Origin: an uncultured Arthrobacter sp.
GTDB taxonomy: Bacteria > Actinomycetota > Actinomycetes > Actinomycetales > Micrococcaceae
Assembly (NCBI RefSeq): GCF_902805515.1
Contig: NZ_CADCTE010000135.1
Span: forward strand, 1 to 35,421
Length of the DNA: 35,421 nt
Direction of reading: 5' to 3'
Shown here: one piece after another, positions 1 to 35,421 of the stretch
Position numbering within the stretch: the first letter of the stretch is position 1
Layout of the letters: every line of letters starts with the position of its first letter
Translations under genes and position numbers: made by a program
Notes under the pieces: generated by a model
The model's database searches: none
Told to the model about the DNA's origin: nothing
The model's input: only the letters and a program-made list of their open reading frames with translations

Positions 1-972
1 GCCGCACTGACGCCGACCGAGCTCGCCGCCGCGACCACCCTGGCCAACCTCGCGACGAGCTACCTCGTCGTCGCCGCCGACCGCGACGCGGCCCGGCACG
101 CCCAGGACGAGCTCGCGCACCGCGCCACCCACGACCCGCTGACGGACCTGCCGACACGGTGGATGTTCTTCGAGCACGTCAGCCACGCCATCGCGGGCCT
201 GGCCCGGCGGCCGGGCCACATCGGCGTGCTGTTCCTCGACCTGGACGGGCTCAAGCAGGTCAACGACACCTTCGGCCACGACGCCGGCGACCGCCTGCTC
301 ACGACCGTGGCCGCGCGGGTGCGGGCCGCCCTGCGCCCGACTGACATCCTGGCCCGGCTCGGCGGGGACGAGTTCGTGGTGCTGCTCGAGAACCTCACCA
401 CCCCGCAGGGGGCCTGCACGGTCGCGCAGCGGATACTCGACGACCTCAAGCTGCCGTACCGGCCGCAGGGCCGCGCCATGAACACCTCGGTCAGCATCGG
501 CATCGCGACGACGGACGACCCCCACCAGACCGCCGACGCCCTCGTCTCCCAGGCGGACTCCGCGATGTACCGCGCCAAGGACGGCGGCCGGGGGCGGTTC
601 GAGGTCTTCGACCCCGAGACCTTCGCCGCCGAGCGGGCACGGGTCAGCGCCGAGGAGCGCCTGCTCGCCGAGCTCGGCGTCGCGCTGCGCCAGGAACAGC
701 TCGAGCTCCACTACCAGCCGATCGTCGACCTGCTGTCCGGGCCGGACGAGGCCGCCGCCGGCGTCGACGCCGTCGAGGCGCTGGTCCGGTGGCGCCACCC
801 GACGCACGGACTGCTGCCCGCCGGCGCCTTCATCGACGCGGCCGTGCGGGGCGGGCTCATCGCCGACCTCGGTGCCTGGGTGCTGCGCGCCTGCCACCGG
901 GAGGTCCGCTCCGCCGACATTGAGAGGGGACCTTTTTGTCGAAACACCGCCTGTCGAACAACCCTGCCCTGA
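1..972 (+). pseudogene. GAF-GGDEF-EAL cyclic-di-GMP protein, cut at the left edge and broken inside EAL
   Basis: Open reading frame from base 1 (frame 1, 323 codons visible); the start lies outside the window. Residues 1-25 look like the end of a GAF domain. The diguanylate cyclase domain follows (about 44-200) with an intact GGDEF at residues 121-125, so this half could make cyclic di-GMP. The EAL phosphodiesterase domain begins near 225 with its EAL motif at 259-261, but only about 45 more residues follow before the frame runs into unrelated sequence (from about base 906-917) and stops at 970-972. EAL domains normally need about 230-250 residues, so the phosphodiesterase half cannot be functional. 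The last codons overlap the start of the M23 peptidase gene in another frame. By eye this stretch is even more GC-rich than what follows. It is either a truncated gene after a rearrangement or an assembly join; the sequence cannot separate these. Confidence 0.8.
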
Positions 973-1787
973 ATGAGCCGACACCGAGTCAGCCGACACC
1001 GGATCAACCGACACCGGATCAGCCGACACGAAACCACCGGGTGTCGGGCCGCCGGCGCGCAGGGACCGCGGTGCCGGCGGCCCGGCCACGAGACGCCCAC
1101 CGGCGCCGGTCCGCGCGCCGAGAAGGCGGCTCCACCTCCGGCGCGCTGTCCGGGCTCAGCCAGAAGGTGGCAATGACGGCTGCCGTATCGGGCCTGGCCC
1201 TCACCGCGGCGCTTCCAACGACGGCGGCCGGACCGGCGGCCTCCGCCACGGCTCCGCGCGCCGCCGAGGTACGCGCCGCTGATTCAGCACTCATCGATTT
1301 CGCTCCCGCCGCACTGGGCGGCTCCCAGGACTTCGACACCCGCCTCAAGGCGATCGTCGCCGCCTCACGCACTGAGGCGGTGCCGGCTGCGATCAAGGCC
1401 TCGCTCAGCGCGCCGCTTGGATCCCTGCGCGAGACCTCGGGGTTCGGCTACCGCGTCAGTCCCATGACCGGGCTTGGCGGAGAGCTCCACTCCGGGCAGG
1501 ACTTCAGCGCGGCCTGTGGAACCGCCGTGACGGCGGCGGCCCCGGGGACCGTCAGCTTCGCCTCATGGCATGCCTACGGGGGAGGCAACCGCGTCGTCGT
1601 CAACCATGGGAATGGTCTCGAAACCACGTACAACCACCTCGCGCTGATCGAGGTCGCTGTGGGCCAGCGGGTGGAGCGCGGGTCCGGGGTGGGGCAGAGC
1701 GGCAGCACCGGCGCTTCGACCGGCTGTCACCTCCACTTTGAAGTGATGGTCAGCGGCCGCCCTGTCGACCCGCTGGCGTGGCTCTGA
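936..1787 (+). CDS. Secreted M23-family (LytM/lysostaphin-type) peptidoglycan endopeptidase
   Basis: 283-residue protein expected to cut peptide cross-bridges in the cell wall, using one zinc. The start is a TTG at 936: GAGAGGGG (922-929) lies about 6 bases upstream and no better ATG/GTG exists. Residues 1-60 are basic and Pro/Gln-rich with a short repeat. A long, arginine-rich signal region has its hydrophobic core at about 77-97 and Ala-rich cleavage sites after it. The catalytic domain is at about 160-283, with the HxxxD pair at His185/Asp189, and the HxH pair at His265/His267, so all metal ligands are present. The N-terminal layout (basic stretch, then hydrophobic core) resembles the two NlpC/P60 genes downstream. 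What remains of its own leader (913-929) resembles the 3' end of a ydaO riboswitch. M23 family is certain; the natural substrate is not known. Confidence 0.9.
   Translation: MSKHRLSNNPALNEPTPSQPTPDQPTPDQPTRNHRVSGRRRAGTAVPAARPRDAHRRRSARREGGSTSGALSGLSQKVAMTAAVSGLALTAALPTTAAGPAASATAPRAAEVRAADSALIDFAPAALGGSQDFDTRLKAIVAASRTEAVPAAIKASLSAPLGSLRETSGFGYRVSPMTGLGGELHSGQDFSAACGTAVTAAAPGTVSFASWHAYGGGNRVVVNHGNGLETTYNHLALIEVAVGQRVERGSGVGQSGSTGASTGCHLHFEVMVSGRPVDPLAWL
976..1035 (+). repeat. Four tandem 15-bp units in the M23 gene N-terminus
   Basis: Units start at 976, 991, 1006 and 1021. The first three are nearly identical to AGCCGACACCGGATC and the fourth is degenerate in its last 6 bases. They encode a PTPxQ repeat in the arginine-rich stretch before the signal core. 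The length is a multiple of three, so gain or loss of units would keep the reading frame. Confidence 0.85.
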
Positions 1788-1884
1788 TGCGACGCGTGTG
1801 CCGCCGTGACCTGAATGTGACAATCGTTGCGAATGTGAGGTACGGTTCTACTCGTGCCAAATCGTTATAGATTCGGCGCCCTCA

Positions 1885-2062
1885 AGCAAATCGCCTAGCT
1901 CTGCCATTGCCTGAGGTCCGTCCGCACAATTCGCATGGCAGAGGCGGGGGAACCAATTTTTGGGTTTCGTTTAGAAATCCTTGGGGTTAAGTCGCTGATT
2001 TCAGCGGCCGGGTGACTCCCATCCGAATCCGACAGCTCACCTCGCAGGCATTGGGAGAGGCA
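1885..2062 (+). promoter_or_regulatory. ydaO-type cyclic di-AMP riboswitch
   Basis: This leader contains the characteristic conserved blocks of the ydaO/yuaA class in order: a hairpin formed by TCTGCCAT (1900-1907) and ATGGCAGA (1935-1942), a GGGGGAACCAA block (1945-1955), GGGGTTAAGTCGC (1983-1995), then CTCCCATCCGAATCCGACAG (2016-2035), CTCACCTCGCAGGC (2036-2049). The element ends in GGGAGAGG (2053-2060), which is also the ribosome site for the GTG at 2070, so folding could control translation as well as transcription. Known biology: in actinobacteria this class senses cyclic di-AMP and sits before wall hydrolase genes, usually as an OFF switch. The 97 bases before it (1788-1884) should hold the promoter, but I see no convincing -35/-10 pair. 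Exact 5' boundary is approximate. Confidence 0.9.
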
Positions 2063-2069
2063 ATCAAAC

Positions 2070-2897
2070 GTGTCCAATAGCTCTTCTCTGGGTCGCCACC
2101 GCGCCGCCCAGGCTCCTGTGAATCCGCTAACGGCTCTCTCAAAGGCCGTCACCTCCAATGCCGGCTCGGTCGGGCGCCAGGCCGCCGCCGTGGTCGCCGC
2201 CTCGGGCCTCGTGCTCGCCGCCGGCCTCCCGGCCCACGGCTCCTCCACCGCCGAGCGCGAAGTACAGTCCTCCTCCTCGCTGAGCGTCACTGCTCCGGAA
2301 ACCGCGGCCGTCAGCGCCGCGGCCACCGCAGCCGTCTCGTTCGAGCGTGAAGCCGTCACCGTGGCCCCCGCGCCCGTTGTCGTCGAAGCGCCGGTCGTCG
2401 AAGCGCCGGTCATCGAAGCGCCGGTCGCAGAAGCCCCCGCCGCTGTCCAGGCACCCGTCGTCCGGCCCGCAGTCGTGGCCGCCGCCGCTCCGGCCCCCGC
2501 TCCTGTGCAGGTTGCCGCCGTCGCCGCCCCGGCTCCGGCTCCGGCCCCCGCCGCTCCCGCCCCCGCCCCCAAGCCCGAGGTCCCCTCCTCCGGCATCGGC
2601 GCCGCACTCGTCGGATCCGCCTACTCCCAGATCGGTGTCGCACAGGACTGCACCGCGATGGTCGAAAAGGCCCTCCGCTCGGTTGGCAAGTCGGTGGGTG
2701 ACCTCGCCCCCGGCCAGTTCTTCCAGTACGGCGACGTCGTCGGAACCCCCGCGGCCGGCGACCTCGTCATCACCGGCGGCCACGTCGCCATCTACGTCGG
2801 TAACGGCCAGGTCATCAGCGGTGGCCTCAACGGCATGAACACCGGTCTTCACTCCCTGTCAGATCTGCCTGGCGCAAGCTTCGTTCGCGTTCGCTAG
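2070..2897 (+). CDS. Secreted NlpC/P60-family wall hydrolase, copy 1
   Basis: 275 residues, GTG start at 2070 with GGGAGAGG nine bases upstream. Residues 1-35 are a basic/polar leader, 36-56 the hydrophobic signal core, about 99-170 a low-complexity Ala/Pro/Val linker (repeats of VVEAP type), and about 175-275 an NlpC/P60 cysteine-peptidase domain. Catalytic Cys194 (in QDCTAM) and His238 (GGHVAIY) are present. The third polar residue, His249 in the neighbouring copy, is Ser250 here, which may weaken or change activity. The family cuts gamma-D-glutamyl-diaminopimelate or related peptide bonds in peptidoglycan. The upstream riboswitch suggests control by cyclic di-AMP, and the 33-bp gap to the next gene suggests one transcript for both. 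Confidence 0.9.
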   Translation: MSNSSSLGRHRAAQAPVNPLTALSKAVTSNAGSVGRQAAAVVAASGLVLAAGLPAHGSSTAEREVQSSSSLSVTAPETAAVSAAATAAVSFEREAVTVAPAPVVVEAPVVEAPVIEAPVAEAPAAVQAPVVRPAVVAAAAPAPAPVQVAAVAAPAPAPAPAAPAPAPKPEVPSSGIGAALVGSAYSQIGVAQDCTAMVEKALRSVGKSVGDLAPGQFFQYGDVVGTPAAGDLVITGGHVAIYVGNGQVISGGLNGMNTGLHSLSDLPGASFVRVR

Positions 2898-2930
2898 AAC
2901 ACCCTCACACCACCTCTCTGGAGAATCACC

Positions 2931-3758
2931 ATGTCTTTTCGCGCCCCAATTGCCCGCCACCGCGGCGAAGCGCAGCGTACGGCTACCCTCACCACCTTCG
3001 CCAAGGCAGTCAGCGACAACGCTGGCGGCATGGGCCGCCAGGCCGCTGTCGTCGCAGCCGCGTCGGGCCTGGTCCTCACCTCCGGTGTGGCAGCGAATGC
3101 CGCCGACCTGCAGCCCGAGCGTGAATCCTTCACCTCGACGCTCGAGGTGACCGCGGCACCGGCACCGGCCGCCGTCGTCGCCGACGTCAACGCGAAGGTT
3201 GCGTTCAACCGCACCCCGGTGAAGGCCGTCGCCAAGCCGGTCGTCGTCGAAGCACCCGCACCCGCACCCGCCCCGGTGGCAGCACCGGCTCCCGTGGCCG
3301 CCCCGGCCGCGGCTCCTGCCGCCGCCGCCGTCCAGGCGCCGGCACCCGCCGCCAAGGTCGTCACCGCGGCGGTTGCACCCGCCCCGGCTCCTGCTCCCGC
3401 GAAGCCCGCCGCCCCGGCAGCTCCCTCGGGCAAGGCAGCGACCATCGCCGCCGCCGCCAAGGCCCAGCTCGGTGTCATGCAGGACTGCACCCGCCTCGCC
3501 AGCAACGCCCTCGCCGCAGCGGGCATCAACTTCCACGGCTGGCCGGCCGGGTATCTTTCCCTGGGCCGCACGGTCAGCGCCGCCGAAGCCGTCCCCGGCG
3601 ACCTGATCTACTACGCCGACGGGGGCATGGGCATGGCCCACATCGCCGTCTACATCGGTGGCGGCCAGGCCGTCCACGGTGGCTTCAACGGCAACACCAC
3701 GGTCATCGCACCGGCCCAGCTCGGCTCCGGCCCCGTGTTCATCCGCGTCGGCGGCTGA
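2931..3758 (+). CDS. Secreted NlpC/P60-family wall hydrolase, copy 2
   Basis: 275 residues, ATG start with CTGGAG about 8 bases upstream. It is a paralogue of the gene before it: the N-terminus (RHR, KAVxxNAG, GRQAAxVxAASGLVL) aligns closely, followed by an Ala/Pro linker at about 105-165 and an NlpC/P60 domain at about 168-275. All three catalytic residues are visible: Cys186 (QDCTRL), His237 (AHIAVY) and His249 (AVHGGF). Only 33 bases separate it from copy 1 and I see no promoter there, so it is likely co-transcribed and thus also under the riboswitch. A strong hairpin terminator follows 16 bases after the stop. A secreted peptidoglycan endopeptidase is the best call; exact bond specificity cannot be read. 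Confidence 0.9.
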   Translation: MSFRAPIARHRGEAQRTATLTTFAKAVSDNAGGMGRQAAVVAAASGLVLTSGVAANAADLQPERESFTSTLEVTAAPAPAAVVADVNAKVAFNRTPVKAVAKPVVVEAPAPAPAPVAAPAPVAAPAAAPAAAAVQAPAPAAKVVTAAVAPAPAPAPAKPAAPAAPSGKAATIAAAAKAQLGVMQDCTRLASNALAAAGINFHGWPAGYLSLGRTVSAAEAVPGDLIYYADGGMGMAHIAVYIGGGQAVHGGFNGNTTVIAPAQLGSGPVFIRVGG

Positions 3759-3774
3759 TCTCTCCGTTCAAAAT

Positions 3775-3806
3775 GACGGGCCGGCAGGGAAACCTGCCGG
3801 CCCGTC
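3775..3806 (+). terminator. Intrinsic terminator after the NlpC/P60 pair
   Basis: Perfect 14-bp GC-rich stem (3775-3788 with 3793-3806) and a GAAA tetraloop. The 3' side has only a weak T run (GTTCGTT). It sits 16 bases after the stop codon. Confidence 0.85.
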
Positions 3807-3998
3807 GTTCGTTAACAGTGTCCGTCCCGCGGTGCGGCGGCGGGAGCGGGGGTGCACCCTGCGATCCGGGCAAGGACGACGATGTGTTCCCGCCCGGGCG
3901 CCGGGCGGCTACCCTAGGCATTGTTAATCCGTAGAACTTATCCCGAACATCCGGGGTGGCAGCCGGCGGCGGGACATAGTCCGCAAAGAGGCATGCGC

Positions 3999-4496
3999 AT
4001 GCGCACTCTCGTTTTGAACGCAGGATTCGAGCCACTGGCGGTTGTGACATTCCGCCGCGCCCTGGTGCTGGTGCTGACCGGGAAGGCGAGCGTCATTGCG
4101 GAGGACGACGAGCCGGTCGTCGGGCCGACGGAGATCCTCGGGCGGCCGTCAGTGATCCTGCTGAACAGGTACGTGAAGATCCCGTACCGCCACGACCTGG
4201 CCGTGACCCGGCGCGGCGTCCTGCGGCGCGACAACCACCTGTGCGCCTACTGCGGGAAGACGGCGACAACCATCGACCACGTGGTGCCCCGCTCGCGGGG
4301 CGGCGGGGACACCTGGGAGAACATGGTGGCCTGCTGCCTGCGCTGCAACAACACGAAGGGGGACAAGACCCTGGCCAGTCTCGGGTGGAGCCTCCGCTTC
4401 GTCCCCAAGCCGCCCCGCGGACCGCTGTGGCAGCTTAAGGAACTGGAGAAGCCGGCGCCCGCCTGGAGTGAGTTCCTCTCCGAACGGGCCGCGTGA
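3999..4496 (+). CDS. HNH endonuclease family protein
   Basis: 165 residues. I start at the ATG at 3999 (MRTLVLNAGFEPL) because AAAGAGG (3985-3991) lies 7 bases before it; the ATG at 3993 would be only one base from this site. The C-terminal half holds an HNH domain: CAYCG, then the DH of TIDHVVPRSRGG, then NMVACCLRCNNTKGD, giving two CxxC-type zinc pairs and the His/Asn catalytic set. Proteins of this size and layout are widespread in actinobacteria as solitary genes; their role (DNA repair or nicking) is not established. A TACCCT -10-like box lies at 3910-3915. The stop overlaps the GTG of mobA (GTGA), so the two are translationally coupled. Confidence 0.85.
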   Translation: MRTLVLNAGFEPLAVVTFRRALVLVLTGKASVIAEDDEPVVGPTEILGRPSVILLNRYVKIPYRHDLAVTRRGVLRRDNHLCAYCGKTATTIDHVVPRSRGGGDTWENMVACCLRCNNTKGDKTLASLGWSLRFVPKPPRGPLWQLKELEKPAPAWSEFLSERAA

Positions 4497-5116
4497 GCGG
4501 ACCCGTCCCGACGGCGTTCGACGCCGTCATCCTGGCCGGCGGCAGGTCGACCCGCCTGGGCGGAAGGCCGAAGGCCTCGCTGCGCCTCGCCGGGGCGACC
4601 CTGCTCGAGATCACCGTTCGGGCAGTCGCCGGCGCAGGCCTCGTCACCGTCGTCGGGCCAAAGCCGGCTGCAGGGGCGGGGCACCCGGCGCCGGGTGCCC
4701 CGCCCCTGCGCTTCCTGCGCGAGGACCCGCCGTTCAGCGGGCCCGCCGCGGCCCTGGCTGCCGCGCTGGCGCAGCCGGAGCCCGGACGCTCCACCCCTCC
4801 CTGGCTGATGGTGCTCGCCTGCGACATGCCCCGGTCCGGGCAGCTGGTCCCCGCCCTGCTGGCCGCGGCCGCCGAGGCCGGCACGTCGGTGATGGCGTCC
4901 GATGAGGGGCGGGACCAGCCGCTGGCCGCGCTGTACCTGCGGAGCGACCTCGAGGGCGCGGTGGCGGCGGCGGCCCAGGCCGGCGGTGTCGAAAATCTGT
5001 CGATGAAAGCCCTCCTTGCTAGGGTGAGTGTTCGACCGGTCCCGGTTCCACCGGGCACGACACTCGACGTCGACACGTGGGCCGATGCACGCGCCCTCGG
5101 GGTCGACGACGGCTAA
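4493..5116 (+). CDS. mobA: Molybdenum cofactor guanylyltransferase (MobA-like)
   Basis: 207 residues, GTG start overlapping the HNH stop by 4 bases. The MobA/NTP-transferase signature LAGGxSxRxGxxK is at residues 14-27 (LAGGRSTRLGGRPK), and the metal-binding Asp is at 111 in the ACDMP motif. The enzyme would transfer GMP from GTP to molybdopterin to make the guanine-dinucleotide cofactor used by formate dehydrogenases and related enzymes. Context supports this: DUF6457, moeA and fdhD follow. MobA and the related cytidylyltransferase MocA are hard to separate by eye, but fdhD nearby favours a formate-dehydrogenase-type cofactor. Confidence 0.85.
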   Translation: MSGPVPTAFDAVILAGGRSTRLGGRPKASLRLAGATLLEITVRAVAGAGLVTVVGPKPAAGAGHPAPGAPPLRFLREDPPFSGPAAALAAALAQPEPGRSTPPWLMVLACDMPRSGQLVPALLAAAAEAGTSVMASDEGRDQPLAALYLRSDLEGAVAAAAQAGGVENLSMKALLARVSVRPVPVPPGTTLDVDTWADARALGVDDG

Positions 5117-5136
5117 CCAACCCCGGGAGGGCCCTC

Positions 5137-5412
5137 ATGGACGAGCGCGATCAATTACTTTCTCAGTGGTGTGAGAACCTGCTGGCCGCCTTCGAGCTCG
5201 AGGAGTCCCGCGTGGACATCAACGCGGTGCTGGCACTCGCCGGAAAGGCCGCCCACGCCGTGGTCCGGCCGGCGGCACCGCTGACGACTTTCGTCGCCGG
5301 CTATGCGGCCGGGCTCGCGGCCGCCAGCGGCCAGGCCTCGGAGGAGGTCGCGATGCGCTCCGCCCTCGCCCTCGCCACCCGGCAGTGCGACGCCGCAGGG
5401 GCGGGTTCTTGA
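5137..5412 (+). CDS. DUF6457 small protein
   Basis: 91 residues from the ATG at 5137, with GGGAGG six bases upstream; the longer frame upstream lacks support. It is mostly helical and Ala-rich, starting MDERDQLLSQWCENLLAAFE. I recognise it as the DUF6457 type, small proteins often found beside mobA and moeA in actinobacteria; no biochemical role is known to me. Its stop overlaps the TTG start of moeA (TTGA), so it is translationally coupled into the molybdenum-cofactor operon. A helper role in cofactor insertion or binding is only inference. Confidence 0.75.
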   Translation: MDERDQLLSQWCENLLAAFELEESRVDINAVLALAGKAAHAVVRPAAPLTTFVAGYAAGLAAASGQASEEVAMRSALALATRQCDAAGAGS

Positions 5413-6665
5413 GCGCCGAGGCCGGGCGCGACCTCGGCTGGGAGGAGGCCCGGCGGGTGGCCCACGCCGCAGGCAAGGCCATGCCGTACCAGATGGTGCC
5501 GCTGGCCGATGCCCTCGGGCAGACCCTCGCCGAGCCGGTCACCGCGCTTCAGGAGATTCCGCACTACGCCTCATCGGCGATGGATGGATGGGCCGTCAGC
5601 GGTCCGCCGCCGTGGACCTTCGTCCACCCGCCGGTTGAGGACCCGCGCAGGCTGAACGCACCGCACAGCGACTCGGGCATCATTCCGCTTGAGTCGGGCC
5701 AGGCCACCTTCATCCTCACCGGCGGCACCGTGCCCGCGAACACCACCGGGATCCTGCGGACCGAGCACGGGCTGGTGCGCGGGGACACCCTGAACCGCAA
5801 CGACCTTGCCCGCGCCGACGAACCCGCGCCGGGGGAGCACATCCGCCCCGCGGGCGAGGAGGCAGCCAGCGGCTCGACCGCCATTCCCGCCGGCGTCGTC
5901 CTGAACCCGGCGCAGATCGCCCTCGCGGCGGTGTGCGGCCACGACACCCTGGCCGTCCTGAGGGCCCCCCGGGTGTCGCTGCTGATGACCGGGGACGAGG
6001 TGATCGAAGCCGGGCTGCCGCAGCCCGGACAGGTGCGCGACACCTTCGGACCGCAGCTGCCGGCGTTCGTGGCGATGCTCGGCGGCCACGTCGATGTCGC
6101 CGGCCGGGCCCGCGACGACTTCGACGACGTCGTGCACGCCATCAGTTCCGAGGCCACCGATGCCGCCTCGCTCGCCCGGGCCTCGGGTGACGTCCTGATC
6201 ACCACCGGCGGCACCGGAGGGTCATCCGCCGACCACATCCGGCGCGCCCTTGCGGCGCTTGAGGCCGAGCTGATCATCGACGGGATTGCCATGCGGCCGG
6301 GTCATCCAACCCTGCTGGCCCGGCTGCCCGACGGACGGTTCCTGGTCGGGCTGCCGGGGAACCCGCTCGCGGCGATGATGGCGATGCTCACCGTGGCCGG
6401 GCCGCTGATCGCCGGGCTGCGCGGAGCGCCGCTGCCGCCGCTGCGCCAGGTGCTCAGCGGAGCCGACTTCGAGCCCCTGCCCGGCAGGAGCAGGCTGGTG
6501 CCGTACCGCAATGAGGACGGGCGGGCCCAGCCCAGCACCCACCAGCGCTCCGGGATGCTCCGCGGACTGGCTCTGGCCCACGGGGTCATGGTGATTCCAC
6601 CCGCCGGATGCGCCACCGACCAGCCGATGCAGGCCATCGACCTGCCATGGCCCACTCCGCAGTAA
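5409..6665 (+). CDS. moeA: Molybdopterin molybdenumtransferase MoeA
   Basis: 418 residues if started at the TTG at 5409, which overlaps the previous stop and has a GGGGCGGG site six bases upstream. MoeA inserts molybdate into adenylylated molybdopterin. Visible signatures are a start typical of the family (WEEARRVAHAAGKAM, with EIPHYASSAMDGWAV further on), MTGDEV at about residue 193, the MoCF-fold motif TTGGTGGSS at 265-273, MRPGHPTLLA and VGLPGNPLAAM. Length is normal for MoeA. The partner genes moaABCDE and mogA are not in the window. It ends 41 bases before fdhD. Confidence 0.92.
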   Translation: MSAEAGRDLGWEEARRVAHAAGKAMPYQMVPLADALGQTLAEPVTALQEIPHYASSAMDGWAVSGPPPWTFVHPPVEDPRRLNAPHSDSGIIPLESGQATFILTGGTVPANTTGILRTEHGLVRGDTLNRNDLARADEPAPGEHIRPAGEEAASGSTAIPAGVVLNPAQIALAAVCGHDTLAVLRAPRVSLLMTGDEVIEAGLPQPGQVRDTFGPQLPAFVAMLGGHVDVAGRARDDFDDVVHAISSEATDAASLARASGDVLITTGGTGGSSADHIRRALAALEAELIIDGIAMRPGHPTLLARLPDGRFLVGLPGNPLAAMMAMLTVAGPLIAGLRGAPLPPLRQVLSGADFEPLPGRSRLVPYRNEDGRAQPSTHQRSGMLRGLALAHGVMVIPPAGCATDQPMQAIDLPWPTPQ

Positions 6666-6674
6666 TGCGGCTAC

Positions 6675-6697
6675 CCTCGAGATAGACCATCTCGAGG
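6675..6697 (+). promoter_or_regulatory. 9-bp perfect inverted repeat overlapping the fdhD ribosome site
   Basis: CCTCGAGAT (6675-6683), five-base spacer, ATCTCGAGG (6689-6697). The right arm runs into the fdhD Shine-Dalgarno sequence (GAGGAGG, 6694-6700), and the left arm overlaps a TACCCT -10-like box (6672-6677). It could be a repressor operator or an RNA hairpin that hides the ribosome site. No promoter data, so the role is inferred. Confidence 0.45.
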
Positions 6698-6706
6698 AGG
6701 CTCCCC

Positions 6707-7618
6707 ATGAACCGGGTCACCCAGCGGCGCCGCATCACGACGTTCCGCTCAACGGCGGATCCCCGCCGGCGCGAGGACGCGCTGGCGGGTGAGGAACCCC
6801 TTGAGATCCGGCTGGGCGGGTCGGCCTTCACCGTGACCATGCGCACCCCGGGCGACGACTTCGACCTCGTCTCCGGCTTCCTGGTCTCCGAAGGCGTGGT
6901 GTGGGAGCCCGGCCAGCTGCCGAGCCTTCGGTACTGCGCCGGGGTTGACGAGTCGGGCCGGCAGACCTTCAACGTCGTGGAGGCGCAGCTGCGGCCGGGC
7001 ACGGTGCTTCCCGACACGGCCCTTGAACGCCATGTCTACACCTCGAGTTCCTGTGGAATCTGCGGCACCGCCTCGATCGACGCTGTGCGCAAGTCCTCGC
7101 GGTTCGACCTGAGGACCGACACGGCAGGGGTTGACCTCGGGGTGCTGCTCGGGCTGCCGGACCGGCTGAGGGAATCCCAGAAACTGTTCGACCGCACCGG
7201 CGGGGTGCACGCCGCCGGGCTGTTCACGGCCGACGGCGAACTGCTGTGCCTGCGTGAGGACGTCGGCCGGCACAACGCGGTCGACAAGGTCGTGGGCTGG
7301 GCGCTGCGGGAGGGCAGGCTTCCCCTGACTGGCACCATCCTCCAGGTCTCAGGACGGGCGTCCTTCGAGCTGGTGCAGAAGGCCCAGCTCGCCGGAATCC
7401 CCATCCTGGCCGCCGTCAGTGCGCCGTCGTCGCTGGCGGCCGACCTGGCCGACGACGCCGGAATGACGCTGGTGGGCTTCAGCAGGGGCTCCTCGCTCAA
7501 CTGTTACTCCCACCCCGAGCGGATCCGGGCCGGTTCGGCCGCCGATGCCGGTGCCGCCGGGGCCGGTTCCGCCGCGGATGCCGGTCCGGCAGGCCGTTCG
7601 GTGCCGGCCGCCGGGTAG
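6707..7618 (+). CDS. fdhD: Formate dehydrogenase accessory sulfurtransferase FdhD
   Basis: 303 residues, ATG start with GAGGAGG six bases upstream. FdhD moves sulfur from a cysteine desulfurase to the molybdenum cofactor, which activates formate dehydrogenase. The conserved catalytic loop with the CxxC pair is at Cys116/Cys119 (SSCGICGTAS), and the family block GGVHAAGLF ... LCLREDVGRHNAVDK is intact. The protein is a little long because of an Ala/Gly-rich tail (about 270-303) built from two copies of an 11-residue unit. It follows moeA in the same direction. No formate dehydrogenase subunit gene is in the window. Confidence 0.93.
   Translation: MNRVTQRRRITTFRSTADPRRREDALAGEEPLEIRLGGSAFTVTMRTPGDDFDLVSGFLVSEGVVWEPGQLPSLRYCAGVDESGRQTFNVVEAQLRPGTVLPDTALERHVYTSSSCGICGTASIDAVRKSSRFDLRTDTAGVDLGVLLGLPDRLRESQKLFDRTGGVHAAGLFTADGELLCLREDVGRHNAVDKVVGWALREGRLPLTGTILQVSGRASFELVQKAQLAGIPILAAVSAPSSLAADLADDAGMTLVGFSRGSSLNCYSHPERIRAGSAADAGAAGAGSAADAGPAGRSVPAAG
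7529..7594 (+). repeat. 33-bp tandem duplication in the fdhD tail
   Basis: Two 33-bp units (7529-7561 and 7562-7594) with few mismatches encode AGSAADAGAAG and AGSAADAGPAG at the FdhD C-terminus, outside the conserved domain. Confidence 0.75.
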
Positions 7619-7621
7619 TCC

Positions 7622-8653
7622 GTGGAACTGGGCGTCTTCAGCTTCGGCGACCTCCACCCCGATCCGGTCACCGGAGAGCGGGTCTCCCCTCAGGCGCGTA
7701 TGGCGCACCTGCTCGAACGGGCGCGGCTTGCCGATGAGGTGGGCCTTTCCTACTTCGGCATCGGCGAACACCACCGCCCGGACTATGCCGTCTCATCGAT
7801 CATTCCGGTGCTCTCCGCTGCCGCGGCCCAGACGACCTCGATCCACGTCGGCTCCGCCGTGACCGTCCTGAGCACCGAGGACCCGGTGCGGGTGTACCAG
7901 CAGTTCGCAACGCTGGACCTGCTCTCCGGCGGCCGGGCCGAACTGACGGCGGGGCGGGGGTCCTTCATCGAGTCCTACTTCCTGTTCGGTGCCGCGCTCG
8001 AGGACTACGACGCGCTCTACGAGGAGAAGATCGGCCTGCTCCTGCAGCTCGACGCGCAGGAGCGCATCACCTGGAGCGGACGGTTCCGGCCCGCGCTCGG
8101 GGATGCGCTCGTCCTGCCGCGCCCGCCCTCGGGACGCCTCGACATCTGGATCGCGACCGGTGGAACGATGACCTCGACGGTCCGGGCCGCGCGACTGGGC
8201 CGCCCGGTGATGTACGCGATGCTCGGCGGGACGGTCGGAAACTTCGCCGAACACGCCCAGCTGTACCGGGCCACCGCCGCGGAGGCAGGGCACGACCTGG
8301 GGAGGCTGCGGGTCGGGGTGAGCAGTGTGGGCCTGGTGCTGCGCGAGGGCGCCCGCGAACTGTTCCGGCCGTACTGGCTCGATACGATGCTCCGGATTTC
8401 GGCGGAGCGCGGATTCCCCACCCCGAGCGGCCTGACGTACAACATGCAGGCGGCGCGCGCCGGCGCGGTTTTCGTCGGGACCCCGGAGGAGGTGGCGCAG
8501 AAGATCGTGCTCACCCACGGGCAGATGCAGCACGACCGCCACATCTTCCAGTTCGATTTTTCCTCCGTACCGCAGGCGAAGGTCCTCGAGTCGATCGAAC
8601 TGCTGGGCACCGAGGTGCTGCCGCTGGTGCGGCGGGAGCTGGGAATCGCCTGA
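7622..8653 (+). CDS. LLM-class flavin-dependent monooxygenase (CE1758-like)
   Basis: 343 residues, GTG start three bases after the fdhD stop, with only a weak ribosome site. Luciferase-like (alpha/beta barrel) FMNH2-using oxidoreductase: the start MELGVFSFGD, the block GIGEHHRPDYAVSS, AVTVLSTEDPVRVYQQFATLDLLSGGRAEL and GRGSFIESYFLFG are typical. From memory these match the CE1758-type subfamily whose members usually sit next to a CE1759-type FMN reductase; a protein of that kind is found here at 32560-33192, about 24 kb away. The substrate is unknown. Its placement behind fdhD may be chance. Confidence 0.85.
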   Translation: MELGVFSFGDLHPDPVTGERVSPQARMAHLLERARLADEVGLSYFGIGEHHRPDYAVSSIIPVLSAAAAQTTSIHVGSAVTVLSTEDPVRVYQQFATLDLLSGGRAELTAGRGSFIESYFLFGAALEDYDALYEEKIGLLLQLDAQERITWSGRFRPALGDALVLPRPPSGRLDIWIATGGTMTSTVRAARLGRPVMYAMLGGTVGNFAEHAQLYRATAAEAGHDLGRLRVGVSSVGLVLREGARELFRPYWLDTMLRISAERGFPTPSGLTYNMQAARAGAVFVGTPEEVAQKIVLTHGQMQHDRHIFQFDFSSVPQAKVLESIELLGTEVLPLVRRELGIA

Positions 8654-8690
8654 CGTTCGCCCGCCGGGGGTGGGCGCATCCCGGCGAGTG

Positions 8691-8735
8691 TGCAGCTAAC
8701 CACCCTTCGGTGCCGCGAAAGCGTGGTGAGCTGCA
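8691..8735. terminator. Candidate bidirectional terminator between convergent genes
   Basis: TGCAGCTAACCAC (8691-8703) pairs with GTGGTGAGCTGCA (8723-8735), 12 of 13 bases, with a 19-base loop. It lies between the monooxygenase stop (8653) and the ATPase stop (8779), which face each other. T runs are short, so this is moderate support. Confidence 0.5.
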
Positions 8736-8778
8736 GTTTCGGCGGAAAGACAACGACGGCGGCAGGGCGCCGTTCCCC

Positions 8779-9576
8779 TTAGAACGGGTGGAGCAGGCGC
8801 TGGACGAAGCGCCGGGTCCGTTCGTGCTTGGGGTTGCGCAGCACCTGGTCCGGGTGGCCGCGCTCGACGACGACGCCGCCGTCCATGAACACCACCTCGT
8901 CGGCGACCTCACGGGCGAAGGCCATCTCGTGGGTGACGATGACCATGGTCCAGTCCTCCTCGGCCAGGTCCTTGATGACCTTGAGCACCTCGCCCACCAG
9001 CTCGGGGTCGAGGGCGGAGGTCGGCTCGTCGAAGAGCAGCAGGTCGGGCCGCAGCGCGAGCGCCCGGACGATCCCCACCCGCTGCTGCTGCCCGCCGGAG
9101 AGCTCGAAGGGGTACTGGTCCTTCTTCGCGAGGAGCCCGACCCGGTCGAGCAGCTTCTCGGCATCCTGCACCGCCTCGGCCCGGCGGCGCTTCTGCACCT
9201 GCACCGGGCCCTCGATGACGTTTTCGAGCACCGTCATGTGCGGAAACAGGTTGTACTGCTGGAACACCATGGCGCTGCGGTCGCGCAGGGCGGACAGCTC
9301 CCGGCCGGAGACGGCTCCGCCGAAGTTCACCGACGGGCCGCCGTCGAAGGCGACGGTCCCGCCGTCGGGCACCTCGAGCCCGTTGAGGGAGCGCAGCACC
9401 GTTGTCTTGCCCGACCCTGAGGGCCCGACCAGGGCGACGACCTCGCCGCGGCACACCGTCAGGTCGATGGAGCGGAGCACCATGTTGCTGCCGAAGGACT
9501 TCTGCAGGCCCGTGGCGCTGAGCAGCACTTCACCGGGTGTCTGCGTGCGGGCCGGAGCGGGATCAGTGGATGACAT
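8779..9576 (-). CDS. Amino-acid (probably cystine) ABC importer, ATPase subunit
   Basis: 265 residues. Walker A GPSGSGKT, Q-loop in QQYNLFPHM, ABC signature LSGGQQQR, Walker B LLLFDEPTSALDP and the H-loop VTHEM are all intact, in the arrangement of polar-amino-acid importers (GlnQ/TcyN/YecC type). The ATG is at 9574-9576, inside the end of the permease gene (14-base overlap), so it is translated together with the permease. It hydrolyses ATP to drive uptake by the membrane permease. Substrate assignment rests on the binding protein of the same operon. Confidence 0.9.
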   Translation of the reverse strand: MSSTDPAPARTQTPGEVLLSATGLQKSFGSNMVLRSIDLTVCRGEVVALVGPSGSGKTTVLRSLNGLEVPDGGTVAFDGGPSVNFGGAVSGRELSALRDRSAMVFQQYNLFPHMTVLENVIEGPVQVQKRRRAEAVQDAEKLLDRVGLLAKKDQYPFELSGGQQQRVGIVRALALRPDLLLFDEPTSALDPELVGEVLKVIKDLAEEDWTMVIVTHEMAFAREVADEVVFMDGGVVVERGHPDQVLRNPKHERTRRFVQRLLHPF

Positions 9577-10222
9577 AGCGGTCCAACCTTTTCTCGAGTG
9601 CTCCCTGCCCGGCGGCGAGAACGAAGCAGAACACCCAGTAGATCAATGCGGCCTCAAGGTAGAGCAGCATGAACTCCTGGCTGAAGGCGGCGATCTGCTC
9701 GGCCTCGCGGAACAGTTCGGTGACGAGGATCAGCGACGCCAGGGAGGTGTCCTTGACCAGGGAGATGAAGGTGTTCGACAGCGGGGGCACCGATACGCGG
9801 GCCGCCTGGGGAAGGATGATCCGCCGCAGGGTGCGCCGGCGCGACATGCCGATGGTGTGCCCGGCCTCCCACTGGCCCTTGGGCACCGACAGGATTGCGG
9901 CCCGCAGGATTTCGGCGGCGTACCCGGCGACGTTGAGCGAGAACGCGATCACGGCACTCGGCCACGGCGGGATCACCACCCCGATCGAGGGGAGCCCGTA
10001 GAAGACGATGAAGAGCTGCACCAGCAGGGGAGTGCCCCGGACCAGCGAGATATAGACGCGGGCGATCCCCGAGAGCAGGCGCTTGCCGCTGATCCGCATC
10101 AGGGCGAGGACCAGGGCCAGTGCCAGGCCAAGCACGAAGGACATCAGCGTCAGCGGGATGGTTCCGGTCAGTCCGCCCCGGAGGATGGGCCAGAACGAAC
10201 TCCGGAACAGCTCCCAATCCAC
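9563..10222 (-). CDS. Amino-acid (probably cystine) ABC importer, permease subunit
   Basis: 219 residues, GTG start at 10220-10222 with GGGAAGGAC seven bases upstream. It is a His/Glu/Gln/Arg/Opine-type permease: about five membrane segments, RGTPLLVQLFIVFYGLP early on, and the EAA loop AAEILRAAILSVPKGQWEAGHTIGMS, which couples to the ATPase. It overlaps the ATPase gene by 14 bases and follows the binding-protein gene after a 129-base gap holding a strong hairpin. A single permease of this size probably works as a homodimer. Confidence 0.9.
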   Translation of the reverse strand: MDWELFRSSFWPILRGGLTGTIPLTLMSFVLGLALALVLALMRISGKRLLSGIARVYISLVRGTPLLVQLFIVFYGLPSIGVVIPPWPSAVIAFSLNVAGYAAEILRAAILSVPKGQWEAGHTIGMSRRRTLRRIILPQAARVSVPPLSNTFISLVKDTSLASLILVTELFREAEQIAAFSQEFMLLYLEAALIYWVFCFVLAAGQGALEKRLDRYVIH

Positions 10223-10309
10223 TTAGTCGTCCTTCCCTCCGCGTATATGCGCGCGGCCGCGTCGAATTGCCCGGCGGTGGGTTCCGGGTGGAGGTTCCGG
10301 ATCCATCTG

Positions 10310-10345
10310 CCGGCCCGCCGGACGGCTCAGCCGCCGGCGGGCCGG
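10310..10345 (-). terminator. Intercistronic hairpin after the binding-protein gene
   Basis: Perfect 12-bp stem (10310-10321 with 10334-10345) whose loop can pair further (CGGCT/AGCCG). It starts six bases after the binding-protein stop codon on the minus strand and has no T run. Such hairpins usually act as partial terminators or mRNA stabilisers, giving more binding protein than permease and ATPase. Confidence 0.6.
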
Positions 10346-10351
10346 GTGGGA

Positions 10352-11173
10352 TTACTTGCTGACGTCGGCGCCGAAGTATTTCGTCGAAATCTCGGCAAGG
10401 GTACCATCGGCCCGCAGCTCGTCCAGGGCGTCGTTGACGGCCTCGACCAGGTCTTCGCTGCCCTTCTTGAAGGCCACGGCGCTCTCCGAGGTGTCCTCGG
10501 TCTCCGCGGCGATCTTGATGGAGTCATCCTTCTCGGTGTTCTGATAGTCGAGGTAGGTCAGCTCGTCGTTGATCGTCGCGTCGACCCGGCCCTGCTGGAG
10601 GAGGGAGACCGACTGGGCCCACCCCTCGACGGCCTCGACCTCGGCGCCAGCCTCCTTGGCCATCTCGTACCAGTTGCTCGTGAGCGACTGCGCGGTGGTC
10701 TTGCCCTTCAGGTCCTCGAAGGAGGAGATGTCGTTGTTGTCGGCGCTGGTGACGATCACGCCGTTGCTGACGGTGTAGGGATCGGAGAAGTCGTACTTCT
10801 CGGTGCGCTCGTCGGTGATCGAGACCTGGTTGGCGATCGCATCGACACGGCCCGCCTCAAGCCCGGCGAAGATCGCATCCCACTGGGTTTCCTCGAACTC
10901 GACCTCGACGCCGAGCTTCTCCCCGACGGCAGTGATCACCTCGACGTCGTACCCGGTGAGGTCGCCGTTGCCTTCTTCGTGGAAGCTGAAGGGCTTGTAG
11001 GTGCCCTCGGTGCCAACGGTGAGAACGCCGGCTTCCTGGATTTCCTGGAGGGTCGACGGCGCCGCCTCGGTGGCTCCGCCGCCTGCTCCTCCGGAATCGG
11101 ACGAAGCCGAGCACCCGGTGACGGCAAGGGCCAGCGCTGCGGCGGTGCCGAGGACGGACAGACGGAAGGTCAT
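10352..11173 (-). CDS. Extracellular solute-binding lipoprotein, cystine-binding FliY/TcyJ-like
   Basis: 273 residues, ATG at 11171-11173 with AAGGA seven bases upstream. Signal peptide with lipobox LAVTGC (Cys21), then a Gly/Ser linker and a class-3 periplasmic-binding fold from about residue 45. Key blocks match the cystine binders as I remember them: VGTEGTYKPFSFH, GYDVEV, WDAIFAGLEAGRVDAIANQVSITDER, KYDFSDPYT, and the ending LAEISTKYFGADVSK. It would be anchored outside the membrane and feed the permease. Cystine is the best guess; another polar amino acid remains possible. Confidence 0.85.
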   Translation of the reverse strand: MTFRLSVLGTAAALALAVTGCSASSDSGGAGGGATEAAPSTLQEIQEAGVLTVGTEGTYKPFSFHEEGNGDLTGYDVEVITAVGEKLGVEVEFEETQWDAIFAGLEAGRVDAIANQVSITDERTEKYDFSDPYTVSNGVIVTSADNNDISSFEDLKGKTTAQSLTSNWYEMAKEAGAEVEAVEGWAQSVSLLQQGRVDATINDELTYLDYQNTEKDDSIKIAAETEDTSESAVAFKKGSEDLVEAVNDALDELRADGTLAEISTKYFGADVSK

Positions 11174-11233
11174 GATGAGGTCCTTAAATTCTTTGAGGGG
11201 GTGTCTGCGGGCGGCGCGGTAAACCGCCTTCTA

Positions 11234-11251
11234 CAATGTGCAACAACATTG
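11234..11251 (-). promoter_or_regulatory. Inverted repeat upstream of the cystine-type importer
   Basis: CAATGT (11234-11239), six-base spacer, ACATTG (11246-11251), about 60 bases upstream of the binding-protein ATG. It contains the 11-mer GTTGTTGCACA (minus strand), also present in the symporter promoter at 27504-27514. A repressor or activator site is likely but its regulator is unknown. I see no certain -35/-10 pair. Confidence 0.35.
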
Positions 11252-11414
11252 AACCCTGTCATTGTTCCGCGGTGGTGGCGACCCAGTGTGACGCCGTATG
11301 TCGAACGTTCCCGCAGACCCTTGAAAAACCGTCTCAAATTGTGCCTTGGGCATACTCCGGGAGCCGGGCAGCCCGAGCGCCTAAGCTTGGAGAGGCTGAA
11401 CGGAAGGCACCTGC

Positions 11415-13334
11415 ATGAGCATGGAAGGCGCGGCGTGGAGTTCCCTCTACCGGATCTCCACCGCCAAGGACCGCACGAACAAATTCTCGAAGGAAACGCT
11501 GAAGCGCATCGTCGCGTTCGCGGTGCCCTACCGGGTGAAGCTCACGCTCTTCATCCTGTTGTCGGTGGGCGCCGCGTTCCTCGCCGTCGCAACCCCGGTG
11601 CTCGCCGGGCAGGTCGTCGACGTCATTGTCGCCCGCGGCTCGACGCAGACGGTGGTCTGGCTCGCCGTCGTCATCGCCCTGGTCGCGGTGGCGGATGCCG
11701 CCGTCAGCCTGGCCACCCGCTGGTACTCGGCGAACATCGGCGAGGGTGTGATCCTCGATCTGCGCACCGCCGTGTTCAACCACGTCCAGAAAATGCCGAT
11801 CGCCTTCTTCACCCGAACCCGTACCGGTGCCCTGGTAAGCCGCCTCAACAACGACGTCATCGGCGCCCAGCAGGCCTTCAGCGGAACCCTCTCCGGCGTG
11901 GTCAGCAACACGGTGGCGCTCGCCCTGACCCTTATCGTGATGCTGAGCACCTCCTGGCTGGTGACGGTCCTCGCGATCGTGATGCTGCCGTTGTTCCTCG
12001 TCCCCGCGCGGCGCATGGGCGGAAAACTCGCGGCGCTGCGGCGTGAGGCGGCCGACCACAACTCGGCGATGAGCACCCAGATGACCGAGCGGTTCTCCGC
12101 ACCCGGCGCCACCCTGGTGAAGCTGTTCGGCCGGCCCGATGCCGAGTCCGAGGAATTCCGCGTCCGCGCCGCCCGTGTCCGCGACATCGGCGTACGCATG
12201 GCCATGCTCCAGTTCATCTTCTTCACCGCGCTGATGCTCGTCTCCGCACTTGCCCTGGCGCTCGTCTACGGTCTCGGTGGAACCCTAGCCCTCGGCGGGC
12301 AGCTCGAGACCGGCGAGGTGGTGACCCTCGCCCTGCTGCTCACGCGGTTGTACGCGCCGCTGACGTCCCTCGCGAACGCGCGGGTCGAAATCATGAGCGC
12401 CCTGGTCAGCTTCGAGCGGGTCTTCGAGATCCTCGACCTGTTGCCCCTGATCCAGGAGAAGCCCGACGCCCGCAAGGTGCCGCCCGGTCCCGTCACCATC
12501 GAGTTCGACGACGTCCGCTTCGCCTACCCGTCGGCCGACAAGGTCTCCCTGGCCTCCCTCGAGGAGGTCTCCACCCTCGACACCCGCGGAGGCGAGGAAG
12601 TGCTCCACGGCATCTCCTTCACCATCCAGCCCGGCCAGACCGTGGCGCTGGTGGGTACCTCCGGCGCCGGGAAGTCGACCATCGCCCAGCTGCTGGCGCG
12701 CCTTTACGACGTCGACAGCGGCGCGGTGCGCCTGGCCGGCGCCGACGTCCGTGACCTCACCTTCGCCTCAATGCGCTCCACCCTCGGCATGGTGACCCAG
12801 GACGGGCACCTCTTCCACGAGACCATCCGGTCGAACCTCCTGCTTGCCCGCCCCGAGGCGACCGAGGACGAGATCTGGGACGCCGTCCGCCGCGCCCGCC
12901 TGGAGCCGCTGCTGCGTTCGCTCCCCGACCAGCTCGACACCATGGTCGGTGAGCGCGGCTACCGGCTCTCCGGCGGGGAGCGCCAGCGCATGACCATCGC
13001 CCGGCTGCTGCTGGCCCAGCCGCGTGTGGTCATCCTCGACGAGGCGACGGCGGCGCTCGACTCCACCTCGGAGGCCGCCGTGCAGGCCGCCCTGACCGAG
13101 GCGCTTGAAGGGCGGACCGCCATGGTGATCGCGCACCGGCTCTCGACGATCCGCAGCGCCGACCTGATTCTCGTGGTGGAGGACGGCCGGATCGCAGAAC
13201 GCGGCACCCACGAGGAACTGCTGGAGCGCGGGGGCCGCTATGCGGAGCTGCACCGGACGCAGTTCGCGGTGCAGAAGAATGCCGCGCCGGACGAGGACCC
13301 CGAAGTGCTCAGCGGGGCGCCTGCCACGCCGTAA
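11415..13334 (+). CDS. ABC exporter, fused membrane and ATPase domains
   Basis: 639 residues, ATG with GGAAGG seven bases upstream. A type-I exporter half-transporter: six membrane helices at about 35-320, then an ATPase with Walker A GTSGAGKST (about 414), signature LSGGERQR, Walker B VVILDEATAALDS and H-loop IAHRLST. The coupling region NHVQKMPIAFFTRTRTGALVSRLNND is typical of MsbA/LmrA/MdlB-like proteins. It likely dimerises and exports a lipid, peptide or drug; nothing nearby names the substrate. The linker before the ATPase (SADKVSLASLEEVSTLDTRGG) is longer than usual. Its last 26 bases overlap the convergent Nudix gene. Confidence 0.9.
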   Translation: MSMEGAAWSSLYRISTAKDRTNKFSKETLKRIVAFAVPYRVKLTLFILLSVGAAFLAVATPVLAGQVVDVIVARGSTQTVVWLAVVIALVAVADAAVSLATRWYSANIGEGVILDLRTAVFNHVQKMPIAFFTRTRTGALVSRLNNDVIGAQQAFSGTLSGVVSNTVALALTLIVMLSTSWLVTVLAIVMLPLFLVPARRMGGKLAALRREAADHNSAMSTQMTERFSAPGATLVKLFGRPDAESEEFRVRAARVRDIGVRMAMLQFIFFTALMLVSALALALVYGLGGTLALGGQLETGEVVTLALLLTRLYAPLTSLANARVEIMSALVSFERVFEILDLLPLIQEKPDARKVPPGPVTIEFDDVRFAYPSADKVSLASLEEVSTLDTRGGEEVLHGISFTIQPGQTVALVGTSGAGKSTIAQLLARLYDVDSGAVRLAGADVRDLTFASMRSTLGMVTQDGHLFHETIRSNLLLARPEATEDEIWDAVRRARLEPLLRSLPDQLDTMVGERGYRLSGGERQRMTIARLLLAQPRVVILDEATAALDSTSEAAVQAALTEALEGRTAMVIAHRLSTIRSADLILVVEDGRIAERGTHEELLERGGRYAELHRTQFAVQKNAAPDEDPEVLSGAPATP

Positions 13335-13746
13335 CCTCCGGCGGAGGCAGCGCGCCCAGCGCGGGGACGACGAACTCGGTCAGCAGCGGGGCGAGGTCGG
13401 TCCGGCTCCCGGCCGCCGCCAGGTCGAGCCACCCGATCTCCTCGATCTCCGCGGCAGGGACCGGGGTGCCCTCCAGCGGGCCGAGAAACACGGCGGCGTC
13501 GATGAAGGTGTCCGGCTCATTGGCGGCGGGTCCGTACCAGCGGCCGAGCAGCCGAAGCCGGGCGGCCGGCACGGCCAAGCCAAGTTCCTCCTCAAGCTCG
13601 CGCACCGCGGCGGCTGCCGCGCTCTCCCCGGGCTCGAGCTTGCCACCGGGCTGCATGAACAGAGCGGTGCCGCGCTTGCGCACGAGCAGGAGGCGCCCGG
13701 CGTCGTCGAGCAGGCACAGGGCGGCAATGGAGAGTACGTGGGTCAT
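13309..13746 (-). CDS. Nudix hydrolase
   Basis: 145 residues, ATG at 13744-13746 with GAGG five bases upstream. The Nudix box Gx5Ex7REUxEExGU is perfect: Gly35, Glu41, Arg49-Glu50, Glu53-Glu54, Gly56. These bind Mg2+ to cleave nucleoside diphosphate-linked compounds. The start (MTHVLSIAALCLLDDAGRLLLVRKRG) resembles the MutT-like group, but the exact substrate cannot be told. Its 3' end overlaps the ABC exporter by 26 bases on the opposite strand, and the tRNA-Arg gene lies 43 bases upstream on the same strand. Confidence 0.9.
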   Translation of the reverse strand: MTHVLSIAALCLLDDAGRLLLVRKRGTALFMQPGGKLEPGESAAAAAVRELEEELGLAVPAARLRLLGRWYGPAANEPDTFIDAAVFLGPLEGTPVPAAEIEEIGWLDLAAAGSRTDLAPLLTEFVVPALGALPPPEVTAWQAPR

Positions 13747-13789
13747 GGCCGCCTCGGGAATTGGGGCAGGGCTGCCTCATTCATCAAAG

Positions 13790-13863
13790 TGCCCCTGGCC
13801 GGAATCGAACCGACGACCTTCCCTTTAGGAGAGGGACGCTCTATCCTACTGAGCTACAGAGGC
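13790..13863 (-). tRNA. tRNA-Arg (anticodon CCU)
   Basis: The minus strand folds as a full cloverleaf: acceptor GCCTCTG/CAGGGGC, D arm with AGCTCAGTAGGATAGAGC, anticodon stem TCCCT/AGGGA around loop CTCCTAA (anticodon CCT in DNA), and T arm with GGTTCGATTCC. The discriminator is A; CCA is not encoded. It reads AGG, a rare codon in this GC-rich genome. Confidence 0.95.
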
Positions 13864-14077
13864 GTGTCGGGGCGGAGTGGATCCACCCCCGTCAAGCGCT
13901 CCCAGCTTACCTGTTTCCGCTCGTGTGTTGAAAAGCTCCCGACCGAACTGCAGGGGTGTTGGGCGGCGCGCAGATCTTACAGGGAGATTCCGCCGACGTC
14001 GAGATGCGACGAGATCGCGCGCTGATCCTCTTGCCAATTTTGTTTTTTTGTACTTTATTTCGCCGTAACACGCAGTA

Positions 14078-14093
14078 TGTGATTGCAGTCACG
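14078..14093 (+). promoter_or_regulatory. CRP/GlxR-like site upstream of the AGCS symporter
   Basis: TGTGA-TTGCAG-TCACG, one base off the TGTGA-N6-TCACA consensus of CRP/GlxR regulators. It lies 25 bases before the ATG, after an AT-rich stretch (about 14032-14068) unlike its surroundings that could hold the promoter. So close to the start codon it would more likely repress. The rest of the 13864-14117 gap shows nothing else clear. Confidence 0.55.
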
Positions 14094-14117
14094 CCGGTTT
14101 CGGGGTTGATTTGAGGG

Positions 14118-15680
14118 ATGAAAATTTCCCAGGCGCTACCCCATGCTGTGGCCGAGGACGTGGGATGGCTCGCCGCCATTGACAACGCCATCAATGCGGC
14201 CTTCGAGCCGATCGCCACCGGCTTCTCGGCGGTCGTCTTCTACCCGATCACCATCGGGGAGGTCAGCTTCCCCGCCGTGGTGGCCTGGCTCATCGCAGCC
14301 GGTGTCATCTTCACCATCTACTTCGGCTTCATCCAGTTCCGGGGGCTGAAGGTTGCCACCGAGGTGATCCGGGGCAGGTACTCGGCCAAGGACGACCCCG
14401 GAGAGGTTCCGCACTTCCAGGCGCTGACCTCCGCCCTGTCGGGAACCGTCGGGCTGGGCAACATCGCCGGCGTCGGCGCCGCGATGGCCCTCGGCGGACC
14501 CGGTGCGACCTTCTGGATGATCCTCGCCGGACTGCTCGGCATGGCCAGCAAGTTCGCCGAGTGCACCCTCGGCGTGAAGTACCGCGAAGTCCACGAGGAC
14601 GGCACGGTCAGCGGCGGTCCGTTCAAATACCTCCCCATCGCCTTCAGCAAGCTCGGCAGGGTCCCTGCGAAAATCCTGACCGGGATCTTCGCCGTCGCCA
14701 TCCTCATCTTCGGCATCGCCGGCGGCAACATGTTCCAGGCCAACCAGACCTTCGCCCAGGTGCAGAACGTCACCGGCGGTGAGGACGGATTCTTCGGCAG
14801 CGCCGGTTCTGCCCTGATCTTCGGTGTCATCCTGGCTGTCCTGGTCGCCGCCGTCATCCTCGGCGGGATCAAGTCGATCGGCGCGACCACCAGCAAGCTC
14901 GTCCCCGCCATGGGATTCGTCTACGTGGCGTCCTGCCTGCTGGTGATCATCGTGAACATCGGCCAGGTCCCCGCCGCCTTCGGCGCGATCATCTCGGGCG
15001 CCTTCGCGCCCTCCGGCATTGCCGGCGGCATCGTGGGCGTCATGATCGTCGGATTCCAGCGTGCCGCCTTCTCCAATGAGGCAGGGCTCGGGTCCGCAGC
15101 GATCGCCCACTCCGCGGTGAAGACCCGCCGCCCCGTCAGCGAAGGCTTTGTCGCCCTCTTCGAACCGCTCGTCGACACGGTCATCATCTGCACCATGACG
15201 GCACTCGCCATCATCATCGCCGGCGCACCGAGCCTCCAGGCCGGTATCGACCAGGTCCAGGCCGGCGACGGCCCGCCCGACGGCGTGACGCTCACCTCCG
15301 ATGCGTTCGAGACAGTGCTCCCGTGGTTCCCGATCGTCCTGGCCATCGCCGTGGCGCTCTTCGCCTACTCGACGCTCATCACCTGGTCCTACTACGGGCT
15401 GAAGGCCTGGGAGTTCCTCTTCGGCCGCGGCAAGGTCTCGGAGATCCTCTACAAGGTCATCTTCCTGTTCTTCACCGTGGCCGGCTGCGTGCTGACCTTC
15501 AGCCAGGTCATCAGCTTCGCCGACGCCGCGCTGTTCGTCTGCGCCTTCGTGAACCTGCTGGGCGTGTACCTGCTGCTGCCGGTCATCAAGCGGGAGATGA
15601 AGGACTACCTCGCCGACCGCAAGAGCGGCAAGCTCGCGATGCTCGGCATTGAACCCGAGGACCTGCGAAGCCCCCGCTAG
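14118..15680 (+). CDS. AGCS-family sodium:alanine/glycine symporter
   Basis: 520 residues with about 10-11 membrane helices. Family blocks are GTVGLGNIAGVGAAMALGGPG (about 110-130), FAECTLGVKYRE, and FSNEAGLGSAAIAHSA (about 319). These belong to the alanine or glycine:cation symporter family (AlsT/DagA), which imports small neutral amino acids with Na+. The ATG at 14118 has GAGGG immediately before it with no spacing, so the true start may be the GTG at 14148 or translation may be leaderless; I keep 14118. A CRP-like site lies upstream and a 14-bp hairpin terminator follows. Confidence 0.9.
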   Translation: MKISQALPHAVAEDVGWLAAIDNAINAAFEPIATGFSAVVFYPITIGEVSFPAVVAWLIAAGVIFTIYFGFIQFRGLKVATEVIRGRYSAKDDPGEVPHFQALTSALSGTVGLGNIAGVGAAMALGGPGATFWMILAGLLGMASKFAECTLGVKYREVHEDGTVSGGPFKYLPIAFSKLGRVPAKILTGIFAVAILIFGIAGGNMFQANQTFAQVQNVTGGEDGFFGSAGSALIFGVILAVLVAAVILGGIKSIGATTSKLVPAMGFVYVASCLLVIIVNIGQVPAAFGAIISGAFAPSGIAGGIVGVMIVGFQRAAFSNEAGLGSAAIAHSAVKTRRPVSEGFVALFEPLVDTVIICTMTALAIIIAGAPSLQAGIDQVQAGDGPPDGVTLTSDAFETVLPWFPIVLAIAVALFAYSTLITWSYYGLKAWEFLFGRGKVSEILYKVIFLFFTVAGCVLTFSQVISFADAALFVCAFVNLLGVYLLLPVIKREMKDYLADRKSGKLAMLGIEPEDLRSPR

Positions 15681-15722
15681 CACTTCCACCCGGTCCTGCG
15701 GCCGGAATACATTCCCCAACCC

Positions 15723-15760
15723 GAAGCGCCCGCCGGAGGAGATCCGCCGGCGGGCGCTTC
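15723..15760 (+). terminator. Terminator after the AGCS symporter
   Basis: Perfect 14-bp stem GAAGCGCCCGCCGG (15723-15736) with its complement (15747-15760), ten-base loop. It lacks a strong T run. Confidence 0.75.
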
Positions 15761-15819
15761 CCTGTCCGCTTCCTGTCCGCCAACAGCATGCCGGGGCACT
15801 GCGTGTCAGCCCCACCGCC

Positions 15820-15825
15820 TAGACT
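15820..15825 (+). promoter_or_regulatory. -10 box of a near-leaderless pcrA promoter
   Basis: TAGACT ends 10 bases before the ATG at 15836, placing the transcription start about 3-4 bases from the start codon. No ribosome site of strength is seen before this ATG, which agrees with leaderless translation. Confidence 0.5.
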
Positions 15826-15835
15826 GGATGGCACC

Positions 15836-18286
15836 ATGGATATGCTTTTCGACCCGTACCCCGCGCCCAAGAACCCAGGTTCGAAACCGCTCCGGGGCGG
15901 GCAGGTCTCCGCGCCGTCCGATCCGGCACTGGCACATAGCCCCGTCTCCGCACGCCCCAGCGAGGAGCGCGCCCGCGAACTCCTCGAGGGGCTGAACCCG
16001 CAGCAGGAGGAAGCGGTCCGCCACAGCGGGTCCCCGCTGCTCATCGTCGCCGGCGCCGGCTCGGGCAAGACCCGCGTGCTCAGCCACCGCATCGCCCACC
16101 TGCTGGCCACCGGGCGGGCGCGGCCGGGGGAGATCCTCGCCATCACCTTCACCAATAAGGCGGCGGCCGAGATGCGCGAGCGCATCGAGGCACTGATCGG
16201 GGACGTTGCCCAGCGCATGTGGATCTCCACCTTCCACTCCTCCTGCGTGCGCATCCTGCGCCGGGAGGCCGCGAGCGTCGGACTCAACTCCAACTTCTCC
16301 ATCTACGACTCGGCCGACACCCTGAGGCTGATCACCCTCACCGCGAAGGGCCTCGACCTGGACCCGAAGCGGTTCGCGCCCAAGGCCATCCAGCACAAGA
16401 TTTCCGCCCTGAAGAACGAGCTGATCGACGAGGAGGCCTACGCCGACGCTGCCGATCCCTCCGATCCGTTCGAGACCGCCGTCGCCGAGGTCTATAAGGG
16501 CTACGCCCAGCGCATGCGCTCGGCCAACGCCATGGACTTCGACGACCTGATCGCCCAGACGGTCTACATGTTCCGCGCCTTCCCCGGAGTGGCCGACTAC
16601 TACCGCCGCCGGTTCCGCCATGTCCTCGTCGACGAATACCAGGACACCAACCACGCCCAGTACGCCCTGGTCCGGGAAATTGTCGGGGTGCCGGGGGAGA
16701 CCACCGACGATCCCGCCGAGCTGACCGTCGTCGGCGACTCCGACCAGTCGATCTACGCCTTCCGCGGCGCCGACGTCCGGAACATCGTCGAGTTTGAAAA
16801 CGACTACAAGGACGCCCGCACCATCCTGCTCGAGCAGAACTACCGCTCGACGCAGACCATCCTGAGCGCGGCCAACGCCGTGATCTCCCGCAACCCCAAC
16901 CGGCCCGAGAAGCGGCTGTGGACGGCCGAGGGCAACGGCGAAAAAATCGTCGGCTATGTGGGGGAGAACGAACACGAGGAAGCCCGGTTCATCGCCGACG
17001 AGATCGACCGGCTCCAGGACGAGGAAAACCTGCGCCCCGGAGACGTTGCAGTGTTCTACCGCACCAACGCGCAGTCGCGCTCCATCGAGGAAATCCTGCT
17101 GCGGGTCGGCCTGCCCTACAAGGTGGTGGGCGGCACCCGCTTCTACGAGCGCAAGGAGATCAAGGACGCCCTGGCCTACCTGCGGGTCCTGGTGAACCAG
17201 GACGACGTCGTCAACCTGCGCCGGATCCTCAACGAGCCCAAGCGGGGCATCGGGGACCGTGCCGAGTACGCGGTCGCCGCGCTCAGCGAGCGGCACCGCA
17301 TCAGCTTCATGGAGGCGCTGCGGCGGGCCAACGACGCGCCGGGGATGGCCACCCGGTCGGTGAATGCCGTGGCTGGCTTCGTCAAGCTCATCGACGACCT
17401 CGCCGAGGTCGCGGAGGGCTCGGGCGCCGCGGCGGCGCTCGAGGCGGTCCTCGAGCAGACCGGGTACCTCGAACAGCTGCGCACCAGCAACGACCCCCAG
17501 GACGAATCCCGCGTCGAGAACCTCGCCGAGCTCGTCGCCGTCGTGCGCGAATACGAGCGCGACAATCCTGAGGGAACCCTCGGGGACTTCCTCGAACAGG
17601 TCTCCCTCGTCGCCGACGCGGACTCGATCCCCGACGCGCCGGAGGGCTCCGCCGAGGAGGTCGAGCAGGCCGTCGCGGAGGCGCGGCGCCAGGGCGTCGT
17701 GACCCTGATGACCCTTCACACGGCGAAGGGCCTCGAGTTCCCGGTGGTCTTCCTCACCGGCATGGAACAGGGAATCTTCCCCCACCAGCGGTCGGCGACC
17801 GATCCGAAGGAACTCGCCGAGGAGCGCCGGCTCGCCTATGTCGGTCTCACCCGTGCCCGCCGCCGGCTCTACCTGACCCGCTCCGAGGTCCGCAGCATGT
17901 GGGGACAGAGCCAGTACAACCCGGCCAGCCAGTTCGTCTCCGAGGTCCCCGACGAGCTCATCGAGTGGAAGCGCGAAGGGGCGTCCCTGCCGGCCTGGAA
18001 TGCCAGCCCGACGAGCGGCCCGCGCTTCAGCGGATCGTACTGGGGATCAGGTGCGTCCGGCGCCGGAGCGGCAACGGCCTCCCCGGCCAAGGCCATCGGG
18101 CGGGTCCAGCCCCAGAAGGAGGTTCTCTCCGTGGCACCCGGGGACAAGGTGAACCACACGACCTTCGGCAACGGGACCGTGGTGGCGGTCGAAGGAGCCG
18201 GGGATAAGACGGTGGCGAAGGTGCGCTTCGGCGAGGGCGAAAAGCGCCTCCTGCTGCGTTATGCGCCGCTTACAAAGGCCGGATAA
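15836..18286 (+). CDS. pcrA: ATP-dependent DNA helicase PcrA (UvrD/Rep family)
   Basis: 816 residues from the ATG at 15836 (MDMLFDPYP). This start fits the MDMLFDP beginnings of actinobacterial PcrA that I recall, and a -10 box lies just upstream; the longer frame from 15788 would include that promoter. Superfamily-1 motifs are all visible: Q-motif LNPQQEEAV (53-61), Walker A GAGSGKT (73-79), TFTNKAA, DEYQDTN (about 266), GDSDQSIYAFRGA, QNYRST, VTLMTLHTAKGLEFPVVFL, and YVGLTRARRRLYL. The C-terminal 50 residues form the Tudor-like domain (DKVNHTTFGNGTV) that contacts RNA polymerase in PcrA. It works in nucleotide excision repair and in removing obstacles from DNA. Confidence 0.95.
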   Translation: MDMLFDPYPAPKNPGSKPLRGGQVSAPSDPALAHSPVSARPSEERARELLEGLNPQQEEAVRHSGSPLLIVAGAGSGKTRVLSHRIAHLLATGRARPGEILAITFTNKAAAEMRERIEALIGDVAQRMWISTFHSSCVRILRREAASVGLNSNFSIYDSADTLRLITLTAKGLDLDPKRFAPKAIQHKISALKNELIDEEAYADAADPSDPFETAVAEVYKGYAQRMRSANAMDFDDLIAQTVYMFRAFPGVADYYRRRFRHVLVDEYQDTNHAQYALVREIVGVPGETTDDPAELTVVGDSDQSIYAFRGADVRNIVEFENDYKDARTILLEQNYRSTQTILSAANAVISRNPNRPEKRLWTAEGNGEKIVGYVGENEHEEARFIADEIDRLQDEENLRPGDVAVFYRTNAQSRSIEEILLRVGLPYKVVGGTRFYERKEIKDALAYLRVLVNQDDVVNLRRILNEPKRGIGDRAEYAVAALSERHRISFMEALRRANDAPGMATRSVNAVAGFVKLIDDLAEVAEGSGAAAALEAVLEQTGYLEQLRTSNDPQDESRVENLAELVAVVREYERDNPEGTLGDFLEQVSLVADADSIPDAPEGSAEEVEQAVAEARRQGVVTLMTLHTAKGLEFPVVFLTGMEQGIFPHQRSATDPKELAEERRLAYVGLTRARRRLYLTRSEVRSMWGQSQYNPASQFVSEVPDELIEWKREGASLPAWNASPTSGPRFSGSYWGSGASGAGAATASPAKAIGRVQPQKEVLSVAPGDKVNHTTFGNGTVVAVEGAGDKTVAKVRFGEGEKRLLLRYAPLTKAG

Positions 18287-18337
18287 ATTCCGGTTTTCGC
18301 CTAACTTAATTCCAATTCTTTCTACAACTCATAGAAG

Positions 18338-18366
18338 TGTGGCCTTCCTCACGAAACGGGTAGTCT
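18338..18366 (+). promoter_or_regulatory. sucC promoter with a CRP/GlxR-like site
   Basis: TGTGG-CCTTCC-TCACG (18338-18353) differs from the TGTGA-N6-TCACA consensus at two positions and overlaps the -35 region of a TAGTCT -10 box (18361-18366). A 70-base leader follows, holding small hairpins (for example GGGAC/GTTCC at about 18390). In corynebacteria central-carbon genes are known GlxR targets, so regulation by a CRP-type protein is plausible here. Confidence 0.5.
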
Positions 18367-18439
18367 GGAAAAGGCCCCCAGTGCCAAGGGACTAAAGTTC
18401 CCTGTGTAAACCTACTTCGACGTAGAAGGACACTAGCCC

Positions 18440-19606
18440 GTGGACCTGTTTGAATATCAGGCGCGCGATCTCTTTGAGGCACACGGAGTTCCCGTGCTCG
18501 CCGGCATCGTGGCGCACACCCCTGAAGAAGCCAAAGCAGCAGCTGAAAAAATCGGCGGAGTTGTCGTCGTCAAAGCTCAGGTCAAGGTTGGTGGCCGCGG
18601 TAAGGCCGGCGGCGTGAAGGTGGCCAAGACCCCCGACGAAGCCCACCGCTATGCCTCGGACATCTTGGGGATGGACATCAAGGGTCACACGGTCAACACC
18701 GTCATGATCGCCCAGGGCGCCGACATCGCCGAGGAGTACTACTTCTCGGTGCTGCTCGACCGGTCCAACCGCAACTACCTCGCCATGTGCTCCGTCGAGG
18801 GCGGCATGGACATCGAACAGCTCGCCGTCGAGCGCCCCGAGGCGCTGGCCCGCGTTGCCGTCGACCCGGGCGTCGGCATCGACTCCGCCAAGGCCCAGGA
18901 GATCGTCGAGACGGCAGGGTTCGCACCGGAACTGCACGAGGGCGTCACCGCGGTGATCCTGAAGCTGTGGGACGTGTTCGTCAAGGAAGACGCAACCCTG
19001 GTCGAGGTGAACCCCCTGGTGAAGACCGGCAGCGGCGACATCCTCGCCCTCGACGGCAAGGTCACCATCGACGAAAACGCAGACTTCCGCCACGCCGACC
19101 ACGCGGCGCTCGAGGACAAGGAATCGGCCGACCCGCTCGAGGCGAAGGCCAAGGCCAACGACCTCAACTACGTCAAGCTCGACGGTGAAGTCGGCATCAT
19201 CGGCAACGGCGCCGGCCTCGTGATGTCGACCCTCGACGTCGTCGCCTACGCAGGCGAATCCCACGGCAACGTGCGCCCGGCGAACTTCCTGGACATCGGC
19301 GGCGGAGCCTCCGCCGAGGTCATGGCCGCCGGCCTCGACGTCATCCTCAACGACACCCAGGTTCGGAGCGTGTTCGTCAACGTCTTCGGCGGCATCACCG
19401 CCTGCGACGAGGTCGCCAACGGCATCGTGAAGGCCCTTGAGATCCTCGGCGACGAAGCCAACAAGCCCCTCGTGGTCCGGCTGGACGGCAACAAGGTGGA
19501 GGAGGGCCGCGCCATCCTGCGCGGAGCCAACCACCCCCTGATCACCCTGTCCGACACCATGGACGAAGGCGCCGACAAGGCCGCCGAGCTGGCTTACGGA
19601 AAGTAA
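18440..19606 (+). CDS. sucC: Succinyl-CoA ligase (ADP-forming), beta subunit
   Basis: 388 residues, GTG start with AGAAGGA nine bases upstream. ATP-grasp enzyme subunit of the citric-acid cycle. Signatures: start [37 protein letters not shown] (ATP-grasp), VEVNPLV, and [12 protein letters not shown] followed by NFLDIGGGA and [16 protein letters not shown]. Length fits SucC. It is followed 12 bases later by sucD, forming the usual two-gene operon. Confidence 0.97.
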
Positions 19607-19618
19607 AGGCAACCCACC

Positions 19619-20521
19619 ATGTCTATCTACCTCAATAAAGACTCAAAGGTGATCGTCCAGGGCATCACCGGCGGCGAAGGCACCAAGCACACCGCGCTCA
19701 TGCTCGCTGCCGGCACGCAGGTCGTCGGGGGCGTCAACGCCCGCAAGGCCGGCACCACCGTGACCCACGGCGACGTCACCCTGCCCGTCTACGGCACCGT
19801 GAAGGAAGCCGTCGCCGAGACCGGAGCGGACGTCTCCATCGTGTTCGTGCCGCCGGCCTTCACCAAGGACGCCGTCGTCGAAGCGATCGAGGCCGGCCTC
19901 GGCCTGGTCGTCGTCATCACCGAAGGCGTCCCCGTGCAGGACACCGCCGAGTTCTGGGCCCTCGCCCAGTCCAAGGTCGACGCCGACGGCAAGCAGGTCA
20001 CCCGCATCATCGGCCCGAACTGCCCCGGCATCATCACCCCGGGGGAGTCCCTGGTGGGCATCACCCCCGCGAACATCACCGGCAAGGGCGGCGTCGGCCT
20101 CGTCTCGAAGTCGGGCACCCTGACCTACCAGATGATGTTCGAGCTGCGTGACCTCGGCTTCTCCACGGCCATCGGCATCGGCGGCGACCCCATCGTCGGT
20201 ACCACCCACATCGACGCCCTCGAGGCGTTCGAGGCCGACCCGGAGACCAAGGCGATCGTCATGATCGGCGAAATCGGCGGCGACGCAGAAGAGCGTGCGG
20301 CCGAGTACATCAAGGCCCACGTGACCAAGCCGGTCGTCGGCTACGTCGCAGGCTTCACCGCCCCGGAGGGCAAGACCATGGGCCACGCCGGCGCCATCGT
20401 CTCGGGCTCCGCCGGAACCGCCCAGGCGAAGAAGGAGGCCCTCGAGGCCGCCGGCGTCAAGGTGGGCAAGAGCCCGTCCGAGACCGCCCGCCTGCTGCGC
20501 GAGGTCTACGCGACGCTCTAA
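19619..20521 (+). CDS. sucD: Succinyl-CoA ligase (ADP-forming), alpha subunit
   Basis: 300 residues, ATG with AAAGG about 9 bases upstream. The CoA-binding N-terminal domain is clear ([26 protein letters not shown]), and the active-site histidine that is phosphorylated during catalysis is His256 in [15 protein letters not shown]. Together with SucC it interconverts succinyl-CoA and succinate with substrate-level phosphorylation. A canonical terminator follows. Confidence 0.97.
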
Positions 20522-20556
20522 CGGCGCCGAAGCAACACGTCGAAAGCTACCCCAAG

Positions 20557-20597
20557 GAAGCCCCGGCCCGCCCCACGGCGGACCGGGGCTTCTTTTT
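20557..20597 (+). terminator. Rho-independent terminator of sucCD
   Basis: GAAGCCCCGG (20557-20566) pairs with CCGGGGCTTC (20583-20592), with an inner CGCC/GGCG pairing in the loop, followed by TTTTT. This is the most canonical terminator in the window. Confidence 0.92.
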
Positions 20598-20685
20598 GCC
20601 CGCAGGTATGCTCTCCGCCTGCGGATGGCCGGTGCACCCGGCACACGCGGTAGGTGGGGGGAGCGGCCTCGGGCACAATGGGGCT

Positions 20686-21156
20686 ATGACAACGACGCCG
20701 ACGACGACGCCAAAGCATTCCCGCTACCTCATCACCCGCAGCCGCCTGATCAAGGCGCCGGCCGCGCGCATCTTCGAGGTGCTCGCCACCCCGGCCCTTC
20801 ACAGCGTGATCGACGGCTCCGGCACCGTCCGCGGGGAACAGCCCGGCGGCCCGGCCCGGCTCTCGGCGGGCGCCCGCTTCGGGATGAACATGAAGCTCGG
20901 GCCCCGCTACCGGATCCTGAACCGGGTCGTCGAGTTCGAGGAGGGGCACCGGATCGCCTGGCGCCACTTCTCCCGCCACGTGTGGCGTTACGTCCTCGAA
21001 CCCCGCGGGGAGTCGACCCTCGTCACCGAGCAGTGGGACGCCCGACCGGTGCCGTGGAAGCTGGTCCTGCTGCTCGCGGGATTCCCGCGCCGGCACCCGG
21101 CGAGCATCGAGAAGACGCTGGTCCGCCTTGAGGAGTACGTGACTGGGCAGCCCTGA
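20686..21156 (+). CDS. SRPBCC (START-like) family protein
   Basis: 156 residues from the ATG at 20686; a CACAAT -10-like box ends 7 bases before it, suggesting a leaderless transcript. The fold is that of polyketide cyclase/dehydrase-like SRPBCC proteins: an initial strand RYLITRSRLIKAPAARIFEVLATP, a central RYRILNRVVEFEEGHRIAWRHF, and the C-terminal long helix ending RRHPASIEKTLVRLEEYV. These bind small hydrophobic ligands in a helix-grip pocket. No specific partner is visible; it stands alone between sucCD and the metal exporter. Confidence 0.8.
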   Translation: MTTTPTTTPKHSRYLITRSRLIKAPAARIFEVLATPALHSVIDGSGTVRGEQPGGPARLSAGARFGMNMKLGPRYRILNRVVEFEEGHRIAWRHFSRHVWRYVLEPRGESTLVTEQWDARPVPWKLVLLLAGFPRRHPASIEKTLVRLEEYVTGQP

Positions 21157-21161
21157 CCGGA

Positions 21162-21183
21162 CGGAGGCTCCCCGGGGCCTCCG
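21162..21183. terminator. Candidate terminator between convergent genes
   Basis: CGGAGGC (21162-21168) pairs with GCCTCCG (21177-21183) with a GC-rich loop, in the 35-base gap between the SRPBCC stop and the exporter stop. Short stem and no T run. Confidence 0.4.
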
Positions 21184-21191
21184 GTTCGGCG

Positions 21192-22289
21192 CTACATGGC
21201 TGTCGTGCCGAAGAGCATTCCCAGCAGGTAGGTGGCCGCCGCGGCGCCGAGCCCGATGGCGAGCTGGCGCAGCGCGAGCTTCAGCGGGGAGGCACCCGAC
21301 AGCAGCCCCACTACGGCGCCGGTGGCCAGCAGTGCCAGCCCGACGAGAACGCACGCCGTGACGATAGCGGCCAGGCCCGTGAGGCCCACCAGGTAGGGCA
21401 GCACCGGAATCACCGCTCCGGAAGCGAAGAAGCAGAAGCTCGACGCCGCGGCGCCCAGCCCGGTGCCGACCTGCTCGTGGGCGTCCTCCGGAGTGTCGTT
21501 CTCGGGCTGCAGGGAGAAGCTCGGGTCGCAGTCACAGGCCGCGAGTCCCATCCGTTCCTCGGCTCGGTGCGTGGCGGCCTCCGGCGTCATTCCCCGCGCC
21601 CGGTACACGAGCACGAGCTCGTTCGCCGCGATGTCGAGTTCCTTGGAGGCCGTCAGCGTGACCTGCGTAGGACGGGTCGCGGACAACAGCTCCCGCTGGG
21701 AACGGACCGAAACATACTCTCCGGCGCCCATCGAGAGGGCGCCGGCCAGCAGGCCGAAAAGGCCGCTGACAAGGATGAACCCGGTGGAGACACCCGTCGC
21801 CCCGATGCCCATAATGAGTGCCAGGTTGCTGACGAGGCCGTCGTTCGCTCCGAAGACCGCGGCCCGGAAGTTCCCCGAGAGGCGGTTCCGGCCGCGGGTC
21901 GCCAGCGCGCGGACCACCTCCTCGTGGATCTGCTCGTCGGCTGCCATCGCGCTGGTCGCGGTGGGATCGGCCGCATAGGGGGAGCGCCCTTCGGCCCGCT
22001 GGGCCAGGGCGAGGACAAACACCGAGCCGAACCGCCGTGCCAGCAGCCCCAGCAGCCGGTTGCGCACCGAAGGGCGGACCGGGCGTCCCGCCTCGTCGCC
22101 GAGCAGCCTCAGCCAGTGCGCTTCGTGGCGGCCCTCGGCGTCGGCAAGGGCGAGCAGGATGTCGCGTTCCTCGCCGCTTCGGCGCCGGGCGAGGTCCCGG
22201 TAGGTGGCCGCCTCGGCGCGCTCGTCGGCAAGGTACTGGCGCCAGCGCTTGAGGTCACGGGGATCGTGCCTGGATTGGGCGGCTTTCAC
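21192..22289 (-). CDS. Ferritin-like/VIT1 fusion metal exporter (MbfA-like)
   Basis: 365 residues. Residues 1-135 are a rubrerythrin/ferritin-like four-helix domain with metal ligands in DERAEAATYRDLA (Glu23, Glu26), AEGRHEAHW (Glu52, His55, His58) and DEQIHEEV (Glu119, His122, Glu123). Residues about 140-365 form a VIT1/CCC1 transporter (FRAAVFGANDGLVSNLALIMG, LAGALSMGAGEYVSVRSQREL) with five predicted membrane helices. The known MbfA proteins of this build export iron or manganese. The upstream Mn2+ riboswitch points to manganese efflux under Mn stress, with iron also possible. The start is the ATG at 22289, preceded by AGAGGAG. Confidence 0.9.
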   Translation of the reverse strand: MKAAQSRHDPRDLKRWRQYLADERAEAATYRDLARRRSGEERDILLALADAEGRHEAHWLRLLGDEAGRPVRPSVRNRLLGLLARRFGSVFVLALAQRAEGRSPYAADPTATSAMAADEQIHEEVVRALATRGRNRLSGNFRAAVFGANDGLVSNLALIMGIGATGVSTGFILVSGLFGLLAGALSMGAGEYVSVRSQRELLSATRPTQVTLTASKELDIAANELVLVYRARGMTPEAATHRAEERMGLAACDCDPSFSLQPENDTPEDAHEQVGTGLGAAASSFCFFASGAVIPVLPYLVGLTGLAAIVTACVLVGLALLATGAVVGLLSGASPLKLALRQLAIGLGAAAATYLLGMLFGTTAM

Positions 22290-22339
22290 TGAATGCTCCT
22301 CTAAACCTGCTGCAGTGATCGCCGGGTACGTGGAGCTCC

Positions 22340-22478
22340 GGCCTGCAACACGTGGACGTGTTCCGGCCGAAGGTCTCGCTCGCCGCCCTCAAGGCGGTGG
22401 ACTGCCGGGCGGCTCAATTGACGCCAGTATGTCGACAGGCCTCGCGGCACACCGGCCGCGGAGCTACTCCCCTTCGCT
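22340..22478 (-). promoter_or_regulatory. yybP-ykoY manganese riboswitch
   Basis: Read on the minus strand, the leader has the hallmarks of this class: AAGGGGAGTAGCTCC close to the predicted 5' end (22460-22474), ACATACTGGCGTCAA, a GCCGCCCGGC block, and GAGCGAGACCTTCGGCC (22365-22381). It is followed by a hairpin AACACGT/ACGTGTT (22347-22362) that may be the expression platform. This class binds Mn2+ and switches on Mn exporters. The exporter ATG is about 50 bases further on. Boundaries are approximate. Confidence 0.85.
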
Positions 22479-22484
22479 GGCGAT

Positions 22485-22490
22485 AGTCTA
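22485..22490 (-). promoter_or_regulatory. -10 box of the riboswitch transcript
   Basis: TAGACT on the minus strand, about 11 bases upstream of the conserved 5' start of the riboswitch, so the predicted start site agrees with the RNA element. No clear -35 is seen. The remaining divergent gap (22491-22636) holds no gene that I can support. Confidence 0.55.
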
Positions 22491-22636
22491 ACGTGTCCGC
22501 GCCCGACGTGTTTTCGACCGGGGTGCTGGTCGTCCGGATGCGCGGTTTCCCGGCGCCGCGGCGGGGAAGAACCAATCCGCGCGCCGGATCGTCGAGAATA
22601 CACAGGAGGCGCTACCGTGACGCCGGTGCGGCACGG

Positions 22637-22642
22637 TAGAGT
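22637..22642 (+). promoter_or_regulatory. -10 box before the acyl-CoA ligase
   Basis: TAGAGT, with the predicted start near 22649 and AGGAAG (22658-22663) seven bases before the ATG at 22671. It supports the shorter start of the ligase. Confidence 0.4.
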
Positions 22643-22670
22643 CAGCAGGGTCAAAACAGGAAGCAGGCTT

Positions 22671-24404
22671 ATGAAATCGGAGTTCTCCCGTCCGTGGACG
22701 GCGCGCTACGCGCCCGGCGTGCCGCACGAGATTGAGGTCCCGGACGGATCGTTGTTCGACCTGCTCGAGTCCGCGGCCGCCCGTCACCGCGACGGCGTGG
22801 CACTCGAATTCTTCGGGGCGGAGACTCCGTACGGGAAGCTGGGTGCCGACGTCCTGCGCATCGCCGAGGGCCTGCGCCGGCTGGGGGTCACAGCAGGGGA
22901 CCGTGTGGCCCTCGTCCTACCCAACTGCCCACAGCACATCGCCGCCTTCTACGCCGTGCTCCGGCTCGGGGCGATCGTCGTCGAACACAACCCGCTCTAC
23001 ACCGACCGGGAACTGCGCCACCAGTTCGAGGACCACGGCGCGAAGGTCGCCGTGGTGTGGGACAAGGTGGTTCCGCAGGTCCAGCGGCTCCCGAAGGACG
23101 TCGGGCTCGAAGCGATCGTCTCGGTTGACCTCACCCGCGCCCTCCCGGCCGCAAAACGCCTCGCGCTGAAACTGCCGCTTCCCGCCGCCCGCCGCGCCCG
23201 GTCCGCCCTGACCCCCTCGGAAAAACTCGCCGGGCCGCACCCCATCCACCGCTGGGAAGGGCTGTTGGCGTCCCCGCCGCTGGGGCAGGGGCATCCCCGA
23301 CCCGCGTCCGGGGACACCGCCGTGATCCAGTACACCAGCGGCACCACCGGAACCCCCAAGGGCGCCGTCCTGACGCACCGCAACCTGCTCGCCAACGCCG
23401 CCCAGGGCCGTGCGTGGGTGCCCGGACTCGTCGAAGGGAAGGAGGTCGTCTACGCGGTGCTGCCGATGTTCCACGCCTACGGGCTGACCCTGTGCCTGAC
23501 CTTCGCCATGAGCATCGGGGCGCGGCTTGTCCTCTTTCCGCGGTTCGACGTCGACCTCGTGTTGCAGGCCGTCCGGAAGAGCCCGCCCACATTCCTTCCG
23601 GCGGTTCCCCCCATCTACGACCGGCTCGCCGCGGCCGCCGAGGAGCGGGGGGTCGACCTCTCCAGCATCCGGTTCGCCATCTCCGGTGCCATGAACCTGC
23701 CCCCGGAGACGGTGGCCCGCTGGGAGAAGGCCACCGGCGGGTACCTCGTCGAGGGCTACGGGCTCACCGAGACCTCCCCGGTGGCCCTTGGCAATCCCAT
23801 CGGCCCCACCCGGCGGCCGGGCACCGTCGGCGTCCCGTTCCCCAACACCGACATCCGGGTCGTCGACCCCGATCGCGTGGACGTTGAGAGGCCGCCCGGA
23901 GAGGCCGGCGAACTGCTGATCCGCGGTCCCCAGGTGTTCTCCGGCTACTGGCAGAAGCCCGCAGAAACCGACGCCGTGCTCCTCGAGGGCGGGTGGTTCC
24001 GCACCGGTGACATCGTGAGCGTCGACGCCGACTCGTACGTCAGCATCGTCGACCGGATCAAGGAACTGATCATCACCGGGGGCTTCAACGTGGCTCCCAC
24101 CGAGGTGGAGGACACCCTTCGAGCCTGCGGCCCGGTCACCGACGCCGCGGTCGTCGGCCTGCCGCGGCCCGGCGGTGGGGAGGACGTCGTCGCCGCTGTC
24201 GTGATGGCCGACGGCGAGCAACTCGACGAGGAATCCCTCCGCAAGCGCTGCCGGGACGGGCTGGCCGCCTACAAGGTTCCCCGCCGCATCTTCGCGGTGG
24301 ACGAACTGCCCCGGTCACTGATCGGGAAGGTGCTGCGCCGCGAGGTACGCACCCGCCTCCTGGACAGCAAGACAACGACACCTACCGGAAGACAGGCATC
24401 ATGA
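22671..24404 (+). CDS. Long-chain fatty-acid-CoA ligase-like AMP-binding enzyme
   Basis: 577 residues from the ATG at 22671. An alternative GTG at 22617 has an even stronger site (AGGAGG, 7-base spacing), but the extra 18 residues look non-conserved and the -10 box at 22637 lies between, so I prefer the ATG. Motifs of the ANL superfamily: P-loop YTSGTTGTPKG (221-231), LPMFHAYGLT, GYGLTETSP (about 362), GEAGELLIRGPQVFSGYW, FRTGDI, ITGGFNVAPTEVE, and the catalytic Lys in SLIGKVLRREV near the end. It activates a carboxylic acid as an acyl-AMP and transfers it to CoA; long-chain fatty acids are the likely substrate. Its stop overlaps the next gene (ATGA). Confidence 0.88.
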   Translation: MKSEFSRPWTARYAPGVPHEIEVPDGSLFDLLESAAARHRDGVALEFFGAETPYGKLGADVLRIAEGLRRLGVTAGDRVALVLPNCPQHIAAFYAVLRLGAIVVEHNPLYTDRELRHQFEDHGAKVAVVWDKVVPQVQRLPKDVGLEAIVSVDLTRALPAAKRLALKLPLPAARRARSALTPSEKLAGPHPIHRWEGLLASPPLGQGHPRPASGDTAVIQYTSGTTGTPKGAVLTHRNLLANAAQGRAWVPGLVEGKEVVYAVLPMFHAYGLTLCLTFAMSIGARLVLFPRFDVDLVLQAVRKSPPTFLPAVPPIYDRLAAAAEERGVDLSSIRFAISGAMNLPPETVARWEKATGGYLVEGYGLTETSPVALGNPIGPTRRPGTVGVPFPNTDIRVVDPDRVDVERPPGEAGELLIRGPQVFSGYWQKPAETDAVLLEGGWFRTGDIVSVDADSYVSIVDRIKELIITGGFNVAPTEVEDTLRACGPVTDAAVVGLPRPGGGEDVVAAVVMADGEQLDEESLRKRCRDGLAAYKVPRRIFAVDELPRSLIGKVLRREVRTRLLDSKTTTPTGRQAS

Positions 24405-25825
24405 GCGTCAACACGCCAGAAACGACGAATCCCTGGAAGGACAGCCTTGGCCGGGCCAGCCTGCGCTGCGCCCAGGTCCTCCTGATGCTGCTGCTCGCCG
24501 TGGTCACGGTCTACGCGCTGATCCAGGTGCGCCTCGTGGTGATCCCGGTACTGCTTGCCCTGATCCTCGCCGCAGCGATTGTGCCCCTCGTACATTGGCT
24601 CCGCCGCAAGGGCTGGCCCAGTTCCGCGGCCACAGGCTTTTCCTTCCTGCTTCTCCTCCTGCTTTTCGGCGGGCTGATCACCGGCATTGTGTTCGCCGTG
24701 CAGAACCAGGCCGGTGAGCTCGTCGACAGCGCCGTGAGGGGCTTTGACCAGCTCTACGCCTTTGTCGAGGACGGCCCGATTCCCGTTGACTCGGGTCAGA
24801 TCCAGCAGGCCCGGGATGCGGTGATCGACTTTGCCACCAGCAGCACCGCGGGCGCCGGTGCCCTCTCCGGCCTGAGTGCCGCGACCAACTTCATCGCCGG
24901 CGGCCTGCTGATGGCCGTCATCCTGTTCTACTTCCTCAAGGACGGCGAGAAGATCTGGGCCTTCATCCTGAGGGCCTTCAAGGGCAAGCGGCTCGTGAAG
25001 GCCCGCCGGGTCGGCTACAGCAGCCTCGCCGTGCTCGGCGGCTATGTCCGGGGGACGGCCATCGTCGCACTCGTCGACGCCGTCTTCATCGGCATCGCCC
25101 TGGTGGTCCTCAAGATCCCCCTGGCCCTTCCGCTGGCCGTGATCGTCTTTATCGGGGCGTTCATCCCCCTCGTCGGGGCCACCCTGGCCGGGGTTCTCGC
25201 AGCGCTCGTTGCACTTGTCTCCAACGGTCCCACCGCGGCGCTGATCGTGATCATCGTCGTCATCGTGGTCAACCAGCTCGAGGGCAACTTCCTGCAGCCG
25301 GTCGTCATGGGGCGCACCCTGAGCGTCCACGCCCTGGTCATCCTGCTCGCCCTGACTGCAGGCACCATCCTCGCCGGAATCATCGGCGCCATCCTGTCGG
25401 TGCCGGTAGCCGCTGTCACCTGGGCGGCGATCAAGGCATGGAACCAGGAGGAGGACGAGGCGATCACCGAGACGGAGGTCGAAAAGGCCGAACAGGCCAC
25501 GGCCCTCGACGAGAGCGGGCACGGCCTGAGCACCCTCCCCAAGGACGACCCCAAGGCGATCGAGCTGGCCGAGCTCGCCGCCGCCAAGCGCTCCGATGAG
25601 GACCGCCCCGGCGTCGCCTCGCGCGGTGTCACCCCGGAGACCGAGGAATCCTCGAAGCAGTTCGCCGCGGAGCCCTCGGTGCCGGCCACGGCCGGTTCCC
25701 CCGGGACCCCCGGGACCGGTGCGCACGGCAGGGGCTCCGAGGACACCGGCGCGGCCGGTTCCTCCGGGACACGGCGGGAGCGGCGGGACCGCCGGGACGG
25801 CGGCTCCACCGCCCTTGACGACTGA
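24401..25825 (+). CDS. AI-2E (PerM) family membrane protein with long acidic tail
   Basis: 474 residues, ATG overlapping the ligase stop by 4 bases, so translated with it. Residues about 20-345 form the AI-2E/PerM permease core with 7-8 helices (VVIPVLLALILAAAIVPLVHWL at the start; AFIPLVGATLAGVLAALVAL; NQLEGNFLQPVVMGRTLSVHALV). The last 125 residues are a charged, Pro/Gly/Ala-rich tail with acidic stretches, not part of the family core and probably cytosolic and disordered. Family members have been proposed as AI-2 exporters or ion antiporters; the actual substrate here is unknown. Confidence 0.85.
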   Translation: MSVNTPETTNPWKDSLGRASLRCAQVLLMLLLAVVTVYALIQVRLVVIPVLLALILAAAIVPLVHWLRRKGWPSSAATGFSFLLLLLLFGGLITGIVFAVQNQAGELVDSAVRGFDQLYAFVEDGPIPVDSGQIQQARDAVIDFATSSTAGAGALSGLSAATNFIAGGLLMAVILFYFLKDGEKIWAFILRAFKGKRLVKARRVGYSSLAVLGGYVRGTAIVALVDAVFIGIALVVLKIPLALPLAVIVFIGAFIPLVGATLAGVLAALVALVSNGPTAALIVIIVVIVVNQLEGNFLQPVVMGRTLSVHALVILLALTAGTILAGIIGAILSVPVAAVTWAAIKAWNQEEDEAITETEVEKAEQATALDESGHGLSTLPKDDPKAIELAELAAAKRSDEDRPGVASRGVTPETEESSKQFAAEPSVPATAGSPGTPGTGAHGRGSEDTGAAGSSGTRRERRDRRDGGSTALDD

Positions 25826-25888
25826 CCCTGAACGACGCCCACAAAACCGGCGCCGGCTGAGTAGCCGGACGAACAGCTGATCGAAAAA

Positions 25889-25927
25889 CCCAAGGGCTCC
25901 TCCCGCGCTGCGGGAGGAGCCCTTGGG
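25889..25927. terminator. Strong bidirectional terminator
   Basis: Perfect 18-bp stem (25889-25906 with 25910-25927) with a 3-base loop, between the convergent AI-2E gene and symporter. On the minus strand it ends in TTTTT, a canonical terminator for the symporter; on the plus strand the T run is missing. Confidence 0.9.
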
Positions 25928-25940
25928 CTGTGAGGTGCGG

Positions 25941-27488
25941 CTACCGGCGTTCCGGAAGGACCGATGCGCCGCCGGCGGACGCTTCGACGGCCGGAGCGTC
26001 GTCGTCGGGCACGTTGCCCGCGACTCGGTCCTCCCACGCGGCCATGACGGCCGGATCGGTAGGTCGGCTCGCCACTGACACGATGATGTAGACGACCGCG
26101 GAGGCGCCCAGTCCAATGTAGATCGGCCAGTTCGAGTAGATGCCTTCGTACTGGTTCTCGGCGTTCACTTCGAGGAAGATCATGGTGCCGAGGGTGAAGA
26201 CCGTCCCGACGGCCATTGAGATGCCGGCGCCGAGCCCGTTGCCGCCCTTCCAGACGAGGCCGCCGATAATGGCGACGAGGAGCCCGCCGACGAGGATGTC
26301 GTAGGCGATGGTCAGGGCGGCGACGACGTCCTGCACCACGACCGCGAGCAGGATGGCGGTCACGCCGAGGCCGAACACCCACCACCGGCTGCTTCCGACG
26401 TCGTGCCCGCCGGCCTCCGGTGCCGGCTGGTGCGCGCTGCCCGCGCCCCGCCGCGACCAGCTCCGAACGTAGGGCAGGACGTCGGTGCGGGCCACCGTCG
26501 CCGCTGCGATGAGCGCGCCCGACGCCGTTGACATCATGGCGGCGACCGCGGCGGCCAGGACCAGGCCGCCGATCCCGATCGGCAGGACGTTGAGGGCGAT
26601 GTCGGCGTAGACGTCGTCCTGGGACTCGATGTCCGGCAGGATGACGCTCGCGGACATCCCGATCAGCGCCCCGGCCACCCCGTACAGGATGCAGTAGATG
26701 CCTGCGGTGGCTCCGCCCCAGCGGGCGACCTCCGGTGTGCGGGAGGTGAAGACGCGCTGCCAGATGTCCTGGCCGATCAGCAGGCCCAGGGTGTAGACGA
26801 CGAAGTAGGTGAGGATGCTCTGGGCGCCGATGCCGGTGATGTCGAAGAACTCCGCGCCGGCGCGCTCGGAGATTCCCTCGAACCCTCCGGCCGAGGAAAG
26901 CGCGAACGGAAGCATCAGGGCGAAGACCCCGATCGTCTTGATGACGAACTGCGCCATGTCGGCCAGGGTGATCGACCACATGCCGCCGACCGCCGAGTAA
27001 ATCACCACGATGATCCCGCCGATGGCGATCGAGAGGGCGCGGTCCCAGCCAAAGAGGACGACGAAGATCGTGGCATAGGCGCCGGTGGAGGTGGCGCACA
27101 GCATCAGGGTGTAGGCCAGCATGACGATGCCCGAGACCTTCGTCGCCTCCGAGCCGTAGCGCAGGCTGAGCATCTGCGACACGGTGTAGATCTTCAGCCG
27201 CTGGATCGAAGGGGCGAACAGCAGGCTCAGCAGCAGCACGCCCACCCCGATGGCGACGACGAGCCACATCCCCGAGATTCCGTAGGTGTAGCCCAGGCCG
27301 ACGCCGCCGACGGTCGAGGCCCCGCCGAGGACCACGGCGGCCATGGTGCCCGTGTAGAGCAGTGGCCCGAGGCGCCGGCCGGCCACCAGGTAGTCACTCG
27401 CGTTCCGGGTGCGGGACTTGCCCCACCAGCCGAAGCCGAGCATGGCCACGAGATAGACGACCACTATCGCCGCATTAAGATATTCCAT
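25941..27488 (-). CDS. Sodium:solute symporter (SSS/SLC5 family)
   Basis: 515 residues from the ATG at 27486-27488 (MEYLNAAIVVVYL), with TGGGTGGGA upstream; a longer GTG start at 27515 would lie inside the operator element. About 13 membrane segments. Family landmarks: GGASTVGGVGLGYTYGISGMW, VSQMLSLRYG, and GGMWSITLADMAQFVIK. These proteins couple Na+ to uptake of an organic solute. Divergent from the XRE-cupin regulator and sharing promoter and operator architecture with the ureohydrolase operon, so I infer a guanidino compound, polyamine or related amino acid as substrate. Confidence 0.87.
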   Translation of the reverse strand: MEYLNAAIVVVYLVAMLGFGWWGKSRTRNASDYLVAGRRLGPLLYTGTMAAVVLGGASTVGGVGLGYTYGISGMWLVVAIGVGVLLLSLLFAPSIQRLKIYTVSQMLSLRYGSEATKVSGIVMLAYTLMLCATSTGAYATIFVVLFGWDRALSIAIGGIIVVIYSAVGGMWSITLADMAQFVIKTIGVFALMLPFALSSAGGFEGISERAGAEFFDITGIGAQSILTYFVVYTLGLLIGQDIWQRVFTSRTPEVARWGGATAGIYCILYGVAGALIGMSASVILPDIESQDDVYADIALNVLPIGIGGLVLAAAVAAMMSTASGALIAAATVARTDVLPYVRSWSRRGAGSAHQPAPEAGGHDVGSSRWWVFGLGVTAILLAVVVQDVVAALTIAYDILVGGLLVAIIGGLVWKGGNGLGAGISMAVGTVFTLGTMIFLEVNAENQYEGIYSNWPIYIGLGASAVVYIIVSVASRPTDPAVMAAWEDRVAGNVPDDDAPAVEASAGGASVLPERR

Positions 27489-27502
27489 TGTTCCCACCCA
27501 AT

Positions 27503-27531
27503 CGTTGTTGCACACGAAGCAACTTTTGTTT
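27503..27531 (-). promoter_or_regulatory. Operator element downstream of the symporter promoter
   Basis: On the transcribed strand it has GTTGC, seven bases and GCAAC (27507-27523), preceded by AAACAA. The same layout occurs at 28323-28351 before the ureohydrolase, at the same distance from the -10 box. It covers about +1 to +29 of the predicted transcript, typical of a repressor site, probably for the adjacent XRE-cupin regulator. Confidence 0.6.
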
Positions 27532-27537
27532 CATCAT

Positions 27538-27567
27538 AGGCTAGAGTGATAAAGGTCACTTCGTCAA
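27538..27567 (-). promoter_or_regulatory. Symporter promoter with a CRP-like palindrome in its spacer
   Basis: TTGACG (-35, minus strand, 27562-27567), an 18-base spacer and TAGCCT (-10, 27538-27543). The spacer contains AGTGA-TAAAGG-TCACT (27545-27560, plus strand), a perfect palindromic CRP-like site lying between the two boxes, where bound protein would block or alter polymerase access. Confidence 0.6.
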
Positions 27568-27583
27568 TCGGGAACCATCCGGG

Positions 27584-27617
27584 CGCTTCATAGAAGCGAC
27601 GCTGCGATCGCTATGCT
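27584..27617 (+). promoter_or_regulatory. Promoter of the XRE-cupin regulator with inverted repeat
   Basis: CGCTTC-ATA-GAAGCG (27584-27598) is a perfect inverted repeat positioned over the expected -35 region of a TATGCT -10 box (27612-27617). Autoregulation through this site is possible. The repeat differs from the GTTGC-N7-GCAAC element. Confidence 0.4.
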
Positions 27618-27662
27618 CTATCTTGACTCCCGTTCGTTCCCTTTCCCCCTGGGAGGACTGCC

Positions 27663-28241
27663 ATGAAGGCCCTGCCTGTTGAACCCACCAACGCCCCGGT
27701 GGCGATCGGTTCCCGCATCCGCGCCGCCCGGCAGTCCCAGCGCATGACCATCGAGCAGGTGGCGGAGGCGACAGGGTTGACGAAGGGGTTCCTCAGCCGG
27801 GTCGAGCGCGACCTCACCTCGCCCTCGGTGGCGTCGCTCGTCACCCTGTGCCAGGTCCTCTCCATCTCCATCGGCGACCTGTTCCTGGCCCCCGAAACCC
27901 ACCTGACCCGCCTTGAGGAGGCTCCCCGGATCAGCCTTGGCGGCGAGGGGATCATCGAGCGGCTGATGACCGCCCGCTCGGAGCGCCGCCTGCAGATGAT
28001 CCGGGCCGTGATCGAGCCGCACGGGCGTGGGGAGGCCGAACTGTACTCGGTGGACTGCGAGGTTGAGACCCTGCACGTGGTGGAGGGCTCCTTCGAGCTG
28101 ATTTTCTCCAATGAGCGCTTCGAACTGCAGGCGGGGGATACGGTGACCTTCCCCGGACGCGAACCGCACACCTGGGCCAACCCCTCGGGGGAGCAGGCCG
28201 TTATCCTGTGGACCCTGGTGCCGGCAGCCTCGGGTAAATAG
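27663..28241 (+). CDS. XRE-family regulator with C-terminal cupin domain
   Basis: 192 residues, ATG with GGGAGGA five bases upstream. Residues about 13-70 are an HTH_3 domain (IGSRIRAARQSQRMTIEQVAEATGLTKGFLSRVERDLTSPSV), and about 115-190 a single cupin barrel (TLHVVEGSFELIFSNERFELQAGDTVTFPG) that would sense a small ligand. This build is shared by PuuR-type regulators of polyamine breakdown. It lies between the symporter (divergent) and the ureohydrolase operon, both of which carry a common operator, so local control is likely. Effector unknown. Confidence 0.9.
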   Translation: MKALPVEPTNAPVAIGSRIRAARQSQRMTIEQVAEATGLTKGFLSRVERDLTSPSVASLVTLCQVLSISIGDLFLAPETHLTRLEEAPRISLGGEGIIERLMTARSERRLQMIRAVIEPHGRGEAELYSVDCEVETLHVVEGSFELIFSNERFELQAGDTVTFPGREPHTWANPSGEQAVILWTLVPAASGK

Positions 28242-28286
28242 GCGGGGTCGACGACGGTGCCCCGGCGTCTTCGGGCGGTCCGCACC

Positions 28287-28316
28287 TTGACCCGTGACCC
28301 GGCCCACAATTAGCCT
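28287..28316 (+). promoter_or_regulatory. Ureohydrolase operon promoter
   Basis: TTGACC (-35, 28287-28292), 18-base spacer, TAGCCT (-10, 28311-28316). Same spacing and -10 sequence as the symporter promoter. The spacer also starts with a GTGACC element and ends with CCAC, a degenerate version of the CRP-like site seen in the symporter spacer. Confidence 0.6.
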
Positions 28317-28322
28317 TGTGCA

Positions 28323-28351
28323 AAACAATTGATGCATATTTAGCAACTTCG
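28323..28351 (+). promoter_or_regulatory. Operator element downstream of the ureohydrolase promoter
   Basis: AAACAA (28323-28328) followed by GATGC (28331-28335), seven bases and GCAAC (28343-28347), then a CG two bases on. An ungapped comparison with the symporter element, starting from each -10 box, gives 26 identities in 43 positions, with the same phase. It is a probable site for the neighbouring regulator. Confidence 0.6.
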
Positions 28352-28390
28352 GTGCGCCGGGTGTGCACCCCTGAGGAATGGACGACGCCC

Positions 28391-29377
28391 ATGGAAGAAC
28401 TGCGCATTACGGCAGGTGGCCACCTCGGCCCCATCGATTCGGCCCGCGTGCCGCGCTACTCCGGCGCCGCGACCTTCGCGCGGCTCCCGCGCCTCGACCA
28501 GGTGGACCGCACTGACATCGCCGTGGTGGGCGTTCCCTTTGACTCCGGCGTCTCGTACCGGCCGGGGGCGCGGTTCGGCGCCAACCACGTCCGCGAGGCA
28601 TCACGCCTGCTGCGCCCCTACAACCCGGCGCTCGACGTCTCGCCGTTCGAACGCGTCCAGGTTGCCGACGCCGGTGACATGGCGGTCAACCCCTTCAATA
28701 TCCATGAGGCCATCGAGACGGTCCAGGCCAACGCACTCGACCTGACCGCCGACGGAACCCGGCTCGTCACCCTCGGCGGGGATCACACGATCGCCCTGCC
28801 CCTGCTGCGGGCGGCCTCCGAACGGGCGGGCTCACCAGTGGCTCTGCTCCACTTCGATGCCCACCTCGATACCTGGGACACCTACTTCGGCGCGGAATAC
28901 ACCCACGGGACGCCCTTCCGGCGGGCCGTCGAGGAAGGGATCCTCGACACCGAGGCCATCTCGCACGTCGGAACGCGCGGACCCCTGTACGGCGTGAAGG
29001 ACCTCGAGGACGACCGGCGCTTCGGCTTCGGCATCGTCACCTCCTCCGATGTGTTCCGCCAAGGGGTCGACGAGGTCATCGCCCGGCTGCGGGACCGCAT
29101 CGGCAACCGGCCGCTGTACGTCTCGGTCGACATCGACGTGCTCGACCCCGCCCACGCCCCGGGCACCGGCACCCCCGAGGCCGGCGGAATGACAAGCCGT
29201 GAGCTCCTTGAGATCCTGAGGGGACTGCGCGGCCTGAACCTGGTCGGCGCCGACGTCGTCGAGGTGGCTCCCGCCTACGACACCGCCGAAATCACCGGCG
29301 TCGCGGCCTCCCATGTCGCCTACGACCTCGTCAGCCTCATGGCCGACAACCTCACCTCGCCTTCAAAGGAAAGCTGA
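28391..29377 (+). CDS. speB: Agmatinase/guanidinobutyrase-family ureohydrolase
   Basis: 328 residues from the ATG at 28391; GAGGA lies 13 bases upstream, a long spacing. A longer TTG frame from 28316 would start inside the promoter and operator, so I reject it. The arginase-fold metal site is complete: His132 (GGDH), Asp156, His158 and Asp160 (DAHLD), Asp247 and Asp249 ([19 protein letters not shown]), binding two Mn2+. Such enzymes release urea from agmatine, 4-guanidinobutyrate, 3-guanidinopropionate or related compounds, which cannot be told apart by eye. The next gene follows directly and could be a 2-ketoarginine decarboxylase, which would favour guanidinobutyrase. Confidence 0.88.
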
Positions 29378-31072
29378 ATGGAAATCACCGACAGCGCCGC
29401 CTCAGTTCCGCCCCAGCCCCTCCTCACCGGCCAGCGCAACGGCGGTGACCTCGTCGTCGAGACGCTGACCGCCCTGGGTGCCACCACCGTCTTCGGAATC
29501 CCGGGCCAGCATGCCCTCGGGCTCTTCGACGCCCTGTCCCGCTCGCCGCTGCGCTTCGTCTCCTCCCGGGTGGAAAACAATTCGGCGTTCGCCGCCGACG
29601 GCTTCTCCCGGGCCACGGGTGAGGTCGGCGTCCTCTTCCTCTCCACCGGTCCCGGGGCGCTCACCTCGCTGGCCGGACTCCAGGAGGCCTACGCCACCGG
29701 CGTCCCGATGATCGTGATCGCCAGCCAGATCCCGCTCGAGGGCCTCGGCGCGCGGCGCAAGGGCATGCTCCACCAGCTCGACGACCAGAAGGCCTCGGCG
29801 GCGAACGTCACCAAGAGCCAGCGGCTGATCCAGCACGCCTCGGGGATCCCCTCGGCGATCCAGGACGCCTGGACCGAAGCCGTCTCCTCGCCGCAGGGAC
29901 CGGTCTGGATCGAGGTGCCCCAGAACGTGCTGCTGGACCCGGTGATGGTGCCGCGGGTCGAGGATGCGCTCGCCGAGCCGTTCGACAACCCTCCGCGCGT
30001 CGAACTCGTCCGTGAAGCGATCGAGTGGCTCACCGCCTCCAAGCGTCCCGCCATCGTCGCCGGCGGCGGAGCGCGCCGCGGCAAGGCCGAACTCGAGCTG
30101 CTCTCCATCGCCGAAAAGCTCGGCGCCCCCGTCGTGTGCTCACCCGGCGGCAACGGCGCGTTCCCCTGGAACCACGAGCTGTCGCTGCAGTCCTGGGTCG
30201 AGGACCGCCACGTCACCGAGGTGCTCGAGGACGCCGACCTCCTGCTGGTCATCGGCTCCTCCCTCGGTGAGGTCACCTCCAACTACTTCACGCTCGAGCC
30301 GCGCGGGCGCATCATCCAGATCGACGCCGAACCCCGCGTCCTCGAATCGAACCGCCCGGCGCTCGGCATCCGGGCCGACGCAGGCCAGGCACTGAAGGCC
30401 CTCGACGAGGCGCTGCCGGCGCTCGACCGCGGACGCACCGAGGGCTATGACGCCGCCGCGCTGGTCGCGGAGACCCTCGCCAAGGTCTCGGCGCGCCTCG
30501 ACGCCCAGGACCTCGGGATGGAGCGCAAATTCATGGCCGACATCCGCGAAGCGGTGCCGGACTCAATGCAGACCTTCTGGGATATGACCATCTCCGCCTA
30601 CTGGGCGTGGAGCTGCTGGGACTCACGCGACGGACAGTTCCATTCGGCACAGGGTGCCGGCGGCCTCGGCTACGGCTTCCCCGGCGCCATCGGCGGCACC
30701 GTCGGCCTGGAATCAAAGGGCCTGCCGCCGCGGGTGCTCGCGGTCTCCGGCGACGGCTCGGCCATGTACTCCATCGCGGAGCTGGCGACGGCGAAACAGC
30801 ATAACCTCCCCGTCACCTGGCTCATCGTCGATGACGGCGGCTATGGCATCCTGCGCGAATACATGGAGGGCGCCTTCGGCAAGGCGACGGCCACCGAGCT
30901 GGCCCGGCCCGACTTCGTGAAGCTCGCCGAGGCCTTCGGCGTTCCGGCGCGGAGGGTCGCCCCTGCCGACGTCCGGGAGGCCCTCGAGGAGAGCCTTGCG
31001 GCCGAGGGACCGAACGTCGTCGTCGTCGAGACACTGCTGCGCCTCTTTGCGCCGACGCACCTGGCCGACTGA
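29378..31072 (+). CDS. Thiamine-diphosphate enzyme, acetolactate-synthase/decarboxylase type
   Basis: 564 residues; the ATG directly follows the ureohydrolase stop, with AAGGAA six bases before it, so translation is coupled. Three ThDP-enzyme domains are visible: PYR (20-190) with the activating Glu66 (RVENNSAFAADGFSRATG), a middle domain (205-345) with VIGSSLG, and PP (390-555) with GDGS at 458-461. The usual NN that closes the ThDP/Mg2+ motif is DD (485-486, in LIVDDGGYG), which is unusual. It could decarboxylate a 2-oxo acid. The arginine-transaminase route uses such an enzyme (AruI, 2-ketoarginine decarboxylase) upstream of guanidinobutyrase; this context makes that my favoured, unproven idea. 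Confidence 0.85.
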   Translation: MEITDSAASVPPQPLLTGQRNGGDLVVETLTALGATTVFGIPGQHALGLFDALSRSPLRFVSSRVENNSAFAADGFSRATGEVGVLFLSTGPGALTSLAGLQEAYATGVPMIVIASQIPLEGLGARRKGMLHQLDDQKASAANVTKSQRLIQHASGIPSAIQDAWTEAVSSPQGPVWIEVPQNVLLDPVMVPRVEDALAEPFDNPPRVELVREAIEWLTASKRPAIVAGGGARRGKAELELLSIAEKLGAPVVCSPGGNGAFPWNHELSLQSWVEDRHVTEVLEDADLLLVIGSSLGEVTSNYFTLEPRGRIIQIDAEPRVLESNRPALGIRADAGQALKALDEALPALDRGRTEGYDAAALVAETLAKVSARLDAQDLGMERKFMADIREAVPDSMQTFWDMTISAYWAWSCWDSRDGQFHSAQGAGGLGYGFPGAIGGTVGLESKGLPPRVLAVSGDGSAMYSIAELATAKQHNLPVTWLIVDDGGYGILREYMEGAFGKATATELARPDFVKLAEAFGVPARRVAPADVREALEESLAAEGPNVVVVETLLRLFAPTHLAD

Positions 31073-31091
31073 GCCGGGCCTGTGCTGCCCG

Positions 31092-31128
31092 CCGGCCTGC
31101 GGGTAGGGTTTACGTACCCGCAGGCCGG
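31092..31128 (+). terminator. 14-bp hairpin between the ThDP gene and the DUF2945 gene
   Basis: CCGGCCTGCGGGTA (31092-31105) pairs perfectly with TACCCGCAGGCCGG (31115-31128), nine-base loop. It lies 20 bases after the ThDP stop and directly before the next ribosome site, without a T run. It may end the operon or belong to the leader of the DUF2945 gene. Confidence 0.6.
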
Positions 31129-31145
31129 ACAGAAGGGGCGCATCG

Positions 31146-31352
31146 ATGTCATTCCGCAAGGGCGAGAAGGTCACCTGGAACACACCGCAGGGGACGACCG
31201 AGGGCAAGGTCGTCGAGAAGCGGGAGAAGGAATTCACTTTTGACGGCCAGAAGTTCAAGGCATCCTCCGATGAGCCCTACTACATCGTCGAGAGTGCGAA
31301 ATCGGGCAAGCAGGCGGCCCACAAGCAGAGCGCCCTCAGCAAGCCCTCCTAG
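31146..31352 (+). CDS. DUF2945 (hypervirulence-associated Tudor-like) small protein
   Basis: 68 residues, ATG with AGAAGGGG eight bases upstream. A compact beta-rich domain (KGEKVTWNTPQGTTEGKVVEK, then YYIVESAKSGKQAAHKQSAL) of the DUF2945 kind, which resembles a Tudor-like barrel. Function is not known; genes of this family are often near DUF3140 genes, as here, where a DUF3140 gene lies 9 bases downstream on the opposite strand. Confidence 0.8.
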   Translation: MSFRKGEKVTWNTPQGTTEGKVVEKREKEFTFDGQKFKASSDEPYYIVESAKSGKQAAHKQSALSKPS

Positions 31353-31361
31353 GCCGGCGGG

Positions 31362-31700
31362 CTACTTCAGCGGATCGTGGCCCCAGTTCATCAGGGAGTA
31401 ACGCCACCTCGAGTGTTCGAGGTCGTCCTTGCCGGGAGTCTGCGCGAGATGCCGGTGCACATAGCCGACCACCTTCGCCATGTGCTGGACATCGTCCTCG
31501 GTCAGGTCCGGCTTGCGGGTTTCGAGGATCTCCACGATCCGGCGGCCCGAGGCGTGCCCGACCGATTCCCCGCCGTCCTTCTGGCCGACGGAGAGCGACT
31601 CGTCGGTGTCAAGCCATTTCTTCAGCTCCGCGGCCGTCATATTGACCGCTTCCCTCCACTGGGGCCATACCGCGTCGAGATCCGTGCCATTCGTTGCCAC
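31362..31700 (-). CDS. DUF3140 protein
   Basis: 112 residues from the GTG at 31698-31700 (MATNGTDLDAVWPQWREAVN), with AGGGAG six bases upstream; the longer frame from 31739 lacks a ribosome site. It shows the DUF3140 pattern: MTAAELKKWLDTDESLSVGQK, a central SVGHASGRRIVEIL, and VVGYVHRHLAQTP ... SRWRYSLMNWGHDP. No role is established to me; it may bind DNA or act in stress, but this is a guess. It converges on the DUF2945 gene with only 9 bases between stops. Confidence 0.8.
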   Translation of the reverse strand: MATNGTDLDAVWPQWREAVNMTAAELKKWLDTDESLSVGQKDGGESVGHASGRRIVEILETRKPDLTEDDVQHMAKVVGYVHRHLAQTPGKDDLEHSRWRYSLMNWGHDPLK

Positions 31701-31840
31701 CGCTTGCTCCCTTCGCCGGACGGGTTCGCGTGCCGGCATTCGCGTACTTCCTGTTTTCGGGGCTTCCCGTAGCGTAATCGTAAGCAGGCTGATAAAGGTA
31801 GAGGGTAGGTCGATTTTCGAGAACTAAGGAGTACGACATC

Positions 31841-32383
31841 ATGGCAGGAAACCTTCTGGCTCGATCCGCCCACGACCTCGGCGCGGCCGCATGGTTCGGT
31901 GGAACCCTCATGGGTGCGGTGGGGCTGAACGGCGCCACCGGTAAAGCGAAGGACCCCCGGGAGCGCACACGCCTCTCAACCCTCGGATGGGCGAAGTGGA
32001 CCCCGGTGCAGATCGGTGCGTTCGTCGTGCACGCGGTCGGCGGCATCGGGCTGATCTACGGCAACAAGGGCCGCCTGGCCAAGCAGGAGGGCGTGGGGGG
32101 CAATACGGTGATCAAGAGCGTAGTGACGGTGGCCGGCATGGCGCTCTCCCTCTATGCGGGCATGATGGGCAAGAAGGTTGCCGAACTGGCCGAACAGGGT
32201 GGCGAAGGCGCGACGGAGCCGCGCCCCGGTGCTTCGGATGAGCTCGCCAAGGCCCAGTCGCAGCTCAAGATGCTGCAGTGGGCGCTCCCCGTCGTCAGCG
32301 GTACGGTGGTGGTCCTTTCGGCCCACCAGGGGGAGATGCAGCGGCCCACCAACGTGCTCGACGGAATCTTCGGCAGGAAGTAG
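31841..32383 (+). CDS. Small membrane protein of unknown function
   Basis: 180 residues, ATG with AAGGAG nine bases upstream. Four probable membrane segments at about 10-32, 56-73, 88-108 and 148-166, with a charged loop rich in Glu and Gln (110-145). The start MAGNLLARSAHDLGAAAWFGG and the phrase STLGWAKWTPVQIGAFVVHAVGG look conserved, and I believe similar proteins exist in other actinobacteria, but I know no function. It is transcribed away from the DUF3140 gene and ends with its own terminator. Confidence 0.75.
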   Translation: MAGNLLARSAHDLGAAAWFGGTLMGAVGLNGATGKAKDPRERTRLSTLGWAKWTPVQIGAFVVHAVGGIGLIYGNKGRLAKQEGVGGNTVIKSVVTVAGMALSLYAGMMGKKVAELAEQGGEGATEPRPGASDELAKAQSQLKMLQWALPVVSGTVVVLSAHQGEMQRPTNVLDGIFGRK

Positions 32384-32418
32384 GCCCCCGGCGGCTCCGC
32401 AGGGGCGCTGAGGAAGAG

Positions 32419-32449
32419 GTGGCTCCCGGCGCATGGCGCCGGGAGCCAC
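32419..32449 (+). terminator. Terminator after the membrane protein gene
   Basis: Perfect 14-bp stem GTGGCTCCCGGCGC (32419-32432) with its complement (32436-32449) and a 3-base loop. No long T run. Confidence 0.75.
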
Positions 32450-32518
32450 TTGCCGTTTGAGCTGCAGGTGCGTTCCCCGCCGCGGCGGGGAATGAAATGG
32501 GCGTCCCCCGGGTTGAGT

Positions 32519-32538
32519 CATATGCATGCAAATGTATG
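32519..32538 (+). promoter_or_regulatory. Imperfect 20-bp palindrome before the FMN reductase gene
   Basis: CATATGCATGCAAATGTATG: the outer CATA/TATG and inner TG/CA arms match, in an AT-rich pocket that stands out in GC-rich DNA. It lies just upstream of the ribosome site and may bind a MarR- or TetR-type regulator. No clear -35/-10 pair. Confidence 0.3.
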
Positions 32539-32559
32539 TAATTCGAGAGGGGTTTTCCG

Positions 32560-33192
32560 GTGGCTACACCTTCAATTGTTGTCGTTTCGGCGGGGTTGGG
32601 CGTTCCTTCATCAAGCAGGATGCTTGCCGATCAGCTGGCGGAGTCGGCTGTTGAGGCCCTTGGGGCGGCCGGTGCCACCGCCGAGGTCGAAACAATCGAG
32701 CTCCGCGAGCTTGCCCTCGATATTGCCAACCACCTCGTCACGGGTTTCGCCCCGCCGGCTCTCGCCGCGGTCCAGGAGCGGCTCGCCGCGGCCGACGCGC
32801 TGATCGTCGTCAGCCCGGTGTTCTCCGGATCCTACAGCGGGCTGCTCAAGTCGTTCTTCGACGTCCTGGACCCCAAGGCCCTCGAGGGGATGCCCGTGCT
32901 GCTGGGCGCCACGGGCGGCAGCGCACGGCACTCACTGATGCTCGAGCATGCCCTGCGGCCGCTGTTCAGCTACCTGCGGGCCGTCGTCGTTCCCACCACC
33001 GTCTACGCCGCACCGCAGGACTGGGGTGCCGGCAGCGGGGACGGCGCTCCGGGGCTCGAGCAAAGGTCGCGCCGGGCAGCGAAGGAGCTGGTGGCACTGA
33101 TCCTCGGCTCGGTCGGCCCGCGGCCTGCACGGGGACCCGAGGTGTCGGCGCCCTTCGAGGAGCTGCTGGCAAAGATCCAGGGGAACCGCTAG
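32560..33192 (+). CDS. NADPH-dependent FMN reductase (CE1759-like)
   Basis: 210 residues, GTG start with GAGAGGGG seven bases upstream. Flavodoxin-like fold of the NADPH-dependent FMN reductase family: IVVVSAGLGVPSSSRMLADQLAES at the start, VVSPVFSGSYSGLLKSFFDVLDP in the middle, and LLGATGGSARHSLMLEHALRPLFSYLRA. From memory this pattern matches CE1759-type reductases, which supply reduced FMN to a CE1758-type luciferase-like monooxygenase. Such a monooxygenase is in this window at 7622-8653, but not adjacent as usual. It converges on the phenolic-lipid operon with 21 bases between stops. Confidence 0.85.
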   Translation: MATPSIVVVSAGLGVPSSSRMLADQLAESAVEALGAAGATAEVETIELRELALDIANHLVTGFAPPALAAVQERLAAADALIVVSPVFSGSYSGLLKSFFDVLDPKALEGMPVLLGATGGSARHSLMLEHALRPLFSYLRAVVVPTTVYAAPQDWGAGSGDGAPGLEQRSRRAAKELVALILGSVGPRPARGPEVSAPFEELLAKIQGNR

Positions 33193-33213
33193 GCCCGGCC
33201 GCCCGCCGAAGCC

Positions 33214-34347
33214 TCACTGCATGGTGAAGGCGCGGGCAATCCCGGAAGAGACGGCGGGCCGCGACAAAAGGCGCGCGAGGCCCGCGTTGCGGGCCGCCAG
33301 CACCGGGGGAGGCAGGGGCCTTCCGAGGGCCATATTCAGGTGGGCCTTGCGCCGCGCCAGGCCCGCGGCCCGGCGCCGCGTCCGATCGAACCGGGCCAAC
33401 TGCTGCCCGACGTCGGCGCCGTCGCACAGGTGTGCCGTGATGAGCGGCACGAGGGCCTCGACGTCGAGCCAGCCCAGGTTCATCCCCTGGCCCCCAATAG
33501 GACTGATCTCATGGGCGGCGTCGCCCACCAGCAGCACCCGGCCGGCGACAAGCCGCTCGGCCAGCCGGGAACGCACCTCGAAACTGCTCACCATGGTGTT
33601 CCCGGCCGGGTCCACCGCCACGTTCGTGCGCTGCCCGATGAGGCGTGAGAGCAACTGCGCGTCGGGTTCGGCGGGCGCTCCCAGCCGCACCACCCAGCGG
33701 CGCACCCCGCCCGGCAGCGGGAACGACTCGACGATGCCTGCGGCCTCGAGGTAGAGCACGGCCGAGTCGCCGTCGCCGGTCCCGTCGGGGAAGTCGCCCA
33801 TGAGGTAGCAGTCGGGGTAGGACCTTCCCGGAGCACGGATGCCGGCAAAGTCCCGCACGGCACTGCGTGCTCCATCGGCGCCGATGACGAGACGCGCCTC
33901 GAAGACCTCGGCACCGCCGGGCCCCGCGGCATGGACCTCTACCCGGTCGCCCCGCTCCGAAAGGCCGGTCACTGTGATTCCGCGGCGCAGGGTGCCGGGA
34001 AAGCGCCCGGCGAGCCGGTCCTCGAGCACCTCCTCGGTCACGGCCTGCGGCACCGCCAGCACGTAGCGGTGCTCCCCGGGGAGGGTGGCAAAGGAGAGGG
34101 TTGCGACCTGCCGTCCTGCGCTGCGGGCAATTCCCTCGGTGATCCGCACCCCCCGCGCCTCAAGGGCCCCGGCCACGTCCCCTGCCTGCAGCGCCGCCAG
34201 GGCCGGAGGGTGGATGCCGATGGCCCGGGAGTGCCCGCTGCGCGTGGTGCGCCTCTCAAGCACGACGACGTCCAGGCCGGCCCGGCGCAGTTCGAGGGCG
34301 GCGTAGAGGCCAACGGGGCCGCCCCCGGCCACCACCACGTCATGCAT
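33214..34347 (-). CDS. FAD-dependent monooxygenase (SrsC-like)
   Basis: 377 residues. FAD-binding Rossmann motif GGGPVG (8-13), the conserved DG block (ARLVIGADGARSAVRD) in the middle, and the second FAD motif GDAAHEISPIGGQGMNLGWLD near residue 273: a class-A aromatic hydroxylase. Its 5' end overlaps the methyltransferase gene by 8 bases. Position behind a type III polyketide synthase and a methyltransferase equals the srsA-srsB-srsC order of Streptomyces, where the flavoprotein hydroxylates alkylresorcinols toward quinones. By context it should hydroxylate a phenolic lipid; the substrate is not proven. Confidence 0.87.
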   Translation of the reverse strand: MHDVVVAGGGPVGLYAALELRRAGLDVVVLERRTTRSGHSRAIGIHPPALAALQAGDVAGALEARGVRITEGIARSAGRQVATLSFATLPGEHRYVLAVPQAVTEEVLEDRLAGRFPGTLRRGITVTGLSERGDRVEVHAAGPGGAEVFEARLVIGADGARSAVRDFAGIRAPGRSYPDCYLMGDFPDGTGDGDSAVLYLEAAGIVESFPLPGGVRRWVVRLGAPAEPDAQLLSRLIGQRTNVAVDPAGNTMVSSFEVRSRLAERLVAGRVLLVGDAAHEISPIGGQGMNLGWLDVEALVPLITAHLCDGADVGQQLARFDRTRRRAAGLARRKAHLNMALGRPLPPPVLAARNAGLARLLSRPAVSSGIARAFTMQ

Positions 34348-35059
34348 CCGGGCCGGCCCGAAAGACGAGCAGATTCCGGAAGGGGACGGCGCTCTCCACG
34401 CTCCACCCGGACCGGCGGTCGGCCGCCAGGACCTCCCGGAGTTCGGCCGGGGTGTAGCTGCGCCGGATCGAGGTCAGCCCGTCCCGGCGGATGTACGAAC
34501 CGCGCAGGGGCAGGGTCCCCACCGAAAAGAGGCCGTAGCCGATGCTGTTGCGGGCGATGTCGCTGTGCACCGCGAGGCGCTCGGCCAGCCGCGCGCTGTC
34601 ATCGAGCAGGCCCGACAGGGCGCCGGGGTCGAGGTGGTGTAGCACATGGTTCGACGTCACTACAGTGAACCGTCTGCCCTCGGCGACGAGCTCGGAGCTC
34701 AGCGCCCTGCGGAAGCTCAGCCCGGGAACCTCCGGGCGGGAGGTGGCATAGGCGTGGGCGCGCCCGTCAGGGTCAATGGCCGTGATGGCCAGGGCCAGCC
34801 CGTCGCGGCGGGCCCAGCGGGCCAGCGCCCGGGGAACGTCCCCGCCGCCCGAGCCGATATCGAGCAGGGTGTTTTCCCGGTTCCGGGAAAGCTGGGGGCG
34901 CACGAGCGTTCGATAGGTGTGCCTCCAGCCGGCTACCACCGCGTTGACAAGGCCGAACTGGGAGTAGGTGCGCTCAAGCGTGAGCGGGTCACAGTCGGGC
35001 TTGTCCATCTCCTCGACGGCTCCGGCGTCGCGCCGCAGGAGGAATCCGCCGGGGGTCAT
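34340..35059 (-). CDS. Class I SAM-dependent methyltransferase (SrsB-like position)
   Basis: 239 residues. SAM-binding motif I LLDIGSGGGD at 65-74, an acidic residue at the end of the next strand (ITAIDPD), and VVTSNHVLHHL in the position of motif IV. Gene ends overlap on both sides: 4 bases with the polyketide synthase (35056-35059) and 8 bases with the monooxygenase, so the three are translated together. It would methylate the phenolic product of the synthase, in line with SrsB. Confidence 0.85.
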   Translation of the reverse strand: MTPGGFLLRRDAGAVEEMDKPDCDPLTLERTYSQFGLVNAVVAGWRHTYRTLVRPQLSRNRENTLLDIGSGGGDVPRALARWARRDGLALAITAIDPDGRAHAYATSRPEVPGLSFRRALSSELVAEGRRFTVVTSNHVLHHLDPGALSGLLDDSARLAERLAVHSDIARNSIGYGLFSVGTLPLRGSYIRRDGLTSIRRSYTPAELREVLAADRRSGWSVESAVPFRNLLVFRAGPDA

Positions 35060-35421
35060 CCGATCTTCGTGAGGAGGGCCGTCTCCACGGTGAGGCCTGG
35101 TCCGAAGGCCATCGAGCAGACCCGTCCGTTGCCGCCGGAGGAGGGCTGCTCGAGGATGTTCTTCAACACGAACATCACCGTTGCGCTGCTCATATTGCCG
35201 TAGTTGCGCAGGATCTCCCGCGCCGGTGCCAGCTGGTCCGAAGTGAGGTCGAGCTTGGCCTCGACCTTATCGAGGATGCTCCGGCCGCCCGGGTGGATCG
35301 CCCAGTGTTCGATATCCGAGTAGGCCTTGCCCTCGAGGGAAATGTCGTGGGCCAGCAGGGGTTCGAGGGCTGAGACGATGTTTTCGTCGATGATGTGGGG
35401 CACATAGGTGCCAAGGACCAT
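35056..35421 (-). CDS. Type III polyketide synthase, C-terminal part (right edge)
   Basis: The last 121 residues of a chalcone-synthase-like enzyme; the start lies beyond the right edge. The catalytic His is visible in WAIHPGG (41-47 of this part) and the catalytic Asn in NYGNMSSATVMFVL; the active-site Cys is outside. Followed by the methyltransferase and monooxygenase, as in the srsABC phenolic-lipid operon. Such enzymes join long-chain acyl-CoA with malonyl-CoA to alkylresorcinols or alkylpyrones. Confidence 0.9.
   Translation of the reverse strand: MVLGTYVPHIIDENIVSALEPLLAHDISLEGKAYSDIEHWAIHPGGRSILDKVEAKLDLTSDQLAPAREILRNYGNMSSATVMFVLKNILEQPSSGGNGRVCSMAFGPGLTVETALLTKIG

Follow-up and report, generated by a model that had tools for sequence, protein, structure and literature searches.

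A conserved three-half-site operator and a candidate XRE-cupin regulon for guanidino-compound genes in Arthrobacter

The promoters of a symporter gene and a ureohydrolase gene of an uncultured Arthrobacter sp. share a block of three half-sites, which recurs upstream of an aminotransferase gene elsewhere in the genome. In the wider family, this block accompanies a gene for an XRE-cupin regulator, the same gene that lies between the two promoters here. Our analysis defines, at the level of sequence, a putative operator, its conservation, three target promoters and its co-occurrence with the regulator gene. We think it likely that an XRE-cupin repressor acts on this shared operator at the symporter gene, the ureohydrolase/TPP gene pair and the aminotransferase gene, and that it is released by an arginine or guanidino metabolite. 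What began as a likeness between two promoters thereby becomes a regulon open to testing, in which the operator is defined, the regulator gene is named and the target promoters number three; if true, it would supply the regulator by which these soil bacteria control the breakdown of guanidino compounds.

Results

The window, by which we mean the whole analysed stretch of 35,421 nucleotides, holds the genes and promoter elements listed in Table 1. The regulator combines an N-terminal HTH_3 domain (PF01381, residues 19-73) with a C-terminal Cupin_2 domain (PF07883, residues 133-184), both above cut-off and in a single small protein as is typical of the XRE-cupin class, and it is 98% identical to its Arthrobacter crusticola counterpart. 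The symporter passes the Pfam cut-off for PF00474 (101.3 bits) and matched nine NCBIfam models, reaching the cut-off of none.

Table 1. Genes and promoter elements of the locus, with positions in the window
Feature	Position	Strand	Remark
SSF-family sodium:solute symporter gene	25941..27488	-	start ATG at 27488
Symporter operator, AAAC-N4-GTTGC-N7-GCAAC	27507..27531	-	exact; 6 nt past -10 box
Symporter -10 hexamer, TAGCCT	27543-27538	-	18 nt from -35
CRP-like palindrome, GTGACCTTTATCAC	27546..27559	-	in symporter promoter spacer
Symporter -35 hexamer, TTGACG	27567-27562	-	aligned in relatives too
XRE-cupin regulator gene	27663..28241	+	192 aa; between symporter and ureohydrolase genes
Ureohydrolase -35 hexamer, TTGACC	28287-28292	+	
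Ureohydrolase -10 hexamer, TAGCCT	28311-28316	+	18 nt from -35
Ureohydrolase operator, AAAC-N4-GATGC-N7-GCAAC	28323..28347	+	exact; 6 nt past -10 box
Ureohydrolase gene (4-guanidinobutyrase or agmatinase)	28391..29377	+	
TPP-dependent enzyme gene	29378..31072	+	first base is the one after the ureohydrolase stop

An earlier note on this DNA had read both promoters as TTGACS, 18 bases and TAGCCT, and we find the hexamers and spacing as it claimed, on the minus strand for the symporter and on the plus strand for the ureohydrolase. Our recount also agrees with its figure of 26 identical bases out of 43 in an ungapped alignment from the -10 box. The likeness persists when the -10 box is left out (20 of 37 bases agree, whereas shuffled sequences average 9.95; P = 0.00035) and when register and length are left free (P = 0.002 from shuffles). 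A generic promoter scan of positions 27400-28500 called no promoter, probably because TAGCCT is too far from TATAAT for the rule of the scan, and support for both promoters comes instead from conservation. Of the 32 symporter promoters aligned, 20 have TTGAC followed after 17-18 nt by a TAGCCT, TAGCTT or TAACCT box; 18 of these have an 18-nt spacer together with the 6-nt gap to the operator, and the other two have a 17-nt spacer. Of 45 ureohydrolase promoters, 19 combine the 6-nt gap with a 17-nt spacer and 7 combine it with an 18-nt spacer. A separate palindrome upstream of the regulator gene, CGCTTC-ATA-GAAGCG (27584-27598), was considered as an autoregulatory site and rejected; in the part of the alignments inspected by eye, it is found in the window and, nearly intact, in L004 only.

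The conserved block reads MAAC-N4-GWTGC-N7-GCAWC in relatives, i.e., three half-sites whose direction alternates (CAAC, GTTG and CAAC type) separated by 4 bp (half-sites 1 and 2) and 7 bp (half-sites 2 and 3). Its length is 25 bp, and from the pattern the outer half-sites are 21 bp apart, about two helical turns. The perfect GTTGC-N7-GCAAC repeat reported earlier for the symporter is present and corresponds to half-sites 2 and 3; the AAACAA motif is likewise real, but the element as first described was one part short, AAACAA being half-site 1 of three. The 3.74-Mb genome has two exact matches to the full pattern, both at this locus, against one for a reversed control pattern. With one mismatch allowed, the pattern matched 6 times and the reversed control 11 times, too noisy a result for extending the regulon.

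The earlier note had proposed a search for the block in relatives and had regarded its loss where the genes are kept as evidence against its reading. For this search, we took 60 named loci (L004-L063) and excluded nine with a regulator identity below 58%. A locus was also excluded if its symporter or ureohydrolase hit was missing, did not reach close to residue 1 of the protein or pointed the wrong way. This left 36 symporter and 48 ureohydrolase regions, or 37 and 49 including the window. At a threshold of at least 12 of 14 letters on either strand, 30 of the 37 symporter regions hold the operator, 28 of them in the same direction as the gene, as do 45 of the 49 ureohydrolase regions; the rate in shuffled regions is 0.5-0.6%. 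Four ureohydrolase regions (L042, L043, L050 and L051) and seven symporter regions fell below this threshold, the latter with 11/14 (L006, L016, L017 and L026) or with 8 or 9 letters (L012, L037 and L047). The block is retained in most relatives, but in L012, L037 and L047 it has apparently gone from in front of a symporter hit that is kept.

Individual loci show two further features. The regulator-symporter gaps of L037, L047 and L012 are 86, 84 and 55 nt, both start codons counted, and the symporter operator and -35 box are apparently gone; the symporter hit of L012 comprises the first 130 residues only. In several relatives, other genes, transporter-like by eye, lie between the regulator and ureohydrolase genes, as in L015 (5590-7737; amino-acid-permease-like) and L024 (5635-9133; ABC-type), and the operator remains with the ureohydrolase gene.

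Exact matches to the operator number 49 in the genus, spread over 32 of 38 genomes, against 7 for the reversed control, and for 43 of the 49 the XRE-cupin gene is no more than about 5 kb away (two of the 43 overlap in G024). The XRE-cupin gene itself is present in all 38 genomes, six of which have no exact match. Six matches are off-locus, and of the five inspected two (L119 and L120) precede an aminotransferase gene and three (L118, L121 and L122) apparently do not, with the match at G036:C27 left out and L122 lying outside the protein comparison. This aminotransferase gene, which is not linked to the locus, was found in 38/38 genus genomes. Upstream loci were obtained from 30 of these genomes, and 29 of the 30 hold the operator at 12/14 or better (shuffles, 0.3-0.6%). 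In the window genome, the aminotransferase gene (contig C121) has a weaker copy, 12/14, just upstream of a -10-like box, in which GGGCAACAGCTGTTGCCC is a perfect palindrome formed by half-sites 1 and 2. The C121 site is the sole match in the genome to the shorter pattern GSMAACANNNGTTGCC, for which a control pattern also gave one match; at the genus level, the pattern of half-sites 1 and 2 gave 42 listed matches against 32 for the control (a hand sum) and was too noisy for extension. Among 20 off-locus matches in the family, 17 adjoin the aminotransferase gene and three (L127, L141 and L143) do not; as these matches were chosen by eye, this count is given no weight and a matrix test was used instead. 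The L127 site (G155:C19, position 2016) is an exact operator just before a gene that is transporter-like by eye, with a second ureohydrolase homologue some 14 kb away.

For the weight matrix, 73 sites from symporter and ureohydrolase promoters served as the training set, with p values from 200 resampled copies of each region, and a site was called at p <=0.01; test region L199 has DNA in common with training locus L050, whose symporter site was in the training set and whose ureohydrolase site was not. With this matrix, a site was again detected upstream of 29 of the 30 genus aminotransferase genes. In the family as a whole (149 genomes), the XRE-cupin gene was found in 112 genomes at E <=1e-40, the ureohydrolase gene in 132 and the aminotransferase gene in 116. 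A site precedes the ureohydrolase gene in 12 of 20 genomes with the XRE-cupin gene, hand-picked from the 112, versus 1 of 20 genomes without it, these being every XRE-negative genome with a ureohydrolase gene (17 of the 37 negatives have none, by elimination; Fisher P = 0.0002). In the other 8 positive genomes, a site lies before the XRE-cupin gene. Counting both places, a site is present in 20/20 XRE-positive and 1/20 XRE-negative genomes (Fisher P = 1.5e-10), a comparison in which the positives were read at two places and the negatives at the ureohydrolase only; five positives (G045, G047, G099, G141 and G169) were already known to have an exact match close to the regulator, and without these the count is 15/15. 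Regions upstream of the XRE-cupin gene in other genera hold the operator in 17 of 20 cases, including G080, G141 and G169, for which an exact match was known beforehand.

In other genera, a site was detected before the aminotransferase gene in 12 of 20 genomes with the XRE-cupin gene, hand-picked from those not flagged by the exact pattern, and in 0 of 11 without it, out of 12 XRE-negative genomes with a hit (G136 was omitted; Fisher P = 0.0009); the other 8 positive regions have no site. Among the 11 XRE-negative aminotransferases, seven have an identity to the query of only 45-53% and could be paralogues; three of the 20 positives are at 52-53%. Restricting the comparison to at least 60% identity gives 12/17 versus 0/4 (Fisher P = 0.02). 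Relatives share ancestry, and none of these counts are of independent genomes. The comparative data favour the earlier proposal that one regulator, most likely the XRE-cupin protein, serves both promoters of the locus. As in other members of its class, the sites of this regulator would lie beside its own gene, at the divergent symporter promoter and the next promoter downstream. A different regulator, encoded elsewhere, might bind the operator with the XRE-cupin gene merely adjacent, and the matrix does detect a site (p 0.01) in one XRE-negative genome, G177 (region L193). Genomes were classed as XRE-negative when they gave no match at E 1e-40, and they could thus hold a more divergent regulator. 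We consider this explanation very unlikely, given the rarity of sites in XRE-negative genomes (0/11 aminotransferase and 1/20 ureohydrolase regions), the 17/20 sites that precede the regulator gene in genera where it is close to the ureohydrolase gene, and the location of the exact copies in the window genome beside the regulator gene only.

The position of the operator relative to the -10 box is less constant than the earlier note had supposed. The fixed phase that it described, with the operator downstream, holds for 27/45 ureohydrolase promoters; in 13/45 the operator is upstream of a -10-like box, and 5/45 have neither arrangement (regions below 11/14 were excluded from this geometry, leaving 32 symporter, 45 ureohydrolase and 29 aminotransferase regions). 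In these 13 promoters, which belong to Sinomonas, Pseudarthrobacter and several other species, a TANNNT-type box follows the operator at 7-8 nt and no -10 box precedes it. At the aminotransferase gene, TAGACT or TAGAAT is found 6-8 nt past the operator in 29/29 promoters, and in many genus promoters TTGCC(T) of half-site 2 is, by eye, followed by the -10 box after about 17 nt. These positions bear on whether the inverted repeat could work as RNA, as a hairpin or attenuator in a 5' leader transcribed at both genes. GTTGC-N7-GCAAC could indeed pair in a leader, and a scan calls a terminator-like stem on the plus strand, antisense to the symporter transcript. However, where a -10-like box follows the block, the block should be untranscribed; in the ureohydrolase version, half-sites 2 and 3 pair at a mean of 3.6 of 5 positions; and no Rfam family reached its gathering score within 27300-28700. 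We regard an RNA element as extremely improbable.

The symporter promoter carries a further conserved element. The earlier note had found GTGACC in both spacers and a complete palindrome at the symporter only; GTGACC does occur in both, but in registers one base apart, and GTGA-N6-TCAC, the CRP-type consensus, is matched at 8/8 letters at the symporter and 7/8 at the ureohydrolase. Among relatives, 31/32 symporter promoters conserve at least 7/8 letters and 15 conserve all of them, where shuffles predict 0.35 and 0.0, respectively; this promoter thus has a conserved CRP-like box and probably receives a second input. The corresponding figures for ureohydrolase promoters are 7/45 and none exact; as 7 exceeds the shuffle expectation of 0.46, a remnant or weaker CRP-like site is possible in some relatives. 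Several regions upstream of regulator genes (L254-L271; e.g., L262-L267) have a GTGTTG-N4-TCACA-like element before the operator, and the CRP-like box may travel with the operator module.

Discussion

Our results suggest a route by which the genes of this locus could be controlled. The 25-bp blocks would be operators to which the XRE-cupin protein binds directly. In the window genus, the operator usually starts 6 nt past the -10 box and would therefore cover roughly +1 to +25 of the predicted transcript, where bound protein may block polymerase at the start site. An arginine or guanidino metabolite, acting through the cupin domain, could cause release, and release would turn on uptake and a pathway like the arginine transaminase route. 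XRE-cupin proteins of Pseudomonas aeruginosa are described in PMC7901475 as inhibitors that most likely act by promoter occlusion and as local repressors on core promoters, and we hold repression to be most likely here. It is conceivable that the XRE-cupin protein represses where the operator is downstream of the -10 box and activates where it is upstream, i.e., at the aminotransferase gene and some ureohydrolase genes. The 13/45 ureohydrolase and 29/29 aminotransferase promoters with upstream operators would suit an activator, and the 13 ureohydrolase promoters have, by eye, no TTGACA-like -35 box. However, half-site 2 precedes the -10 box by about 17 nt in many of the genus aminotransferase promoters, where a repressor would thus occupy the -35 region; a repressor also fits both operator positions, whereas an activator fits only the upstream one. 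Together with the inhibitor function described in PMC7901475, this makes activation unlikely. If the regulon is real, its promoters would form a natural series in which one operator is placed before or after the -10 box. A more elaborate form of this model is possible but doubtful: the operator may be tripartite, with two XRE-cupin dimers sharing or competing for the middle half-site so that the register of a higher-order complex depends on ligand, and the module may be reused on either side of the -10 box in an actinobacterial arginine/guanidino catabolic regulon.

The arginine transaminase route leads from arginine through 2-ketoarginine, 4-guanidinobutyraldehyde and 4-guanidinobutyrate to GABA and urea. 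It is the best fit that we can propose for the locus from the predicted gene products. The closest solved structure to the ureohydrolase is the guanidinobutyrase 3nio (280.1 bits). The TPP enzyme is probably a 2-ketoarginine decarboxylase; it scores 327.6 bits against NCBIfam PRK07524 (5-guanidino-2-oxopentanoate decarboxylase), below the cut-off of 500, and 351 bits, more than with PRK07524, against the hypothetical PRK08266, below the cut-off of 571. The nearest solved chains to the aminotransferase are 1x0m and 3aov, of the LysN/kynurenine aminotransferase II type, and none of its best 25 NCBIfam models reached the cut-off. In G051 and G124, the XRE-cupin gene, the ureohydrolase gene and a relative of the aminotransferase gene (52-53% identical) form, by coordinates, a single cluster in which about 1.8 kb separates the latter two. 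The same operator and regulator could instead serve the use of agmatine or putrescine, as with PuuR. PuuR (NF007408) is the best NCBIfam model for the regulator, matching over nearly its full length with 68.7 bits, and the ureohydrolase passes the agmatinase cut-offs (TIGR01230, 220.4 versus 174.3 bits; NF002564, 310.6 versus 302 bits). However, the regulator misses the PuuR equivalog cut-off (211 bits), a guanidinobutyrase is the closest ureohydrolase of solved structure, and neither a co-regulated aminotransferase of this fold nor a TPP enzyme is known to have a role in agmatine hydrolysis. An Arthrobacter Zn-guanidinobutyrase identical with D-arginase is also cited in PMC11271267. We therefore judge an agmatine or putrescine role to be rather unlikely. 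The Zn-guanidinobutyrase/D-arginase, from Arthrobacter sp. KUJ 8602, shares the genus name and plausibly the activity of the ureohydrolase studied here.

Several known systems resemble the one proposed here. The P. aeruginosa arginine transaminase pathway comprises AruH, AruI and GbuA and is controlled by other regulators. Like that pathway, the genes here encode an aminotransferase, a TPP enzyme and a guanidinobutyrase-like ureohydrolase, and they are joined by one operator type. The resemblance to AruH and AruI has limits, as the aminotransferase is nearest to the LysN/kynurenine aminotransferase II type and the TPP enzyme is below the PRK07524 cut-off. Escherichia coli PuuR is the top NCBIfam hit of the regulator, but with a score below its equivalog cut-off, and the enzymes of the gamma-glutamylation route differ from those of this locus. 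The P. aeruginosa regulators PauR, PsdR and PA0535, as described in PMC7901475, likewise have an HTH and a cupin domain, targets beside their own genes, sites on core promoters and a role in amine or amino-acid metabolism. The three P. aeruginosa motifs given there are described as palindromes and as quite different from one another, in contrast to the three alternating half-sites observed here, and the phylum and the enzyme set differ. The regulator type is known, but neither the operator nor the regulon was found in the literature searched: among the matches listed, with subscription journals mostly outside the search, none concerned an XRE-cupin regulator of guanidinobutyrate or arginine transaminase genes in Micrococcaceae.

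Two of the loci recovered carry unexpected labels. L013 (WNZI01000046.1), labelled Vibrio cholerae strain 35D, is an Arthrobacter-type locus with a regulator 88% identical to that of the window and suggests contamination or mislabelling; L049, recorded as an Acidobacteria MAG, is similar (74%).
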